Shown here in pieces: positions 1-64,000 of a stretch of 64,000 nt of DNA. Below the pieces are notes generated by a model, which saw only the letters and a list, made by a program, of their open reading frames with translations, was not told the origin of the DNA and did not search any database. The position numbers were made by a program, and so were the translations under genes. Origin of the DNA: Histomonas meleagridis (Eukaryota; Parabasalia; Tritrichomonadida; Dientamoebidae); contig WSYJ01000149.1 in NCBI GenBank assembly GCA_020186115.1, positions 1,364,001-1,428,000 of the forward strand, written 5' to 3'. Position 1 is the first letter of the stretch. Every line of letters starts with the position of its first letter.

Positions 1-530
1 TTTATTGAATCATTACAATCTGATGTAACGTATATTCAAACATTAATTTTAATACAAACAGTTATTTCCAAAAATATTTTCACAAATACTTTTACTTTTT
101 GATGTTTAAACCATTTTATTCTGATGTAAACGAAATTTGTTTGGGCAAACATAACCAAACTGGGCAATCGTTTTTTGCTACAGACAAACCTTGTCAACCT
201 AAGCTATTCTAACAACCTTTCTTAGATAAAAAATAGATGGAGCAAAATGTCAGATTATGAAGAAAAAATTATGATATAAGAAGCTAACAAAATCATATAA
301 ATTATTGATTTTTGTAATTTCTTCACATTTTTTGAGTTTCAAATTCTGGTGAATGCAGTTAAGAAGAAAAAAATTGATAAATATCATATGCTGAAAAAGA
401 AAAAGAATCAAAGATTTATGAATAATAAATAAAACATTATAATTCACATATATGTTGAAAGGATAATAGCAAAATAAAATTGGATGGGAAAAAAGAATGT
501 ACATTATAGCATAAGGATATTTTTAATAAA
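1..530. other. AT-rich intergenic DNA, no gene recognised
   Basis: I see no ORF with convincing composition. A minus-strand open stretch at 250-504 is low-complexity Phe/Ile/Leu-rich and looks like chance in AT-rich DNA. Confidence 0.5.
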
Positions 531-582
531 TGGATGCAGATTTCCAACGATAGAATCAAATGAATGAAAAATCTTTATGATC
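531..582 (+). repeat. Relic of the same MITE family as the element at 48812-48916
   Basis: The stretch from GGATGCAGATTTCCAACG through GATAGAATCAAATGAATG and the AAAAATC that follows matches the left half of the intact 105-bp inverted-repeat element at 48.8 kb (GGTTGCAGAAAGGTTTCCCA, then a near-identical GATAGAATCGAATGAATG block). The right terminal repeat is not recognisable here, so this is a decayed or truncated copy. Confidence 0.6.
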
Positions 583-1207
583 CTATTTAATCAAAACATT
601 TTTATTTTTAGAGTTCATATATCATCCCACTTAAATCTATTTTAATCTCGCAAAATATAAAGCCATCAAAAAGCGGGAGTCTTGAAAAAGTTCGAATTAT
701 TGTTCACTTTTTGAATGGTTTACTTGGAAATTGAATGATTTTTGGTTTCGGTACACAACACTCAGATGAAAAACCACATGCCTAATGATGGGATTACCAT
801 AAGCACAGGAGATAAAAAGTTGGAAAATTTATCAACCGGCTTGAAATTCCTAATTAAAATTGAGAAAAATATATTCGGTTTAACCGAAGAAAACTTTCAG
901 CCGTCCATTAAAAAAATATTGGAATTATTCGATTCAAATTATCCCTTTACGTTTAATACCATTATAAGTAACATCGTTTATAATGCATTTTCATCAAAAA
1001 AGCAAGTATTTGATATTTACTTAAATTTTTTAAAGAAACTTCAAACTAAAGAAGAAGAAATTAATCAAAACACAGTTAAATTAATAGCAATTTTTATCAA
1101 ACGTATATCTGCAGCAAACACACAAGAATCATATTATTTAATAGAACAAATGATTGAACAAAATTTAATTGATAGAAATATAACTAAAAACATTAAATCA
1201 AAATATA

Positions 1208-2480
1208 GGGGGTGGAAAAAGTCCGTTCGTCAGCTTTTTTTTGATTTATATTAGATATTAATGAAATCAAATTATATAAATAAAATTTATAATAAATATA
1301 TTATCATTATTATTATAATACTTTTTTCCAAGTAAATATGATGCATGAAGTAAAACTACTTTTTTTCATGATACCTCTGAAAGAGGACGTTTAATCATTT
1401 TGATGTCAGTTCCAATTGAGGAATTACGTTCTGTTGTCCATTTCCTTTGGTTAGAATCAAATGAAAATCAAGACATATATAGGCGATTATGTGCTGTATA
1501 TGGTGATAATATTATTACACTTCGAACAGTTCAGAAATGGACAAAAAAGATGAATGAACATACCTTCTCAATTTTCGAACAGAAAAAAACAGGGAGACCA
1601 AGAAGATCGGATTTCGATCAAAGAATAACCAGTTTTATATTAAGTTATCCATATGCATCGACGAAGAAAATTGCGAAGAATGTAGGCGCAGATCCAAAAA
1701 CAGTGAAAAATATAATGATTAATATTTTAGGGATGAAAAAAGTTAACTTCAAATGGATTTCACATAAGTTGACTCCAGAAATTAAAGCCAAAAGAGCTGC
1801 CATTGCTTCTGAATTATTTGAATTCCTTTCTAGTTCAAATGACTACTAACTAAGACACATATTGACGCAAGATGAAACCTGGATTTATTTTGTTAACGGG
1901 AGAAACTCGATGTGGATTGAATCTGGAGTGCAAAAACCATACAAACCCAAACAAACTATTGCCTCCAAAAAAGTAATGATATCTGTTATATGGTCTATAA
2001 CTGGTATCAAATCAATAACAATGCTCCCGATAGGCCAAAAATTTAATCGAATTTTTTTTTCTGAAGTTGTACTTGAAGATTTGGCTAAAAGAATTTCAAC
2101 GAAGGGATATTTTTTGCATATGGATAACGCCCGGCCTCATTTGGTTCATGAAAAATTGAATTAATTGGGGATTAAAAGACTTCCGCAACCCCCGTTTTCG
2201 CCAGACCTCGCACCTTCTGACTTTTTTTCTGTTCGGATATCTAAAAAAAATGCTCGAAGGTGAGGAGTTTGAAAATGAAGATCAACTTTTTCAAAAGGTT
2301 GAAACATTACTGTATAATATTCCTAAAGACACCTTCAGAGCCGTATAGAATGAATGGATGAACAGACTTTTAATTACAATTGAAACTCAAGGTGAATACA
2401 TATCATAATAAATAAACAAAATTTCTTTTACTTTTTTATTCATTAAAAAAAAGGCTGACGAACGCACTTTTTCCACCCCC
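1208..2480 (+). mobile_element. Mariner-type DNA transposon with TA target-site duplication
   Basis: The ends are near-perfect inverted repeats: the left end begins GGGGGTGGAAAAAGTCCGTT, and the right end read on the minus strand is the same with one C-to-G change, extending into a T-rich run. TA dinucleotides flank both ends (1206-1207 and 2481-2482), the signature of Tc1/mariner insertion. The element carries a decayed transposase and sits inside the coding region of ankyrin gene A. T. vaginalis is known to carry mariner elements (Tvmar1); whether this is the same family cannot be settled by eye. Confidence 0.93.
1403..2408 (+). pseudogene. Mariner transposase, inactivated
   Basis: The first ORF (1403-1849) holds the N-terminal helix-turn-helix DNA-binding region with the GRPRR linker motif typical of mariner. 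A stop at 1847-1849 separates it from the catalytic part, which continues in another frame: TQDETWIYF (first Asp), HMDNARPH (second Asp) and PFSPDLAPSDFF (third Asp of the DDD triad). Further damage is visible: a stop at 2162-2164, a frameshift in the T-run after the third Asp, and an in-frame TAG near 2346. It ends at about 2408. With this many lesions it cannot make active transposase, though the inverted repeats could still be mobilised in trans. Confidence 0.9.
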
Positions 2481-3337
2481 TATATTTTGCTCATTATCAA
2501 CCAAAAGAAGAAAACCAAAACCATTTTTCATTTGGGTCTAATAGAAATGATCCAAAAGAAAAATACTTTTTGGAAAATTATGAAGAACTTTCAAAGAATG
2601 ATTGGGAGCTTCATAAGAAATATATTAAAGAAGGAGTTAATCCAAATGAAACTGCGAAAATCATTCGAAATGATGAAATAGAAAAACTTCAAGAAATATC
2701 ATCACAAATAAAATTTGATTTTAACCAAACAATCGAACCATCATTTTATGAAAGATGTTCATATATTAATGCAGAAAATGTATCTTTAATTGATTATGCA
2801 GCATTCTTTGGATCAATTAAATGTTTTAAATATTTACTTGTAAATAATGCAAATGTAGAAAACACAGGTAAATATGCAATTGCAGGTGGAAATGAAGAAA
2901 TCATTCATTTATGTGAACAAAATCATTCATCATTTGAAGGTGCATATAAAACAGCAATTGAATTTCATCAAAATGATATCTTTAAATATCTTTATGAAAA
3001 TAAATTAGAAAAAATACAACCAAAGTCAAAAATTTCTAAAGTCACACATTATTTGGTAGATTTTTGTATTCAAAAAGATAATTATGAAATTTTAGCATTT
3101 TTGGCAGAAAAAGGAATTAATATTAATGCTTGTAATATAAATGAATCAGCAAGAAATGGAAATTTATATCTCGTTAAAAATTTCCTTCAAAATAATCAAA
3201 TTCCAAAAATTATTTTGCCATTTGCTTCAGAATCAGAAAATGTTGAACTCGTGAATTATGTTTTAGAACAAAAAGGAATTGATATTAATGCAAAAAATAT
3301 TCATTTGAATAACTTGGAATATGTTTTAATTTTTTGA

Positions 3338-4335
3338 AATATGTTTTAATAATTTGCAACAGCACTTCATATAGCAGTTAGAAATAATAATATAGAAATA
3401 GTAAAATTACTTTTAGATAAAGAAGGAATTGATGTTAATGCAAAATATATTCATTTGAATAATTTGGAATATGTTTTAATAATTTTATATATGTTTTAAT
3501 AATTTAAAATCTGTATTAATAATTTGAAACAGCACTTCATATAGCAGTTAGAAATAATAATATAGAAATAGTAAAATTACTTTTAGATAAAGGAATTGAT
3601 GTTAATGCAAAATATATTCATTTGAATACCTTGGAATATGTTTTAATAATTTGGAATATGTTTTAATAATTTGGAATATGTTTTAATAACTTGGAATATG
3701 TTTTAATAATTTGGAATATGTTTTAATAATTTGAAACAGCACTTCATATAGCAGTTAGAAATAATAATATAGAAATAGTAAAATTACTTTTAGATAAAGG
3801 AATTGATGTTAATGAAAAAGATATTCATTTGAATAATTTAGAATATGTTTTAATAATTTTATATATGTTTTAATAATTTATAATATGTTTTAATAATTTG
3901 GAATATGTTTTAATAATTTGCAACAGCACTTCATATAGCAGTTAGAAATAATAATATAGAAATAGTAAAATTACTTTTAGATAAAGGAATTGATGTTAAT
4001 GCAAAATATATTCATTTGAATAATTTGGAATATGTTTTAATAATTTTATATATGTTTTAATAATTTAAAATCTGTATTAATAATTTGAAACAGCACTTCA
4101 TATAGCAGTTAGAAATAATAATATAGAAATAGTAAAATTACTTTTAGATAAAGGAATTGATGTTAATGCAAAATATATTCATTTGAATAACATGGAATAT
4201 GTTTTGATAATTTGATATATGTTTTAATGATTTGAAACAGTACTTCAAATTGCACAACAATTAGGTTACACAGAAATAGTAAATTTACTCCTTGAAAAAA
4301 GTACAAACGAAAATTCTAATTGTCTTTTTCAATAA
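3338..4335 (+). repeat. Spacer-interrupted ankyrin module array of gene A (6 modules)
   Basis: Modules begin at 3359, 3529, 3736, 3923, 4090 and 4237 with ACAGCACTT or a close variant. Each encodes 28-29 residues of an ankyrin repeat (TALHIAVRNNNIEIVKLLLD ... GIDVNAK) without stops. Spacers between modules are 83, 123, 103, 83 and 63 nt by coordinate subtraction, built from variants of TTGGAATATGTTTTAATAAT, and carry stops. The last module (TVLQIAQQLGYTEIVNLLLE) has a distinct tail and its own TAA at 4333-4335. This looks like the 3' part of the same gene, with spacers that must be removed or that have broken it. Confidence 0.8.
3625..3735 (+). repeat. 20-bp tandem repeat inside an ankyrin spacer
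   Basis: The longest spacer of array A contains five head-to-tail copies of a 20-bp unit (TTGGAATATGTTTTAATAAT with single-base variants). The other spacers of the array have fewer and more diverged copies, so spacer length changes by gain or loss of this unit. Confidence 0.8.
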
Positions 4336-4571
4336 ACATCAAATCTTCACTTTCAATAAGAAATGGAAATGAAGCATATATTGCTTAGTAAATTCTTTAC
4401 TAAAATAAAGATGAATTTTTTGATGATAATTTCAATGATTTTTTGATTTACAACTATCTCTGTAAGGTTATATTCCACAAGAGATATTGATAAACCACAG
4501 AAAAAATAAACCAAGATAAATAATTATAACTGCTATCATTTACTTTGAAATTCTAATCACCATAAGTAGCA

Positions 4572-5273
4572 TTCATTAATTCATTATTTTAATGTATCAA
4601 CACAAATTCCAATAAATTCCTTATTACATTTCCACTACTTTTAACAGATGGTATGCAGTTAATAGAGTCTGTAGTAGAAATATATTTATTTTCATTATTT
4701 TCATTATCTAATTCATAAGCATTAACTGCTATAAATACTGGTTTTCCTATAATAAAATTATCAATATTTTCATTATATTCAATAGGTGCGTTGGGTTTAA
4801 TTGTCTTATTCATTTGACCATCACCACTACTGCTTATAATTTCTTTTCTATACTGAGAATTTTAGTAATGCCAAAAACTAAGCTCATTTTGATAGGAAGC
4901 AATCCTCCAGGTATATGTTCCAGGAGCTTCAGTAGAATTATTATGATACAAAATCTAAAAATATGCCTGTTCCCAAAACAGAATTCTGATATAGCACAAT
5001 ATCATTTGGGACATTCGTATGAGTTGCTGGATTCAAAGTATTAGGTTTATCTGTAATATCCTTATAACTATGAATATGTCCATTTAATGAGAAAAAACTA
5101 ACATCAATATAATTAATAGAATTACAATTTATATTGCCATTGTTTACATTAAAACTGATATTATCATCGTTATTATTAAGTATACCAAAATATAATGTAT
5201 TACCAGAAGTTCTTATTCCAGCTATAATCACTATTATAATCATTACTATCATGAAAATCAACACAATCTCCAA
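4572..5273 (-). pseudogene. Decayed virus-like or Maverick-like ORFs with a tail-fibre-like motif
   Basis: Two minus-strand open stretches (4941-5273 and 4589-4813) with a frameshifted join between them appear to be one decayed gene. The upstream part contains GHIHSYKDITDKP, the HxHxxxDIxxKP pattern common in phage tail-fibre proteins. The downstream part has a compact beta-rich composition (IIGKPVFIAVNAYELD). Relics of large virus-like DNA transposons (Mavericks/Polintons) are known in trichomonads, but no Maverick hallmark gene (DNA polymerase B, integrase, ATPase) is visible here. The assignment rests on motif style only. Frameshifts and stops mark it as non-functional. Confidence 0.4.
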
Positions 5274-5476
5274 TCTCCATTACACCATCACTATTGATAG
5301 TAGCTATACGATTATATGTTCTACTAGTAATAAGTTTGATGAAACAGTTAATTCTTTTGGGGTGTTAATTAAGAAAAGTAAACTTATAGCAATATCTGAT
5401 AACGATTTATTAGATTTCATAAATAAATATATAAGAAGAGTATTGAAATATAATTCTATTATAAAATTTATCAATA

Positions 5477-7270
5477 ATGATTTTAAAGAAGTTAATGAGG
5501 AATCTTTTTGCTCAAAATAAAGAATATGATAAACATATTGAACAAGCAAAAAATGAATCTAAATTTGAAAAAGAAAATTATGAAAAAGAATTAAAGCATG
5601 GACAGGAATTAGAAAAACAAAACTATGAAAAAGAACAAGCTATTAAGAAAGCTAAGGAAGAAAAAGAAGAATCACGTAAAATAAATCAAACAATAGAGAC
5701 AAAAGACTTTAGAACTCAATGGTTTAAAAAATTAATATGTTTTAAATGAACTCAATAATCATCGAGATATTCTTTCGGCATGAATTAATGATATGGGAAT
5801 GAATATACAGAATATAACAAGCAGCTATTGAACAGAGTGATATAAAAAGACAGATTAATGAATTAGAATTTAAATATATTTAGAATTAGATAATAAAAAG
5901 AAAGAATTACAAGAATTAAATAATAGAAATGTCGATGAAACAGGATTATCTCAATCAGTTAAAGTTAGACATCAGAATTATTTACAAAGAATGGCAATAG
6001 ATAGAATGCAAAAAAGAAGTGAACTTTTAAAAGAAAATCATGAATTAAAATTAGAGTATCAACAGATGATATTAATAAAATTGATTAAGGAGAAGCAAAT
6101 AGATTACAAGGAATTATTTGAGATAATGAAATTAAAACAAGGAAATTAATTATCTTGATTCTGATTATGATGTTTATGCTGAAACAGAAAATATTAAATA
6201 TGATGAAAAATAAAAAAATTCTCATTCGAAAGCTAAGATTTTTGAATTAGAGAAAACACAAGAAGAATTGGGGTAATTACCCAATGATAAAGATATTAAT
6301 GAAAATTTGAAAAAAATGCTGTTGATGAACTTAGAATAAAACGAATTAATGAATTGAATGATAGTAAAGAAAAAGAATATCAATCAAAAGTTGAATTAGT
6401 GAAAAGGAAGGCTTCTAGTAATGCTTATCTAAACGAAGACTTTATCAAATTAGCTAAAGAAGTTGCTGAGAAAGAACAGCAAGCTATGAATAATATGTAA
6501 TAAAAAGAACAACGAGATATATTAGAAAAAGCTCGTCGTGAATCAATTATTTTACAATAGCAGTTAAATGCAGCAAGAACTACTAATAATTTAAATGATA
6601 TATCTGTTATGGCTCAAATTGGATATCATTTACAGAAATTAACAAAATTACCTAGGAAAAGGACTTGTAGAACAAATGATTGTTTTCAGACAAAATATTA
6701 TAATTAGATGTAATATGTTTGGTAAATCTGGTTGGGAGAGCTATATTATTATATATTCTCAATTGAGAATCATGATTTTAACATATTTTATATTGGATAT
6801 GATATAACTCATGAGTTTTTACAAGGTCCGAATTCAGCTTTGAAACGATTGATGAATAGTTAATTAATTTTTTATCTTATATAGATGTTTGCACCTCAAA
6901 ATCAACAACCTAATGTAATAGATGCATGAACGAACATTTAGAGGACTGGTATAATGCAGTTGATGAAGCACTAAAGTTATCAGAGATTATTCCTGAAAAA
7001 TCTGAATATTCTACAGCAACATTCTACGAAGATGTTGGAAAAATAAATAAGAGCGATATTACTTACGTCGATATAATCAGATCGTTTCCAAATGATTAGT
7101 TTAAATAATTCATATATCACTTTAGAACAAGAAATTATTATTAACGTTAGTTTATAGTTTATCTGACGAAGCTAAGGCTGGAAATGATTGTTTTGCTACA
7201 ATAGATAAAATAAGCAATCATGATCCTTTTGTACATGGTGTATATTGTGATTTTTCAGCAATAACTGCTA
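5477..7270 (+). pseudogene. Decayed coiled-coil-rich ORF(s), possibly part of the same relic
   Basis: Frame-broken coding sequence continues on the plus strand. A Lys/Glu-rich coiled-coil stretch (KENYEKELKHGQELEKQNYE) at 5477-5749 is followed by further coiled-coil fragments (for example KRKASSNAYLNEDFIKLAKE near 6400) interrupted by stops. Near 6880-7100 come a short ORF beginning MFAPQNQQP and a fragment with NEHLEDWYNAVDEALKLSE. Composition differs from neighbouring intergenic DNA, so this was protein-coding, but I do not recognise the family. It adjoins the tail-fibre-like relic head to head, so it may belong to the same inserted element. Confidence 0.4.
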
Positions 7271-8337
7271 GTTAAAATATTTATGTAAAAATTCCTTGTC
7301 GAATCTCATTATTTTATTTCTGATTATTATTTAATATAAGATATTTGAGCTATATATATAATTTGAGCGTAAGTGTTTCCCATTCGTTTTGAGATTTCTG
7401 ACTTGTTGTTGCTGCTTGCTTTTGGTTCATCTTGAACATATAAACTACTCATTAACTTAGTATTGGATTTTGTGAATATTCGCTTTTTCTAAATTTTACT
7501 TGATCGGTTTCAGTTAAAAACACTTTTTGAATACTTTCGATCGGTGAGTGAGCTTAAACAAACACGGATATCTTGGATATAAATTGGAGATCAGTAATAA
7601 AACATTGTTTTTTTCTTTAATGAGTATATGAATATTATATATAAAATTACAACAAATTTGAGGCGAAATTTATGATGATATAGGGGTTGCATCCAGGTAC
7701 GATCAAAATCAACTTTTTCAATACTTTCGAAAAAACATGTTTTTGTATCTCACATATTTCCATGTATATAATAAATTATAAAATTTATTGTTGATCCAGG
7801 AAATAATACTACATGGACTTCAAGTTTATTATGTTGTTTCCGTATAAGGTAAGCCTAAATAAATTTATCAATATAATATATAAATCAAATTATCGTAATT
7901 TTTTGATACAAACATTACATGGCATTATATTTTATAGTGCTAGAAATCAAATAAATTAAAACAAAATCAAGAAATCCACAAAACGAAATGAAAAAAATTA
8001 AGTAAGTCTGTTCAAAGACAAAAGATACAAATAATATTGAGTGATTTATAATATTATCAAAAGATTCTGACAAAATAAAGTTCTTATAATTTCATAATTT
8101 TTATCATTTGGTGTTATATGCAAATGTCTTAGATAATATTTTAAACATATCAAAAAAAAATTTTCCATACGTACATGAATTATGTGAATACAATTTTTCA
8201 ACATTGTTGTAACCCGAAATGTTTTCTGAAAATGAACGGTCTCCAAATTGAATACTTCACACTCGGGAAAAGTTGATTGGTGCATCAATTGTTGGCGACG
8301 GTTACAGATCGGCAATAAATTTTACGGTGTCAAATTG

Positions 8338-8399
8338 ACGATAGATATACGATAAAACGTTTTGAACATGTTCAAAACGTTTTATCGTATATCTATCGT
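8338..8399. repeat. 62-bp perfect palindrome without loop
   Basis: The left arm reads ACGATAGATATACGATAAAA then CGTTTTGAACA, and the right arm is its exact reverse complement; the centre is AACATGTT. All 31 base pairs match. On one strand it could extrude a long hairpin. Flanking pairs beyond it are mismatched, so it is a discrete palindrome and not part of longer inverted arms. Confidence 0.95.
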
Positions 8400-9132
8400 G
8401 AAAGTGACATTGGTGTGAAATATAATTGAATTGCTTACATTGGTATAAAGTATTGAAAAGGTTGAATGACATTTTGACGTGACGACTTTTTGAATAGATT
8501 TTAATCGTTGAATATTTTGTTAGTCGTGTGTAAACTATATAAAAAGTGAAGAAATATTGACCGTTTATACGGATAACATATCGGGTTATTACAAACATCT
8601 CTCAACATAACATATAATTATTTTGATATATTTGCCATACTTTTATAAGTTCAAATTATATATATATATCATAATAACAATAATTTAATCATATACTCGT
8701 TTTGTCTCATATGTAACATATGAGGTTGGACCAATTGAACCTTCGACTTTTTGTGCGGAAAAATACTTCCGTTACTATAAGACTATTAATATTGAATTAT
8801 AAAAGTATATTCTGATTATTAACGGTTTTGGGGCGGTCGACGAAAATCTTCCGTTCTCAACACTGTATTATTGATATTTTGTATTGATGTAGGCTTTTAA
8901 CCTCACGGATAACCTATTGAATCACTAATTATAAAAATCGATTTTTTCAAAGAATTTCATAGATTTCACTATATATTATTTATTTTGTTGCATCGTCTTA
9001 GTTCTTAGATAATATATTAGATTATTAAAAATCGTTTTGTATCAAATAAAATTAATAAATAAATAATATCCTCTGTTGTATTTATGAGGTTCAGCATGCA
9101 AAATTTGAGAAAAATCTGCATTTGCTGCTTCA

Positions 9133-9173
9133 TATCGGCAACGATAGACTTCGGTCTATAACGGTCGCCGATA
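9133..9173. other. GC-rich two-stem hairpin with a C(TTCG)G tetraloop
   Basis: An inner stem ATAGAC/GTCTAT (9144-9149 and 9154-9159) closes a TTCG loop on a C-G pair, the very stable cUUCGg tetraloop form in RNA. An outer 7-bp stem TATCGGC/GCCGATA (9133-9139 and 9167-9173) encloses it. It stands out in AT-rich surroundings about 110 bp upstream of the ankyrin gene at 9287. It may be an RNA structure or a mobile-element end. Confidence 0.55.
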
Positions 9174-9286
9174 CGATAGAGTGAAAATCTTGAATTTAAT
9201 AGTTCACTCATAATTAAATAGTTTACTTAATTGAGCGATTTCTTAGAATTTCCATACGCAACAGTTACTTAGATATTCTTCCTAAA

Positions 9287-10347
9287 ATGAACCAAAATCA
9301 AACAGCAACAACAAATCAGAAATTTCAAAACGAATGGGAAACACTTACAGCGCTCAAAAAAATAATCTTTGGTTTGAATATAGATAATTTTTCTCAATCA
9401 TCAAATTTTATTATCAGCAAGTTTTGTAAAGAATATCCAATATCTTATGATATCATTATATTCCGAATGATATATATATATATCTTCTGATTGATAGTAA
9501 TAATTTTGATATATATTTGAAATTATTGCAAGAAATTGAAAAATATGAAGAAAATAATAAAATCAACACAAAAATAATAAATTTATTTTCTCAATTTCTA
9601 CTTAAAGAAAACACACAAGAATCATTTTATTTACTTAATTACATGATTAAGTATAATTTACTTGAATCAAAATTCATCAAAAATACATTTAATCCATTTT
9701 TTGTTCATATTAATCAAGATAAATCAAATGAATATAAATATTTATTTGATCAAGAAAATATTGCTTATGAAGAACTTTCACAAAATGACTTTGCACTTCA
9801 TAAGCAATTAATTGAAGAAGGAGTTAATCCAAGAGAAATTGCGAAAATAATTCGAAATGATGAAATAGAAAAACTTCAAGATATATCATCACAAACAAAT
9901 TTTGATTTTAATCAAACGATTAAACCATCACTTTATGAAAGATGTTCATTTATTAATGAAGATAATGTTACATTAATTGATTATGCAGCATTTTTTTCTG
10001 CAATTAAATGCTTTAAATATTTACTTATGAATGGTGCAAGTGTAGAAAATACAGGTAAATATGCAATTGCAGGTGGAAATGAAGAAATTATTCATTTATG
10101 TGAACAAAATCATTCATCATTTGAAGGTGCATATAAAACAGCAATTAAGTTTCATCTAAATAAAATTTTTAAATATCTTTATGAAAATAAAATTGAAGAT
10201 ATTAATAATTTGATATTTCAAAATAATATTTGGAAATTATTTAAATTATTTTATACAGCACTTATTTTAGCATCTTATAAAGGTCATACAGAAATAGTTA
10301 AATTACTTCTTGAACAAAAAGGAATTGATATTAATGCTAAAGAATAA
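9287..10347 (+). pseudogene. DUF3447/ankyrin gene with a dinucleotide frameshift
   Basis: The gene starts at ATG 9287 (MNQNQTATTN) and runs open to a (AT)n tract at about 9465-9482, where the frame is lost; the continuation is open from about 9490 to 10347. Compared with the copy at 29.4 kb, this tract has one extra AT unit, which accounts for the frameshift. The second part carries the N-terminal helical region, the DUF3447-like block (ERCSFIN, LIDYAAFF, KYAIAGGNEEIIHLC) and one ankyrin module (TALILASYKGHTEIVKLLLE ... GIDINAKE). That module is joined to the DUF3447 block through part of a spacer (NLIFQNNIWKLFKLFY) that is now in frame, evidence of an internal deletion. Without the extra AT it would encode about 353 residues. 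It could be pseudogenised or length-variable. Confidence 0.75.
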
Positions 10348-10409
10348 TTAGCTTAAGCTAATAAAATTTTGGATATCTTTATCAAGAATAAAAACCTTTG
10401 CATAAATAT

Positions 10410-10438
10410 AACAACAACAACAACAACAACAACAACAA
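10410..10438 (+). repeat. (ACA)n microsatellite
   Basis: About nine ACA units in a row, followed by an A-run, just downstream of the ankyrin gene. Confidence 0.9.
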
Positions 10439-10485
10439 AAAAAAAGCTTTTTAACAAAAAGAAAAAATATTTAAATATCAAATTT

Positions 10486-10953
10486 TTAATGATTTACAAC
10501 TTTTTGTTTCTTTTTGTCCTTATGGTTATGGGCCCATCTCACAACGAGTAATTTCCCTTCGACAAATTTGCCATTAAGCTCATTCATTGCAGCGACTGCG
10601 CTTTTGTGGTCCGCCATCATGCACAACGCAGTTCCCTCCTCCATAAGAAATGGAGACTTGACAGTGCCAAATTGCGAGAACATGTCGGCAAGATCGTCGT
10701 TTGTCTTGATGTTGACGGAAGATTTTCAATATACAAATTGTTTCTATAAAAATGTTTAAATTTTTGCTGATTTTGTTTTGATCTTGGTTTTTTGAAATTA
10801 TTATGAACACTATTCATTGCATTAGGTTGTGGATTTTGCTGGCGTTTTGCTTGATGGTTGAGTGGTCCATTTGTTGGAATCCTTGTTGCTGATTTGAATA
10901 AACCATTTGTTGACTTGGAATTGATATTGCTGGGATCCTATTTGTGGATCCAT
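10486..10953 (-). pseudogene. RRM RNA-binding protein, frameshifted
   Basis: Reading the minus strand, an ATG at 10953 opens a Gln/Asn-rich leader, followed in a shifted frame by NNLYIENLPS (RNP2-like strand) and, after another shift, by MFSQFGTVKSPF ... AVAAMNELNGKFVEGKLLVV, the second half of an RRM fold. The Lys-rich end (HKDKKKQK) and stop follow. The RNP1 position reads GTALCMM, lacking the usual aromatic pair, so RNA-binding residues are also degraded. At least two frameshifts separate the parts, so this is a pseudogene of a single-RRM protein. It lies tail to tail with the ankyrin gene ending at 10347. Confidence 0.7.
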
Positions 10954-11114
10954 CTTAGATCTAAGTGTATCATTTGCTGAGATGGGTAGATATTATTATA
11001 GATCTTTGCCACCAGATTTTCGCCATTGGAAACATTAATAACGGTTATGGACGTTAATTACAAAAGACGATAATATCGCACTCAACTTTTATACTCTCGT
11101 AAAAAAAGTGACAG

Positions 11115-11498
11115 ATGAGAATCAAATACTTTGAAGCGCATCTACGAGAAATTGAACAAGGAGCAAATGCAATAAGGATGCTTACCGAACTTGAATCAAA
11201 AAAACTAAGTGATTTATTTTTAACTTTTGTCGTCGATATAGCAAATAGAAAAGAAGACCATATTTATCCTGTTTCATCAAACATTGAAACAGTCACACAG
11301 AACGAATCAACTAAAATTGCAATTGAAATTCCAAATTTTTCATTTGATCCATCTTTAACATATGATGAATTAACAAATATTGGAGCTTTTGAATTATCAG
11401 GGAAAGATGATGATGGAATTCCTTTCTCTTTATCTATTCCTGTTTTCTGTTCAGATGAATTTCATATTGAAATTTTATCACCAATTGCAAATCATTGA
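11115..11498 (+). CDS. Hypothetical protein, 127 aa
   Basis: A single intact ORF with convincing codon use and a mixed, globular composition. The first 60 residues look helical (HLREIEQGANAIRMLTELES), and the rest is rich in short beta-type stretches (IAIEIPNFSFD, IPFSLSIPVF). The start ATG follows CTCGTAAAAAAAGTGACAG directly, and AAAAGTGAC also precedes the HMG-box-like gene at 50111. No signal peptide or membrane segment is visible. I do not recognise a family. Confidence 0.65.
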   Translation: MRIKYFEAHLREIEQGANAIRMLTELESKKLSDLFLTFVVDIANRKEDHIYPVSSNIETVTQNESTKIAIEIPNFSFDPSLTYDELTNIGAFELSGKDDDGIPFSLSIPVFCSDEFHIEILSPIANH

Positions 11499-12196
11499 GA
11501 TTTCAATAAAAATATTTATATTGTTTTATACTTTATCACAGTAAATAATGGTTAACCTATTATTTTTTAATCATCCTAAAAGCAAAAAATGATTAATTAA
11601 GTTATCATTATTTCTATAGAAACAATGAGTCGTATAATTCCAACACTTTTATGCGGTAGAAAATGATAAATATCTAAAAAGTAACGAATTCAGAATTTGG
11701 TATATGTTATTTTAAAAGACAAAGAAAAACATGTTTTCCATGATATCTTCTTGAAATCTTTAGGCGCTGAAATTTTGTAGAATAAATTAGAATGTAATAA
11801 TAGCAAGGTGATAGTGGTTATAAATAAAAAGGAAATAATTCATTATTTGACGAATTCTCTTACAGATTTAAATTGTTCAATTTTTTGAGGGGCAAATTTT
11901 CTAATTCAAAATAGAAAATAATATTCAATATTTATTAATCAAGTGTTCGAGAACGAAAAATATTATAAAAAGGATCGTTGATTGACTCTGTCCTCACTCA
12001 ACATACTCCATTAACGACCAAAGCTTTCCTTGACTGTTCGATTTTTCATTTTCGTTTAGTTTTAAGAATCTCTACACATAAAAAAAATTATGAAATAAAT
12101 AAATCATTTGATTGTTTTAATTTTTGTTATGACTTTTACTTATTTAATTTTTTATCTAAACCAATTCATTTGTGGTCTTTCATTATGATTTGAACT
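11499..12196. other. Intergenic, no gene recognised
   Basis: AT-rich DNA between the convergent 127-aa gene and the end of ankyrin array B. A plus-strand open stretch at 11978-12193 is Phe/Ser/Leu-rich and lacks any recognisable motif. Confidence 0.5.
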
Positions 12197-15100
12197 TTAT
12201 TCGTCAAATATTATTCCTTCTTGTTGTTTAAGTAAATTAATTATTTCAGGATTTCTTGTCAACATAATTGCAATTTCATATTATAAAAATTAACACCAAA
12301 TTAATCGAACGAATATCGTAACATTAAAACAAAAGTCAAAAGGGATAAACAATTATTATCGATATTCAAACAGATATCTTTTTGCTTTATAAGTAATTTT
12401 ACTATTTCGATATTATTATATTGACAAGCGAACATTAAAGGTGTCCAAAATAATAAAAATAAATTCCAATAAATTTATAAAAACTGAAAATATTTCTAAT
12501 AAATTTCATTTTGCGCATTAACATTTGCACCTTTTTCAAGAAGTATTTTAACAACTTCTGTTTGCGCTTGACTTAAATCACCATAAAATGAGTCACGATT
12601 CAACGCCGCGTTCTTAGCAGCAATTTTGGCCATTTTAATTAATTGTTTCTCAAATAAAATAAACAAATACTCAATAATGAAACCAAACCAAAAGCATTAT
12701 AAATAAATTCCAAATATATTATATTAATATGATTCGTATTTAGATCAACTCCTTGACTTTTCATGATCTTATGGATGAAATTAGGTCCCATTTCAGTAAC
12801 TTTTTTACATATTAACATTAATGCTGTATAAAATACATTAAATAAATTCCAAATAACATTTTGAAATTTGAAATGATTTGAATTTATTTTGTTTGCTGCA
12901 TTTACATCAATATCTTCTTTCGTTAAAAGTAATTTTACTATTTCAATGTTTTGATTTTCACATCCATATATTAAAGCTGTATAAAATAATTTCAGTAAAC
13001 TTGATATTTTCATATTAAATGTCAAATCATTATAGTAAATACGTAATAAATTTAAGAAATATTACATATATTAACATCAATATTATCTTGTTCAAGTAAT
13101 AATTTAACGATATTAACAAAATCTTTTTGTGATGCATAAATTAACGGAGTATTAAATTTTTATTATAAATACCAAAACATTTAAAAAAACTAAAAATTTA
13201 ATAAAATTAACACAAAATTATATTAACAAATATTTTGGACATTACAATCTACATTTTGATGCTCGAGTATTAATTTCATAACTACCATTTTGTGCAGCAA
13301 CAATTAAAACTGTTTCAATTAATATATGAAAACTCCGAATATTATGATTAAATACTTTATAAATTAAATAAATATCAAAAATTTTGGGTTTACATTTCGA
13401 ATATTAACATCAATATCTTTTTGTTCAAGAAGTATTTTAGCTACATCAAAACTATTCTTAGCCGAAGCTTCCATTAAAGCAGTCCAAAACAAATTAAATA
13501 AATCCCAAATTTCAAGTTTATACATAAAAAGATTCAAATTAATATCAATATATTATAACAAATACTTCTTGAATTAATATCGATTCCTTCTTTTGATAAA
13601 AGTAATTTTACTATTTCGATGTTATTATTTGTTGATGCTTTCATTAAAGCTGTCCAAAGATTCCCATAAAAACACCAAATTTATTATATTATACATTATA
13701 TTATTCAAATTAACTTCAAATTGTGTATCAAAACGTTTTTCATATTAACATCAATTTTTTCATTATTCAAAAGTAATTTAACAATTTCATTGTTATTATT
13801 CTCAATAGAATACATTAAAGAAGTCCAACATAACAAAAACAATTTTCAAATTATATTATAAAAATTTAAATATGCATATAATATATTATCATAAGAATTA
13901 ACATTTATGTTTTCTTGGTCAAGAAGAAGTTTTAATATGTTAATGTTTTTATTTTTTGTTGCAATTATTAAAGCTGTTTCAAATATATTTAATCAATTCC
14001 AAATAATAAATTTAAACTAAAAATTATCAAGTTAATCATTAAGTTAATATTAAAGTAATATTTTGTGCATTAATATCAATGCTTTTATGCTCAAGAAATA
14101 GTTTAACAACATCAAAACTATTATTTTTTACTGCTATTAAAAGAGGAGTTGCAAATAAAATGAACAAATTCCAAAAATTTTACTTAAACGTCAAATAAAA
14201 TTTATAATTTTTTCTTATATTCATATCAATGTTCTTATTTTCTAAAAGCATTTTAATAATTTCATTTTGATTATTCATACAAGCAAACAATAAAGCCGAA
14301 TAAAATTATTTTAATAAACTCCATATAATTAATAAAAACATTAAATCATTCGAAGTTACAACTTTAGCATTAATATCAATTTCTTCTTTTTCAAGGAATA
14401 ATTTAACAATTTCTTTATGACCTTCAATAATTGCTATCATTAAAGCAGTATAAAAACATTGAAATAAACACCAAATTATAATATCAAATTTTATGTTAAT
14501 ATTAAAAATATTTTTAGCATTAATATCAATATCTTTTTGTTGAAGAAGTAATTTTACTACTTCAATGTTATTCTTCATAACAGCAAACATTAATGGTGTG
14601 AAAAATATTTTGAATAAATACCAAAAAACTTGTTAAAACAGAAAATTATTAAAATTAATATAAAATAAATCAAATAAAGATCTCTCTTATTAACATCATC
14701 TCCTTTTTCAAGAAGTAATTTAACAATTTCGACATAACCATTTTGATTTGAATTTGGAACTAATAATTTAATAAATTTAAATGAATTTTTTTATCAGATG
14801 TTTTATAAATTTTATCTTCAATGAAACCAGTATTAATTGGTGTACCTTTAGCACATGCATAAATAAGTGCTGTAAAAAGAAAACTTAATAAATTCCAAAA
14901 ATTATATTTGGTCACAAAAACATTAAAAGAAACTAAAAATATTATAATACAACATCAACTGTTTTAATATCAATTTCTTTCTCAAGAAATGATTTTATTA
15001 TATTAATATTACCACGAGTGCATGCAATAAGGAACGCTGTTAGGAATAATTAAAATATGTTCCAAATATTAATTTGATATATCAAATATATAAAATTTAC

Positions 15101-16066
15101 ACAAATAAAAATAAATAAACGTTTTTTATATGTACATTAATTCCTTCTTGTTCAAGAAGTAATTTAACTATTTCTGTACAACCATTAAAAGATGCATTCA
15201 TAAGTGCTGTTTCAAATAATTTAAATAATTTCCAAATATTATTTTGAAATACTAAATTATTAATATAAATTTTAAACAAAACAAATAAATATCTTTAGCA
15301 TTGGTATCAATTCCTTCTTGTTCAAGAAGTAATTTAACTATTTCTGTATGACCATTTGAAGATGCTAATGTAAGTGCTGTATCAAATAATTTAAATAATT
15401 TCCAAACATTATTTTGAAATAGAAAATTATTAAAATAAATATTAAATAAAACAAATAAATATCTTTAGCATTAATATCAATTCCTTCTTGTTCAAGAAGT
15501 AATGAAACTATTTCTGTATGACCTTTCCAAGATGCCCAAATAAGTGCCGAAAAAATAATTTAAATAATTTCCAAATATTATTTTGAAATAGAAAATTATT
15601 AAAATAAATATAAAATAAAACAAATAAATATCTTTAGCATTAATATCAATTCCTTTTTGTTCAAGAAGTAATTTAACGATTTCTATATGACCGTAATTAG
15701 ATGCAAAAATAAGTGCTGTTTGAAATAATTAAAATAATTTTCGAATATTATTTTGAAATATTAAATTATTAAAATAAATATCAAATAAAACAAATAAATA
15801 TCTTTAGCATTAATATCAATTCCTTCTTGTTCAAGAAGTAATTTAACGATTTCTATATGACCGTAATTAGATGCAAAAATAAGTGCTGTATAAAATAATT
15901 TAAATAATTTCCAAATATTATTTTGAAATATCAAATTATTAAAATAAATTTTAAATAAAATAAATAAATATCTTTAGCATTAATATCAATTCCTTCTTGT
16001 TCAAGAAGTAATTTAACTATTTCTGTATGACCTTTTTGAGATGCTCTCATAAGTGCTGTCCAAAAT
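12197..16066 (-). repeat. Spacer-interrupted ankyrin module array of gene B (about 22 modules)
   Basis: Downstream of the gene B reading frame lie about 22 ankyrin modules spaced roughly 150-170 bp apart. The first six or seven (about 15.1-16.07 kb) are almost identical in both module (TAL..AS..GHTEIVKLLLE ... GIDINAK) and spacer. Those further 3' are progressively diverged (for example TPLMFACQYNNIEIVKLL near 12.4 kb). The last module (IAIMLTRNPEIINLLKQQEG) ends in a TAA at 12197-12199. Most spacers carry frame changes or stops; a few are in frame (near 14.5 and 12.85 kb). One module near 15545 has a 1-bp deletion at its start. Confidence 0.8.
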
Positions 16067-16100
16067 AATTTAAATAATTTCCAAATATTATTTTGAAATA

Positions 16101-17477
16101 TCAAATTATTAAAATAAATATTAAATAAAACAAACAAATATCTTTAACATTAATATCAATTCCTTTTTGTTCTAAAGCAAATTGAACACTTTCTATATTA
16201 CCCGATTGTGAAAAATTGACTAAAAGATTTTTTGGAAATTGATGATTTCGTAGTAAATATTTAACTAATAATAAGTTTCCTTCTTTTGATGAATTTTTTA
16301 TAATAGAATCATCCATATGTATTCCTTCTTCTTCATTGAAAAATGAAAAAATTTCATAGTTTCCACTACTTATACAAGTTTCGCATAATATTTTCAGCTT
16401 TTCTGCTCTTATCTCATCAGGAGACTTCATATTCTTTTGTATATTCATTGGTTGATTCATAAAATTACCAAATAACCCAAAAACAGGCAACTTATTTCCA
16501 AACATTGAAAATTGATTTGTTGGAACTTGTTTCGGTTCTTCTTGATCAAGTTTTTCGATTTTATTATTATAAATATATTTAAAGATATCATTTTTGTGGA
16601 ATTTTATTGCTGTTTCACATGCGCCATCAAATGAACAATTGTTTTGTTCGCACATTTTAATTATTTCAATGTTTCCACTTGCAACGGCATATTTCCCGAC
16701 GTTTGTAGTTTTAGCTCCATTCAAAAGCAAATATTTGAAGCATTTTATTGATCCAAAAAATGCTGCATAATCAATTAATGAAACATTTATTTGATTAATG
16801 AATGAACATCTTTCATAAAGTGATGGATCAATTGTTTGGTTAAAATCAAAATTTGGATGTGATGATATTTCTTGAAGTTTTTCTATTTCGTCATTTCGAA
16901 TTATCTTTGTAATTTCATTCGGATTATGTCCTTCTTCAATTAATTTCTTATGAAGTTCCCAATCATTTGCTTTAAGTTTTTCAATATTTGCATCGAATAT
17001 TTTTTCGATCTTCGTAAGCGTAGGATCTCTGTTGAATACAGTTGATTTTATTTTGTTACGATGTATAAAATAAGATGAGCATATGGATTTAGATTTATTT
17101 TCGTCAATTATCCCTTTGCTAATCATTTTCTCAACTAAATAAAGTTGTTCTTGTGTATAAGGAGACTTGTAAATTAAATAGTTAGAAAATATTTTTAAGA
17201 TTTTAGCTTTATCATTATCTTTGTTTATTTGCTCTTCTTTTGATTGGAGTGATTCTAAATATTTGAAATATATGTCACTAACACATTTGGTTGAAACAAA
17301 TGAAGAATAAACTAATATAGATATGGCAACATTATATGAATAGATAAAATCGGGTTCAATAAGTTTCATTGTTTCTTCAACTGAAGCATTAAGATTTTCT
17401 TCATTTAATTTAAATATGATTTGAGTGATTGCAATTAGCTTTTGCATCTCAGTGGATTGATTGTTAGCTCCTTCCAT
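16101..17477 (-). CDS. DUF3447/ankyrin-repeat protein gene B, N-terminal reading frame
   Basis: This open frame encodes about 458 residues: an all-helical N-terminal region (about residues 1-130), a linker with NDWELHKKLIEEGHNPNE, the DUF3447-like block (ERCSFIN, LIDYAAFFGSIKCFKYLL, KYAVASGNIEIIKMCEQNN), a Gln/Pro/Phe-rich insert (VPTNQFSMFGNKLPVFG), and ankyrin units up to GIDINVKDI, where the first spacer begins and a stop follows. The start is the ATG at 17477; two upstream codons are TTG and TTC. It is the best-preserved member of the family here. If spacers are removed from the transcript, the protein continues through about 22 more ankyrin repeats to 12197. Such proteins are abundant in trichomonads; their partners are not known. 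Confidence 0.85.
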   Translation of the reverse strand: MEGANNQSTEMQKLIAITQIIFKLNEENLNASVEETMKLIEPDFIYSYNVAISILVYSSFVSTKCVSDIYFKYLESLQSKEEQINKDNDKAKILKIFSNYLIYKSPYTQEQLYLVEKMISKGIIDENKSKSICSSYFIHRNKIKSTVFNRDPTLTKIEKIFDANIEKLKANDWELHKKLIEEGHNPNEITKIIRNDEIEKLQEISSHPNFDFNQTIDPSLYERCSFINQINVSLIDYAAFFGSIKCFKYLLLNGAKTTNVGKYAVASGNIEIIKMCEQNNCSFDGACETAIKFHKNDIFKYIYNNKIEKLDQEEPKQVPTNQFSMFGNKLPVFGLFGNFMNQPMNIQKNMKSPDEIRAEKLKILCETCISSGNYEIFSFFNEEEGIHMDDSIIKNSSKEGNLLLVKYLLRNHQFPKNLLVNFSQSGNIESVQFALEQKGIDINVKDICLFYLIFILII

Positions 17478-18048
17478 GAACAAAAAGTAAAACTAACCGA
17501 CCAAGGCACCACTTTTCTATAGAAATATTCTGTTGCTTTTGTATGGAGAACTCCTTTGTGTTGTGCTATCGTTTCTAAAACAGTTCATTTGTTGATTCAC
17601 ACCTTGCATTGAAATATTTCAAAAATATTGTTTAAACAAACGAATTCATACAAAAAAGCATAAAAACCGTTATTTTCAGAGCATCGTTTACTATCATTGG
17701 AATTCCAATGATTCATTCAATTCTATTGCAATTTGCAACATGATAAAAATCAAAATAGTGAAACACCATAGATCAAGATTGCATGTGAGTCAATATAACA
17801 ACGGATTTCAAACTTCAAAATTCAATTTCTTCAGTATAAAATAGTTTAAGAATTGATAGGAAATATAATAAATTTTTTTAATCATGTTACTGCAATATAA
17901 TCGCAAGCTAAAAGATAGATAATTTTAATTTGTAATTTTGTTTATTGAACTTCATCACCAAAGAACTAAGAAGTAAATACTATGCTTCTACATTAATATA
18001 TTGATGAAAAAAGAAAAATTTAAAAAAAATTACTTTGTTTTATATGTT
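17478..18048. other. Intergenic, no gene recognised
   Basis: AT-rich DNA between gene B (5' end) and the 3' end of the BspA-like fragment. No ORF or repeat of note was seen. Confidence 0.5.
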
Positions 18049-18868
18049 TCACTTTTTATTGGTTGTGTATTCTTCTTTGAAGTCATTTGCAAATGGATCT
18101 TCTTCAATGTTTTCGAGTGATGTTGTTCCGATGTATTTATTTATTTCTGTTTCATTTTGTTCGCTATTTTCTGAACTTTGTTCAACATTTTGTTTCTTTT
18201 TTCGCACTAAGATGATAACAAGAACAACAAAACAACTACAATTATTGCAATCACAACTCCAACACTAATGTAAATATTTGTTTTATTATTATTTATATCA
18301 TTATCATCAGTAAAAAGTGTAAAAAAATTCGAATAAAATTGGAAATATGTTGAATAAATTATTACATTATATTCATAATAAATAATATTTGTATAAATGC
18401 ACGTAAATGTCGAGGCAATCGAAGAAAGAAGAAGTGTATTTATATTTGTAATTGTGAAAAAAGAAAATGTTTGTGTATATGAAAAAGTTAAAACAATTGA
18501 AGAAGTACAACTCAAAAAAGTTTCTGCATATTCATGTATATTACTTTGTGTGAAGAAAGTATTTGATTTCGTATATGTATTACTTTGCATAAATGTGTGT
18601 GATTTAGTAAATAAATTTGGGTTGGTAAATGTGATACTTTGTGTGAATGTAAGCGTTGAGATTGGATTACATCCTTTTGATATGGCATCTTTAACTACTT
18701 GTAATGTATCAAATGTTTCATTGCCTGTGTAAGTTGGTATCACCATAACTGTATTTATTGAAAAATACATTGTTGCCAAGAGTTGGCTCTGTTTTGCCAT
18801 AAAAATAAATACATTTCATACTAGCGCATGATGAAAATGTATTTGAGGAATACATTGTTATCATAATT
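18049..18868 (-). pseudogene. 3' remnant of a BspA-like surface protein gene
   Basis: Reading the minus strand, the segment starts with the tail of a leucine-rich region (SMKCIYFYGKTEPTLG), which matches SLNCIYFYGETSPTFG in the BspA-like gene at 33.9-36.2 kb. After a frameshift comes a Thr/Ser/Phe-rich stalk (TLTFTQSITFTNPN), a long Tyr/Phe/Ser/Thr-rich stretch and a transmembrane segment (SVGVVIAIIVVV). The conserved cytoplasmic tail (RKKKQNVEQSSE ... ENIEEDPFANDF, stop at 18049) is in the -1 frame relative to the membrane segment. The leucine-rich ectodomain and signal peptide are missing. The longest single open frame is 18207-18800. It is a truncated copy. Confidence 0.7.
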
Positions 18869-19222
18869 ACATATATCATCAAAAGAAGTCGAATTTTTAT
18901 AACCTATTATACAAACAAACGGATAATCCTAAGAATAAATGAAAATATTATATTATATACATAAATGTCATTTTAATCTTAAACATCATTTGTTATTATT
19001 ATGTAAAGACGTTTGTTAAATGCATTACAATAATGGCAAAATGTTATCTTTATACATTTATAAACTGCGACAACATATATGTGAATTCAAGTTTAATAAT
19101 GTGATACAACCAAATGAAATAAATTATGTAATTCATTTATTTACACAATTCTTCATCAAGAACATCGCTGTTTCTAAAAATGAAAATTTATTATTTTATT
19201 AAACACAAAAGAGTAAAACGTT
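18869..19222. other. Intergenic, no gene recognised
   Basis: AT-rich DNA. An open stretch at 19020-19202 has no recognisable feature. Confidence 0.45.
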
Positions 19223-21460
19223 TTAATTTTGGCTTTCCATCAGATGAAGGTTAATTCTCGACATTGCACTTCTCAGCTGCAGACCTTTCGAAGGGTTTCC
19301 CAATTCTATCGCGATCAAATTTATAATTTCGTCCGCGTTTCCATTTCCGTTCAACAAGAAATCGAAAGTTTTGTTCCATATTTCATTGTTCCATCTTTTT
19401 GGACAATTTTCGACGTTATTATTTAATTGGATTTTTGTACAAAAGTAATGAAATAACAATGCAACATTAACTCTGTCATTATTCCCATTGTTATTATTAA
19501 TGTTTTCGCAATTACAGAGTATAATTCCTTGTTCGATCCACGAAGGATTATTAATATCAAATTCTTTCGTGAGTTCCAAACTTGTGATTCTATTTAATAA
19601 TGTGTTCATATTAATATTTCCATGTGATAAAAATTTCTCTTCAAGATTTTTGATGATGAAAAGCATTTGCAATAGATAAAAATGCGCAATGAGTTCGTCA
19701 GTTCCACGCGGTCTATTATGACAATATTCGATTACGCGTTGAAATGTGCCATATTTACAATATTTGGTGATGTATAAATTATTTGATATCAGTTTACCAA
19801 CCAAAAAATATTGCGGATTTGTGGGCATAAATGGAATTACTTCATGTGAAACTTGCTTAAGATGGAATGTGCTCGAATTATTTGCGCATAAATATGACGA
19901 ATTGCTAATTTTGGAAATAATATTATACGTTTCGCCGTCAATTATTATGCTATTTCCGACTTCGATTCTGTTATTTGGTGTTGAATTCTTTTTAGGTAAT
20001 GATAAAAATGAATCATCTTCATTTGAAATATCCCTTTTCTTTCTTAAGGTTGATGACGCCGAAGGCGGTGCATCACCAAAATCATATTCAGCGTTTTGAA
20101 ATGAGGATTTAACTGGTTGAGGATTATCATAATTATCAAATTGGGGTTTCTTTTGTAATTTGCTTTTGAGTATGGACATAGGCGGCGGCGCATTGAGGAA
20201 ATCATATTCGTCACTTTGGAATGAGTTTTTAATCGGCTGCGGTTGATCAAAGTCATCGTCAAATGGAATTTTGGTTTTTTGACTTTTCTTAATTTGCGAC
20301 GAGTTATTAAACGAAGTTTTGTTTTTAAGTATTGGCGAAGCTGAAGCAGCGTCAGCAAAGTCATATTCGTTGTTTTGAAATGCGGATTTAATTGGTAGCG
20401 GATTATCAAAGTCATCATCAAATGGAATTTTTTTGGATCTTTTGGGCATCGGCTGCGGTGAGTTATCGAATTTTGTTTTGTTTTTAAGTATTGGTGAAGC
20501 CGGAGCAGCATTTAAGAAATCATATTCATCATTTTGAAGTGCAGATTTAATCGGCTGTGGATTATCGATGTCATTATTAAATGGAATTTTGCTGTTTTTC
20601 TTGGGTATTGGTTGCAGTTGAGGATCATCAAAATCATCATCAAATGGAATTTTGGTTCTTTCCTTATGCACTGGCTTTGGCTGTGGTGAGTTATCGAATT
20701 TTGTTTTGTTTTTAAGTATTGGTGAAGCTGGAGCGGCATTTAAGAAATCATACTCATCATTTTGAACATTATTTTTGCTTTGAAAGGCAGATTTGACTGG
20801 CTTAGAGTCATCAAAACCAAATTTTCTCTGTGAGACATCTCCATTAAAGGGTTGGTTTGGTACGAATAGTGGAGAATCAATTTCATCATTGCCTTGTGGT
20901 GTAAAATCAACTAGTTCAAGAAAATCATATTTTGGAGGAACTGGTTGCCTTGATAAAATTGATTTACAGGATACGCCCGTTGTATTGAATACATAACTTA
21001 CATTGTCTAAAACACCAAGATCAAGAATGGGCTGGCTTGAAAGACGTATTTGCATCCTTTCAATAAATCCACTGTATACTTTTTGAAGAAATTCATTCGG
21101 CTCTACATTTTGTTGTTTTGCTGTTTCAAATATATCAAGTGAAGAAATAAAGTTCTGTTGGTGCTCAAATAGAATTGCAACTGTTGAATACCATAAAGCA
21201 TTTTTATGACCTACACCAATTGAATGACATGATTTTAAAATTTCCAATCCAATCGAATTTTCAAAGCCAGCAACGAATTTAACAAGTGATATTATTAACC
21301 GATTATCATTTCCAAGTTCTGGATTATTTAATAATACATCTTTTAATTGATTTTGTAAAGAAATCCATTCACGCGGAATTCTATTCGATGCTGGTTTGGT
21401 GGAATTTATTTGAGAAATTATTTTGGTAAGGACAGGATTTGAAAATAGCTTTAGATCCAT
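19223..21460 (-). CDS. BUB1/BUBR1(Mad3)-like spindle checkpoint protein with a pseudokinase domain
   Basis: This 745-residue protein has the Mad3/BUB1 architecture. Residues about 25-155 form a helical TPR-like region starting REWISLQNQLKDVL, with the family's usual pattern of LWYSTVAILFEHQQNFISSL. The middle (about 185-480) holds five imperfect repeats built around EYDF, SPILK and IPFDDDFD. The C-terminal 250 residues resemble a degraded kinase: the glycine loop is replaced by SNSSYL, a Lys remains in FHLKQV, the catalytic loop reads LSHGNINMNT (H613, G614, N615, where active BUB1 has HGD), and no DFG is seen. It should act at kinetochores in the mitotic checkpoint as a scaffold. I find no KEN box, which Mad3/BUBR1 proteins normally carry. 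The ATG follows TTACTCAA. Confidence 0.72.
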   Translation of the reverse strand: MDLKLFSNPVLTKIISQINSTKPASNRIPREWISLQNQLKDVLLNNPELGNDNRLIISLVKFVAGFENSIGLEILKSCHSIGVGHKNALWYSTVAILFEHQQNFISSLDIFETAKQQNVEPNEFLQKVYSGFIERMQIRLSSQPILDLGVLDNVSYVFNTTGVSCKSILSRQPVPPKYDFLELVDFTPQGNDEIDSPLFVPNQPFNGDVSQRKFGFDDSKPVKSAFQSKNNVQNDEYDFLNAAPASPILKNKTKFDNSPQPKPVHKERTKIPFDDDFDDPQLQPIPKKNSKIPFNNDIDNPQPIKSALQNDEYDFLNAAPASPILKNKTKFDNSPQPMPKRSKKIPFDDDFDNPLPIKSAFQNNEYDFADAASASPILKNKTSFNNSSQIKKSQKTKIPFDDDFDQPQPIKNSFQSDEYDFLNAPPPMSILKSKLQKKPQFDNYDNPQPVKSSFQNAEYDFGDAPPSASSTLRKKRDISNEDDSFLSLPKKNSTPNNRIEVGNSIIIDGETYNIISKISNSSYLCANNSSTFHLKQVSHEVIPFMPTNPQYFLVGKLISNNLYITKYCKYGTFQRVIEYCHNRPRGTDELIAHFYLLQMLFIIKNLEEKFLSHGNINMNTLLNRITSLELTKEFDINNPSWIEQGIILCNCENINNNNGNNDRVNVALLFHYFCTKIQLNNNVENCPKRWNNEIWNKTFDFLLNGNGNADEIINLIAIELGNPSKGLQLRSAMSRINLHLMESQN

Positions 21461-21710
21461 TTGAGTAACAACTATACGTTTATTATTAGGGGATGACCGT
21501 TTATTTCATTTCACAATGCATAAACAAAATATTCAATAAGCTATCTCAAAACAATGTAAACCTATGAATTATAAAATTCAAGTTCTTCATCATTTGTACA
21601 ACATTCAGTTTGCTTAATGGTGTGGTCGTACTGGTAGAAATGGTGTCGCGTTAATTTTTTGATGTAAAATTTTTAACAAAAAATAAACAAAACAATATTT
21701 AAAAACAATT

Positions 21711-22853
21711 CTATTCTTCTGATGCAGATATCAGCCACGAAGTCCACAAATCTCTAAACCTAAAGAACATTTTTGCTCCTTTTCTCAAGAATCCAGAGAT
21801 TCCTTTGTTTTCATCTTTCATCTGATTCATTTCTTCATCAGTCCAACCGAACTCTTCCTTCATTACATTTATCACTTCTTTGTCTCCACTGAAGTATTTC
21901 ACTAATAACTCCGAAAGTTTCGATCTTTCGTCTTCTTCTTCTTTATTTACATTTTCTTCTTTTTGTTTTGTCGGTTCATCGTTTTTCTTATTATACATTT
22001 CATTATATTTATTAACAAGTGCTTCTAGCTCATTTTCGAGGTCATCAACATTCGGCAATTCTTTGTTTAATGCTGAGATTCGTTCGAATTCGGAACGGTT
22101 ACACGATAAACGTTCTTCGAGAATAGAAATTTCGGAATCGCTAGAAAAGGTGTCGTTTGCGGTGGATTCGAAGCGATTGAGTTCATTGAGAAGTTGGGTA
22201 TAAAGTATACGTTCTTCTGTTAGTTCATGTTGAAGATTTTCATTACTTTGTGATGATATTTCAAGCTGGGATTCAAGTTGTTGAATTGAAGATTGAAGTT
22301 CTTCATTAAGGTGAACTTTGGAGTTGAATTCTTCTTGAAGAATTTCATGAGATCGATTTGCAGATTCTTTATCAACATGTGATAATTGGTCGCTGGTGAG
22401 AAGTTCAGTTAAGGTGGCTATGTGAGATTGAAGGTTTCCATTGCTTTGTTGAAGTTGTTGTACTTTTTGCTCAATTTGAGATATTTCTTGATCAAGGGTT
22501 GAAAGAGAACGAAAAGAATCATAGAGCGAATTTAGCTTGAGCTGCTCTTGGGAGAGATTTTGTATGTTTTGGTTGATCTCGTTTATTGAAAGATGAAGTT
22601 GTGTAGGATCAGATAAAAAATTGGTTCCTGGGAAGAAGTTAGATAATTTTTTCATAGCCTCATAATATTGAAACAGCTGCTTATTGACAGTTTTAGGTGT
22701 TGATATTGAGTCAGTTTCTTCTTCTTCAATTGATGAAGAACCTAATAAATCTGCTTCAGAGATTTCTTCTTCCTCCTCTTCTTCCTCTTCTTCTTCATCA
22801 TCATATTCAATTGTAATTGCATCTTGGATTTTTTGGAGAAGTCCTCGAAGCAT
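21711..22853 (-). CDS. Coiled-coil protein, golgin-like candidate
   Basis: A 380-residue protein starting MLRGLLQKIQDAITIEY, followed by an acidic run of eleven Glu, a Ser-rich acidic linker, then long heptad-rich coiled coil (about residues 85-300). The C-terminal 70 residues are compact and not coiled coil (KLSELLVKYFSGDKEVINVM ... FGWTDEEMNQM ... RKGAKMFFRFRDLWTSWL). An N-terminal amphipathic start, coiled coil and small C-terminal module recall golgins with GRIP/GRAB-type Arf-binding ends, but the resemblance is to layout and not to a clear motif. It is adjacent to no obvious partner, though COG3 lies 3 kb away. Function unproven. Confidence 0.6.
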   Translation of the reverse strand: MLRGLLQKIQDAITIEYDDEEEEEEEEEEEISEADLLGSSSIEEEETDSISTPKTVNKQLFQYYEAMKKLSNFFPGTNFLSDPTQLHLSINEINQNIQNLSQEQLKLNSLYDSFRSLSTLDQEISQIEQKVQQLQQSNGNLQSHIATLTELLTSDQLSHVDKESANRSHEILQEEFNSKVHLNEELQSSIQQLESQLEISSQSNENLQHELTEERILYTQLLNELNRFESTANDTFSSDSEISILEERLSCNRSEFERISALNKELPNVDDLENELEALVNKYNEMYNKKNDEPTKQKEENVNKEEEDERSKLSELLVKYFSGDKEVINVMKEEFGWTDEEMNQMKDENKGISGFLRKGAKMFFRFRDLWTSWLISASEE

Positions 22854-23264
22854 TTATTGAAAACGTTTATTCTGTCTCTCTGTGACGATCAAAACCACTG
22901 AATTTGTACTTTTCAAATTTAAATGGTTTACTCAAACATATGCATGGTGAAGTGATGCTTAACGTACGGTAAGAACGTCATAAATTTATTGCACAAAGAA
23001 GCTCCAAAGATTGGACAACAAAGTTTTTCCAAACACAAATTTATAAGATTTATTTTGTTAGATTTCTATTATGCAATTGTGCCTTCCTTATTTTTCAAAA
23101 AATTTACTGTTCGTTATAGTGATTTATCTTTATTTTTTTCTTTAAAGTGAAGTGACATTGCTTTTTGTTCGGCATTTAACGGTCTACATTGTATTTTAGA
23201 ACGATGCGTTCAAATTGGTAAAATTAAAAAACGATATGACGACTTCACATTTCCGCACACTCAA
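22854..23264. promoter_or_regulatory. Divergent intergenic region between the coiled-coil and asparaginase genes
   Basis: About 410 bp separates two divergent start codons. On the plus strand the asparaginase ATG is preceded at once by CACACTCAA, and GTGAAGTGAC lies about 120 bp upstream. No TATA-type conclusion is possible in such AT-rich DNA. Confidence 0.35.
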
Positions 23265-24182
23265 ATGACAAGCCCGAAAATTCTTGTTCATCTTGGCGCA
23301 TCGGAAATACCGAAGCAGTTCCAAGAGGAATCCTTAGAATGGGTTAAGAAAGCAGTTGAAAGAGGTTACGAAGTTGCCAAAACAGGTGCCAAAGCTGTTG
23401 ATATTGTAGCTGAAACAATATGTGTTTTAGAAGATTGTCCTGTTTCAGATGCTGGTATTGGTGCTGTTTTCAATGAAGAAGGTAAACACCAAATGGATGC
23501 CGGAATTATGACTGGTGATAAGAAATATGGAGCAGTTACTTGTATAACTGGCGTTCGTAATCCCATTAAAGTAGCTCGCCTCATGGTTGATGATCCCAAG
23601 TACTCAATTTTAACAGATGAAGGTGCCATGCAATTTATCAAAAAACACAATATTCCTCTTCTTCCTGATGAACAGTTCGAAACTCACTACAACAGGTACA
23701 TTCGTGATTCTTGCCAAGGTCATCATGATCCACTTGATTTATTTGTTATTCCAGAACATGGAACTGTTGGATGCGTTGTAATGGATACATATGGTAACAT
23801 TGCTGCAGGTACTTCGACAGGTGGTACACCATTTTCCCCAAAGGGCCGCGTTGGTGATTCATCTCTTCCAGGTTGTGGAGTTTGGGCTGACGATGAGGAT
23901 GCCTGCTGCAGCTGCACTGGCTATGGTGAATCAATTCTTGTCGAACTTCTTGCTGCAAAAACTGCACAACGTTCTAATAATATGTCTGCAATGAAAGCAG
24001 CTCGTGAATCAATCAAAGCATTTGCAAAGACTCCAAGATCTGTAGGAGGAGTGATTATGATTACTAAGAAAGGAGAATATGGATTATACCATAATACTGT
24101 ACATATGCCTTTTGCAATGCTGAAGGAAGACGGCACAATAGTAAGTGGTCTATCTGTCAGCGAACTGGGAGACTTTGAATGA
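23265..24182 (+). CDS. Isoaspartyl peptidase / L-asparaginase (Ntn-hydrolase, plant type)
   Basis: A 305-residue protein of the N-terminal-nucleophile asparaginase-2 family, which hydrolyses isoaspartyl dipeptides and/or asparagine after autocleavage. Seen in the sequence: SDAGIGAVFNEEG ahead of DAGIM, GVRNPIKVARLM, and the cleavage site HGTVGCVVMD with Thr167 as the predicted new N-terminus and nucleophile, followed by AAGTSTGG. RVGDSSLPGCG supplies the substrate loop, and TGYGESILV follows. Length is normal for the family. A Cys-rich stretch (DACCSC) is unusual. No signal peptide, so probably cytosolic. Codon use is less AT-biased than the ankyrin genes, as expected for a conserved, well-expressed gene; bacterial ancestry is possible but cannot be judged from one sequence. 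Confidence 0.92.
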   Translation: MTSPKILVHLGASEIPKQFQEESLEWVKKAVERGYEVAKTGAKAVDIVAETICVLEDCPVSDAGIGAVFNEEGKHQMDAGIMTGDKKYGAVTCITGVRNPIKVARLMVDDPKYSILTDEGAMQFIKKHNIPLLPDEQFETHYNRYIRDSCQGHHDPLDLFVIPEHGTVGCVVMDTYGNIAAGTSTGGTPFSPKGRVGDSSLPGCGVWADDEDACCSCTGYGESILVELLAAKTAQRSNNMSAMKAARESIKAFAKTPRSVGGVIMITKKGEYGLYHNTVHMPFAMLKEDGTIVSGLSVSELGDFE

Positions 24183-24876
24183 GTATCCTAATTAGTTCGC
24201 GAATGAATAAAATAATAGTTGAAATGGAGCCATAATTAGTTTTTTGTGTTTGAATTGAAATTGATCGTATACGAAAAACAAAAGCAAATACAGTTACTTC
24301 TCTCCATATTGAAGAGAAACATGTAAAGTTTTAAGCCGGCAGCAACGTTAGAAATGAGTCAGATACCCTTAAAGTGCGCTGAAGAACTGTTTATAAGAAT
24401 CAGTCAAGTTCAAAATGGCGAAAAACAAGAAGACGAACTTCACAAAAATAAACATAATAAAAAGTATAAAGCACTCTTTGTTTATTTAAGTTGCATCTAT
24501 TTCCACATATGATACATGGAAATTGATCGCAACCCTGCATCTCTGGACATTAGGATATGTTTTTTATTTATTAAAGTGATGTTCAAAGATCATCTTTTAT
24601 GGTTTTCTCTAGTTTTTACTTCATCCTATTTCAAAAGAATTAGAAATATATATTGGCATTAAAATCAGATAATGCTATTTAATTAATTTAATTTTAATCA
24701 TATTATTGATATCAATGCACCTAGAAATAAAGCTTTATTTTTGAAAATAAGAAGATAATCAAAAAATGCCAATTAAGCATTTGGGTAAAAATATTGGAAT
24801 AAAAGATTATTTGCATAAACACACAAAAAAATTAATAACATTTTATACATAAAACAAAAAAATTTACAAATAAAAA
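24183..24876. other. Intergenic, convergent 3' ends
   Basis: About 690 bp between the asparaginase and the minus-strand coiled-coil gene. No ORF or repeat of note was seen. Confidence 0.5.
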
Positions 24877-26001
24877 TTACTTCGCGATATCTTCAGATCC
24901 CTTATTCAACATATTTCTTGCTTGATCAATCATTGAATCAATTTTATCTAATTTCTCTTTCAAATCGTCCACCAATTCCAACGCCTCATTATTTCTTTCG
25001 AATTCTATTTTATTTGCATCTCTCGACTTAACATTATTATTCTCAACGTTTTCGTCGATATTATTTTTTTGACTTAAATCTATTTCAAGATTTAATTCCT
25101 TAAACAAATAATTTAATGAATTATATGTATCATTTATCGCATTTTCGACATCTTTAGACAAATCATCAAAATGAAGAATACCATTAAAAATACTTGCGAT
25201 ATCACGACATAGTATTTGCACGTCTTGTTTTATTGATGAAATTACATTAATTCGTTGCGCACTTTGTGGAATAACATTAGTAAATAAATATGAAACTGAA
25301 TAATTGAAGTCACTTAACTTTTGTTGAAATTGAGAAAAGTTAAATTGCGGCGTTTGATCTAATAATGCATTCTTTGAGAGTTCTGATGCACTCTTTGATA
25401 TGCGATAAATGTGTCCTAATGCACCATTAACTGTTTTGATTGGAAATGGTGGAATTGGCTCAGAAAAATAATGTGAAAACTCTGCAAAGACTTGTGATAT
25501 ATGTTGCATCTTTTGTGACAATAAATCAAATAGCGGATGTGTTTTTCGAGAGCTTATGTATTGGAATTGTTCAACAAATATGTCAAATTCTTTTAATAGA
25601 TTTCTGGCAATTCGATAAAGAGTGGCGGTTGGTCGAACTTTCGTTGGTGATTTTGATGGCATAAGATTATTAAACATTAGCCGAGAATATTGAATAAAAC
25701 TATTAAATACTTTTTGTGTGATTGAAAATTGGATTAAAAAATCATCATCAATTTGATCTAAATAACACGCCTTTGAAAACCTTATAGAGGCTTCTGATAA
25801 ATAATCCCAACTATCTTGTGATGGTCGAAGTTTTAATGTTGATGAAAAATAATATGAATTTGAATCATCTGCTGTTTTAATTCGACGTGGAGTTGGACAT
25901 GTTTGTGCAAGTTGATTTCTTGGTGATGAAACTGTACTTTTTTGCCGAATATTTAATGTTTTCCCTCCATTCATGTTGGAGTTAACGTAAAGATATGACA
26001 T
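24877..26001 (-). CDS. Hypothetical helical protein, 374 aa
   Basis: Intact ORF with good codon use. The first 50 residues are Ser/Thr/Asn/Pro-rich and basic (RQKSTVSSPRNQLAQTCPTP), the middle is helical without clear motif, and the last 40 residues form a short coiled coil (NNEALELVDDLKEKLDKIDS). No signal peptide or membrane segment. It is transcribed divergently from COG3, with start codons only a few bases apart. A second in-frame ATG (codon 10, position 25974) would ease that overlap. I do not recognise the family; it could be a lineage-specific or very diverged trafficking or cytoskeletal protein. Confidence 0.7.
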   Translation of the reverse strand: MSYLYVNSNMNGGKTLNIRQKSTVSSPRNQLAQTCPTPRRIKTADDSNSYYFSSTLKLRPSQDSWDYLSEASIRFSKACYLDQIDDDFLIQFSITQKVFNSFIQYSRLMFNNLMPSKSPTKVRPTATLYRIARNLLKEFDIFVEQFQYISSRKTHPLFDLLSQKMQHISQVFAEFSHYFSEPIPPFPIKTVNGALGHIYRISKSASELSKNALLDQTPQFNFSQFQQKLSDFNYSVSYLFTNVIPQSAQRINVISSIKQDVQILCRDIASIFNGILHFDDLSKDVENAINDTYNSLNYLFKELNLEIDLSQKNNIDENVENNNVKSRDANKIEFERNNEALELVDDLKEKLDKIDSMIDQARNMLNKGSEDIAK

Positions 26002-27902
26002 GTTACATGAAATTCTTAATGGAGAAAGTAAATTATGTTGTTGAAGATATTTCTCCTGAATGGAGGGCTTTAGCCGAACAAATAGAAGTACCTAAAAAAG
26101 TTACATCAAAAGAGCAAAAAATTATTCCAGAAAATAATTTTTCATTATCACAAATTCTTTGTGAAGATTCTTCATTAAGAGCTATTCCAATTTCACTTAA
26201 TAAAACAGAAGAAATGATTCAATTTACATCGTTATTAATTGAAGAAATCAATCGATGTATTACAACATTAAAAACAGCTGAGCAAAAACGACGTGAAATT
26301 GCATCAAATGCTGAACTTATTCATGGTGAATGTGATTCACAAATGGCATCTGAGCAAAGACTTACAATTTTTGTTAAATCAATAGATTCCATTTTACGTT
26401 ATTATGATGATTTAGAAAAGATTTCACTTGATTTTAAGTCACCACTTTATACTGTTTTAAGTCCAGACTTTCCGACAAATTTACAAAAGATTGAGCGCGG
26501 CATACAATTTTTTGAAGCAAATCCGAACTATCGTGACTCCAAAATGTTTCTAGTAAAATATCAAATGTTACAAACCAAGTCCGTAGAAGTTATTCGTGAA
26601 CATTTAATACTTACTCTATCACGACTTTCATCACGCATTTCACATCAATCCGACGAAACCGCCATCTATGTCAAATATATGAGCGTTGCTCCGTTAACAA
26701 AGCGATTATTTGAGCTTAGTGAACGCACGCCAGGTTTTAATGATGTGTTATCGATATATCGCGAATCACGTATTTCATTGCTTAAGCCATTTTTAAGTAT
26801 TCCCATTACAGATCCGAAAGAAATACGATCACAGGCATCAAAAATCCTAACATATGTACGGAAAGAATATGAATTATCACGCGAATTTTTTAATTTTAAT
26901 GGACATCCATTATATATCCGATGTTTTTGTGATTTAGTGAGTGATATTGGACAACTTTTTAGTGATAATTGTTGTTCATTAATCTTAAAAATTAATGATG
27001 TTCAAACATTATGTGAGATAAGTATAGTCTTAAAAGGAGATGTGTTACAAGAAGAAATCGGAAGAATTCCTTTAGCTTCCGAAAAGCTTCGTAATCATTT
27101 CTTATATATCTTAAGTGTAACACAAGAACGATTAATGTTTCGAATAGAATTAATATCGAATGAAAAGACTATTGATGTTGATAAAACTATACAATTACTT
27201 TCATTAACTTATTATGCATTACCTCATGAAACATTTAATGAGTGTGCATGTAATTTAATGAAATCTTGTTTGAACACATTAAATATCGAATCGAAAAGGT
27301 TTAAAGAAGATTCGATTGATAAATCGATTTTCCTTTTAAATCATTATTTAATTCTAAGAGATAAATTAAAAAACTTCGATTGCCAAATAATTGGCACTAC
27401 ACATGAAATAGATTTTGAACCTTTATCTGAGTTTTTATGGAGACTTTTAAAATTCGATCCTTCTGTCTATAAATTAAGTGGCGAACGCGGTCTATTTAAT
27501 AGTTTAAGTGGTTTGTCGAGAATTGTTTCTTCTACTTTTGATGTTAGAAAAGAATTAGAAAGTGCAACTTCATTATGTTTTAAATCTTTGACTTCTTATT
27601 CAACACAACTTTTGTTGCAACCTTTGTTAAACTTAAAATTAAGAAATGGAAAAGAAAAAGAACAAATTTTAAACGCTTTGGAAGGTGTGAATTTGGCAAT
27701 TGATGAACACTTTAAGGATTGTATAGGAGATAAATTAGAAAAAGGAATTCCAAATAAGGCTCAAAAAGATGCTGTGTATGATGTTCTGCATTCACATTTG
27801 AAACAGGTCGTTTTGGATTGCGTAAATTCGTTCGGAAATATTGATGATGACGAATTAAAAGTACAGATTAAGAAGGTGATAGAGAGAATTAATAAACTTT
27901 AA
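25995..27902 (+). CDS. COG3: COG3 (Sec34), subunit of the conserved oligomeric Golgi tethering complex
   Basis: The N-terminal half carries the signature of the Sec34-like family: ELIHGECDSQMASEQRL, SIDSILRYYDDLEKISLDF, a conserved SPDFPTNLQKIERGIQFFEA, then NPNYRDSKMFLVKYQMLQT followed by VIREHLI. The rest is the all-helical body expected of a CATCHR-family tether. At about 630 residues it is shorter than animal COG3 (around 800). The complex tethers retrograde vesicles at the Golgi. Start choice is uncertain: in-frame ATGs lie at 25995, 26007 and 26019, and the first lies inside the divergent neighbour's reading frame. Given the short leaders in this genome, 26007 or 26019 are equally plausible. 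Confidence 0.85.
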   Translation: MTCYMKFLMEKVNYVVEDISPEWRALAEQIEVPKKVTSKEQKIIPENNFSLSQILCEDSSLRAIPISLNKTEEMIQFTSLLIEEINRCITTLKTAEQKRREIASNAELIHGECDSQMASEQRLTIFVKSIDSILRYYDDLEKISLDFKSPLYTVLSPDFPTNLQKIERGIQFFEANPNYRDSKMFLVKYQMLQTKSVEVIREHLILTLSRLSSRISHQSDETAIYVKYMSVAPLTKRLFELSERTPGFNDVLSIYRESRISLLKPFLSIPITDPKEIRSQASKILTYVRKEYELSREFFNFNGHPLYIRCFCDLVSDIGQLFSDNCCSLILKINDVQTLCEISIVLKGDVLQEEIGRIPLASEKLRNHFLYILSVTQERLMFRIELISNEKTIDVDKTIQLLSLTYYALPHETFNECACNLMKSCLNTLNIESKRFKEDSIDKSIFLLNHYLILRDKLKNFDCQIIGTTHEIDFEPLSEFLWRLLKFDPSVYKLSGERGLFNSLSGLSRIVSSTFDVRKELESATSLCFKSLTSYSTQLLLQPLLNLKLRNGKEKEQILNALEGVNLAIDEHFKDCIGDKLEKGIPNKAQKDAVYDVLHSHLKQVVLDCVNSFGNIDDDELKVQIKKVIERINKL

Positions 27903-29455
27903 TTGTTTTTCATAATTAAATTGTTATTTGTTGAAATTTCTTATTATTGGAAATGAATGAACTTGTTTTACAACAAAGATATCAGAAAATTATAAACGAA
28001 AATAACAAACTTTTTATTTGCAAAAGAAATTGATGTAAGTGCTTTAAATAAATAATTATGCATATATGTACTAGCCTACATGTATATTTTCGGGCTTAAG
28101 GAAAAGGGAAATTTGGCGTACCCTATAACGATATCATCATGAACCAAATTTGGTGGTGCCTTTGTGCGGTCAGCTCACTATAAATAAATTCTGTTGGAGC
28201 ACACACCAAACTTTTTTTATTTTTAACTGTCCACATTCTTGAGGATTTTTTGTGTTAAACTTTTATTATACAGTTCCAAACAAGGAAAAAATCCCACTGA
28301 CCAGAAAACACCCGTCAGAAGCGGTATACCGTTGCGACGTACAAACGTGCACAAGCCAAAAGACACCTATTGGCCTAAGAAAATACCGACTTTGATAAAA
28401 ATTTACTTATAAGTGTTGGCCAACAGAAGAAACCCACGGCACTTTTAAGCTGCTGCGGTTATTTCAATTGAAATTGCGTTGTAAAATGTATCGTCGCTGG
28501 CATAAAAATTTATGTGAGAATAAAATGACACAATCGATTTTGTGAATACAAAATGTTTTAAATCATAACATCAAAATATTTCGATATTTAAAATAAGCTA
28601 TATGAAATTTCATATATATTTTCTAATAATAAAAACAGGATGGAGTCAACTATCGCCAAAAAAAAAGAAAATTTATGCTCTTTGAGCGATGTTATTGATA
28701 TTCATTCAATTTTTTTTGTGAATTAATAATTTGATAAAAAATAGAATTGAACAGGTTGAATTAATTTAAGAATTAGAATTATGTTTATACAGTTATATTA
28801 ATTAATGAAATCTCTAATGAGATTTACATTAGAAAACTCTTAAAGCTGTTTACGAAATAAATCATTTCTAAATAAATATTGAATATTATTTATTAAGTAT
28901 TGTTTTACAGATATTGCAATCAATATCTCGTATCTTAATAATATAGAAATTACTTCATATAATAGAGTCTTATATCGTTTGTTTCATTTGTATCAAAAAA
29001 AGTCAATCAAAGAACTGGAAATAAAACAGGAGATAATCATTTTTATAGTGTTAAATGCTTTCGTGAGTATATGGTCAGAGAAATTCAATATTTTTAGTTT
29101 TCACACAAATTGTTACAACAATTTGTTAATTTAGAAGTCATTTTTAACTTGATCCAATACTTTGAAACAGAAAAAGGAGAACTCTTTATGATTGAACATT
29201 AGCCATAATATATTTTAAAAATTTATTCAAAGAATCGCGAAGTTGTTACTTATTCAAGATAATTATTTTTCATATGACAATTCCTTAGATGTATTTATTT
29301 GTTTTCTATTTCTAAGATCAGACACATTTCAATGGCAAATCATCAAGTGATATCTCTGTTTATAGCTCAGATTGCTTCATAAAAATCCAAAATTGTGTTT
29401 TTGATAAACATCAGAACGAGTCCATCGGCGAACGATACGAAGGAAATACAGTTTT
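27903..29455. other. Long intergenic region, no gene recognised
   Basis: AT-rich except for about 28075-28520, which is noticeably richer in G and C and contains the perfect palindrome CGGTATACCG at 28322-28331 inside weakly paired CGTC/GACG flanks. No open frame supports it as coding. It could be an RNA gene or element remnant; I cannot assign it. Confidence 0.4.
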
Positions 29456-30576
29456 TTGTGTAAAGAATATCCAATATCTTATGATATCATTATATTCCGA
29501 ATGATATATATATATCTTCTGATTGATAGTAATAATTTTGATATATATTTGAGATTATTACAAGAAATTGAAAAATATGAAGAAAATAATAAAATCAACA
29601 CAAAAATAATAAATTTATTTTCTCAATTTCTACTTAAAGAAAACACACAAGAATCATTTTATTTACTTAATTACATGATTAAGCATAATTTACTTGAATC
29701 AAAATTCATCAAAAATACATTTAATCCATTTTTTGTTCATATTAATCAAGATAAATCAAATGAATATAAATATTTATTTGATCAAGAAAATATTGCTTAT
29801 GAAGAACTTTCACAAAATGACTTTGCACTTCATAAGCAATTAATTGAAGAAGGAGTTAATCCAAGAGAAATTGCGAAAATAATTCGAAATGATGAAATAG
29901 AAAAACTTCAAGATATATCATCACAAACAAATTTTGATTTTGATCAAACAATTGAACCATCACTTTATGAAAGATGTTCATTTATTAATGAAGATAATGT
30001 TACATTAATTGATTATGCAGCATTCTTTGGTTCAGTTAAATGTTTTAAATATTTACTTATGAATGGTGTAAGTGTAGAAAATACAGGTAAATATGCAGTT
30101 GCAGGTGGAAATGAAGAAATCATTAATTTATGTGAACAAAATCGTTCATCTTTTGAAGGTGAACAAAATCGTTCATCTTTTGAAGGATTAAATTTCATCG
30201 AAATGATATCTTTAAATATCTTTATGAAAATAAAATTGAGGATATTAATAAATTAAAAAAATTAGGAGAAAAATGTGTTTCATATTTTAATTATGAAATT
30301 TTTACATATTTAGAAAAAGAAGGAATGAAAATTAATAAAAATATCATTAATAAAGCAGCAAAAATTGGAAATATTTTTCTTGTAAAATATTTCCATAAAA
30401 ATAATCAACTTCCAGAAAATATTTTAGTTTTTGCTTCATTTTCAGGAAATGTTGAACTTGTTACCTCCATTTTAAAGCAAAAAGGAATTGATATTAATGC
30501 TAAAGATATTTATATGTTTTATTTAATATTTATTTCAATAATTTTATATTTCAATAAGAGATATTTTTTTAATTAA
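29456..30576 (+). pseudogene. 5'-truncated, frame-broken copy of the 9.3-kb ankyrin gene
   Basis: From GTAAAGAATATCC onward this is nearly identical to the gene at 9287-10150 but lacks its first 45 or so codons and any in-frame ATG at the matching point. The (AT)n tract is one unit shorter than in the other copy, so the frame is intact here. A 27-bp tandem duplication (EQNRSSFEG twice) is followed by a frameshift in the DUF3447 block. The downstream part (30325-30576: IINKAAKIGNIFLVKYFHKN ... GIDINAKDIY) is open again and ends at the first ankyrin spacer, where other DNA is joined. Clearly non-functional as it stands. Confidence 0.8.
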
Positions 30577-30929
30577 CTTTTATTTACGGAAGTACTCCCA
30601 TGATTCTTAATAACCCATTCAAGTCTTTTTATTAATGCTTCAAACATCATTTGAAGAGCTTCAAAAGTGACACCTTCGAATATGCATATAATTACATTTT
30701 TTGAATCTTCTTCTGAATTCTTTCTAAATATTATTCTGAATTTATCCCCACACTCTTTAGGTTTCCCTTTGTCATTCCAAAAATCGCATGGGCTTAGATC
30801 TGGTGAATAAGGTGGGTGAGGAATTCTATTAAGTTTTTCATCTCTCAATTTTTGAGTAACAATTTGACTCATTATGAATGGGGGAGTTTCCATATGGACA
30901 CATATCGGCCACATTGAAATAATGTCCAA
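30573..30929 (-). pseudogene. C-terminal fragment of a second mariner-type transposase
   Basis: Reading the minus strand, the fragment contains RIPHPPYSPDLSPCDFW, the third-Asp motif of Tc1/mariner transposases, preceded by a degraded second-Asp region (HMETPPFIMSQ where active enzymes have HxDN) and followed by a helical end (FEALIKRLEWVIKNHG). It differs in sequence from the transposase at 1.4-2.4 kb, so it is another family or old branch. It sits where the broken plus-strand ankyrin copy meets a minus-strand one, so it may mark the rearrangement point. I saw no inverted repeats at its ends. Confidence 0.7.
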
Positions 30930-31745
30930 ATATTATTTTGGAATTTTAAAATATTATAAATAATATTGTAAATAATGGGTAAATTTCTTTAGCATTAATG
31001 TTAATTCCTTTTTGTTCAAGAAGTAACTTAACTATTTCAAGATATCTATTTAAAACTGCAGTATTTCAAATATCACAATTAAATTCTAAATTTCTTTTTT
31101 AAACCCAAAAATTATAATATCAATTTTGTATAATACATATGAATATCTTTAAGTTTAAAGTTAATTCCTTCTTGTTCTATAAGAAATTGAACAATTCCTA
31201 TATAACCTTTTATAGATGCTATCATTAATGATGTTCTAAATAATTTAACAAAATTCCAAATATTATTTTGAAATATCAAAACATTAAAATATATTTTAAT
31301 ACAAACAAATTAATATCTTTAGCATTAATATCAATCCCTTCTTGTTTAATAATATATTGAACAAGTTCAATATTTCCTGATTCTGATGCGAAAACTAAAA
31401 TGTTTTTCGGAATTTGATTATGTTCAAGAAAATATTCGACAAGATATAAATTAATAATAAATTACCTGTTTTCGCTGATACATTAATTATATATTCATCG
31501 AATTTGATTTCTTCTTCTAAAAATGATAGAATTTCATAATTACCAATATTAATACATTGATAAATTTGTTCTTGGAATTTAATATCAGATAATGTTTGAG
31601 TGTTACTTATATAATATCCTAAGTTTTAAATGGAATTTTGTTTTTAATTAAATATGTTAATAAATGTTGTTGATTGTTTTGATCTAGTTTTTCGATTTTG
31701 TTTTTATAAATATATTTAAAAATATTCATTTTGACTCATCCGGAA
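30930..31745 (-). pseudogene. Decayed minus-strand DUF3447/ankyrin gene fragment
   Basis: The minus strand holds two to three ankyrin modules with the usual spacer sequence (near 31.0, 31.2 and 31.35 kb), preceded by the 3' part of a DUF3447 block (NIFKYIYKNKIEKLDQNNQQ near 31.7 kb) and the region KILVFASESGNIELVQYII. Several frameshifts and small deletions break it. No N-terminal region is present. Confidence 0.65.
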
Positions 31746-32554
31746 AGATATTTTTTGAAAAGGTTTTAACAGTTTACATTTTTCATATTCTGAAACTGAT
31801 TCAACAATGTGATTTTGCAGACGATTTTTGTTGTTAAGCACTGAGAAAAATGATGATATTTTATGTTTTATATATTGAAATAAAAAATAAGTATAGAGCT
31901 TTTCATACTACGACACGTTAAAACAGAAAGGATTGTCTCAATAAAAAATATTTTTGGATTGAGAATACATTGGTCATTGATTTTTCTATCAACTGCTTCT
32001 CTATTTCTAGAAAAAAAATCTCTTTATAAATATATAAATATCCGAGTAATTAGACAAAATTATTATATTCTAATGGAAAAATTGAAACATATATAAAATC
32101 TGATGTCAAATTATTAAAAGATAACGAAAATTAAAATACAAGTATAAGTGATTCAATAAGTGTATTTTATAATTTTTAGTAATATATAATTATATCACAT
32201 AATCAAACAAATCATTATAATATTTAAAAAAATATACCCAAAGTAATTCACATTTATAATAATATCTGTATTGCGTAAATTATGAAAATTGTTAAATTTT
32301 ATGAAAATTAATGATAAGATTAGATAGTGGAATTTACGCGAATATTTGGAATTTATTACAATAATTTATAACAGAACATATGATAACTTCTTAAATAGGT
32401 CAGAAAGTTATACCTAAATTACTTTTTGCAAAAATCGAATTCAATGCCAAAAGTATTTCATATTACATGTTCAAGGGGTTCGAAGTCAAATTTGAATGAG
32501 TGTACGAATAAAAATCACTCAATCATCTCATATCGTATCCAAATAACAATATCA
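31746..32554. other. Intergenic, no gene recognised
   Basis: AT-rich DNA without convincing ORFs or repeats. Confidence 0.45.
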
Positions 32555-33270
32555 GAATAAAGCTTGCTCAAGAAACCGTGGTATTGAATTATATTCGAAA
32601 AAAACAGAAAAATCGACATTATCACATAGAATGTCAAATAAATTGAAAAATGTGATATATTTGAAATTCGAAAGCACATGAGTAATATGAGATAAAAGGA
32701 ATCGATAAATGTATCTCGAGTCAGTATTTTAAAGATAATTTGCAAATTGCATTTGTATCGATATTTATTCAATATAATTGAACATTTTGCTAAAATAGGC
32801 AAATAAAAATATATAAAAAAAATCATCAAATAAATTCAATGATCAAAAATTATAATGTTCAGAAAAAAATATTTAGTTTGTGCCAAGATATTTCAAGAAT
32901 GAACTCATACAGAAACTATTTAATTGATTATAAATTATTAATCAGGTTAAATAAGTACATCAATTAAAGATTACGAAAATTATCACATCATTCATTTTTT
33001 CAATAAATTCATAAATTCAAGAAAATCAAGATTTCATATAATTATTTGGAATGAATAACAAATAACGATTTTATGAAAAAAAAATATAAAATTTTTGTTT
33101 CTTAACAACTTAAGAATCATTTAATTTGGCTGTTGACAAATATATTACAATGATGTAAATAAATAATGTATATATTCTAGAAAATAGTAAAATTTTGATA
33201 ATATTCACCATCATTCAAATTCGCTCCCATCGTCACTTATCGTTGTTGCTATCGTTTGATATAAACCATG
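32555..33270 (+). repeat. Dispersed repeat, copy 1 (about 0.7 kb)
   Basis: This stretch and 40228-40935 share, in the same order and orientation, GTGGTATTGA, ATGAGATAAAAGGAAT, AATTCAATGATCAAAAAT, TTCAAGAAAATCAAGATTT, ATTTGGAAT-AATAACAAAT and AATTTGGCTG. The copies are diverged with small indels. No coding potential is shared, so this looks like an old non-coding mobile element or a segmental duplication. Confidence 0.6.
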
Positions 33271-33873
33271 CAAAAGTCGATTATTGTCACTTTTTGGAAT
33301 GAAAGAATAAATTTATCTCGTGCTAATCATGATATTATTTCTAGATTTATATTAATAATAGATGTAACTATGTATATATATTATATATTCATAATATCAA
33401 GATCGTAGGATGATCCCTATATACGATGAGTGGAAATTGCAAGTCGAGTTTAATATATTAATACTATAGTATTAATAGTGATGAAATTTCAGCGTTTTTG
33501 AAAGAAAAAGAATTAATTAATTATTTGATATTCATTTTAACTCTCAATAATATTTTCATCTTTTACAAATTTGTTCATGTACTTATAGAGTGTAAACATA
33601 ATCATTAAAATTCAACATATATAAATTTAATTGGTTGGTTTTAACTTAAAAAATCTTCATTGTAAATTCATTAAAATTTTCATTTTATTGTTAAGGTATA
33701 AATCATCTGTTAGCAAATATAAATAACATTTACAAATCATTGAATATTTACAACTTAATTAGAATTTTTTTCTTTAGGTTTTTCATCTAAGAAAAAATTA
33801 AATTTTGTCATGAAAAAAAATATTTATTAAAAATTAAAAATTGCATTACCTACAAATGCTAATTCAATAAAAA
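33271..33873. other. Intergenic, no gene recognised
   Basis: Very AT-rich DNA downstream of the BspA-like gene. Nothing of note was seen. Confidence 0.45.
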
Positions 33874-33992
33874 TTATATTTTAACGAATCCTTTATCTAA
33901 GAAATCTGTTCCAAACGGATCTTCTTCGATATGTGAAGTTTGTACACCAGAAAAATCGGTTATTGTTTCCGGCTCTTCATTCGTAGCATTAT

Positions 33993-36164
33993 TCATTTTA
34001 CTTTTGTCCACTTGAGTTTTTTCATATTCATATAAATACATGTCATCGATGACGAACTTTTATCTTTAGCATGTTTAACAACACAACCAAGAGTACCAAT
34101 AATTATTAAAACTATAAGAATTGGACCACAAATGATTCCTATTAATAATTCTAATGAAATTTTATTATTATTTGAATCATAATTATCATTTAAATAAAAA
34201 ACAGTATAGAAATCTAAATAATAACTATAGAATGTGGTGTATGTAATAACTTTATAAACATAAAATACAAATAATGAAACAAAATGTGTGTATGTGGTAA
34301 CGCTAAAAGAAATTGTATCTGAATTAGTTAAATATGAATACGAAATTATTGTTTGTGTGACTGTCATAACATAAATTAATGTTTGGGAATAACTTTGACT
34401 TATAGTGACACCATCAGAAATATTATGTGATGACATTTGAGCATGAGTAAAAGCATCTGAAGAAGTGAATGTACTTGTCGCAGGAAATGTAAGTGTTGGA
34501 TCAAATGTCATCGACGGATAAAACGTAGATGATGGATCAAATGTAGATGTTGGAGAATATGTATTTGACCCTGTAAATTTTGATGTTGGTGGAGGGGTAC
34601 ATCCTTCTACTGATGAAGTAAAAATACCTAACTGACCAAATGTATTATTTTGATATCCGTTTGTCACCAGAACATTTGGTGATCCTGAAAAAACATATTC
34701 TCCGCCAAAAGTTGGTGATGTTTCACCATAAAAATAAATACAATTAAGGCTATTGCATCGATAAAATGCGTAATCACCAATAAAATTTACATTTTCTCCA
34801 ATGGAAATTGATTCCAATGCAGAACATTCATAAAACGCTTCATCTCCAATTGATTCTACATGGATTGGAATTATTATATATTGTAATTGATCACAGTCAT
34901 AAAACGCTTCATCTCCAATTGATTCTACTTTAGCAATATCAACATTTGTTAATTTAGAACTTTCAAATGCTTTTGGACCAATTGATGTAATAAATTCAGG
35001 AATGTAATATGTTTTATCTGTTTTTGCAATTGGATAAGAAATTATGGAATAATTTATGATATCACAAAGAACGCCATCATATGAAAAATATTTATTTTCA
35101 TTACCTATTATTACATTAATATATGAAAGATTATTACAAACAGCAAAAGGATTATCACCAATATATTCTACTGAACTTGGAATTTCTATAGAATTTATAC
35201 CATGACAATAATAAAATGCTTCTGTTCCAATTGATTTAAGTGTTGAAGGAAATGTTATTTCAGATATATGATAATTCCCTTGAAATGCTTTATCTTCAAT
35301 TGATAAAACTGTTTCAGGAAATACAAATGATCCATTTTCAATTCCTGCTGGATAACATATAATTTTCGTTATTTCATGATCATAAAGAACCCCATTTAAT
35401 GTACAAAAATTAGTATTATCTTCAGAAACATTAATATATTGAAGACCTTTACATGAGCAAAATGGATTAACTCCAATATTAGTTACGTATGATGTAATTG
35501 TAACATTATACAATGAATCGCAATAATAAAATGCTAAATAATCAATTGTTGTCACACCTTTACCAAATGTTACTGATTCCAATTTTTCACATGAATCAAA
35601 TGCACATATTCCAATAATTTTAACTGAGTCAGGAATCATAATGCTTACAAATGAAGAGCAACGTGCAAATAAATAATTTTCAAGTTTTTCTATTTTATCA
35701 AATGGAATTAATGTTAAATTATAGCAATATGCAAATGCGTATGTTCCAATTGAAGTAACTGAGCTTGAAATAGTGATATTCTTTAATGAAGTACAATATT
35801 TAAATGCAGAATTTCCAATGGATGTTAATGTATCTGGAAATGAAATATTATCTAATTTACTACAATATGAAAATGCATTATTAGAAATTGATCCCAAGCT
35901 AGAACCAAATATAACATTAGCTAAGTTTAAGCAGCTGTCAAAAGCATAAATTCCAATTGAAGTACATGCTTCGATTCCAACAATGCTTAATAAAGGCCAT
36001 TCATCAAAAGCAAAGCTAGGGATGCTTGCTATTTGATCTGAAATCACAACATATTGAGTCAGACTCATGTAGTTGTCGCTAAAGTCTACATTTGATTCGA
36101 TAGTAAGTTTCCCAGATGTTTCATCAAAAGATTGAAAAGAATACTCAACAAAAAAAAGAAACAT
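33993..36164 (-). CDS. BspA-like leucine-rich-repeat surface protein
   Basis: From the ATG at 36164 the protein begins MFLFFVEYSFQSFDETSGKL, a short signal-peptide-like start followed by the usual BspA opening. TCTCATTTTGTC just upstream supplies an Inr-like TCA. The open frame extends further 5' to 36488, but that part encodes an odd extra membrane segment. About 20 LRR_5-type units follow (pattern AFYYCDSLYNVTI, SIGDEAFYDCDQL), then a Thr/Pro stalk with repeats like STFDPSSTFYPSMTFDP, a Tyr/Ser/Thr-rich stretch and one transmembrane helix (LLIGIICGPILIVLIIIGTL). The expected cytoplasmic tail (HIEEDPFGTDFLDKG, stop at 33874) lies in the -1 frame. Such proteins are surface-exposed and implicated in adhesion. 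Confidence 0.85.
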   Translation of the reverse strand: MFLFFVEYSFQSFDETSGKLTIESNVDFSDNYMSLTQYVVISDQIASIPSFAFDEWPLLSIVGIEACTSIGIYAFDSCLNLANVIFGSSLGSISNNAFSYCSKLDNISFPDTLTSIGNSAFKYCTSLKNITISSSVTSIGTYAFAYCYNLTLIPFDKIEKLENYLFARCSSFVSIMIPDSVKIIGICAFDSCEKLESVTFGKGVTTIDYLAFYYCDSLYNVTITSYVTNIGVNPFCSCKGLQYINVSEDNTNFCTLNGVLYDHEITKIICYPAGIENGSFVFPETVLSIEDKAFQGNYHISEITFPSTLKSIGTEAFYYCHGINSIEIPSSVEYIGDNPFAVCNNLSYINVIIGNENKYFSYDGVLCDIINYSIISYPIAKTDKTYYIPEFITSIGPKAFESSKLTNVDIAKVESIGDEAFYDCDQLQYIIIPIHVESIGDEAFYECSALESISIGENVNFIGDYAFYRCNSLNCIYFYGETSPTFGGEYVFSGSPNVLVTNGYQNNTFGQLGIFTSSVEGCTPPPTSKFTGSNTYSPTSTFDPSSTFYPSMTFDPTLTFPATSTFTSSDAFTHAQMSSHNISDGVTISQSYSQTLIYVMTVTQTIISYSYLTNSDTISFSVTTYTHFVSLFVFYVYKVITYTTFYSYYLDFYTVFYLNDNYDSNNNKISLELLIGIICGPILIVLIIIGTLGCVVKHAKDKSSSSMTCIYMNMKKLKWTKVK

Positions 36165-36776
36165 GACAAAATGAGAATTCTTACTTCCACTTAATGTGAT
36201 GTCAATTTTAAGATGTTTGGTTAAAAAATATATGATTATGTAGATAGTTAGAATTAAAAATAAAATCGTGTAATTAATGAATTTGGTTTCAAATATGCCT
36301 GCAATGCTAGTGCGTTTTGGTGCTTCAATATTCCATGGATTAAGAGTATCTGAAAAACTATTCATTATTGGAGTTTTGTAATTTTCAATAGGGAAATACT
36401 GAAAATACACTTTTGGTGCCTGCAAACATTTGTCTCTTAGATAGTTTTGAAGTGAATTTCTTGGGAAAAGAAGTAGATCTCTATGCATATCTCAAAGGCA
36501 GAAACAATAACAAGTATTCGAGACTGAATCTACGGTAGCTATTTCACCTATGAATAAGACTATGTGCAGTGATAAATGTTATGATATTCCAGTATGTCCG
36601 GAAAATGCCAATTGCTCATAGGCTTTGTGAACTTCGCAACATACATAACAGTATAGAGAATCATATTTGGTTTGTATTTATTGAGGTCAGTATGTTTACT
36701 GGGATGAAGTTCTTCCTCATTCGCAACACTTTGAATTCACTTTTTGATAAATGACATTTGATAAATTGAGTGACTT

Positions 36777-37928
36777 ATGATCGTTTCTATAATTTTTATG
36801 GACATTCCTCCTCCACCTCCTCCACCAAGTCCATCAGTTTTGCAACTCGTTCCTGATGAAGCTCTTGCAATTGAAAAGTTGTTTTTAGAATTAAATGAAA
36901 ATAATCTCGAATTAATTTTTCAGAAAGTTTCAAAAGTATTAGAAGTTCCACCAAGTTGTCCTTTACTCTATGAATTTTATATTACTCAGTGTATTTATAT
37001 GGCTTATTTTACGCAAAATAAAGATGCAAAATTATACATTTCATTTTTAAACTTGTTATCAAATACAAAAAATATAAGTTTTTCAAAACTACTTAAGGTA
37101 TTAACCATTTATCTTTACCTAAAAAATACAAGTGAATCAGAATGTCTTCTTAACGAAATGATCGACCATAAAATGATACCTTCAAATCTTTATTATTATT
37201 TAAAAATTATAAATAAAGAAAACAAAGAAAATCAGAAAGAAAATCATATATTGGAGATTCTTCGAAATGATAATTTAGAAGAATTACAAGAAATGTCAAC
37301 GCAAAATAAATTTGACTTCAATCAAACAATTGAACCATCACATTATGAAAAACATTCATTTGTTAATCATAAAAATGTTTCATTAATTGATTTTTGTGCA
37401 TTTTATAAGTCAATTAAATGTTTTAAGTTTTTATTAATTAATGGATCAAATGTTAAAAATACATTAAAATATGCGATTGCAGGCGGAAATTTAGAAATTA
37501 TTCACTTATGCATACAAAATAATTCGACTATTAGCTATGTATTAGAAACAGCAATTCAATTTCATCGAAATGACGTTTTTTATTATTTTTATGATGAAAG
37601 AAATCAAAAATTTGAAGAAAGAAAAAACTTAATCATTAGCAAAGATTTAAATGAATTAGGAATACAATGCTTAAAACACATTAATTATGAAATTTTATCT
37701 TTTTTAGAGAAAGAAGGTTTATCAAAATTAAATCTTTCACTCCAAGCTGGTGCATTAAGTTTGCATAATCTTCCATTTATACATATATTTTATGAAGGAA
37801 AAATGATTAAAAAAGAACTTTTTTCCCAATTTCTTGGATATGGAAATCCTATAGTAGTGAAATGGCTCATCAAACAAAAAGGAATTAAGATTGAGAATGT
37901 CGATGTTAAATTACATAATTCTATGTGA
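36777..37928 (+). CDS. DUF3447/ankyrin-repeat protein gene D, N-terminal reading frame
   Basis: An open frame of 383 residues. It begins with a Pro-run (MDIPPPPPPPSPSV), has the family's helical N-terminal region, a short linker without the NDWELHKK segment, and the DUF3447-like block (KHSFVNHKNVSLIDFCAFYK, CFKFLLINGSN, KYAIAGGNLEIIHLC), then two ankyrin-like units ending VDVKLHN, where the first spacer and a stop occur. ATGs at 36777 and 36798 are both possible; the second removes an odd hydrophobic start. TTCACTTTTTGATAA lies about 40 bp upstream. If spacers are removed, the protein continues through the six modules to 38878. It is diverged from genes A and B but intact. Confidence 0.8.
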   Translation: MIVSIIFMDIPPPPPPPSPSVLQLVPDEALAIEKLFLELNENNLELIFQKVSKVLEVPPSCPLLYEFYITQCIYMAYFTQNKDAKLYISFLNLLSNTKNISFSKLLKVLTIYLYLKNTSESECLLNEMIDHKMIPSNLYYYLKIINKENKENQKENHILEILRNDNLEELQEMSTQNKFDFNQTIEPSHYEKHSFVNHKNVSLIDFCAFYKSIKCFKFLLINGSNVKNTLKYAIAGGNLEIIHLCIQNNSTISYVLETAIQFHRNDVFYYFYDERNQKFEERKNLIISKDLNELGIQCLKHINYEILSFLEKEGLSKLNLSLQAGALSLHNLPFIHIFYEGKMIKKELFSQFLGYGNPIVVKWLIKQKGIKIENVDVKLHNSM

Positions 37929-38878
37929 TAAATATTTATTTAAAATTTCATTAATTTTTTTGAAAAAGCATTTTTATGGGCATCAAAGTATAATCATGAA
38001 CAATTAATTAAATACTTTTTAAAACATGGAATTGATGTAAATCATAAAGACATTAAATTGTTTTGTTTAATATTTATTTTAATAATTTTTTATCTCAAAA
38101 TAATAATTGGAAATTATTTAAATTATTTAAAACAGCACTTATGAATGCATCTTTTAATGGTCGTACAGAAATAGTTAAATTACTTCTTGAACAAGAAGGA
38201 ATTGATATTAATGCTAAAAATAATATTTATTTTTATTATTTTATGTTTCAAAATAATATTTGGAAATTATTTAAAATATTATGGACAGCACTTATGAATG
38301 CATCTTTTAATGGTCATACAGAAATAGTTAAATTACTTCTTGAACAAGAAGGAATTGATATTAATGCTAAAGATATTTATTTGTTTTATTTAAAATTTAT
38401 TTCAATAATTTTATATTTCAAAATAATATTTGGAAATTATTTAAATTATTTTCGACAGCACTTATGATTGCATCTGAAAATGGTCATACAGAAATAGTTA
38501 AATTACTTCTTGAACAAAAAGAAATTGATATTAATGCTAAAGATATTTATATGTATTATTTAATATTTTTTTTAATAATTTGATATTTCAAAATAATATT
38601 TGGAAATTATTTAAATTATTTCAAACAGCACTTATTAGAGCATCTTATAAAGGTTATACAGAAATAGTTAAATTACTTCTTGAACAAGTAGGAATTGATA
38701 TTAATGCTAAAAATATTTATTTGTTTTATTTTATATTTATTTTAATAATTTAATATTTCCAAATAATAATTGGAAATTATTTAAATTATTTCAAACAGCA
38801 CTTATGAGAGCATCTCAATTTGGTTATACAGAAATAGTTAAATTACTACGTGAATACAAAGGAAATGATATTAAATAA
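37929..38878 (+). repeat. Spacer-interrupted ankyrin module array of gene D (6 modules)
   Basis: The first module is diverged (EKAFLWASKYNHEQLIKYFL, near 37.97 kb). The next five start with ACAGCACTTAT at 38132, 38285, 38455, 38628 and 38795. Modules are 87 nt each, and the last (84 nt) ends in TAA at 38876-38878. The spacers between these five are 66, 83, 86 and 80 nt; only the 66-nt one stays in frame. Spacer sequences closely match those of arrays B and C (TTTCAAAATAATATTTGG and AAATTATTTAAATTATTT). Confidence 0.85.
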
Positions 38879-41557
38879 ATCATAATTTTCAGTTATTATT
38901 ATTATTAAAAAGATATGATTTTTTTGAAAAATACAATTCAGAAGATAATGAGATCTCATTCATTTCACATTTAAACGGTCGTTTCAAAATAATAAAAAAA
39001 GAATTTTCAGATAAGAAATCAATAAAAATGCGAAGAATAATAATTATATTAATAAGTGTTCTCAGAGAGTTCCTCAAACTTCAAATCCTGCAATATTTTT
39101 TCAACGGCAGTAGATTGCAAAAATACTCTCGTTATGAAATTTTGACTGTTCAATCTTTCCAAATTCGATATGATTTCGACCATACTTTTTCGGGAATTTT
39201 GGAATATTTCCTATATAGTAATATTGTATGTTAGATATGTTTATTTTCTAAACTATTATCTTGTATCATTTTTATTGAAATTTTTGAGAAAAAGTGAAAA
39301 TACATGAAAAAAACACACTTCTCCAAGGTTTATGCAAACGCAACTTTTTATGTGAAGTAGCGCTCGTCTTTATTTATTTGTGAATAAAAGTATTTGATTA
39401 TTTTTTAAGAATATTTTTTATACAAATTTTTACGAATGATCAATAAACTGGTGAAGTGAAAAATGCAGATAGGATAAGATTATTTTTCATCTGTTTTTTG
39501 TTCTCGATTATATTTTTTCTCGTTTTTCCTTGATATTGAATATTTCTATGAATAGCTTGTGATTATTTGTTTTCGTATTTTTATCATTATCGAATGTTTT
39601 TTATTTAATTTAAATATATTTTTGTCTTTTCATCATGAATGTGAGAAATTTGAAGTAATTTATAATATTTTACAATATTATTTGTTAAATCCATCATAAT
39701 TATATCATATTTTACATATTTTATTTTGATAAATATCAATCATAATTAAGTTAAAAACAACACATGATGTATTTTCTTGTTTAATTTTCTGAGTCGTTAA
39801 TGAATCAGACATCGATCGAATAGTACTATTAAATTAATAGGTTTCGAGTTGATATCTTTATCCTTATTACCTTTATTCATGAAAAATGATCGATTTATCA
39901 TATTTAAATTCAGGAATACCAAATATAAATAGTGAGGCATCTGTCAATAGTGATTTTTTTATATTTTATATCATGACTATATGGTCATTCTTGAATTTTT
40001 CGTCGAAAAAGCCAATTTGTGAGGTGAACGACATGCATGCATTGAAACATTGAATTAAGAAAAACCGTGCATATTCAAATCACGAATTTTAATTCAAAAA
40101 GTTTACTAATGAATTTTGAATTATTCAATTTTTTTTTTTTTTTGGAAAACATGACTGAAAGAATGAAGCATAAAAAAAATTCAGCAGTACAAATATATAG
40201 TCAGGCTGGCTCATATTAATGAATATAGCTAGCTAGAAACTGTGGTATTGACTAATAATCGGAGAAATAGAGAAATTAACATCATTACATAGGATGACAA
40301 ATATTAAGTTGTAGAATGTAATATATTATGAGATAAAAGGAATAGATAACCGTAACTCATATTCGTTATTTAAAAAACATACACTAATTAAATTCGTTCA
40401 TAAAATTATCAAATTAGATTGAACATTTATCGAAAATACGAAAATTTAAAAAAAAATGCAATTGATAAATTCAATGATCAAAAATCGTTTTTTTCAGAAT
40501 AAACAGAAAATAATGTATCGTATGTACCAAGATTTTACAAGAATATGTACTTCAACAGAAAATATTTTATTAACTATTGATTATGAACCATGTCGAATAA
40601 GTATAGCATTAAAGTATTTTGAAAGTTATTACATATATGATATATCATTTATTTTTTCATTGAATTAATAAATTAATTTCAAGAAAATCAAGATTTGATA
40701 TGCTTATTTGGAATAAATAACAAATCACGCTTTCATGAATAAATCTCAACAATTTTATTTGTTGACATATCACAAGTAACACTTACCAAATTTGGCTGCC
40801 TTCATCACCACAATGATCATGGAAAATATTAAAGCATAGAAATTCAAGACACTTTTCGGATATAAATAACGTATTTTTTGAGAAAATGGTAAAAATTTGG
40901 TGTTGCCATTTTTTTCCTTTCAAATCCCCTATCGTTCAAAAACCGAATCATCATTAATATTATTTAATATTATTTTTTTTGTTTTATAAGCACATAAAAT
41001 CAAATTCGAAACAAATGAAAGACCGAAATCTACAATTGATGAAGAATGTGGGTGTATTTGATATTCGATATTTGGTTGAGATTTCTTTAATAACCGAACA
41101 GTTATAGAAGCATTATTCGGTTTAAGAATGAAAATTTCGTGGGCTTAAGGAGAAGTTATAATTAAATGATGAAGTTGATATGGTTTTTTGGATATAATTT
41201 AAAAAGTTTATCCACAATATATTTAGTTCAGGTTCCATGGATCAACTGAATCATAGGGGGACCCCATAAACCGTTTATTTTTCAAACAAACCTTCTCAAT
41301 TCACATGCCGATCAATTTGCATAGAAGTTTAGTAAAACCCCCATCCGAGCGGTTTATGACTGCTAGCTCAATAAATTCAGAATATGTAACAAAAAGATCG
41401 ATACCTTTTGAGAAGATCAAGTTTAAAAATTTAAAAAATATTTTTATAGGTAGGATCCTACCTTTTATATGTCCAAAGGATTTCCTTGAAAAGCGAGTAA
41501 AACCGTTCCCAGATTTACACTTTTTATAGAAACTTTAGAAAAATTCGTCTTTCTGGA
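38879..41557. other. Long gene-poor region upstream of the P4-ATPase gene
   Basis: Very AT-rich. It contains the second copy of the dispersed repeat (40228-40935, listed separately). Open stretches at 38889-39077, 39028-39234, 40456-40668 and 41305-41529 have no recognisable motif. TTACACTTTTTATAG lies about 40 bp before the ATPase start. Confidence 0.45.
40228..40935 (+). repeat. Dispersed repeat, copy 2 (about 0.7 kb)
   Basis: Diverged direct copy of 32555-33270, matched by at least six shared blocks in the same order. The two copies flank the BspA-like gene and ankyrin gene D. Confidence 0.6.
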
Positions 41558-44500
41558 ATGGAAGGTTTTGATGAAGACAGCGGAAGTTTTGAAAAGTTTG
41601 ATTCAGACAAAGAAGAAATGGCCTCACGTGTTTTTACATTACTTCCAACAAAAAAATACAGAAGCAACAAAGTATCTCATCAAAAATACACCATATTAAC
41701 CTTAATTCCATTATTCCTCTACCAACAATTTCGTTTTTTTACAAACTTCTTTTACCTAGTAATAACTTTATTACAATTTATACCAGCATTACAAGTTGGT
41801 TTATTATTTTCGTATGTTTCACCTTTACTCTTTGTTTTAGTCATTTCCTTTATCAAAGAAATGTGCGATGAAGTACAAGTAATGAAACGTGATTATGAGC
41901 TTAATTCACAGAAATATACTTTAATCACTTCAGAAGGGCCTACTGAAATCAAGTCTCAAGATCTTCGCGTAGGACATATAATTGAAGTAGAAGCAGGCAA
42001 AAGGGTTCCAGCCGATTTAATTCTCCTCAAAACCTCCGAAGATGTCGGCTCAGCATTCATTAAAACAGATCAACTTGATGGCGAAACTGATTGGAAGCTA
42101 CGCCGATCACTTGGGGTTACCCAAAACTGCGCCAATCTATTTGATCTTGGTAATATTATTTTTGAAGTTGAGCAGCCACAACCAAACATATATGAGTTTT
42201 CAGGGCGAGTGTATTATGATGGCTCATATCATCCTATTGGCATTGAATCCACAGTTTGGTGTGATACAGTAGTTGCTAGTGGTAAAATTATCGGTGTTGT
42301 TACATATACAAGTACAGAAACAAGGTCATCACTTAATGCGTCACCGCAACCGATAAAAAGTAATCACATTGAAAAAGACATGAACAAGTATTCCATAATA
42401 TTATTTATATTATTATTTTTATTATCATTTATATCCACTGTTATTAATGGATTTTCATCCAATTTTATTGTTTTATTTATACGTTATGTGATATTATATT
42501 CATATTTAATACCGATTTCTATGAGAGTTAATTTGGATTTAGCTAAAATGGTATTTGTGTTAAGAATTAAAAGAGATAAAGATATTGAAGGAGCGATTTT
42601 ACGTAATTCTTCATTAGCAGAAGAATTAGGTCGAATACATTTTTTGTTTACTGATAAAACAGGAACATTAACACAAAACGAAATGGAATTTAAGAAACTT
42701 CAATATGATAATATAATTGCGGATAAAGACACTAAAGTATCTCCTTGTCCATTATCATTTTTAGCATTATCATTATGTCATAATGTCTCTGTTACTGAAG
42801 AAGGTTTTCAAGCTTCTTCACCAGATGAAATCGCATTAGTTAAACATGTATCTAATATCGGATACAAACTTATAAATCGAACTGATGATCTAATTGAGAT
42901 TCAACTTGAAGATGGAACAATCGAAAGATTTAACGTTTTAGCATTATTACCATTTTCTTCTGTCTGGAGTCATATGGGAATAGTTTTAAATAATTCGAAA
43001 TATGGAAATTTGTTGTTCATTAAAGGTTCTGATGTTAGTGTAAGTAAAATGTGTCCACCAAATGAATGGCTTGATGAAGTTGTAGGAAATCTTGCACGAG
43101 ATGGATTACGAACATTAGTATTTGCATATAAGCAATTAAATGATGAAGAACTCGAAACATTTTTAACAGAATTTAAAGAAGCTTCACATTCGATCATTAA
43201 TCGAAGTAATAATATCTTAGAAAGTTTCCAAAAGATATCGAAATCAATGGAATTATTAGGCGTTACAGGTGTTGAAGATAAACTTCAAGAAGGAGTTCCA
43301 GAAACACTTGAAGCACTTAAAGCGGCAAAGATTAAAGTATGGATGTTAACAGGTGATAAATGTGAAACGGCAATATGTATTGCATTATCATCACGTTTGT
43401 TTTCACGAGATTGTGATTATAAAATAATACATTCGTTAAGTGAACTTCAAAGTTATATCGATAGTCCTTATGTACCACCATTAGTAATTGAAGGAAAAGA
43501 ATTTCAAGATATTGAAGTCGTTCCTGACTTCTTTATAAAAGTAGCAATGCGTTCATCTGCTATTGTAATAAATCGTTGTTCTCCATCACAGAAAGAGAAA
43601 GTTGTAAAAATGGTCATGAAACAAAATAAAGATTTAGTTTCATGTGCTATTGGCGATGGAGGTAATGATGTATCTATGATACAAACAGCTTCAATCGGTA
43701 TAGGCATTGTAGGTAAAGAAGGCAAACAAGCTTCTTTAGCTGCTGACGTATCGATTAATAACTTTTCGCACTTGCAAAAGATGTTGTTTTGGTACGGATC
43801 GAATTGTTATAGACATTCGTCAAGATTAAGTCAAGTTATTATTCATAGAAGTATTTTGTTGACGATTGTTCAAGCGATTTATTCCATTCTTTTTAATTCG
43901 ATACCAACTCCGGTTTATGATGATTGGAGTATGGTCGGATTCTCAACTGTTTTCACGAGTTTTCCTGTGTTTTGTCTTGTTTTTGATTATTTCGTCGATT
44001 TAAATACTGCATTATCTTTCCCTGAGTTATATATAAAATGTCAAAAAGGCAGATATTTCTCCTTGAAAACATTTTTGATTTGGGTTTGGCTTGGTATTTA
44101 TAATGGTTTAATAATAATTTTCTTTGTGACTAAACTTTTTAAGTTTAAACTTGGAGTCGATAGTCGAAGAATTCAATCTGTTTCTTATACTTCTTTGATG
44201 CTGATTGAATTGATTTTGATTGCAATTCAATTGAATCATTTTAATATAGTAACAATTGCTGCAGAAATAATTTCTTTCGTGTTTTATGTGGTGGCTGTGT
44301 TCGTGATTCCAAAAGGTTATGATGTTAATTTCATGATAACAGGTGAGTTCGTGTGGAAAGTATTGATAATAACTTTGGTAGGAAATATACCATTGATATG
44401 TTATGAAATTTATTCAAAATGTTGTTACCCTTCAAATGAAATTAGTTTAAGAACAAATAATTCAAATTTGGATGGAGCTTCGGCACTTTTGCTTCTCTAA
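41558..44500 (+). CDS. P4-type ATPase, phospholipid flippase (Neo1/ATP9-like)
   Basis: A 980-residue P4-ATPase. Seen in order: first membrane pair (about residues 50-100, QFRFFTNFFYLVITLLQFIP), the actuator-domain DQLDGETDWKLR (DGET at 174-177), membrane helix 4 with the P4-type PISMRV (about 319), the phosphorylation site DKTGTLTQNEMEF (Asp366), ASSPDEIALVKH, the hinge MLTGDKCETAICIA, and GDGGNDVSMIQTASIGIGI, then six C-terminal helices. The short N-terminus and FIKTDQLDGETDWKLR favour the Neo1/ATP9 branch, which works without a Cdc50 subunit at Golgi/endosome membranes. All catalytic residues are present. It flips phospholipids to the cytosolic leaflet in vesicle formation. Confidence 0.93.
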   Translation: MEGFDEDSGSFEKFDSDKEEMASRVFTLLPTKKYRSNKVSHQKYTILTLIPLFLYQQFRFFTNFFYLVITLLQFIPALQVGLLFSYVSPLLFVLVISFIKEMCDEVQVMKRDYELNSQKYTLITSEGPTEIKSQDLRVGHIIEVEAGKRVPADLILLKTSEDVGSAFIKTDQLDGETDWKLRRSLGVTQNCANLFDLGNIIFEVEQPQPNIYEFSGRVYYDGSYHPIGIESTVWCDTVVASGKIIGVVTYTSTETRSSLNASPQPIKSNHIEKDMNKYSIILFILLFLLSFISTVINGFSSNFIVLFIRYVILYSYLIPISMRVNLDLAKMVFVLRIKRDKDIEGAILRNSSLAEELGRIHFLFTDKTGTLTQNEMEFKKLQYDNIIADKDTKVSPCPLSFLALSLCHNVSVTEEGFQASSPDEIALVKHVSNIGYKLINRTDDLIEIQLEDGTIERFNVLALLPFSSVWSHMGIVLNNSKYGNLLFIKGSDVSVSKMCPPNEWLDEVVGNLARDGLRTLVFAYKQLNDEELETFLTEFKEASHSIINRSNNILESFQKISKSMELLGVTGVEDKLQEGVPETLEALKAAKIKVWMLTGDKCETAICIALSSRLFSRDCDYKIIHSLSELQSYIDSPYVPPLVIEGKEFQDIEVVPDFFIKVAMRSSAIVINRCSPSQKEKVVKMVMKQNKDLVSCAIGDGGNDVSMIQTASIGIGIVGKEGKQASLAADVSINNFSHLQKMLFWYGSNCYRHSSRLSQVIIHRSILLTIVQAIYSILFNSIPTPVYDDWSMVGFSTVFTSFPVFCLVFDYFVDLNTALSFPELYIKCQKGRYFSLKTFLIWVWLGIYNGLIIIFFVTKLFKFKLGVDSRRIQSVSYTSLMLIELILIAIQLNHFNIVTIAAEIISFVFYVVAVFVIPKGYDVNFMITGEFVWKVLIITLVGNIPLICYEIYSKCCYPSNEISLRTNNSNLDGASALLLL

Positions 44501-44791
44501 ATAATTAATAAAATGTAAGTTGTTATTTAAATTTAAAAAAAATTAAACAACGAATCAGAGAGTAAGGGTTCTGTTTCATGAAAATATGATTGTAAATACA
44601 TTAGTACAAATGATTGTGTATAGATTACATTAATTTATGAAAATATATTCTTCTTTGTAAAATTTTGGAAATTGTGAGCACAAATTTGTGATAGTTCATT
44701 TTTTTGAATTAATAATAATCATCCAAAAAGTGGCATTAGTTAGGAAGATCCTTATTAATTCTTCGAATAACTTACACCAAACTCGAAAAAA

Positions 44792-47700
44792 GTGAATAAT
44801 AAAAGCAATCATCCGGCACGAAAAAACACATCACCAATTGATAATGGTTTTGGTAGAACAATATTTTTCAATTCATCATTTGCATCAAACAATAATACTA
44901 ACAAACGATTAACAGTAGCACCACCACCTATAACATCATTTGTAAATAATAATAACACAAATAATAACACGAATAAACCATTAACAGTAGCACCACCACC
45001 TATAACATCATTTGTAACAAATAATAACACAAATAATAATACGAATAAACCATTAACAGTAGCACCGCCACCTATAACATCATTTGTAACAAATAATAAT
45101 AACACAAATAATAACACGAATAAACCATTAACAGTAGCACCACCACCTATAACATCATTTGTAACAAATAATAATAACACAAATAAACCATTAACAGTAG
45201 CACCACCACCTATAACATCATTTGTAAATAATAATAATAACACGAATAAACCATTAACAGTAGCACCACCACCTATAACATCATTTGTAAATAATAATAA
45301 TAATACGAATAATAACACGAATAAACCATTAACAGTAGCACCGCCACCTATAACATCATTTGTAACAAATAATAATAACACAAATAATAACACGAATAAA
45401 CCATTAACAGTAGCACCACCACCTATAACATCATTTGTAAAAAATAATAATAACACAAATAATAATACGAATAAACCATTAACAGTAGCACCGCCACCTA
45501 TAACATCATTTGTAACAAATAATAACACAAATAATAACACGAATAAACCATTAACAGTAGCACCGCCACCTATAACATCATATGTAACAAATAATAATAA
45601 CACAAATAAACCATTAACAGTAGCACCACCACCTATAACATCATTTGTAAATAATAATAACACAAATAATAACACGAATAAACCATTAACAGTAGCACCA
45701 CCACCTATAACATCATTTGTAACAAATAATAATAACACAAATAATAACACGAATAAACCATTAACAGTAGCACCACCACCTATAACATCATTTGTAACAA
45801 ATAATAATAACACAAATAAACCATTAACAGTAGCACCACCACCTATAACATCATTTGTAAATAATAATAATAACACAAATAATAACACGAATAAACCATT
45901 AACAGTAGCACCACCACCTATAACATCATTTGTAACAAATAATAATAACACAAATAATAACACGAATAAACCATTAACAGTAGCACCGCCACCTATAACA
46001 TCATTTGTAACAAATAATAATAACACAAATAAATTATTAACAGTAGCACCGCCACCTATAACATCATTTGTAAATAATAATAATACGAATAATAACACGA
46101 ATAAACCATTAACAGTAGCACCACCACCTATAACATCATTTGTAACAAATAATAATAACACGAATAAACCATTAACAGTAGCACCGCCACCTATAACATC
46201 ATTTGTAAATAATAATAATAACACAAATAATAACACGAATAAACCATTAACAGTAGCACCACCACCTATAACATCATTTGTAAATAATAATAATAACACA
46301 AATAATAACACGAATAAACCATTAACAGTAGCACCACCACCTATAACATCATTTGTAACAAATAATAATAACACAAATAAACCATTAACAGTAGCACCAC
46401 CACCTATAACATCATTTGTAACAAATAATAATAACACAAATAATAACACGAATAAACCATTAACAGTAGCACCACCACCTATAACATCATTTGTAACAAA
46501 TAATAATAACACAAATAAACCATTAACAGTAGCACCACCACCTATAACATCATTTGTAAATAATAATAATACGAATAATAACACGAATAAACCATTAACA
46601 GTAGCACCACCACCTATAACATCATTTGTAAATAATAATAATACGAATAATAACACGAATAAACCATTAACAGTAGCACCACCACCTATAACATCATTTG
46701 TAACAAATAATAATAACACAAATAATAACACGAATAAACCATTAACAGTAGCACCACCACCTATAACATCATTTGTAACAAATAATAATAACACAAATAA
46801 TAACACGAATAAACCATTAACAGTAGCACCACCACCTATAACATCATTTGTAACAAATAATAATAACACAAATAATAACACGAATAAACCATTAACAGTA
46901 GCACCACCACCTATAACATCATTTGTAACAAATAATAATAACACAAATAAACCATTAACAGTAGCACCACCACCTATAACATCATTTGTAAATAATAATA
47001 ACACAAATAAACCAGTAACAGTAGCACCACCACCTATAACATCATTTGTAAATAATAATAATACGAATAATAACACGAATAAACCATTAACAGTAGCACC
47101 ACCACCTATAACATCATTTGTAACAAATAATAATAACACGAATAATAACACGAATAAACCATTAACAGTAGCACCGCCACCTATAACATCATATGTAACA
47201 AATAATAATAACACAAATAAACCATTAACAGTAGCACCACCACCTATAACATCATTTGTAAATAATAATAATAACACAAATAATAACACGAATAAACCAT
47301 TAACAGTAGCACCACCACCTATAACATCATTTGTAACAAATAATAATAACACAAATAATAACACGAATAAACCATTAACAGTAGCACCACCACCTATAAC
47401 ATCATTTGTAACAAATAATAACACAAATAATAACACGAATAAACCATTAACAGTAGCACCGCCACCTATAACATCATATGTAACAAATAATAATAACACA
47501 AATAAACCATTAACAGTAGCACCACCACCTATAACATCATTTGTAAATAATAATAATAGCACAAATAAACCATTAACAGTAGCACCACCACCTATAACAT
47601 CATTTGTAAATAATAATAATACGAATAATAACACGAATAAACCATTAACAGTAGCACCACCACCTATAACATCATTTGTAACAAATAATAATAACACAAA

Positions 47701-48337
47701 TAATAACACGAATAAACCATTAACAGTAGCACCACCACCTATAACATCATTTGTAACAAATAATAATAACACAAATAATAACACGAATAAACCATTAACA
47801 GTAGCACCACCACCTATAACATCATTTGTAACAAATAATAATAACACAAATAATAACACGAATAAACCATTAACAGTAGCACCACCACCTATAACATCAT
47901 TTGTAACAAATAATAATAACACAAATAAACCATTAACAGTAGCACCACCACCTATAACATCATTTGTAAATAATAATAATACGAATAATAACACGAATAA
48001 ACCATTAACAGTAGCACCACCACCTATAACATCATTTGTAACAAATAATAATAACACAAATAAACCATTAACAGTAGCACCACCACCTATAACATCATTT
48101 GTAAATAATAATAACACAAATAAACCAGTAACAGTAGCACCACCACCTATAACATCATTTGTAAATAATAATAACACAAATAAACCATTAACAGTAGCAC
48201 CACCACCTATAACATCATTTGGAACAAATAATAATACAAACAATAATTCAAAAATAACTAAAACAACAACATCTCCAACAAATGGATTTTCATGCATTAT
48301 TATTAATGATACAGAAAATAACAACAAATCCCATTAA
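44792..48337 (+). CDS. Asn/Pro-rich tandem-repeat protein without an ATG start
   Basis: About 1181 codons, almost all a repeat of KPLTVAPPPITSFV joined by variable Asn/Thr linkers (NNNNTN, with or without NNNTN); I count 48 copies by hand. The reading frame has no Met: the first usable codon is GTG at 44792, preceded by ACTCGAAAAAA, which resembles the ACTCAA leader of other genes. The frame upstream is closed by a TAA at 44768. The repeat ends near 48225, and a Thr/Asn-rich stretch leads to TAA at 48335. A Pro/Tyr-rich segment in another frame (to 48632) probably was its C-terminus, so one frameshift is likely. The opposite strand is also open but is hydrophobic repeat and less likely. Function unknown. 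Confidence 0.6.
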   Translation: MNNKSNHPARKNTSPIDNGFGRTIFFNSSFASNNNTNKRLTVAPPPITSFVNNNNTNNNTNKPLTVAPPPITSFVTNNNTNNNTNKPLTVAPPPITSFVTNNNNTNNNTNKPLTVAPPPITSFVTNNNNTNKPLTVAPPPITSFVNNNNNTNKPLTVAPPPITSFVNNNNNTNNNTNKPLTVAPPPITSFVTNNNNTNNNTNKPLTVAPPPITSFVKNNNNTNNNTNKPLTVAPPPITSFVTNNNTNNNTNKPLTVAPPPITSYVTNNNNTNKPLTVAPPPITSFVNNNNTNNNTNKPLTVAPPPITSFVTNNNNTNNNTNKPLTVAPPPITSFVTNNNNTNKPLTVAPPPITSFVNNNNNTNNNTNKPLTVAPPPITSFVTNNNNTNNNTNKPLTVAPPPITSFVTNNNNTNKLLTVAPPPITSFVNNNNTNNNTNKPLTVAPPPITSFVTNNNNTNKPLTVAPPPITSFVNNNNNTNNNTNKPLTVAPPPITSFVNNNNNTNNNTNKPLTVAPPPITSFVTNNNNTNKPLTVAPPPITSFVTNNNNTNNNTNKPLTVAPPPITSFVTNNNNTNKPLTVAPPPITSFVNNNNTNNNTNKPLTVAPPPITSFVNNNNTNNNTNKPLTVAPPPITSFVTNNNNTNNNTNKPLTVAPPPITSFVTNNNNTNNNTNKPLTVAPPPITSFVTNNNNTNNNTNKPLTVAPPPITSFVTNNNNTNKPLTVAPPPITSFVNNNNTNKPVTVAPPPITSFVNNNNTNNNTNKPLTVAPPPITSFVTNNNNTNNNTNKPLTVAPPPITSYVTNNNNTNKPLTVAPPPITSFVNNNNNTNNNTNKPLTVAPPPITSFVTNNNNTNNNTNKPLTVAPPPITSFVTNNNTNNNTNKPLTVAPPPITSYVTNNNNTNKPLTVAPPPITSFVNNNNSTNKPLTVAPPPITSFVNNNNTNNNTNKPLTVAPPPITSFVTNNNNTNNNTNKPLTVAPPPITSFVTNNNNTNNNTNKPLTVAPPPITSFVTNNNNTNNNTNKPLTVAPPPITSFVTNNNNTNKPLTVAPPPITSFVNNNNTNNNTNKPLTVAPPPITSFVTNNNNTNKPLTVAPPPITSFVNNNNTNKPVTVAPPPITSFVNNNNTNKPLTVAPPPITSFGTNNNTNNNSKITKTTTSPTNGFSCIIINDTENNNKSH
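44907..48225 (+). repeat. 48-copy coding minisatellite
   Basis: The core ATTAACAGTAGCACCACCAC plus CTATAACATCATTTGTAA is nearly invariant, with a GCACCG synonymous variant scattered through it. Linkers are built of AAT, AAC, ACA and ACG codons and change length in 3-bp steps. Two units carry CCAGTAACA instead of CCATTAACA in similar contexts, pointing to higher-order duplications. Confidence 0.95.
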
Positions 48338-48632
48338 GGTTTCACCGCAATTGACCACTTCTCCTCCTATTTCATATTCATTCTATAAGTCAAATGTTTC
48401 ACCAAATGAAAAATCACATTTCGCAAAAGTTAATACAAATGCAATACAACAAAATTTATGTTCTCCTCTTTCCATAGTATATATTCCTTACCCATTTGTT
48501 GTCACATATACATACGGGATGCCAATGCCCGTATATCCATTTTATCCTTTATATGATGTACAACAGTTTCCACAATATGCATATGCGTATATGCCAATAT
48601 GTCTACAAACGCAGTCTCGGCAAAGAGTTTAA
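48338..48632 (+). pseudogene. Pro/Tyr-rich C-terminal segment, out of frame with the repeat gene
   Basis: An open frame (48282-48632) overlaps the end of the repeat gene and encodes TTNPIKVSPQLTTSPPISYS and later VYIPYPFVVTYTYGMPMPVY, ending in TAA at 48630. Its N/T/P-rich beginning continues the composition of the repeat protein, so a single missing or extra base near 48320-48335 would join them. The Tyr/Pro-rich tail resembles that of the HMG-box-like protein at 49.3 kb. Confidence 0.45.
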
Positions 48633-48811
48633 TAAAAACAATTTTTTTTTCTGGTTGTAATAATGAAAAGGAATTCAGCCACATTTTCAATTTTATTTGG
48701 ATTCCTTGTAATCATATTTGAATGAATCTGTTTCATACTTCATTCTATTTATAAATGTGTAATCAATATTTTTAGGTTTTATTCAAATTTTTTCATCCAG
48801 AATTTAATCTA

Positions 48812-48916
48812 AAGTGGTTGCAGAAAGGTTTCCCAACGATAGAATCGAATGAATGAAAAATCATCGGATTTATATTCAAAAACTGAGGTGTTTGGGAAAC
48901 CTTTCTGCAACCACTT
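48812..48916. mobile_element. MITE with 25-bp perfect terminal inverted repeats and TA duplication
   Basis: The left end (AAGTGGTTGCAGAAAGGTTT continuing CCCAA) is the exact reverse complement of the right end (48892-48916). TA flanks both sides (48810-48811 and 48917-48918). The 55-bp interior cannot encode a protein. This is the structure of a non-autonomous Tc1/mariner-type element. Its terminal repeats differ from those of the mariner at 1.2 kb, so another transposase moved it. Confidence 0.9.
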
Positions 48917-49334
48917 TACATATATTTATGTTGTATTTAAAATTTTGTTAATCATTATCTGCTTGCAACAATTTGTTTGGTTGATAAAGGGAAATGTATA
49001 CAATAATCTTATAAGATATATTACTATATTTGAGATAATTTCTATTGTTAAGAATAGACTTACAATAAAGGTCTCAATATTTTCTTATTTTATTAACGAA
49101 CCTGTAAAAAAGAAAAGACGCTAAATAATAATGAGTTTTTGTGTACATTTTATCATATGATGTATTTTGAATTATTTCATCATCATAATTCAACCTAATA
49201 GGCATTAACATGTCTTGAAAATTGCAATTCAATTTATATTCTACATATAAAACTAATGCTATTTTTAATGATTCAGTACAAAACAGAACGCGTTTTAATT
49301 TTGATATAAAAAATGGAAAAAATGCTGATTTTAT

Positions 49335-50111
49335 TTAACGTGGAAAAATATTTTGTTGTGGAGGAAATATCATTTGAGGGTAAGGCATTTGGCCATAAGG
49401 GCTAAACATTTGTCCATAGGGGTTACACATTTGATTGTATGGAGGATTTGCATTAGTGTTTGTTGTTGGAACACACGCAATGCATGGAACATAATAATAT
49501 CCTGGAATATAATAAAATGGAGGTGGCATTGTCTTCACTATGTTCGACGTGGTGTTTTCGAGCTCTTTAACCAGTTTTGAAACATCTTCTGCATCAAGAT
49601 CAGGAACCACATTTTCAATTATTTTCTCTAACCCTTGCTTATTGTCATCTTGGGGAGGATCCTTCTTTGCTTTTTTGTGATGGGTTTCATGCCGTAAGAA
49701 CTTTTTCTTTAATTTTGATCTCGAAAAATTATTATCGTGATTTTCAGATGGTTGTCGCCCAAAGCTGAATGATTGCGGCCACTCTGGTGAGGTGCTTGGT
49801 GTAAATGATCCAAACTCTAAAGAAGAATTCATATCAAAATTATTTGATTTATTTTTATCCTTTGAAATTATAAAATCAAAAGAAGGAAAAGCGATTTTTT
49901 TGGGAAGTGAGGAATTACTGTTTTTTGAAGAAGGATCTGGAGTTTTGTTGGTATATTGTTGTTGTTCATCATTTGATAATTTTTCCCATTCATCATAAAT
50001 GGTTGCAAAAAATTCGCGCATATTTTCAAAGTTACTTTCACCAGAGTCTTTTTGTTCAATGTTTTTCTCTTTTTCTTGGCGAAATGATTCTATGCCTTTT
50101 CCCAGAAGCAT
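49335..50111 (-). CDS. HMG-box-like protein with Pro/Tyr-rich C-terminus
   Basis: A 258-residue protein. Residues about 9-55 (SFRQEKEKNIEQKDSGES then REFFATIYDEWEKLSNDEQQ) fit the HMG-box pattern of helix 1, helix 2 with a W, and the LSxxEQxxY ending, but the usual N-terminal PKxPxxAY strand is missing, so the box is partial. The middle is Ser/Pro/Phe-rich and basic (SRSKLKKKFLRHETHHKKAK), and the last 65 residues are Pro/Tyr/Asn/Met-rich (CNPYGQMFSPYGQM). It probably binds DNA in the nucleus or is a chromatin protein. AGAAAAGTGAC lies just upstream of the ATG in coding orientation. Confidence 0.55.
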   Translation of the reverse strand: MLLGKGIESFRQEKEKNIEQKDSGESNFENMREFFATIYDEWEKLSNDEQQQYTNKTPDPSSKNSNSSLPKKIAFPSFDFIISKDKNKSNNFDMNSSLEFGSFTPSTSPEWPQSFSFGRQPSENHDNNFSRSKLKKKFLRHETHHKKAKKDPPQDDNKQGLEKIIENVVPDLDAEDVSKLVKELENTTSNIVKTMPPPFYYIPGYYYVPCIACVPTTNTNANPPYNQMCNPYGQMFSPYGQMPYPQMIFPPQQNIFPR

Positions 50112-51136
50112 TACTTGTCACTTTTCTGATAATTTGCACGTTTAAATATTTCCATGAATCAAAACTTTCACAAAAAAAAGTTTTGCAAAAGTTAGCAAGC
50201 TAATTTAACTAGTTTTCCAACATATTTGACTCTTACTCAAATCGAGGATTTATCAAAATCAAAAATTCAAGTTTTTTTGAAAATTAAAATTTTGAATGCA
50301 TTTTTTAACAAGTAAGCTGAATGCACTTTTTATCTCAGAATTTAATGGTTTTAAATATTTAAGAAAAAAATTGATAGTAATCTTAGTTATTATCCTTAGG
50401 ATGAAACAAATTCTGAATGACTCATAAAAAAAACTTCAGCGCACATACTGAGAAAGTTAAAACAACATGTTTAGATGAAAATTTTTGTTGTTGAAACGCA
50501 AAAAAGTCACATGTGATGAGGTTATTTTTTTGAGGTGTAAATTGAAAGCGAGTTTTGGCTTTTTGAGAAACTTTGCCGCAATTTGTTTGAGTTAAAAATG
50601 GCTATCGCTTTTTTAAAAAACTGACACCCATATTGCAAAAAAACTGGTTTTAACTTTCCTCCCAAAACCTTAAAAAGTCAAAAATGCTTTTCCGATATTA
50701 GAATCCATCATTAGATACACTATGTTTTTTTAAGGTGAAAGTATCTCTTAATTGATATTATCCTCGTGGATAACTTAATCAAATGAAAAGTAAAAGCACA
50801 TTCACTCTGGTGAAGCCGCACGCACAAATTATGGCTTGAATTTTAATTATTTTCTATATCATAAATTAATTAAAATTTGTTATTGTTAAATTTTTTTGAT
50901 GTATTCCTGCATCGCCATTATTGAACTCACCAAGCGTTTTGTTATGACTGAGTTGACGTAAAATGTATATGTTTTGCAAAAAATCGCCTCGAAATTTATC
51001 TCTAAATAGAGGCGCCAGAATTTATCTTTTTCTAATTTTTTGAAAAAGTTATTTTATTCAACTGGGTAACCACCAATATTTGAATTGATTCGATTCAATA
51101 TCGACTTCTATCCGATAAAGGGTTTTCTATTAAAGA
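50112..51136. other. Divergent intergenic region, no gene recognised
   Basis: About 1 kb between the HMG-box-like gene and the Sec7 gene. No ORF was seen. GAATTGATTCGATTCAATATC about 50 bp upstream of the Sec7 ATG is partly palindromic and could be a binding site. Confidence 0.4.
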
Positions 51137-54100
51137 ATGAGCGAGCAAGAGCAACCGAATACAAACAAGAAAGCTCCTCCAAAGGCAACTCCACCACCAG
51201 TGCGTCCACCACCAGCGCGCCCTCCTCCAACACGACCACCACCAGTACGACCACCTTCATCAACTCCCCAAGCTGAAACAGAAAGTTCCGAAGATGAAAA
51301 AGGTGCGCCTGTACCTACATATCTAAAAAATGTAATATCCCCAATTCGTGTAAATAATGATTTACCTCTTCCTCCATATCGTGCAGGTTTCCGTGAACAA
51401 ATTAACAAAAAGCAAAAAGGCAAGGGCAGTAACAAAAAGGCAGCCAAAAAAGGCAAAGCAAAAGAAGAAGAATCCGAAGATTCTTACATGGAAGAGGACG
51501 ACTTCTCTGAAACCGATTCTGATGAAGAACAAAGCAAGCCAAAGGGAAAGAAACTCGACAAATCTAGTTCAAAAGGCAAAATCGAAGTTAAATCAAAGAA
51601 ATCTGATTCCAAAGCAAAGGCTGATGAAGATGACGAAGAAGCCAAATACAAATCAAAGAAATCATCTGACACAGAAACTGATGAAGAAGATAAGAAGAAA
51701 TTAAAGACTCCAAAGAAGTCCAAGGAAGCTGATAACGAAGAAGCTAAAAAGAAAGAAAAGAAGACGCCGAAGAAGTCCGAATCTAAAGAAAAGATAGAGG
51801 AAGAAAACGAAGATAAAGCTAAATCTAAGCCAAAGAAGGTATCTAAGAAGACATCAGACAATGAGGACAATGAAGAAGCTAAGCCGAAAGGAAAGAAGAC
51901 GCCAAAGAAGTCCGAATCTAAAGAAAATGTCGAGGAAGAAAACGAAGAAAAAGTTAAGAAGCCAAAGAAGGCACCGAAGAAGACATCAGATAATGAGGGA
52001 CAATGAAGAAGCTAAGCCGAAAGGAAAGAAGACGCCAAAGCAATCCGAATCTAAAGAAAATGTCGAGGGAAGAAAACGAAGAAAAAGTTAAGAAGCCAAA
52101 GAAGGCACCGAAGAAGACATCAGATAATGAGGACAATGAAGAAGCTAAGCCGAAAGGAAAGAAGACGCCAAAGAAATCCGAATCTAAAGAAAATGTCGAG
52201 GAAGAAAACGAAGAAAAAGTTAAGAAGCCAAAGAAGGCACCGAAGAAGACATCAGATAATGAGGACAATGAAGAAGCTAAGCCGAAAGGAAAGAAGACGC
52301 CAAAGAAGTCCGAATCTAAAGAAAATGTCGAGGAAGAAAACGAAGAAAAAGTTAAGAAGCCAAAGAAGGCACCGAAGAAGACATCAGATAATGAGGACAA
52401 TGAAGAAGCTAAGCCGAAAGGAAAGAAGACGCCAAAGAAATCCGAATCTAAAGAAAATGTCGAGGAAGAAAACGAAGAAAAAGTCAAGAAGCCAAAGAAG
52501 GCACCGAAGAAGACATCAGATAATGAGGACAATGAAGAAGCTAAGCCGAAAGGAAAGAAGACGCCAAAGAAGTCCGAATCTAAAGAAAATGTCGAGGAAG
52601 AAAACGAAGAAAAAGTTAAGAAGCCAAAGAAGGCACCAAAGAAATCTGACTCCAAAGAAAAAGTAGAAGAAGATAATGAAGAAGCTAAGCCTAAAGGAAA
52701 GAAAGCACCAAAGAAGACATCTGACGGTGATGATGAAGAAAACGAAGAAAAAGTTAAGAAGCCAAAGAAAGCATCAAAGAAATCCGAAGCCAAAGAAGAA
52801 GAAGCAGTTAAGCCGAAGGGAAAGAAAGCGCCAAAGAAGGCGTCTGATGATGACGAAGATAATGAAGAAAAGGTTAAACCAAAACCAAAGAAGGCTCCAA
52901 AGAAGTCCGAGTCCAAAGAAAAGGTTGAAGAAGATGACGAAGAAGCAGTTAAGCCTAAGGGAAAGAAAGCTCCGAAGAAGACATCTGACAACGAAGAAGA
53001 TAACGAAGACAACTCCAAACCCAAAGCTAAGAAAGCTCCCAAGAAGACCAATTCCAAATCCAAATCCAAGAAGTCACAAAAGAACAGTTCTGAGAACGAA
53101 GAAGAAAGCAAATCCTTCAAAAACCGTGATGAAGAAGAGTCCACATCCAAGAAGTCGCAGCGTGCCAAGAAGCCACCATTACCTAAAGGCGAAGAAGACA
53201 GTGTCTCCGAGAAGAGGCTTTCCAAGAAGCGTCCGCCTAAGCGTGGCGGAAAAGTTCGCTTATCTGATACGTCATCCGCAGAAGTATCCGCTGATGATGA
53301 AAAGAAGAATGCACGAAATATTAAGAACTCTAAGTCACATCAATCATTCATTGAACAACGTCATGAAGATGACATGACGAAGTCGAAACTTAAACGCGAT
53401 ACACGTTCAGTTTCAATGTTTCCACCACAATCGCAACCCCCATCAGGCGAAAACAAAATCATATCGACGAAGAAAAGTAAAACGCAATCAGATGAACGTC
53501 TTGAAGAGATATATGGCGAAATCGAAAAAGAAGATGCTGAAATTGAAGTTGTATATCAATTTAATTCTAATCCTAAGAAGAACATTGGCCAATTATGTAA
53601 GTTCTTTGATAAAGATGAATCACCAGAATCGATTGCATATTTAATGCATCATGTTGAAGGATTAGTCGGAGAAGTTATTGGTGATTATTTATCACGAAAA
53701 GAAAATGGCGAAATATTACATGCGTTCTTTAATGCTATTGATCTTAAGACTGATTTCATTGAAGCGATGCGTCGTTCATTAAGTGGACCATTATATTTAC
53801 CAGGCGAAGCACAACAAATAGATCGCGTTGTGCAAGCATTTTCACAATGTTATATGGAACAAAATCCAGGCGCGTTTAATAATGATGAAAATCCATACAT
53901 ATTATCATTTGCGTTAATTATGTTAAATTCTGATTTACATAATCCGAATGTTCAACGACGAATGACATGTCAACAATTTATTAAGAACACTAAAGGCTCA
54001 TTAAATAATGACGACATTAGTGATGAAGAATTAACGAAGATGTATAATGCACTTAAAGAGAATCCATTTAAATTCTCGAATTCATCAAATGAATTTATGG

Positions 54101-54522
54101 CATTATCAGCACCTTCACTTAAAGGTTATTTACAAGTTAAAATGGCCAAAAAGTTCACAAAGTTTTCGAAGAAATATTTCGTCTTAGCGAATTCATGTAT
54201 GTATTATTTCAAAGATGATTCACAACTAAGTAAAGATCAGCCGCAAGGAATGATACAATTGACCGAAGTTGAAGTAACTATGGAAAAAGGTTCAGATAAT
54301 GTAATTTTGGTAACAACAACTGGATCACAAATACAAAATGTTTGCTTCGAAAAAGGTATTCCAAATATGATACCAAACGTGAAAAAGGTTTACTTCAAAA
54401 CAACAGATAATGATACGTGTATGAAATGGTTTATAAGAATGAGAAAATCAGTGATTATTTCATCGTTCCAGGACGGTAACCCAAATGATGAATTCAACGC
54501 TGAAAACGTCTCAGATGCATAA
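51137..54522 (+). CDS. Sec7-PH ARF guanine-nucleotide exchange factor with a long Lys/Glu repeat region
   Basis: The N-terminus is Pro-rich (PPPVRPPPARPPPTRPPP). It is followed by a 600-residue Lys/Glu/Ser-rich region with six 132-bp repeats (51863, 51995, 52129, 52261, 52393, 52525) encoding KPKGKKTPKKSESKENVEEE and KKPKKAPKK. A Sec7 domain begins near 53545 (VYQFNSNPKKNIGQL); it has the catalytic Glu finger YLPGEAQQIDRV and motif 2 YILSFALIMLNSDLHNP. A PH domain follows (54118-54465, LKGYLQVKMAKKFTKFSKKY). Sec7 plus PH resembles cytohesins, which load GTP on ARFs at membranes. Two single G insertions (near 51999 and 52067) in one repeat unit break the frame; correcting both restores one ORF. 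They may be sequence errors. Confidence 0.85.
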
Positions 54523-55169
54523 TTATAATATTGATTAAAGTACGATCGATATATATATAATATTTTCGCATTTTTTTTTAATTAAAAATGTTTTTGTTTG
54601 TGATGTTGTGGAAAATATATTTTCAAATTAATAAAAAAATATTTTTTTTTGATTTAATTAATTTTAATATTCATATTATTTATAAACATGGAATTAATGT
54701 AATTAAATATATTAATTATTAATATTTTGTATTTGATTTTTTTTTATTTTTATTTTTCTTTTTTTTTTTTTTTTTTTGTTTTGTTGTTTAAATTATCAAA
54801 ATTTGTCACATTCTAAGAATTAATATGTAATATACGCTTGAAAAATAAAAATATTTTTTCATCATAAATATCCCAATTGGTCGGTTTTGATGCTTTGATC
54901 TTCATTTCACTTTGTTTTCACTTTTTAATAGAGGCGGCCAGCAACTGTAACTCAAACAGAAGAAATTCTATGGCATTTCGACATGTAACAAATCATGATG
55001 ATGATGACGCCTGGCGTCATAACCGTTTTATAATTATGTCAAATATTGAATGCAAAGTATTCAAAATTACGGTTGACATTAGCAACAAGTCATTAAATGC
55101 TTGGATATAACTTTTTCATATAAATCGATTTAAATTGCATTAAAAAGGATTTTGAGTTCACTTGAATCA
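54523..55169. other. Intergenic, T-rich, upstream of the IBD gene
   Basis: Contains long T-runs (about 54758-54778) just 3' of the Sec7 gene. TTCACTTTGTTTTCACTTTT at about 54905-54927 lies 250 bp before the IBD gene start. Confidence 0.4.
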
Positions 55170-55793
55170 ATGTTAAACCAATTTCAAAATGAAGATCTTC
55201 CAGCTTATTGGAGTTTATTATCTGAAAAAGAACAAAATGATTATATAAAACTCAAAGAAGAAATTGAACCATTGTCCTCACGTGCAACAAAAGAAAAATT
55301 GAAAAATCATTTTCAAATAATGCTTGATTCAATTAAAAAATATGTTTTTCAACATGATGGAAATGATGCTATTCGTTCATTAGTTTGTGGTATTATATGG
55401 ATATCAGATGGAATAGCTATATGTAATAGAAATTTATCTAAGTTAATTGGTAAATGCAAATCATCTATTAACAGCGGGCTTTTAAATCTTGGATATAAAA
55501 ATTCATCAATCACAACAAAACATGGAACAGAATTAGTGAAATTGTTTCCATTTATGAAAGGAAATTGTGCTGAAATGAGACAATGGACAAGTAGAATAAA
55601 TAAAGAAGAAGCATATCATTGTCAAGCATTATTCGCTTCATACTTTGAAAATGATATTCCACAACAAACAGAAGAACAATTTGATGAAACAAATGGTTTC
55701 TTCCAACCAGATGATGGTTATGAATTTACACAAAGTGATGAAGAACAATTTGCAAATTTCAATTATGGTTTTGATTTCTTAGATGTTTATTAA
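55170..55793 (+). CDS. IBD-family protein (initiator-binding domain, IBP39-like)
   Basis: A 207-residue protein. The N-terminal 120 residues match the trichomonad transcription-initiator DNA-binding domain: YWSLLSEKEQNDYIKLKEEI, then LVCGIIWISDGIAICNRNLS and KLIGKCKSSINSGLLNLGY, the winged-helix recognition region. The C-terminal part is acidic and Phe/Gln-rich (FFQPDDGYEFTQSDEEQF), unlike the C-domain of IBP39 as far as I can judge. In T. vaginalis IBP39 binds the Inr of most genes and recruits RNA polymerase II; this is a shorter family member. The first ATG of the frame is at 55170 (an upstream TTG is not a start). It is preceded by TTCACTTGAATCA, itself an Inr-like sequence. Confidence 0.72.
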   Translation: MLNQFQNEDLPAYWSLLSEKEQNDYIKLKEEIEPLSSRATKEKLKNHFQIMLDSIKKYVFQHDGNDAIRSLVCGIIWISDGIAICNRNLSKLIGKCKSSINSGLLNLGYKNSSITTKHGTELVKLFPFMKGNCAEMRQWTSRINKEEAYHCQALFASYFENDIPQQTEEQFDETNGFFQPDDGYEFTQSDEEQFANFNYGFDFLDVY

Positions 55794-56661
55794 AATGTTT
55801 TTTATGCTTAATTTAATGTTTTATTTTTGAAATAACAGTTTGAATTTTATAATGATTGTTTCCTGTAAAATTATGTATTTAAAACTTAAGTAACATAAGA
55901 TGTGCTTTGATTTTCATAATAAATTTTTGATTTATTTGACGAATTTATTATAAAGATGTAACTTACAAAACAGAAGTTTGCAGAAACTCATCTCAATATT
56001 AAGAAATGTGTAATTAAACTTATTGACTTTTAAGCTTCATAAATAATATTTCAGCATTATTTAATCAATAGATTTTAATGTTCTTAAGTTTCTAAACAAA
56101 AAACAAAATGCATTGTTTAAATATTTGCTAACAATACGAAACAGTGACACTTTTTGTAAAAAGCCGTTATAAACATGACACTTTTAATGTAAATATTCTA
56201 AACGTTCCAATGAAATGACGCTGAACAAGATGCACATTTTCAAAGGATGCATATAAAAAACTGATTATAAACATTGAGCAATGTTTTATTGCATTCGAAT
56301 TTTAATATGGCAAGAGGCTATTTATTTTTTATGACATTAACATCAACGCTTAAATGCGAAAGTTAAAAAGTGACGATTTTGTGAGAGACCTGTAATTCCA
56401 AAAAACAGAAATATTTTCATTAATAATTAATATATCAAAAACATCTTATTATGGTATCCATTAATAATGAATGTTATGTATAATTAGCAAAAAGATATAA
56501 AATTTATTAATTAAGATTTTTGGAATTCTTGTCCTTGTTACAACAGCACTTTTGACTTTTCTGAGGGGTGATGTGTAAAACAAAAGCTTTTTTGCCTAAT
56601 CTTTACGGTTTTATTCAAACCCAAATTTTGAATTCAAACACCTAAAAAATTATCACCAAAA
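55794..56661. other. Intergenic, promoter region of the TBC gene
   Basis: About 870 bp without ORFs. GTGACACTTTTT (near 56145) and AAAAAGTGACG (near 56366) are two occurrences of the CACTTTTT-type motif. TTATCACCAAAA precedes the ATG. Confidence 0.4.
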
Positions 56662-58353
56662 ATGGATGAAAATAATTCTACAAATGAAAACAATATCCAA
56701 AACGAAGTAGACGTTGTTGTACCTCAAATTCCAGATGTTCCTCAACGACCTCGATTATTTTTTGATGATGCCACATCTTTATATGAAGAACTTTCAACAG
56801 ACTCCAAAGTTGACAAAGAAACCCCTTTCTCATCTGATGAGTCAGACTCTGACTTTTGGGAAGAAACTTCCACGTCTTCAGCTATTAAGTCAGATAATGC
56901 TTCCAAATCCGCCAATGAAAACAGTGAAAAAAAGAGCAAAGTTCAATTTTCCAATATAAATCCCGAATTTCTTTCACCCACACGCCCTTCCAGTACATCT
57001 TCAGATTCATCCCGTGTGTTAGCATTTTTCCCACCTCCCAACAGTCCTCCACCCCCACCCAATGAGTGCCCTCCATCTCAACAAAACCAATCAGCCACTC
57101 TTACTCCCGATGAAATCATGGCATCACTTCCACCTCCCGAAATCCAGCCTCCACCACCCGAACCAAAGCTATCCCCTGACGAGATCATGGCCAGCATTCC
57201 ACCGCCTGCCACTGCTCCTCCACCACCCGAACCGAAATTGTCTCCCGATGAAATCATGGCGTCACTTCCTCCACCCGAAACTCAGCCTCCTCCGCCATCA
57301 GAACACAAGCCGACCGCCGACGAAATCATGGCTTCGCTTCCTCCTCCAGAAGTCCAGCCCCCGCCGCCCGGCACTGTCACGCCCGAGTCCATCATGGCCG
57401 CGCTTCCTCCGCCAGAAGTTCCGCCTCCTCCGCCAACTAATCGCGCCGAGTCGCCGAACCAGCCGCTTCTTGAGATCTGGGAGGGAGTTCTGGAGCGGTA
57501 CAAGACGAATCCGCACAAAAAGCAAAAAATCGGACACTTTGTACGCCGCGGAATCCCAGGCGAAGTACGAAGTGATGTTTGGCTTATTCTCTCTCACGGA
57601 ACAATTCGGAAGAGGCATTCTAATAAGACGATTAATGATTATCTTTTGATGCCGTCACTTGACTGTTATATTGACATTCGAAAAGATTGTAATGAGATCA
57701 CATTACCCATTTTAAATTATCAAGAAATGAGTGATGACTTTAAGCATTCGTTATGTAATGTTATGTATAGTGTTATGCAATATTTCAAGCATGAGATGTG
57801 TTATTATTGTGAGTTATTATATGTTGCATCCATATTTGTTAAATATATGGATGAAGAAAATGCGTTTTATTCTATGATTGGCATTTTAAATAATCCGAAA
57901 ATATTATATAAACATTTCTTCATGTGTGGGTCACGAAGAATTATAATATTAAATAATGTACTTAAAGAATTACTTCGAAAAGATTATAATGAACTTATGG
58001 ATTATTTGGATGGAAAAGATATCGATTTATGTGATGTAACTAAAAAATGGTTTTTGACTGCTTTCCAATCTGTACATTTATCAAGAACATTCTTGATAAG
58101 GATATTGGAAGGATTTATGTTGAACGGACTGAGGTTTTTAGTATCTGTGGCGTATATTGTGTTGAAGATTCACCGTAAGAAAATTTTGAAAATCGATGAA
58201 AGAAATGAAATTTTGAAATTGTTGGAAAATATCGGAGAATCGAATAAAATGGAAAATTGGAAAAAGATTATAAAAGCAGCTCATAGGGATATACCTAAAA
58301 AGATTTTCAATGAATTAATGATAAAATATACAAATGAAAATGAGGAAGAATAA
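56662..58353 (+). CDS. TBC-domain protein with polyproline repeats, probably catalytically dead
   Basis: A 563-residue protein. Residues 1-120 are acidic and Ser-rich. Residues about 120-260 hold five repeats of PDEIMASLPPPExQPPPP, suited to binding profilin or SH3/WW domains. A TBC (Rab-GAP) domain follows from about 290: HFVRRGIPGEVRSDVWLILS is its conserved opening. The arginine-finger motif (IxxDxxRT) reads IRKDCNEI, with Glu345 in place of Arg, and the glutamine-finger motif (YCQGM) reads YCELL, with Glu384 in place of Gln. Both catalytic residues are thus missing, so it likely binds Rabs without stimulating hydrolysis. The polyproline segment is much richer in G and C than the surroundings. 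No membrane segment. Confidence 0.82.
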   Translation: MDENNSTNENNIQNEVDVVVPQIPDVPQRPRLFFDDATSLYEELSTDSKVDKETPFSSDESDSDFWEETSTSSAIKSDNASKSANENSEKKSKVQFSNINPEFLSPTRPSSTSSDSSRVLAFFPPPNSPPPPPNECPPSQQNQSATLTPDEIMASLPPPEIQPPPPEPKLSPDEIMASIPPPATAPPPPEPKLSPDEIMASLPPPETQPPPPSEHKPTADEIMASLPPPEVQPPPPGTVTPESIMAALPPPEVPPPPPTNRAESPNQPLLEIWEGVLERYKTNPHKKQKIGHFVRRGIPGEVRSDVWLILSHGTIRKRHSNKTINDYLLMPSLDCYIDIRKDCNEITLPILNYQEMSDDFKHSLCNVMYSVMQYFKHEMCYYCELLYVASIFVKYMDEENAFYSMIGILNNPKILYKHFFMCGSRRIIILNNVLKELLRKDYNELMDYLDGKDIDLCDVTKKWFLTAFQSVHLSRTFLIRILEGFMLNGLRFLVSVAYIVLKIHRKKILKIDERNEILKLLENIGESNKMENWKKIIKAAHRDIPKKIFNELMIKYTNENEEE

Positions 58354-58612
58354 AATAAAGAAATTAGTAAACATTGGATTTAACTCTTTGTGTTTGTTTT
58401 AATTAACTCTATTACTAATTTGTAGATTATTCAGGATTTGATCCAAGAATTGACACTCTTGTTCACTTTCAAGTACAATCATAATAATGTGTATATTATT
58501 GGAAAATTCATTAATTCATTATAAATTTATATAAAAGCATTTTTTGAATGAAGTATAGAATCAAATATGAAAAAATGTTTATTTTAAAAAATTAAATATC
58601 AGTTGTGCTTTG

Positions 58613-59994
58613 TTATGACTTATAATATTTTTTGATGTCAGTACAAGCTTCTCCTGATTTACTCATAAATAAATGAATTACATCAATTTCGTTGTTTTCA
58701 ATTGCATGCATAAGTGCTGTCTTAAATATTTTAAATAATTTCCAAATATTATTTTGAAATATTAAATTATTAAAATAAAAAATATATATAACAAATAAAT
58801 ATCTTTAACTTTTGCATCAATTTTTTCTTGTTCAAGAAGTAATTTAACTATTTCTGTATAACCTTTTTCTGATGCTATGATAAGTGCTGTTTGAAATATT
58901 TTAAATAATTTCCAAATATTATCATGAAATTTTATATTATTAAAATAAATATCATATAAAATAAAATAATGTTTTTAGCATTAATATCAATTTTTTCATG
59001 TTCAAGAAGTAATATAACAATTTCTTTGTAACCATTTCTAGATGCTTTCATAAGTGCTGTCCAAAATAATTTAAATAATTTCCAAATATTATTTTGAAAT
59101 ATCAAATTATTAAAATAAATTTTAAATAAAACAAATAAATATCTTTAGCATTAATATCAATTCCTTCTTGTTCAAGAAGTAATTTAACTATTTCTATACG
59201 ACCTTTATAAGATGCATACATAAGTGCTGTCCGAAATAATTTAAATAATTTCCTAATATTATTTTGAAATCCAAAATGATTAAAATAAATACAAAATAAA
59301 ATAAATAAATATCTTTAGCATTAATATCAATTCCTTTTTGTTCAAGAAGTAATTGAACTATTTCTGTATTTCCGCTAAAAGATGCTGATATAAGTGCTGT
59401 CCACTATAATTTAAATAATTTCTAAATATTATTTTGAATTTCCAAATTATTAAAATATATTCTAAATAAAACAAATAAATATCTTTAGCATTAATATCAA
59501 TTCCTTTTTGTTCAAGAAGTAATTGAACTATTTCTGTATGACCATTTTCAGATGCTTTAATAAGTGCCGTTTTAAATATTTTAAATAATTTCCAATTATA
59601 ATCCTAAAACTCCAAATTATTATAACATTTTTTAATTAATATCAAAATATATCAGTTTCAGAATTAATATCAATTCCTGGTTGTGCAAGAAGTGCTTTTA
59701 CGATTTCAGTATAACCATGGCGTGATGCCCAATGAAGTGCTGTTTCATTTTTTTTAAATAAATACCAAATATCATAATAAAACATCAAAAATTGAAGAAA
59801 AACATGTTTTGCATTGATATTAAACATTTTATATTTGATTTGCCATTGGATAAATTCTGCGATTTCTTGAGGCATTTGGTGGCATTTTTTTCGAAACAAT
59901 AAAAGCACGTTAATGATACACATAAAGTAGTCAATACTAAAACATTAAATTTCTTAAGCAAAGAATCAAAAAATAATATATTAAAATATTCCAT
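58613..59994 (-). pseudogene. Ankyrin gene C: short N-terminus plus seven spacer-interrupted modules
   Basis: The ATG at 59994 opens MEYFNILFFDSLLKKFNVLV. A slip in an A-run near 59890 shifts the frame to CHQMPQEIAEFIQWQIKYKM, ending NINAK. Seven ankyrin modules follow with starts near 59741, 59571, 59401, 59233, 59061, 58893 and 58724, each joined by the same AT-rich spacer as in arrays B and D. The last module (TALMHAIENNEIDVIHLFMS) ends with its own stop at 58613-58615. No DUF3447 domain is present, unlike the other loci. The first module (TALHWASRHGYTEIVKALLA) is the most diverged. With spacers removed and the A-run corrected this would be a small ankyrin protein; otherwise it is broken. 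Confidence 0.65.
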
Positions 59995-60091
59995 TGCCAC
60001 AATAAACTACAAACGAATCATAAAAACAAAAAATTATTGCGTATCATTTTATAATCAAATTAAAATTCTATTGTTGTCAAATAATTGACAT

Positions 60092-63000
60092 TTAAATTGT
60101 CTGTGGGATAATAGTATAAGTTGGAATTGATTTTCCGTCTCTAATTTTAGTTTCACCCAATTCCTGTACATTAAATCCAGCAGAGAACACCAATTCATAT
60201 ACAGCTCTTGTAATATGAATATTATTAACATGACCTGTCACCATCATTTGTAATGTCATATCCATTACTGATCCAATAACTTGTAAAGATGGTCTTGAGA
60301 AACTCATTACACCTGCCACAATGGGGCCCCCCGTGTGCACCCCAATTTTCAGATCGTATTCAATTCCCACTTTTTCAGAGGTCTTCTTAATTTGAGACAA
60401 CAAATCGATACAAAATCTAATTGACTCTTCAGCGTGTCTATCGGGCTTATTAATTTCAGAGAACAAACCGCCGATGAAAGTGTAAGTATGATTAAATGAA
60501 TTTGATTTACAAAGTAAATCATATTTTTGTATTTCTTCGTCAAAAGTATTAAATACGTTATCATAGAATACAAACGGATCAAAATTCTCATTATCATTAA
60601 TTTTTGGAATAATTGAAATTTGACCAATAGTCACACTTTGAACAATGAATGAAATTATATCATTTTCTTGTTCTAAATTATTAATTAATTTCTCAGGTAA
60701 TACTTTCGATAACATTGCAGTAATTTGCGCTTGTTCATGTTGAAGTATTCTATTTCTCATGAAGATTTCAGTACAATCCGAAAACACAATTGCAATTGAT
60801 TCTATGTCCATATATTCATGATCAACATTCGCAGCGCGATCTGGTGTTAGACAAGAAATGTTACAAATGAAATGTCCAGTTTCACCTGTTTTCATTTTGA
60901 TGGAAATGTTTTCAGTAAATTGCGGTGATCGTTTACCATTTAATGCTTCATCAATATGTTGCAAAAGTTTTCCCCATGAATCATCATTTTCTTCTTGAAC
61001 TATTAAATCATTTATATACATTCCTTCTATTTTATCGAAGTTATCATAATTTTGGAATAAGTTCATAAATGCATCATTATAATCAACAATTACAAATTCT
61101 TTGTTAATGATGACAACACCTTTCTTAAGTTTCTTAAGTATAAATTCTGCATTACCATAACCATTTCTTAATCTTTCTTTAACTTTTTTGCCTGTTTCGA
61201 TTAATGTAATAGCATTTTGATTACGAGAAATTTGTTCAGGTGAAAAATATAAATAAAACTTTAATCCCATATTCATTTTAAATCTTTGTAAAACATAATA
61301 TATTATAATTAATATACATGTTAATACACTCCAAACTATAGCTACAATTAATAAGATATTATTAATCGAATCATATTTTTGGATTTCATCATTAGTATAA
61401 TTCTTAACTAAATATATATATGGATTAATACGATATTCCATCATAAATGATATATCTAAATAAACTAATGATAAATATTCTTCATCATTAACTGTAACTG
61501 GATTTAATTTACCATCTGCATGATTACCTAAGAATGTTAATGCTTGCATTAATATTAAGTCAATACTTTCCGAGAATTTCGATGATGCAATGTTTTCAAA
61601 TGGTGATTTAATAGATAAAAATGCATTATCTGGTGAAAAAACATCATCAAATGTTGGAAACATTTTTAATTGTTCATCAGTAGCTTGATAAAATATATTA
61701 ATACCTGCAATATCACTCCATACACTACTTGAGAAATATGAAACTGAATATTGTAAATAAGTATTAGCATTAAGATAAAAATATGATCTATTAGTAGGCG
61801 ATTGATCTAATAATGGATATATATCTATTTGTGATAATCGATCAAGTGCATATAATCCATTTAACATAAAAGTAAAAGGCATATATAACGTTGATATTAA
61901 ATTACCTACTGTTACTGCAGAACTTGTAAATAATATTGAATAATAATGTATTATTAATGTACATACCAAAATACCAATAAATGAAAACAAAAATATTATC
62001 ATTATTAAAATATAATTATGAGTCTTTTGATTAGCTCCATGATTAAATTTAGAAATATGTGTTAAATCATCATTAGTTTTATCATCACTACCAAATTGAT
62101 TAATTACATTACGTATTTCAGTATTAGGAAATGATATAAATGATTGTGCTACTGAATCAAATTGTGAAGATAAATGATATACAATATAAATAAATGGTAA
62201 TGATACTAATACTATAGTTAATATTACACATAATGCCATATATTCATTAATATCTTGTAAATTATTTTCATAATTATATGAAGTAAATTCAACAGTATAT
62301 TCTGAACAATTTAACATTACTTGGAATAAAATTGGAAAATATGTATAAAGTATAGTAAACTCTGGTGAAAAGAAAAAGTCATGAGGCGAATTATAATTCA
62401 TTACTTCAAATACATTCATTAACATATTAGATATTAATGTTTTTGCTGCCATTCCTTCATAAGCTTCATAATCATTAAATAAATAAACAACTCTTTGTGC
62501 TGCTTCATCATTTAAATCTAAACTTGATAAAGAATTTATTAATGAATTAAATTTATCTTGAACTGTACCTATATGTGAAACTATAAAATCTTTTGTGAAA
62601 TTAATTTTACCAATATGATCAGGATATAAATTAGGAGCTATAATTTTCATTATATTATCATCATTAGGATCAATATATATAGGATAACCTTCCATAAAAT
62701 GTGGATAAAAATCAATTTCATTTGTAAGTAATGCAACATCAAATAAGAACTCTTGAATTTGTGTTAAGAAATTAATAGATGTATCAAGTTTATTAGTAAA
62801 ACCATTTTTGAAATTATAATAAAATAATACATATAAACCAATTGATATAATTACAGTAATTATTGTAATAATAATACCATAATAAATTTTACCAAGTTTA
62901 GAATGTGATATTAATTCTTGCATTGATTTCATTAAGTTTTGATTCGATTCATCTAAATCATCATCTTTATTCTTCATTAAATTAGTATCAAATTTAGAAG

Positions 63001-64000
63001 ATAATGTATTATTTTTAGTGTCTACTTGTTGTAATATAGTATAAAGTATAGGAAATGTAGCTAATGCATTCGACATAGCAAAATCTGGTTGTGTTCTAAG
63101 TTCTTTTTCTAACATATCGATTTTGTTTTTAATTTCATTAATTTCATTATAATCACGTTTAAATATTTGTTGATATTTCAAATGTAAATTTAAGACATCT
63201 CGAACATTCGGATATTCTTGATTTAATTGATAAAAATCATTATCTAATTCATTAATATAATCTTGTGCTTTCCGAATATCTTCCCAAAAATTCGATATAT
63301 TATTTTGTAATATATTTTCCCAAAACCTTCGCATATATATCATGAAATCTTCCATTTGTTCATTAATATCTTCGATTTGTTCCATGACATATTCAGATGT
63401 AATAGTTTGTCTTGAACGTGCTACATTTCGAAATTGATATAAATATGAAGACTTTTGTTTAAAGTTTGTAGTTTTAGCAATTAATGCTACTGTCCACATC
63501 ATTTGTCTATTATTCGATGGAAACATTGATAAAAATCGTGCATAAAATAATAACAAATATTGATTATTAGGGAATCGAATATTTGCCCAATCAAATATTT
63601 CCATTTTAAATATGTATGGATGACATAATTCAAATGTAGATCTCATTGCACTAATTAATTTAATCGGTGACTTAAAGTTATCATTTAAAATACTTTCCGA
63701 TTGTATTGGATTATCCATACATTGATCAAAAATATTTAATGTCTTTAACATAAATCGATTATTAATTAATCTAAAGAATAAAAATGATGCAATAAATACA
63801 AAAACTGATACAAGAATTGGTACTTCTGGTTTAAATGGATTTGGTAATAAGAAATTAATGAATTGTAATAAACAAACAACAGCTGCTGTTAAATGTAAAC
63901 TTGAAAATACTAAATTGACTGTTCGTTTTGCTAATGGTGAAAATAAAAATAAATATATAACTAAAATAATATGCATGATTAATAATATTAATGGAAATAT
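60092..64000 (-). CDS. Multi-pass membrane PAS/adenylate-cyclase-like protein, partial at window edge
   Basis: At least 1294 residues; the frame stays open to the window end, so the true start may lie outside. Numbering from the Met at 63976: N-terminal hydrophobic helices (residues 1-75), helices near 365, 585, 655 and 875, a PAS domain (about 945-1040, KKGVVIINKEFVIVDYNDAF), and a C-terminal class III cyclase fold (about 1070-1290). Fold landmarks are IGVHTGGPIVAGVMSF and the ending LGETKIRDGKSIPTYTI. Catalytic features look lost: the first metal-Asp region reads VTIGQISIIPKIND where active enzymes have FxDIxGFT, the second reads NHTYTFIGG for GDxxxxxxG, and the VNxAxR motif reads MDMTLQM. 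Large families of such membrane cyclases are known in T. vaginalis. Confidence 0.82.
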   Translation of the reverse strand: MFPLILLIMHIILVIYLFLFSPLAKRTVNLVFSSLHLTAAVVCLLQFINFLLPNPFKPEVPILVSVFVFIASFLFFRLINNRFMLKTLNIFDQCMDNPIQSESILNDNFKSPIKLISAMRSTFELCHPYIFKMEIFDWANIRFPNNQYLLLFYARFLSMFPSNNRQMMWTVALIAKTTNFKQKSSYLYQFRNVARSRQTITSEYVMEQIEDINEQMEDFMIYMRRFWENILQNNISNFWEDIRKAQDYINELDNDFYQLNQEYPNVRDVLNLHLKYQQIFKRDYNEINEIKNKIDMLEKELRTQPDFAMSNALATFPILYTILQQVDTKNNTLSSKFDTNLMKNKDDDLDESNQNLMKSMQELISHSKLGKIYYGIIITIITVIISIGLYVLFYYNFKNGFTNKLDTSINFLTQIQEFLFDVALLTNEIDFYPHFMEGYPIYIDPNDDNIMKIIAPNLYPDHIGKINFTKDFIVSHIGTVQDKFNSLINSLSSLDLNDEAAQRVVYLFNDYEAYEGMAAKTLISNMLMNVFEVMNYNSPHDFFFSPEFTILYTYFPILFQVMLNCSEYTVEFTSYNYENNLQDINEYMALCVILTIVLVSLPFIYIVYHLSSQFDSVAQSFISFPNTEIRNVINQFGSDDKTNDDLTHISKFNHGANQKTHNYILIMIIFLFSFIGILVCTLIIHYYSILFTSSAVTVGNLISTLYMPFTFMLNGLYALDRLSQIDIYPLLDQSPTNRSYFYLNANTYLQYSVSYFSSSVWSDIAGINIFYQATDEQLKMFPTFDDVFSPDNAFLSIKSPFENIASSKFSESIDLILMQALTFLGNHADGKLNPVTVNDEEYLSLVYLDISFMMEYRINPYIYLVKNYTNDEIQKYDSINNILLIVAIVWSVLTCILIIIYYVLQRFKMNMGLKFYLYFSPEQISRNQNAITLIETGKKVKERLRNGYGNAEFILKKLKKGVVIINKEFVIVDYNDAFMNLFQNYDNFDKIEGMYINDLIVQEENDDSWGKLLQHIDEALNGKRSPQFTENISIKMKTGETGHFICNISCLTPDRAANVDHEYMDIESIAIVFSDCTEIFMRNRILQHEQAQITAMLSKVLPEKLINNLEQENDIISFIVQSVTIGQISIIPKINDNENFDPFVFYDNVFNTFDEEIQKYDLLCKSNSFNHTYTFIGGLFSEINKPDRHAEESIRFCIDLLSQIKKTSEKVGIEYDLKIGVHTGGPIVAGVMSFSRPSLQVIGSVMDMTLQMMVTGHVNNIHITRAVYELVFSAGFNVQELGETKIRDGKSIPTYTIIPQTI

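What the first reader, a model, noticed from the sequence alone, without database searches (positions are those of the whole stretch)
12197..16066. Intron-like spacers without GT-AG ends interrupt every ankyrin module at the same position
At four loci (3338-4335, 12197-16066, 37929-38878, 58613-59750) modules of 28-29 codons alternate with AT-rich spacers. By coordinates, spacers are 83, 123, 103, 83 and 63 nt in array A and 66, 83, 86 and 80 nt in array D. They mostly break the frame or contain stops, while nearly all modules stay open. The last module of each array ends in its own stop, as a real gene end would. The codon just before ACAGCACTT varies freely as a whole codon (TGG, CAA, GAA, TAT, TCG, GAT, AAG) beside an invariant TTATTT, which suits the variable third residue of an ankyrin repeat. 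Keeping 9 nt after the last Lys codon and 6 nt before ACA gives a 33-residue period everywhere. The only AG is in ACAG, the GT is absent in some spacers, and GT-AG removal gives modules that are not multiples of three. This may be a new intron class, a DNA-level excised element, or a silent module archive used for gene conversion.
Basis: partly seen in the sequence, partly recalled or inferred. Interest (0 to 1): 0.92.

Follow-up and report, generated by a model that had tools for sequence, protein, structure and literature searches.

The report
17-base inserts between single ankyrin codons
In a poultry parasite's genome, many ankyrin-protein loops are broken up, codon by codon, by tiny inserts that are nearly always exactly 17 bases long and that must somehow be left out of the protein, although they lack the marks of the intron types we could test.

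Summary
The window matches the Histomonas meleagridis genome. Each AT-rich spacer is a run of 17-nt elements, [A/G]TTTnTT...TTT, separated by single codons. The common 68-nt spacer reads GAT|17|AAT|17|GAT|17|GGA|17|TGG-ACA-GCA-CTT, i.e. D-N-D-G-W-T-A-L, the canonical ankyrin loop. In 136 distinct 68-nt loops none of 680 micro-exon triplets is a stop (column permutation expects 34, minimum 21), and G4 is conserved. In 42 spacers of 18 further ankyrin loci, 26 lengths are exact multiples of 17. Codon-blind motif fitting puts 54 of 60 elements between codons. Ordinary GTATGT...ACTAACACACAG introns, U2, a U6-like RNA and PRP8 exist in the same genome, yet 0 of 544 elements run GT..AG or carry CTAAC. 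The micro-exon codons x2, x3 and x5 are among the five most variable positions of the repeat. Removal is inferred: RNA-level excision is likeliest (about 0.6), ribosomal skipping possible (about 0.2), decayed genes less so. No transcript data were available. Two of the three NCBI-named Histomonas relatives read end at or just past the first loop.

The parts
12358..16232 (-). array B: ankyrin modules alternating with 19 parsed loops of 17-nt elements
   Evidence: module hits and parse
16101..17483 (-). DUF3447/ankyrin ORF that opens gene B; it runs into the first 17-nt elements and stops there
   Evidence: ORF list; Pfam DUF3447, Ank_4 and Ank_2
16060..16142 (-). loop GAT|17|AAT|17|GAT|17|GGA|17|TGG = D-N-D-G-W (four 17-nt elements)
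   Evidence: parse score 32.2
15890..15972 (-). loop D-K-D-G-Y, four 17-nt elements
15720..15802 (-). loop D-D-N-E-Q, four 17-nt elements
15381..15463 (-). loop D-N-S-G-D, four 17-nt elements
15211..15293 (-). loop D-K-S-G-E, four 17-nt elements
14600..14682 (-). diverged loop D-Y-S-G-F, four 17-nt elements
14450..14512 (-). diverged loop N-K-G-Y, three 17-nt elements and one codon fewer (excess 48 = 3x17-3)
13484..13566 (-). strongly diverged loop S-D-Y-G-W, four 17-nt elements
3296..4236 (+). array A: six loops with 3, 4, 6, 5, 4 and 3 elements of 17 nt; its 20-nt minisatellite step is codon + 17-nt element
38049..38794 (+). array C: five loops (DNFGK, NNYGW, DKYGS, DNDGQ, NYNGQ); the second lacks the first element exactly
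58721..59656 (-). array D: six loops of four 17-nt elements (the one at 59571-59656 parses weakly)
36777..37928 (+). DUF3447 ORF upstream of array C
   Evidence: Pfam
2570..3337 (+). ORF upstream of array A
   Evidence: ankyrin-like end

Best explanation
Shown from sequence: the loops between ankyrin repeats in a large DUF3447/ankyrin family of Histomonas, and in other ankyrin genes of the same genome, are split at codon boundaries by elements that are mostly exactly 17 nt, start [A/G]TTTnTT and end TTT, and leave single-codon or two-codon exons that spell the canonical loop D-x-x-G-x-T-[A/P]-L. Inferred: the elements are absent from the protein. I think they are most likely ultra-short introns cut out of the RNA one after another, with a fixed length imposed by the geometry of the machinery (as for the 15-16-nt introns of Stentor), but with end signals that are neither GT-AG nor AT-AC and with no ACTAAC branch site. 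The same phase throughout keeps the frame whether a micro-exon is kept or skipped. Because the micro-exons encode highly variable loop residues, the split may also help to diversify the binding loop; that last step is speculation.
For: Information dips exactly at triplets x2, x3 and x5 of 136 distinct 68-nt loops, and G4 is GGN in 118 of 136. 0 of 680 micro-exon triplets are stops; shuffling the letters within each column gives 33.7 on average and at least 21 in 2000 runs. With lengths 12-23 nt allowed equally, 17 nt is inferred for 125 of 194 elements in 60 non-68 array spacers and 34 of 66 in 36 spacers of other ankyrin loci; dinucleotide shuffles give means of 8% and 10%. 26 of 42 spacers in 18 loci are exact multiples of 17 (binomial p 7e-22 if independent, which not all are). 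Random-start fitting without codon information places 54 of 60 elements in phase 0, with 24 of 29 micro-exons of 3 or 6 nt; 8 shuffled sets show no preference. The homologous genes L040 and L043 keep 35/51/34 nt at the same three loops although the spacers are only 51-65% identical. x2, x3 and x5 are among the five most variable positions of the repeat. A spliceosome is present: U2, a U6-like RNA, PRP8.
Against: No transcript or peptide was seen. 0 of 544 elements run GT..AG and 0 hold CTAAC, while two ordinary genes here carry GTATGT..ACTAACACACAG introns, so the known spliceosome signals are absent. A search with X-joined modules listed no near-identical joined Histomonas protein: the best 120 of 3876 hits were shown, at most 59% identical. 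No such element was found outside ankyrin genes in about 260 kb. Phase 0 at four different codon boundaries is not required by splicing. A parse without codon information is blurred: phases 51/30/24 in the arrays, and 17 nt for only 16 of 72 elements in the other loci. 6 of 38 window loops parse poorly, 8 of 42 spacers are 17k+1, and two junctions of L035 (excess -8 and 27) do not fit.
Confidence: 0.6

Rival explanations
1. Ribosomal skipping: the 17-nt elements stay in the mRNA and the ribosome jumps exactly 17 nt from one codon boundary to the next, up to four or more times per loop.
For: 54 of 60 elements lie between codons although codon information was not used; fixed length; four different boundaries of one loop are all phase 0; no splice signals.
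Against: The last triplet of the element is TTT in 434 of 544 whatever the codon before take-off, so the peptidyl-tRNA cannot re-pair as in T4 gene 60 (recalled); several hops in a row separated by one codon are without precedent known to me.
Confidence: 0.2
2. Decayed or silent modules: the arrays are pseudogenes or a donor archive; the 17-nt pattern is a relic of formerly removed elements.
For: The search word of the arrays occurs 2565 times; two of three NCBI-named Histomonas relatives end at or just past the first loop; module pairs show dN/dS of 1.0 to 3.5.
Against: 0 stops in 680 micro-exon triplets against 34 expected by column permutation; conserved G4 and T6 next to variable x2, x3, x5, 10 and 13, which looks like diversifying rather than random change; length kept while sequence drifts in further ankyrin loci.
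Confidence: 0.12
3. DNA-level excision (as for ciliate IESs): expressed copies lack the elements.
For: Fixed length and short A+T-rich elements.
Against: No flanking TA or other direct repeat is needed by the parse. Similar modules with uninterrupted loops exist (L035), but no element-free second version of an interrupted array was seen in the fetched sample, and none was searched for genome-wide. No parabasalid is known to me to have a separate somatic genome.
Confidence: 0.03
4. The spacers are simply translated, with frameshifts, as extra loop residues.
For: Some spacers are in frame.
Against: Spacer lengths fall in all three classes modulo 3 (18, 11 and 7 of 36); the 68-nt spacers carry stops at many offsets; variability falls on the single triplets.
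Confidence: 0.03

Closest known systems
15-16-nt spliceosomal introns of Stentor coeruleus (PMC9505925, passages read)
   Same: Ultra-short, A+U-rich, nearly fixed length
   Different: Stentor introns have common major-spliceosome 5' and 3' splice sites and a branch A mostly at position 10 or 11; here the ends are [A/G]T..TTT, the length is 17, and exons are often single codons
Trichomonas type B introns of 23-25 nt (PMC12316389, passages read)
   Same: Parabasalid, very short, T-rich
   Different: Trichomonas introns are GT-AG with a CTAA branch motif, mostly one per gene; here neither signal, and tens per gene
Non-canonical introns of the tunicate Fritillaria (PMC13326754, abstract and outline seen)
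   Different: Not described there as fixed 17-nt units between single codons (only the abstract was seen)
Microexons of animals (PMC8042270, listing only) and stwintrons (PMC9024468, listing only)
   Same: Very short exons; introns that adjoin or nest
   Different: Here runs of up to six near-equal elements with one codon between each
Programmed ribosomal bypassing, T4 gene 60 (PMC11194080, listing only) and mitochondrial byps (recalled)
   Same: Gap inside a reading frame, between codons
   Different: Those need a matching take-off and landing codon (recalled); here the codons do not match

Membership tests
U2-type GT-AG spliceosomal intron | GT at the start and AG at the end | tested here: not met
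   0 of 544 elements do both; 37 start GT, 6 end AG
U2-type GT-AG spliceosomal intron | branch site ACTAAC near the 3' end, as in parabasalids | tested here: not met
   0 of 544 contain CTAAC, although this genome's U2 has GUAGUA and two genes have ACTAACACACAG introns
U2-type GT-AG spliceosomal intron | excised from RNA by the spliceosome | not testable with these tools
   no RNA reads in hand
AT-AC (U12-type) intron | AT..AC ends | tested here: not met
   348 of 544 start AT but only 4 end AC
Programmed ribosomal bypass | matched take-off and landing codons (recalled) | tested here: not met
   the last triplet of the element is TTT in 434 of 544 while take-off codons vary
Programmed ribosomal bypass | element lies exactly between codons | tested here: met
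   54 of 60 in a codon-blind fit of 31 of 42 spacers
Group I/II or bulge-helix-bulge intron | catalytic or folded core | tested here: inconclusive
   only the length was looked at: 17 nt is shorter than either core as I recall them; no fold was run
Ankyrin repeat loop D-x-x-G-x-T-[A/P]-L | codons left beside the elements give this loop | tested here: met
   136 loops: D1 is D or N in 121, G4 is G in 118; window

The most novel reading that the evidence does not exclude
A codon-phased removal system unrelated to GT-AG splicing, probably acting at more than ten thousand places in one genome, takes out 17-nt units one by one (in RNA, or by ribosomal skipping). The single-codon exons it leaves are hypervariable residues of ankyrin loops, so that inclusion or skipping of one codon at a time could diversify a receptor-like family.
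Probability: 0.2. Interest if true: 0.98.

Novelty: categorically new. Interest (0 to 1): 0.93.

Why it matters
If the elements are removed, this genome, reported as having 573 introns and at most one per gene (PMC8529796, passages), carries on the order of ten thousand or more intervening sequences of one near-fixed length without GT-AG ends (rough extrapolation), and deposited DUF3447/ankyrin models may often stop at the first loop (two of the three read do). It would give a new, testable answer to how short and how signal-poor an intron can be, and whether removal can be tied to the reading frame. It would also uncover a hidden, highly diversified ankyrin repertoire in a parasite. A single RT-PCR or a realignment of existing RNA reads would decide between the main explanations.

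Tried and rejected
Rejected: one intron per spacer with GT-AG ends; a 17-nt length rule as a reading-frame artefact (17 is 2 mod 3 and the lengths take all residues); a boundary shifted one base to the left (it would free the third codon letter, yet no stop occurs; chance 7.5e-4, 3.4e-4 and 1.5e-4 at x2, x3 and G4, no power at D1); 17-nt elements in other genes (0 bridges of two 60-codon frames with the strict motif outside masked ankyrin stretches, in 21 sources, the window and L012-L031, 260 kb; 1 bridge each for 16, 18 and 20 nt). The plain stop count at other offsets (892 of 10336) is a weak control: 673 of the 892 lie at 8 offsets fixed by the consensus, and 13 of 76 other offsets also have none; the column permutation replaces it. 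A looser bridging scan was dominated by the arrays and led nowhere. An early idea of spacers stacked without exons between them was dropped when the micro-exons were seen. Search for spliced Histomonas products: none among the 120 hits listed, inconclusive. Literature: the listings showed no title that reports 17-nt introns in parabasalids or ankyrin-loop introns in Histomonas; the library is open-access only, and subscription papers were not searched.

Full report
What the window is. The genome that holds the window has 43,276,120 bases, and the window has 27.5% G+C. One of its contigs is 3,384,422 bases long, the length given for the largest contig of the virulent Histomonas meleagridis assembly (PMC8529796, passages). 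Three NCBI-named H. meleagridis proteins are among the relatives of the window's ORF. The ORFs that open arrays B and C are DUF3447/ankyrin proteins. At least 150 DUF3447 places were scored genome-wide, the cap of the search.

Observation. The arrays are real and common: 1318 + 1247 exact matches to TTATTTNNNACAGCACTT, 0 for the reversed control. In 260 kb of this genome (the window plus stretches chosen around such matches), module searches and the spacing of neighbouring modules gave a sharp mode. A second pass that added eleven further loci, and counted length beyond an uninterrupted repeat, gave 153 junctions at 68 nt, 12 at 51, 8 at 48 and 21 at 0, i.e. uninterrupted, with a scatter of other lengths.

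The length rule. Other ankyrin genes of the genome hold both uninterrupted loops (DVDG, DENG, DNDG) and short spacers. Their canonical residues fix the spacer length without assuming a boundary. In 42 spacers of 18 loci, measured between hand-set anchor peptides, the lengths are 14, 17 (8 times), 18 (2), 19, 34 (13), 35 (3), 37, 40, 48, 49, 51 (5), 52 (2), 54, 64 and 69. 26 of 42 are exact multiples of 17, 8 of 42 are one longer, and no other modulus from 5 to 30 shows such an excess. I chose the anchors by eye; loops without clear anchors in the same loci were not measured. Not all loci are independent. L040 and L043 are homologous (45% identity over 242 residues in one frame, stops as X); their spacers are 51-65% identical and agree in length (35, 51, 34).

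The anatomy. The 68-nt spacer is four 17-mers around single codons: GAT ATTTATTTGTTTTATTT AAT ATTTATTTTAATAATTT GAT ATTTCAAAATAATATTT GGA AATTATTTAAATTATTT TGG ACA GCA CTT. In 136 distinct copies column information drops at x2, x3 and x5 and is high in the flanking TTT and ATTT; G4 is GGN in 118 of 136; D1 is D or N in 121 of 136. None of 680 triplets at D1, x2, x3, G4 and x5 is a stop, although their columns would allow 33.7 on average and at least 21 in 2000 permutations. At the other offsets of the same sequences 892 of 10336 triplets are stops, but 673 of these sit at eight fixed offsets and 13 of 76 offsets have none, so that comparison is weak. A parser that knew the end motif and the codon rule, with lengths 12-23 nt equally allowed, recovered 17 nt in 125 of 194 elements (60 array spacers not of the 68 class, a few non-loop rows included) and 34 of 66 (36 spacers of other loci); shuffles gave means of 8% and 10% and maxima of 14% and 19%. 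Without codon information, 17 nt and 3-nt exons were still the main classes in the arrays (105 of 198 elements; 77 of 139 internal exons) but phase from D1 was blurred (51, 30 and 24); in the other loci 17 nt came out for 16 of 72 elements, 15 of these 16 in phase 0.

Phase. With 17 nt fixed, exon length free and no codon information, leave-one-locus-out fitting placed 53 of 60 elements between codons from seeds at the G4/x5 boundary and 54 of 60 in the best of 40 random starts, with 24 of 29 micro-exons of 3 or 6 nt. Eight shuffled sets gave no preference (phase 0 in 12-24 of 60). The fit used 31 of 42 spacers; the 11 dropped differ from 17k by a number that is not a multiple of 3. The motif from the seeded fit is G or A at position 1 (58 of 60), T at 2 (57), T at 6 and 7 (58, 57) and T at 15-17 (56, 57, 55).

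In the window, a parser that prefers 17 nt reads 38 loops with 145 elements, 139 of exactly 17 nt; one row (3134-3208) inside the DUF3447 part was dropped, and 6 loops score below zero. Array A grows by 20-nt steps, one codon plus one element: its loops hold 3, 4, 6, 5, 4 and 3 elements. Array C has one loop in which the first element is exactly absent (AAT AAT|...). So elements come and go as exact units.

Known splicing in the same genome. A DHHC protein gene (L010) and a protein kinase gene (L011) carry GTATGT ... ACTAACACACAG introns between frames that join in conserved motifs (protein names from my reading of the motifs). That 12-mer is otherwise not enriched: 3 places versus 2 for the control. 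U2 RNA with GUAGUA, a U6-like RNA with ACAGAGA just below the family cut-off and PRP8 are present. The 17-nt elements share none of the intron signals: of 544, 37 start GT, 6 end AG, 0 do both, and 0 contain CTAAC. Letters of the codons x2, x3 and x5 beside the elements vary freely, so no exon signal is visible.

Selection. Among 89 distinct loop-plus-module peptides the five most variable positions are 10, x3, 13, x5 and x2, while T6, A11, I28, N31, K33 and G4 vary little. Module pairs at 92-100% identity have pS 0.021 and pN 0.071 (ratio 3.5), falling to 1.0 at 75-85%; element divergence is 0.05-0.17, near the synonymous level (96 modules, pairs not independent). This suits diversifying surface residues on a kept scaffold. 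Positions 2, 3, 5 and 13 are among those randomised in designed ankyrin libraries (recalled).

Mechanism. Shown: codon-phased, near-fixed-length units inside coding loops. Inferred: they are absent from the protein. Fixed length and A+U richness recall Stentor, where 15- and 16-nt introns dominate and the branch A sits at a fixed place (PMC9505925, passages). Fritillaria shows that a spliceosome can leave the GT-AG rule (PMC13326754, abstract). RNA excision is therefore favoured. Phase 0 at four boundaries of one loop is what a ribosomal mechanism would demand, but it is also explained if micro-exons must be skippable without loss of frame; codon mismatch at take-off and landing speaks against classical bypassing. 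The gene models seen do not contain the arrays: the H. meleagridis record P0005 ends INAQNI at the first loop and P0021 just beyond it, while the third, P0016, ends otherwise. The annotation came from AUGUSTUS trained on a transcriptome (PMC8529796, passages). Relatives, e.g. P0031 (Tritrichomonas foetus) and P0099 (unnamed source), read through canonical loops such as DSKGTTALH and DKNGYTALM in uninterrupted predicted proteins; their DNA was not seen.

Scale. In the sample 85 exact matches of the search word go with 230 spaced junctions; scaled to 2565 genome-wide matches this is about 7,000 junctions and, at 3.8 elements each, of the order of 26,000 elements. The sample was picked around matches, so this is a rough figure only.

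Against this reading: no RNA or peptide evidence; none of the 120 listed hits of the protein search looked like a joined Histomonas product (at most 59% identity); two junctions of L035 (excess -8 and 27) do not fit; 8 of 42 spacers are 17k+1; and no element was found outside ankyrin genes in the 260-kb sample.

Noticed in passing
   Followed up: partly
3296-4236 (+): The loops of array A expand as a 20-nt minisatellite (codon + 17-nt element), giving up to six elements in one loop and extra glycine codons.
   Followed up: yes
L010 and L011: Two ordinary GTATGT..ACTAACACACAG introns, in a DHHC protein gene and a protein kinase gene; the 12-mer is not otherwise enriched in the genome.
   Followed up: partly
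44792-48337 (+) and 44809-48327 (-): Two very long overlapping open frames on opposite strands (1181 and 1172 aa).
   Followed up: no
L032 and L033: Two nearly identical U2 RNA genes in different flanks, on contigs C40 and C120.
   Followed up: no
L035: Ankyrin modules similar to those of the arrays but with uninterrupted loops, and one junction 8 nt shorter than an uninterrupted loop, which does not follow the 17-nt rule.
   Followed up: no
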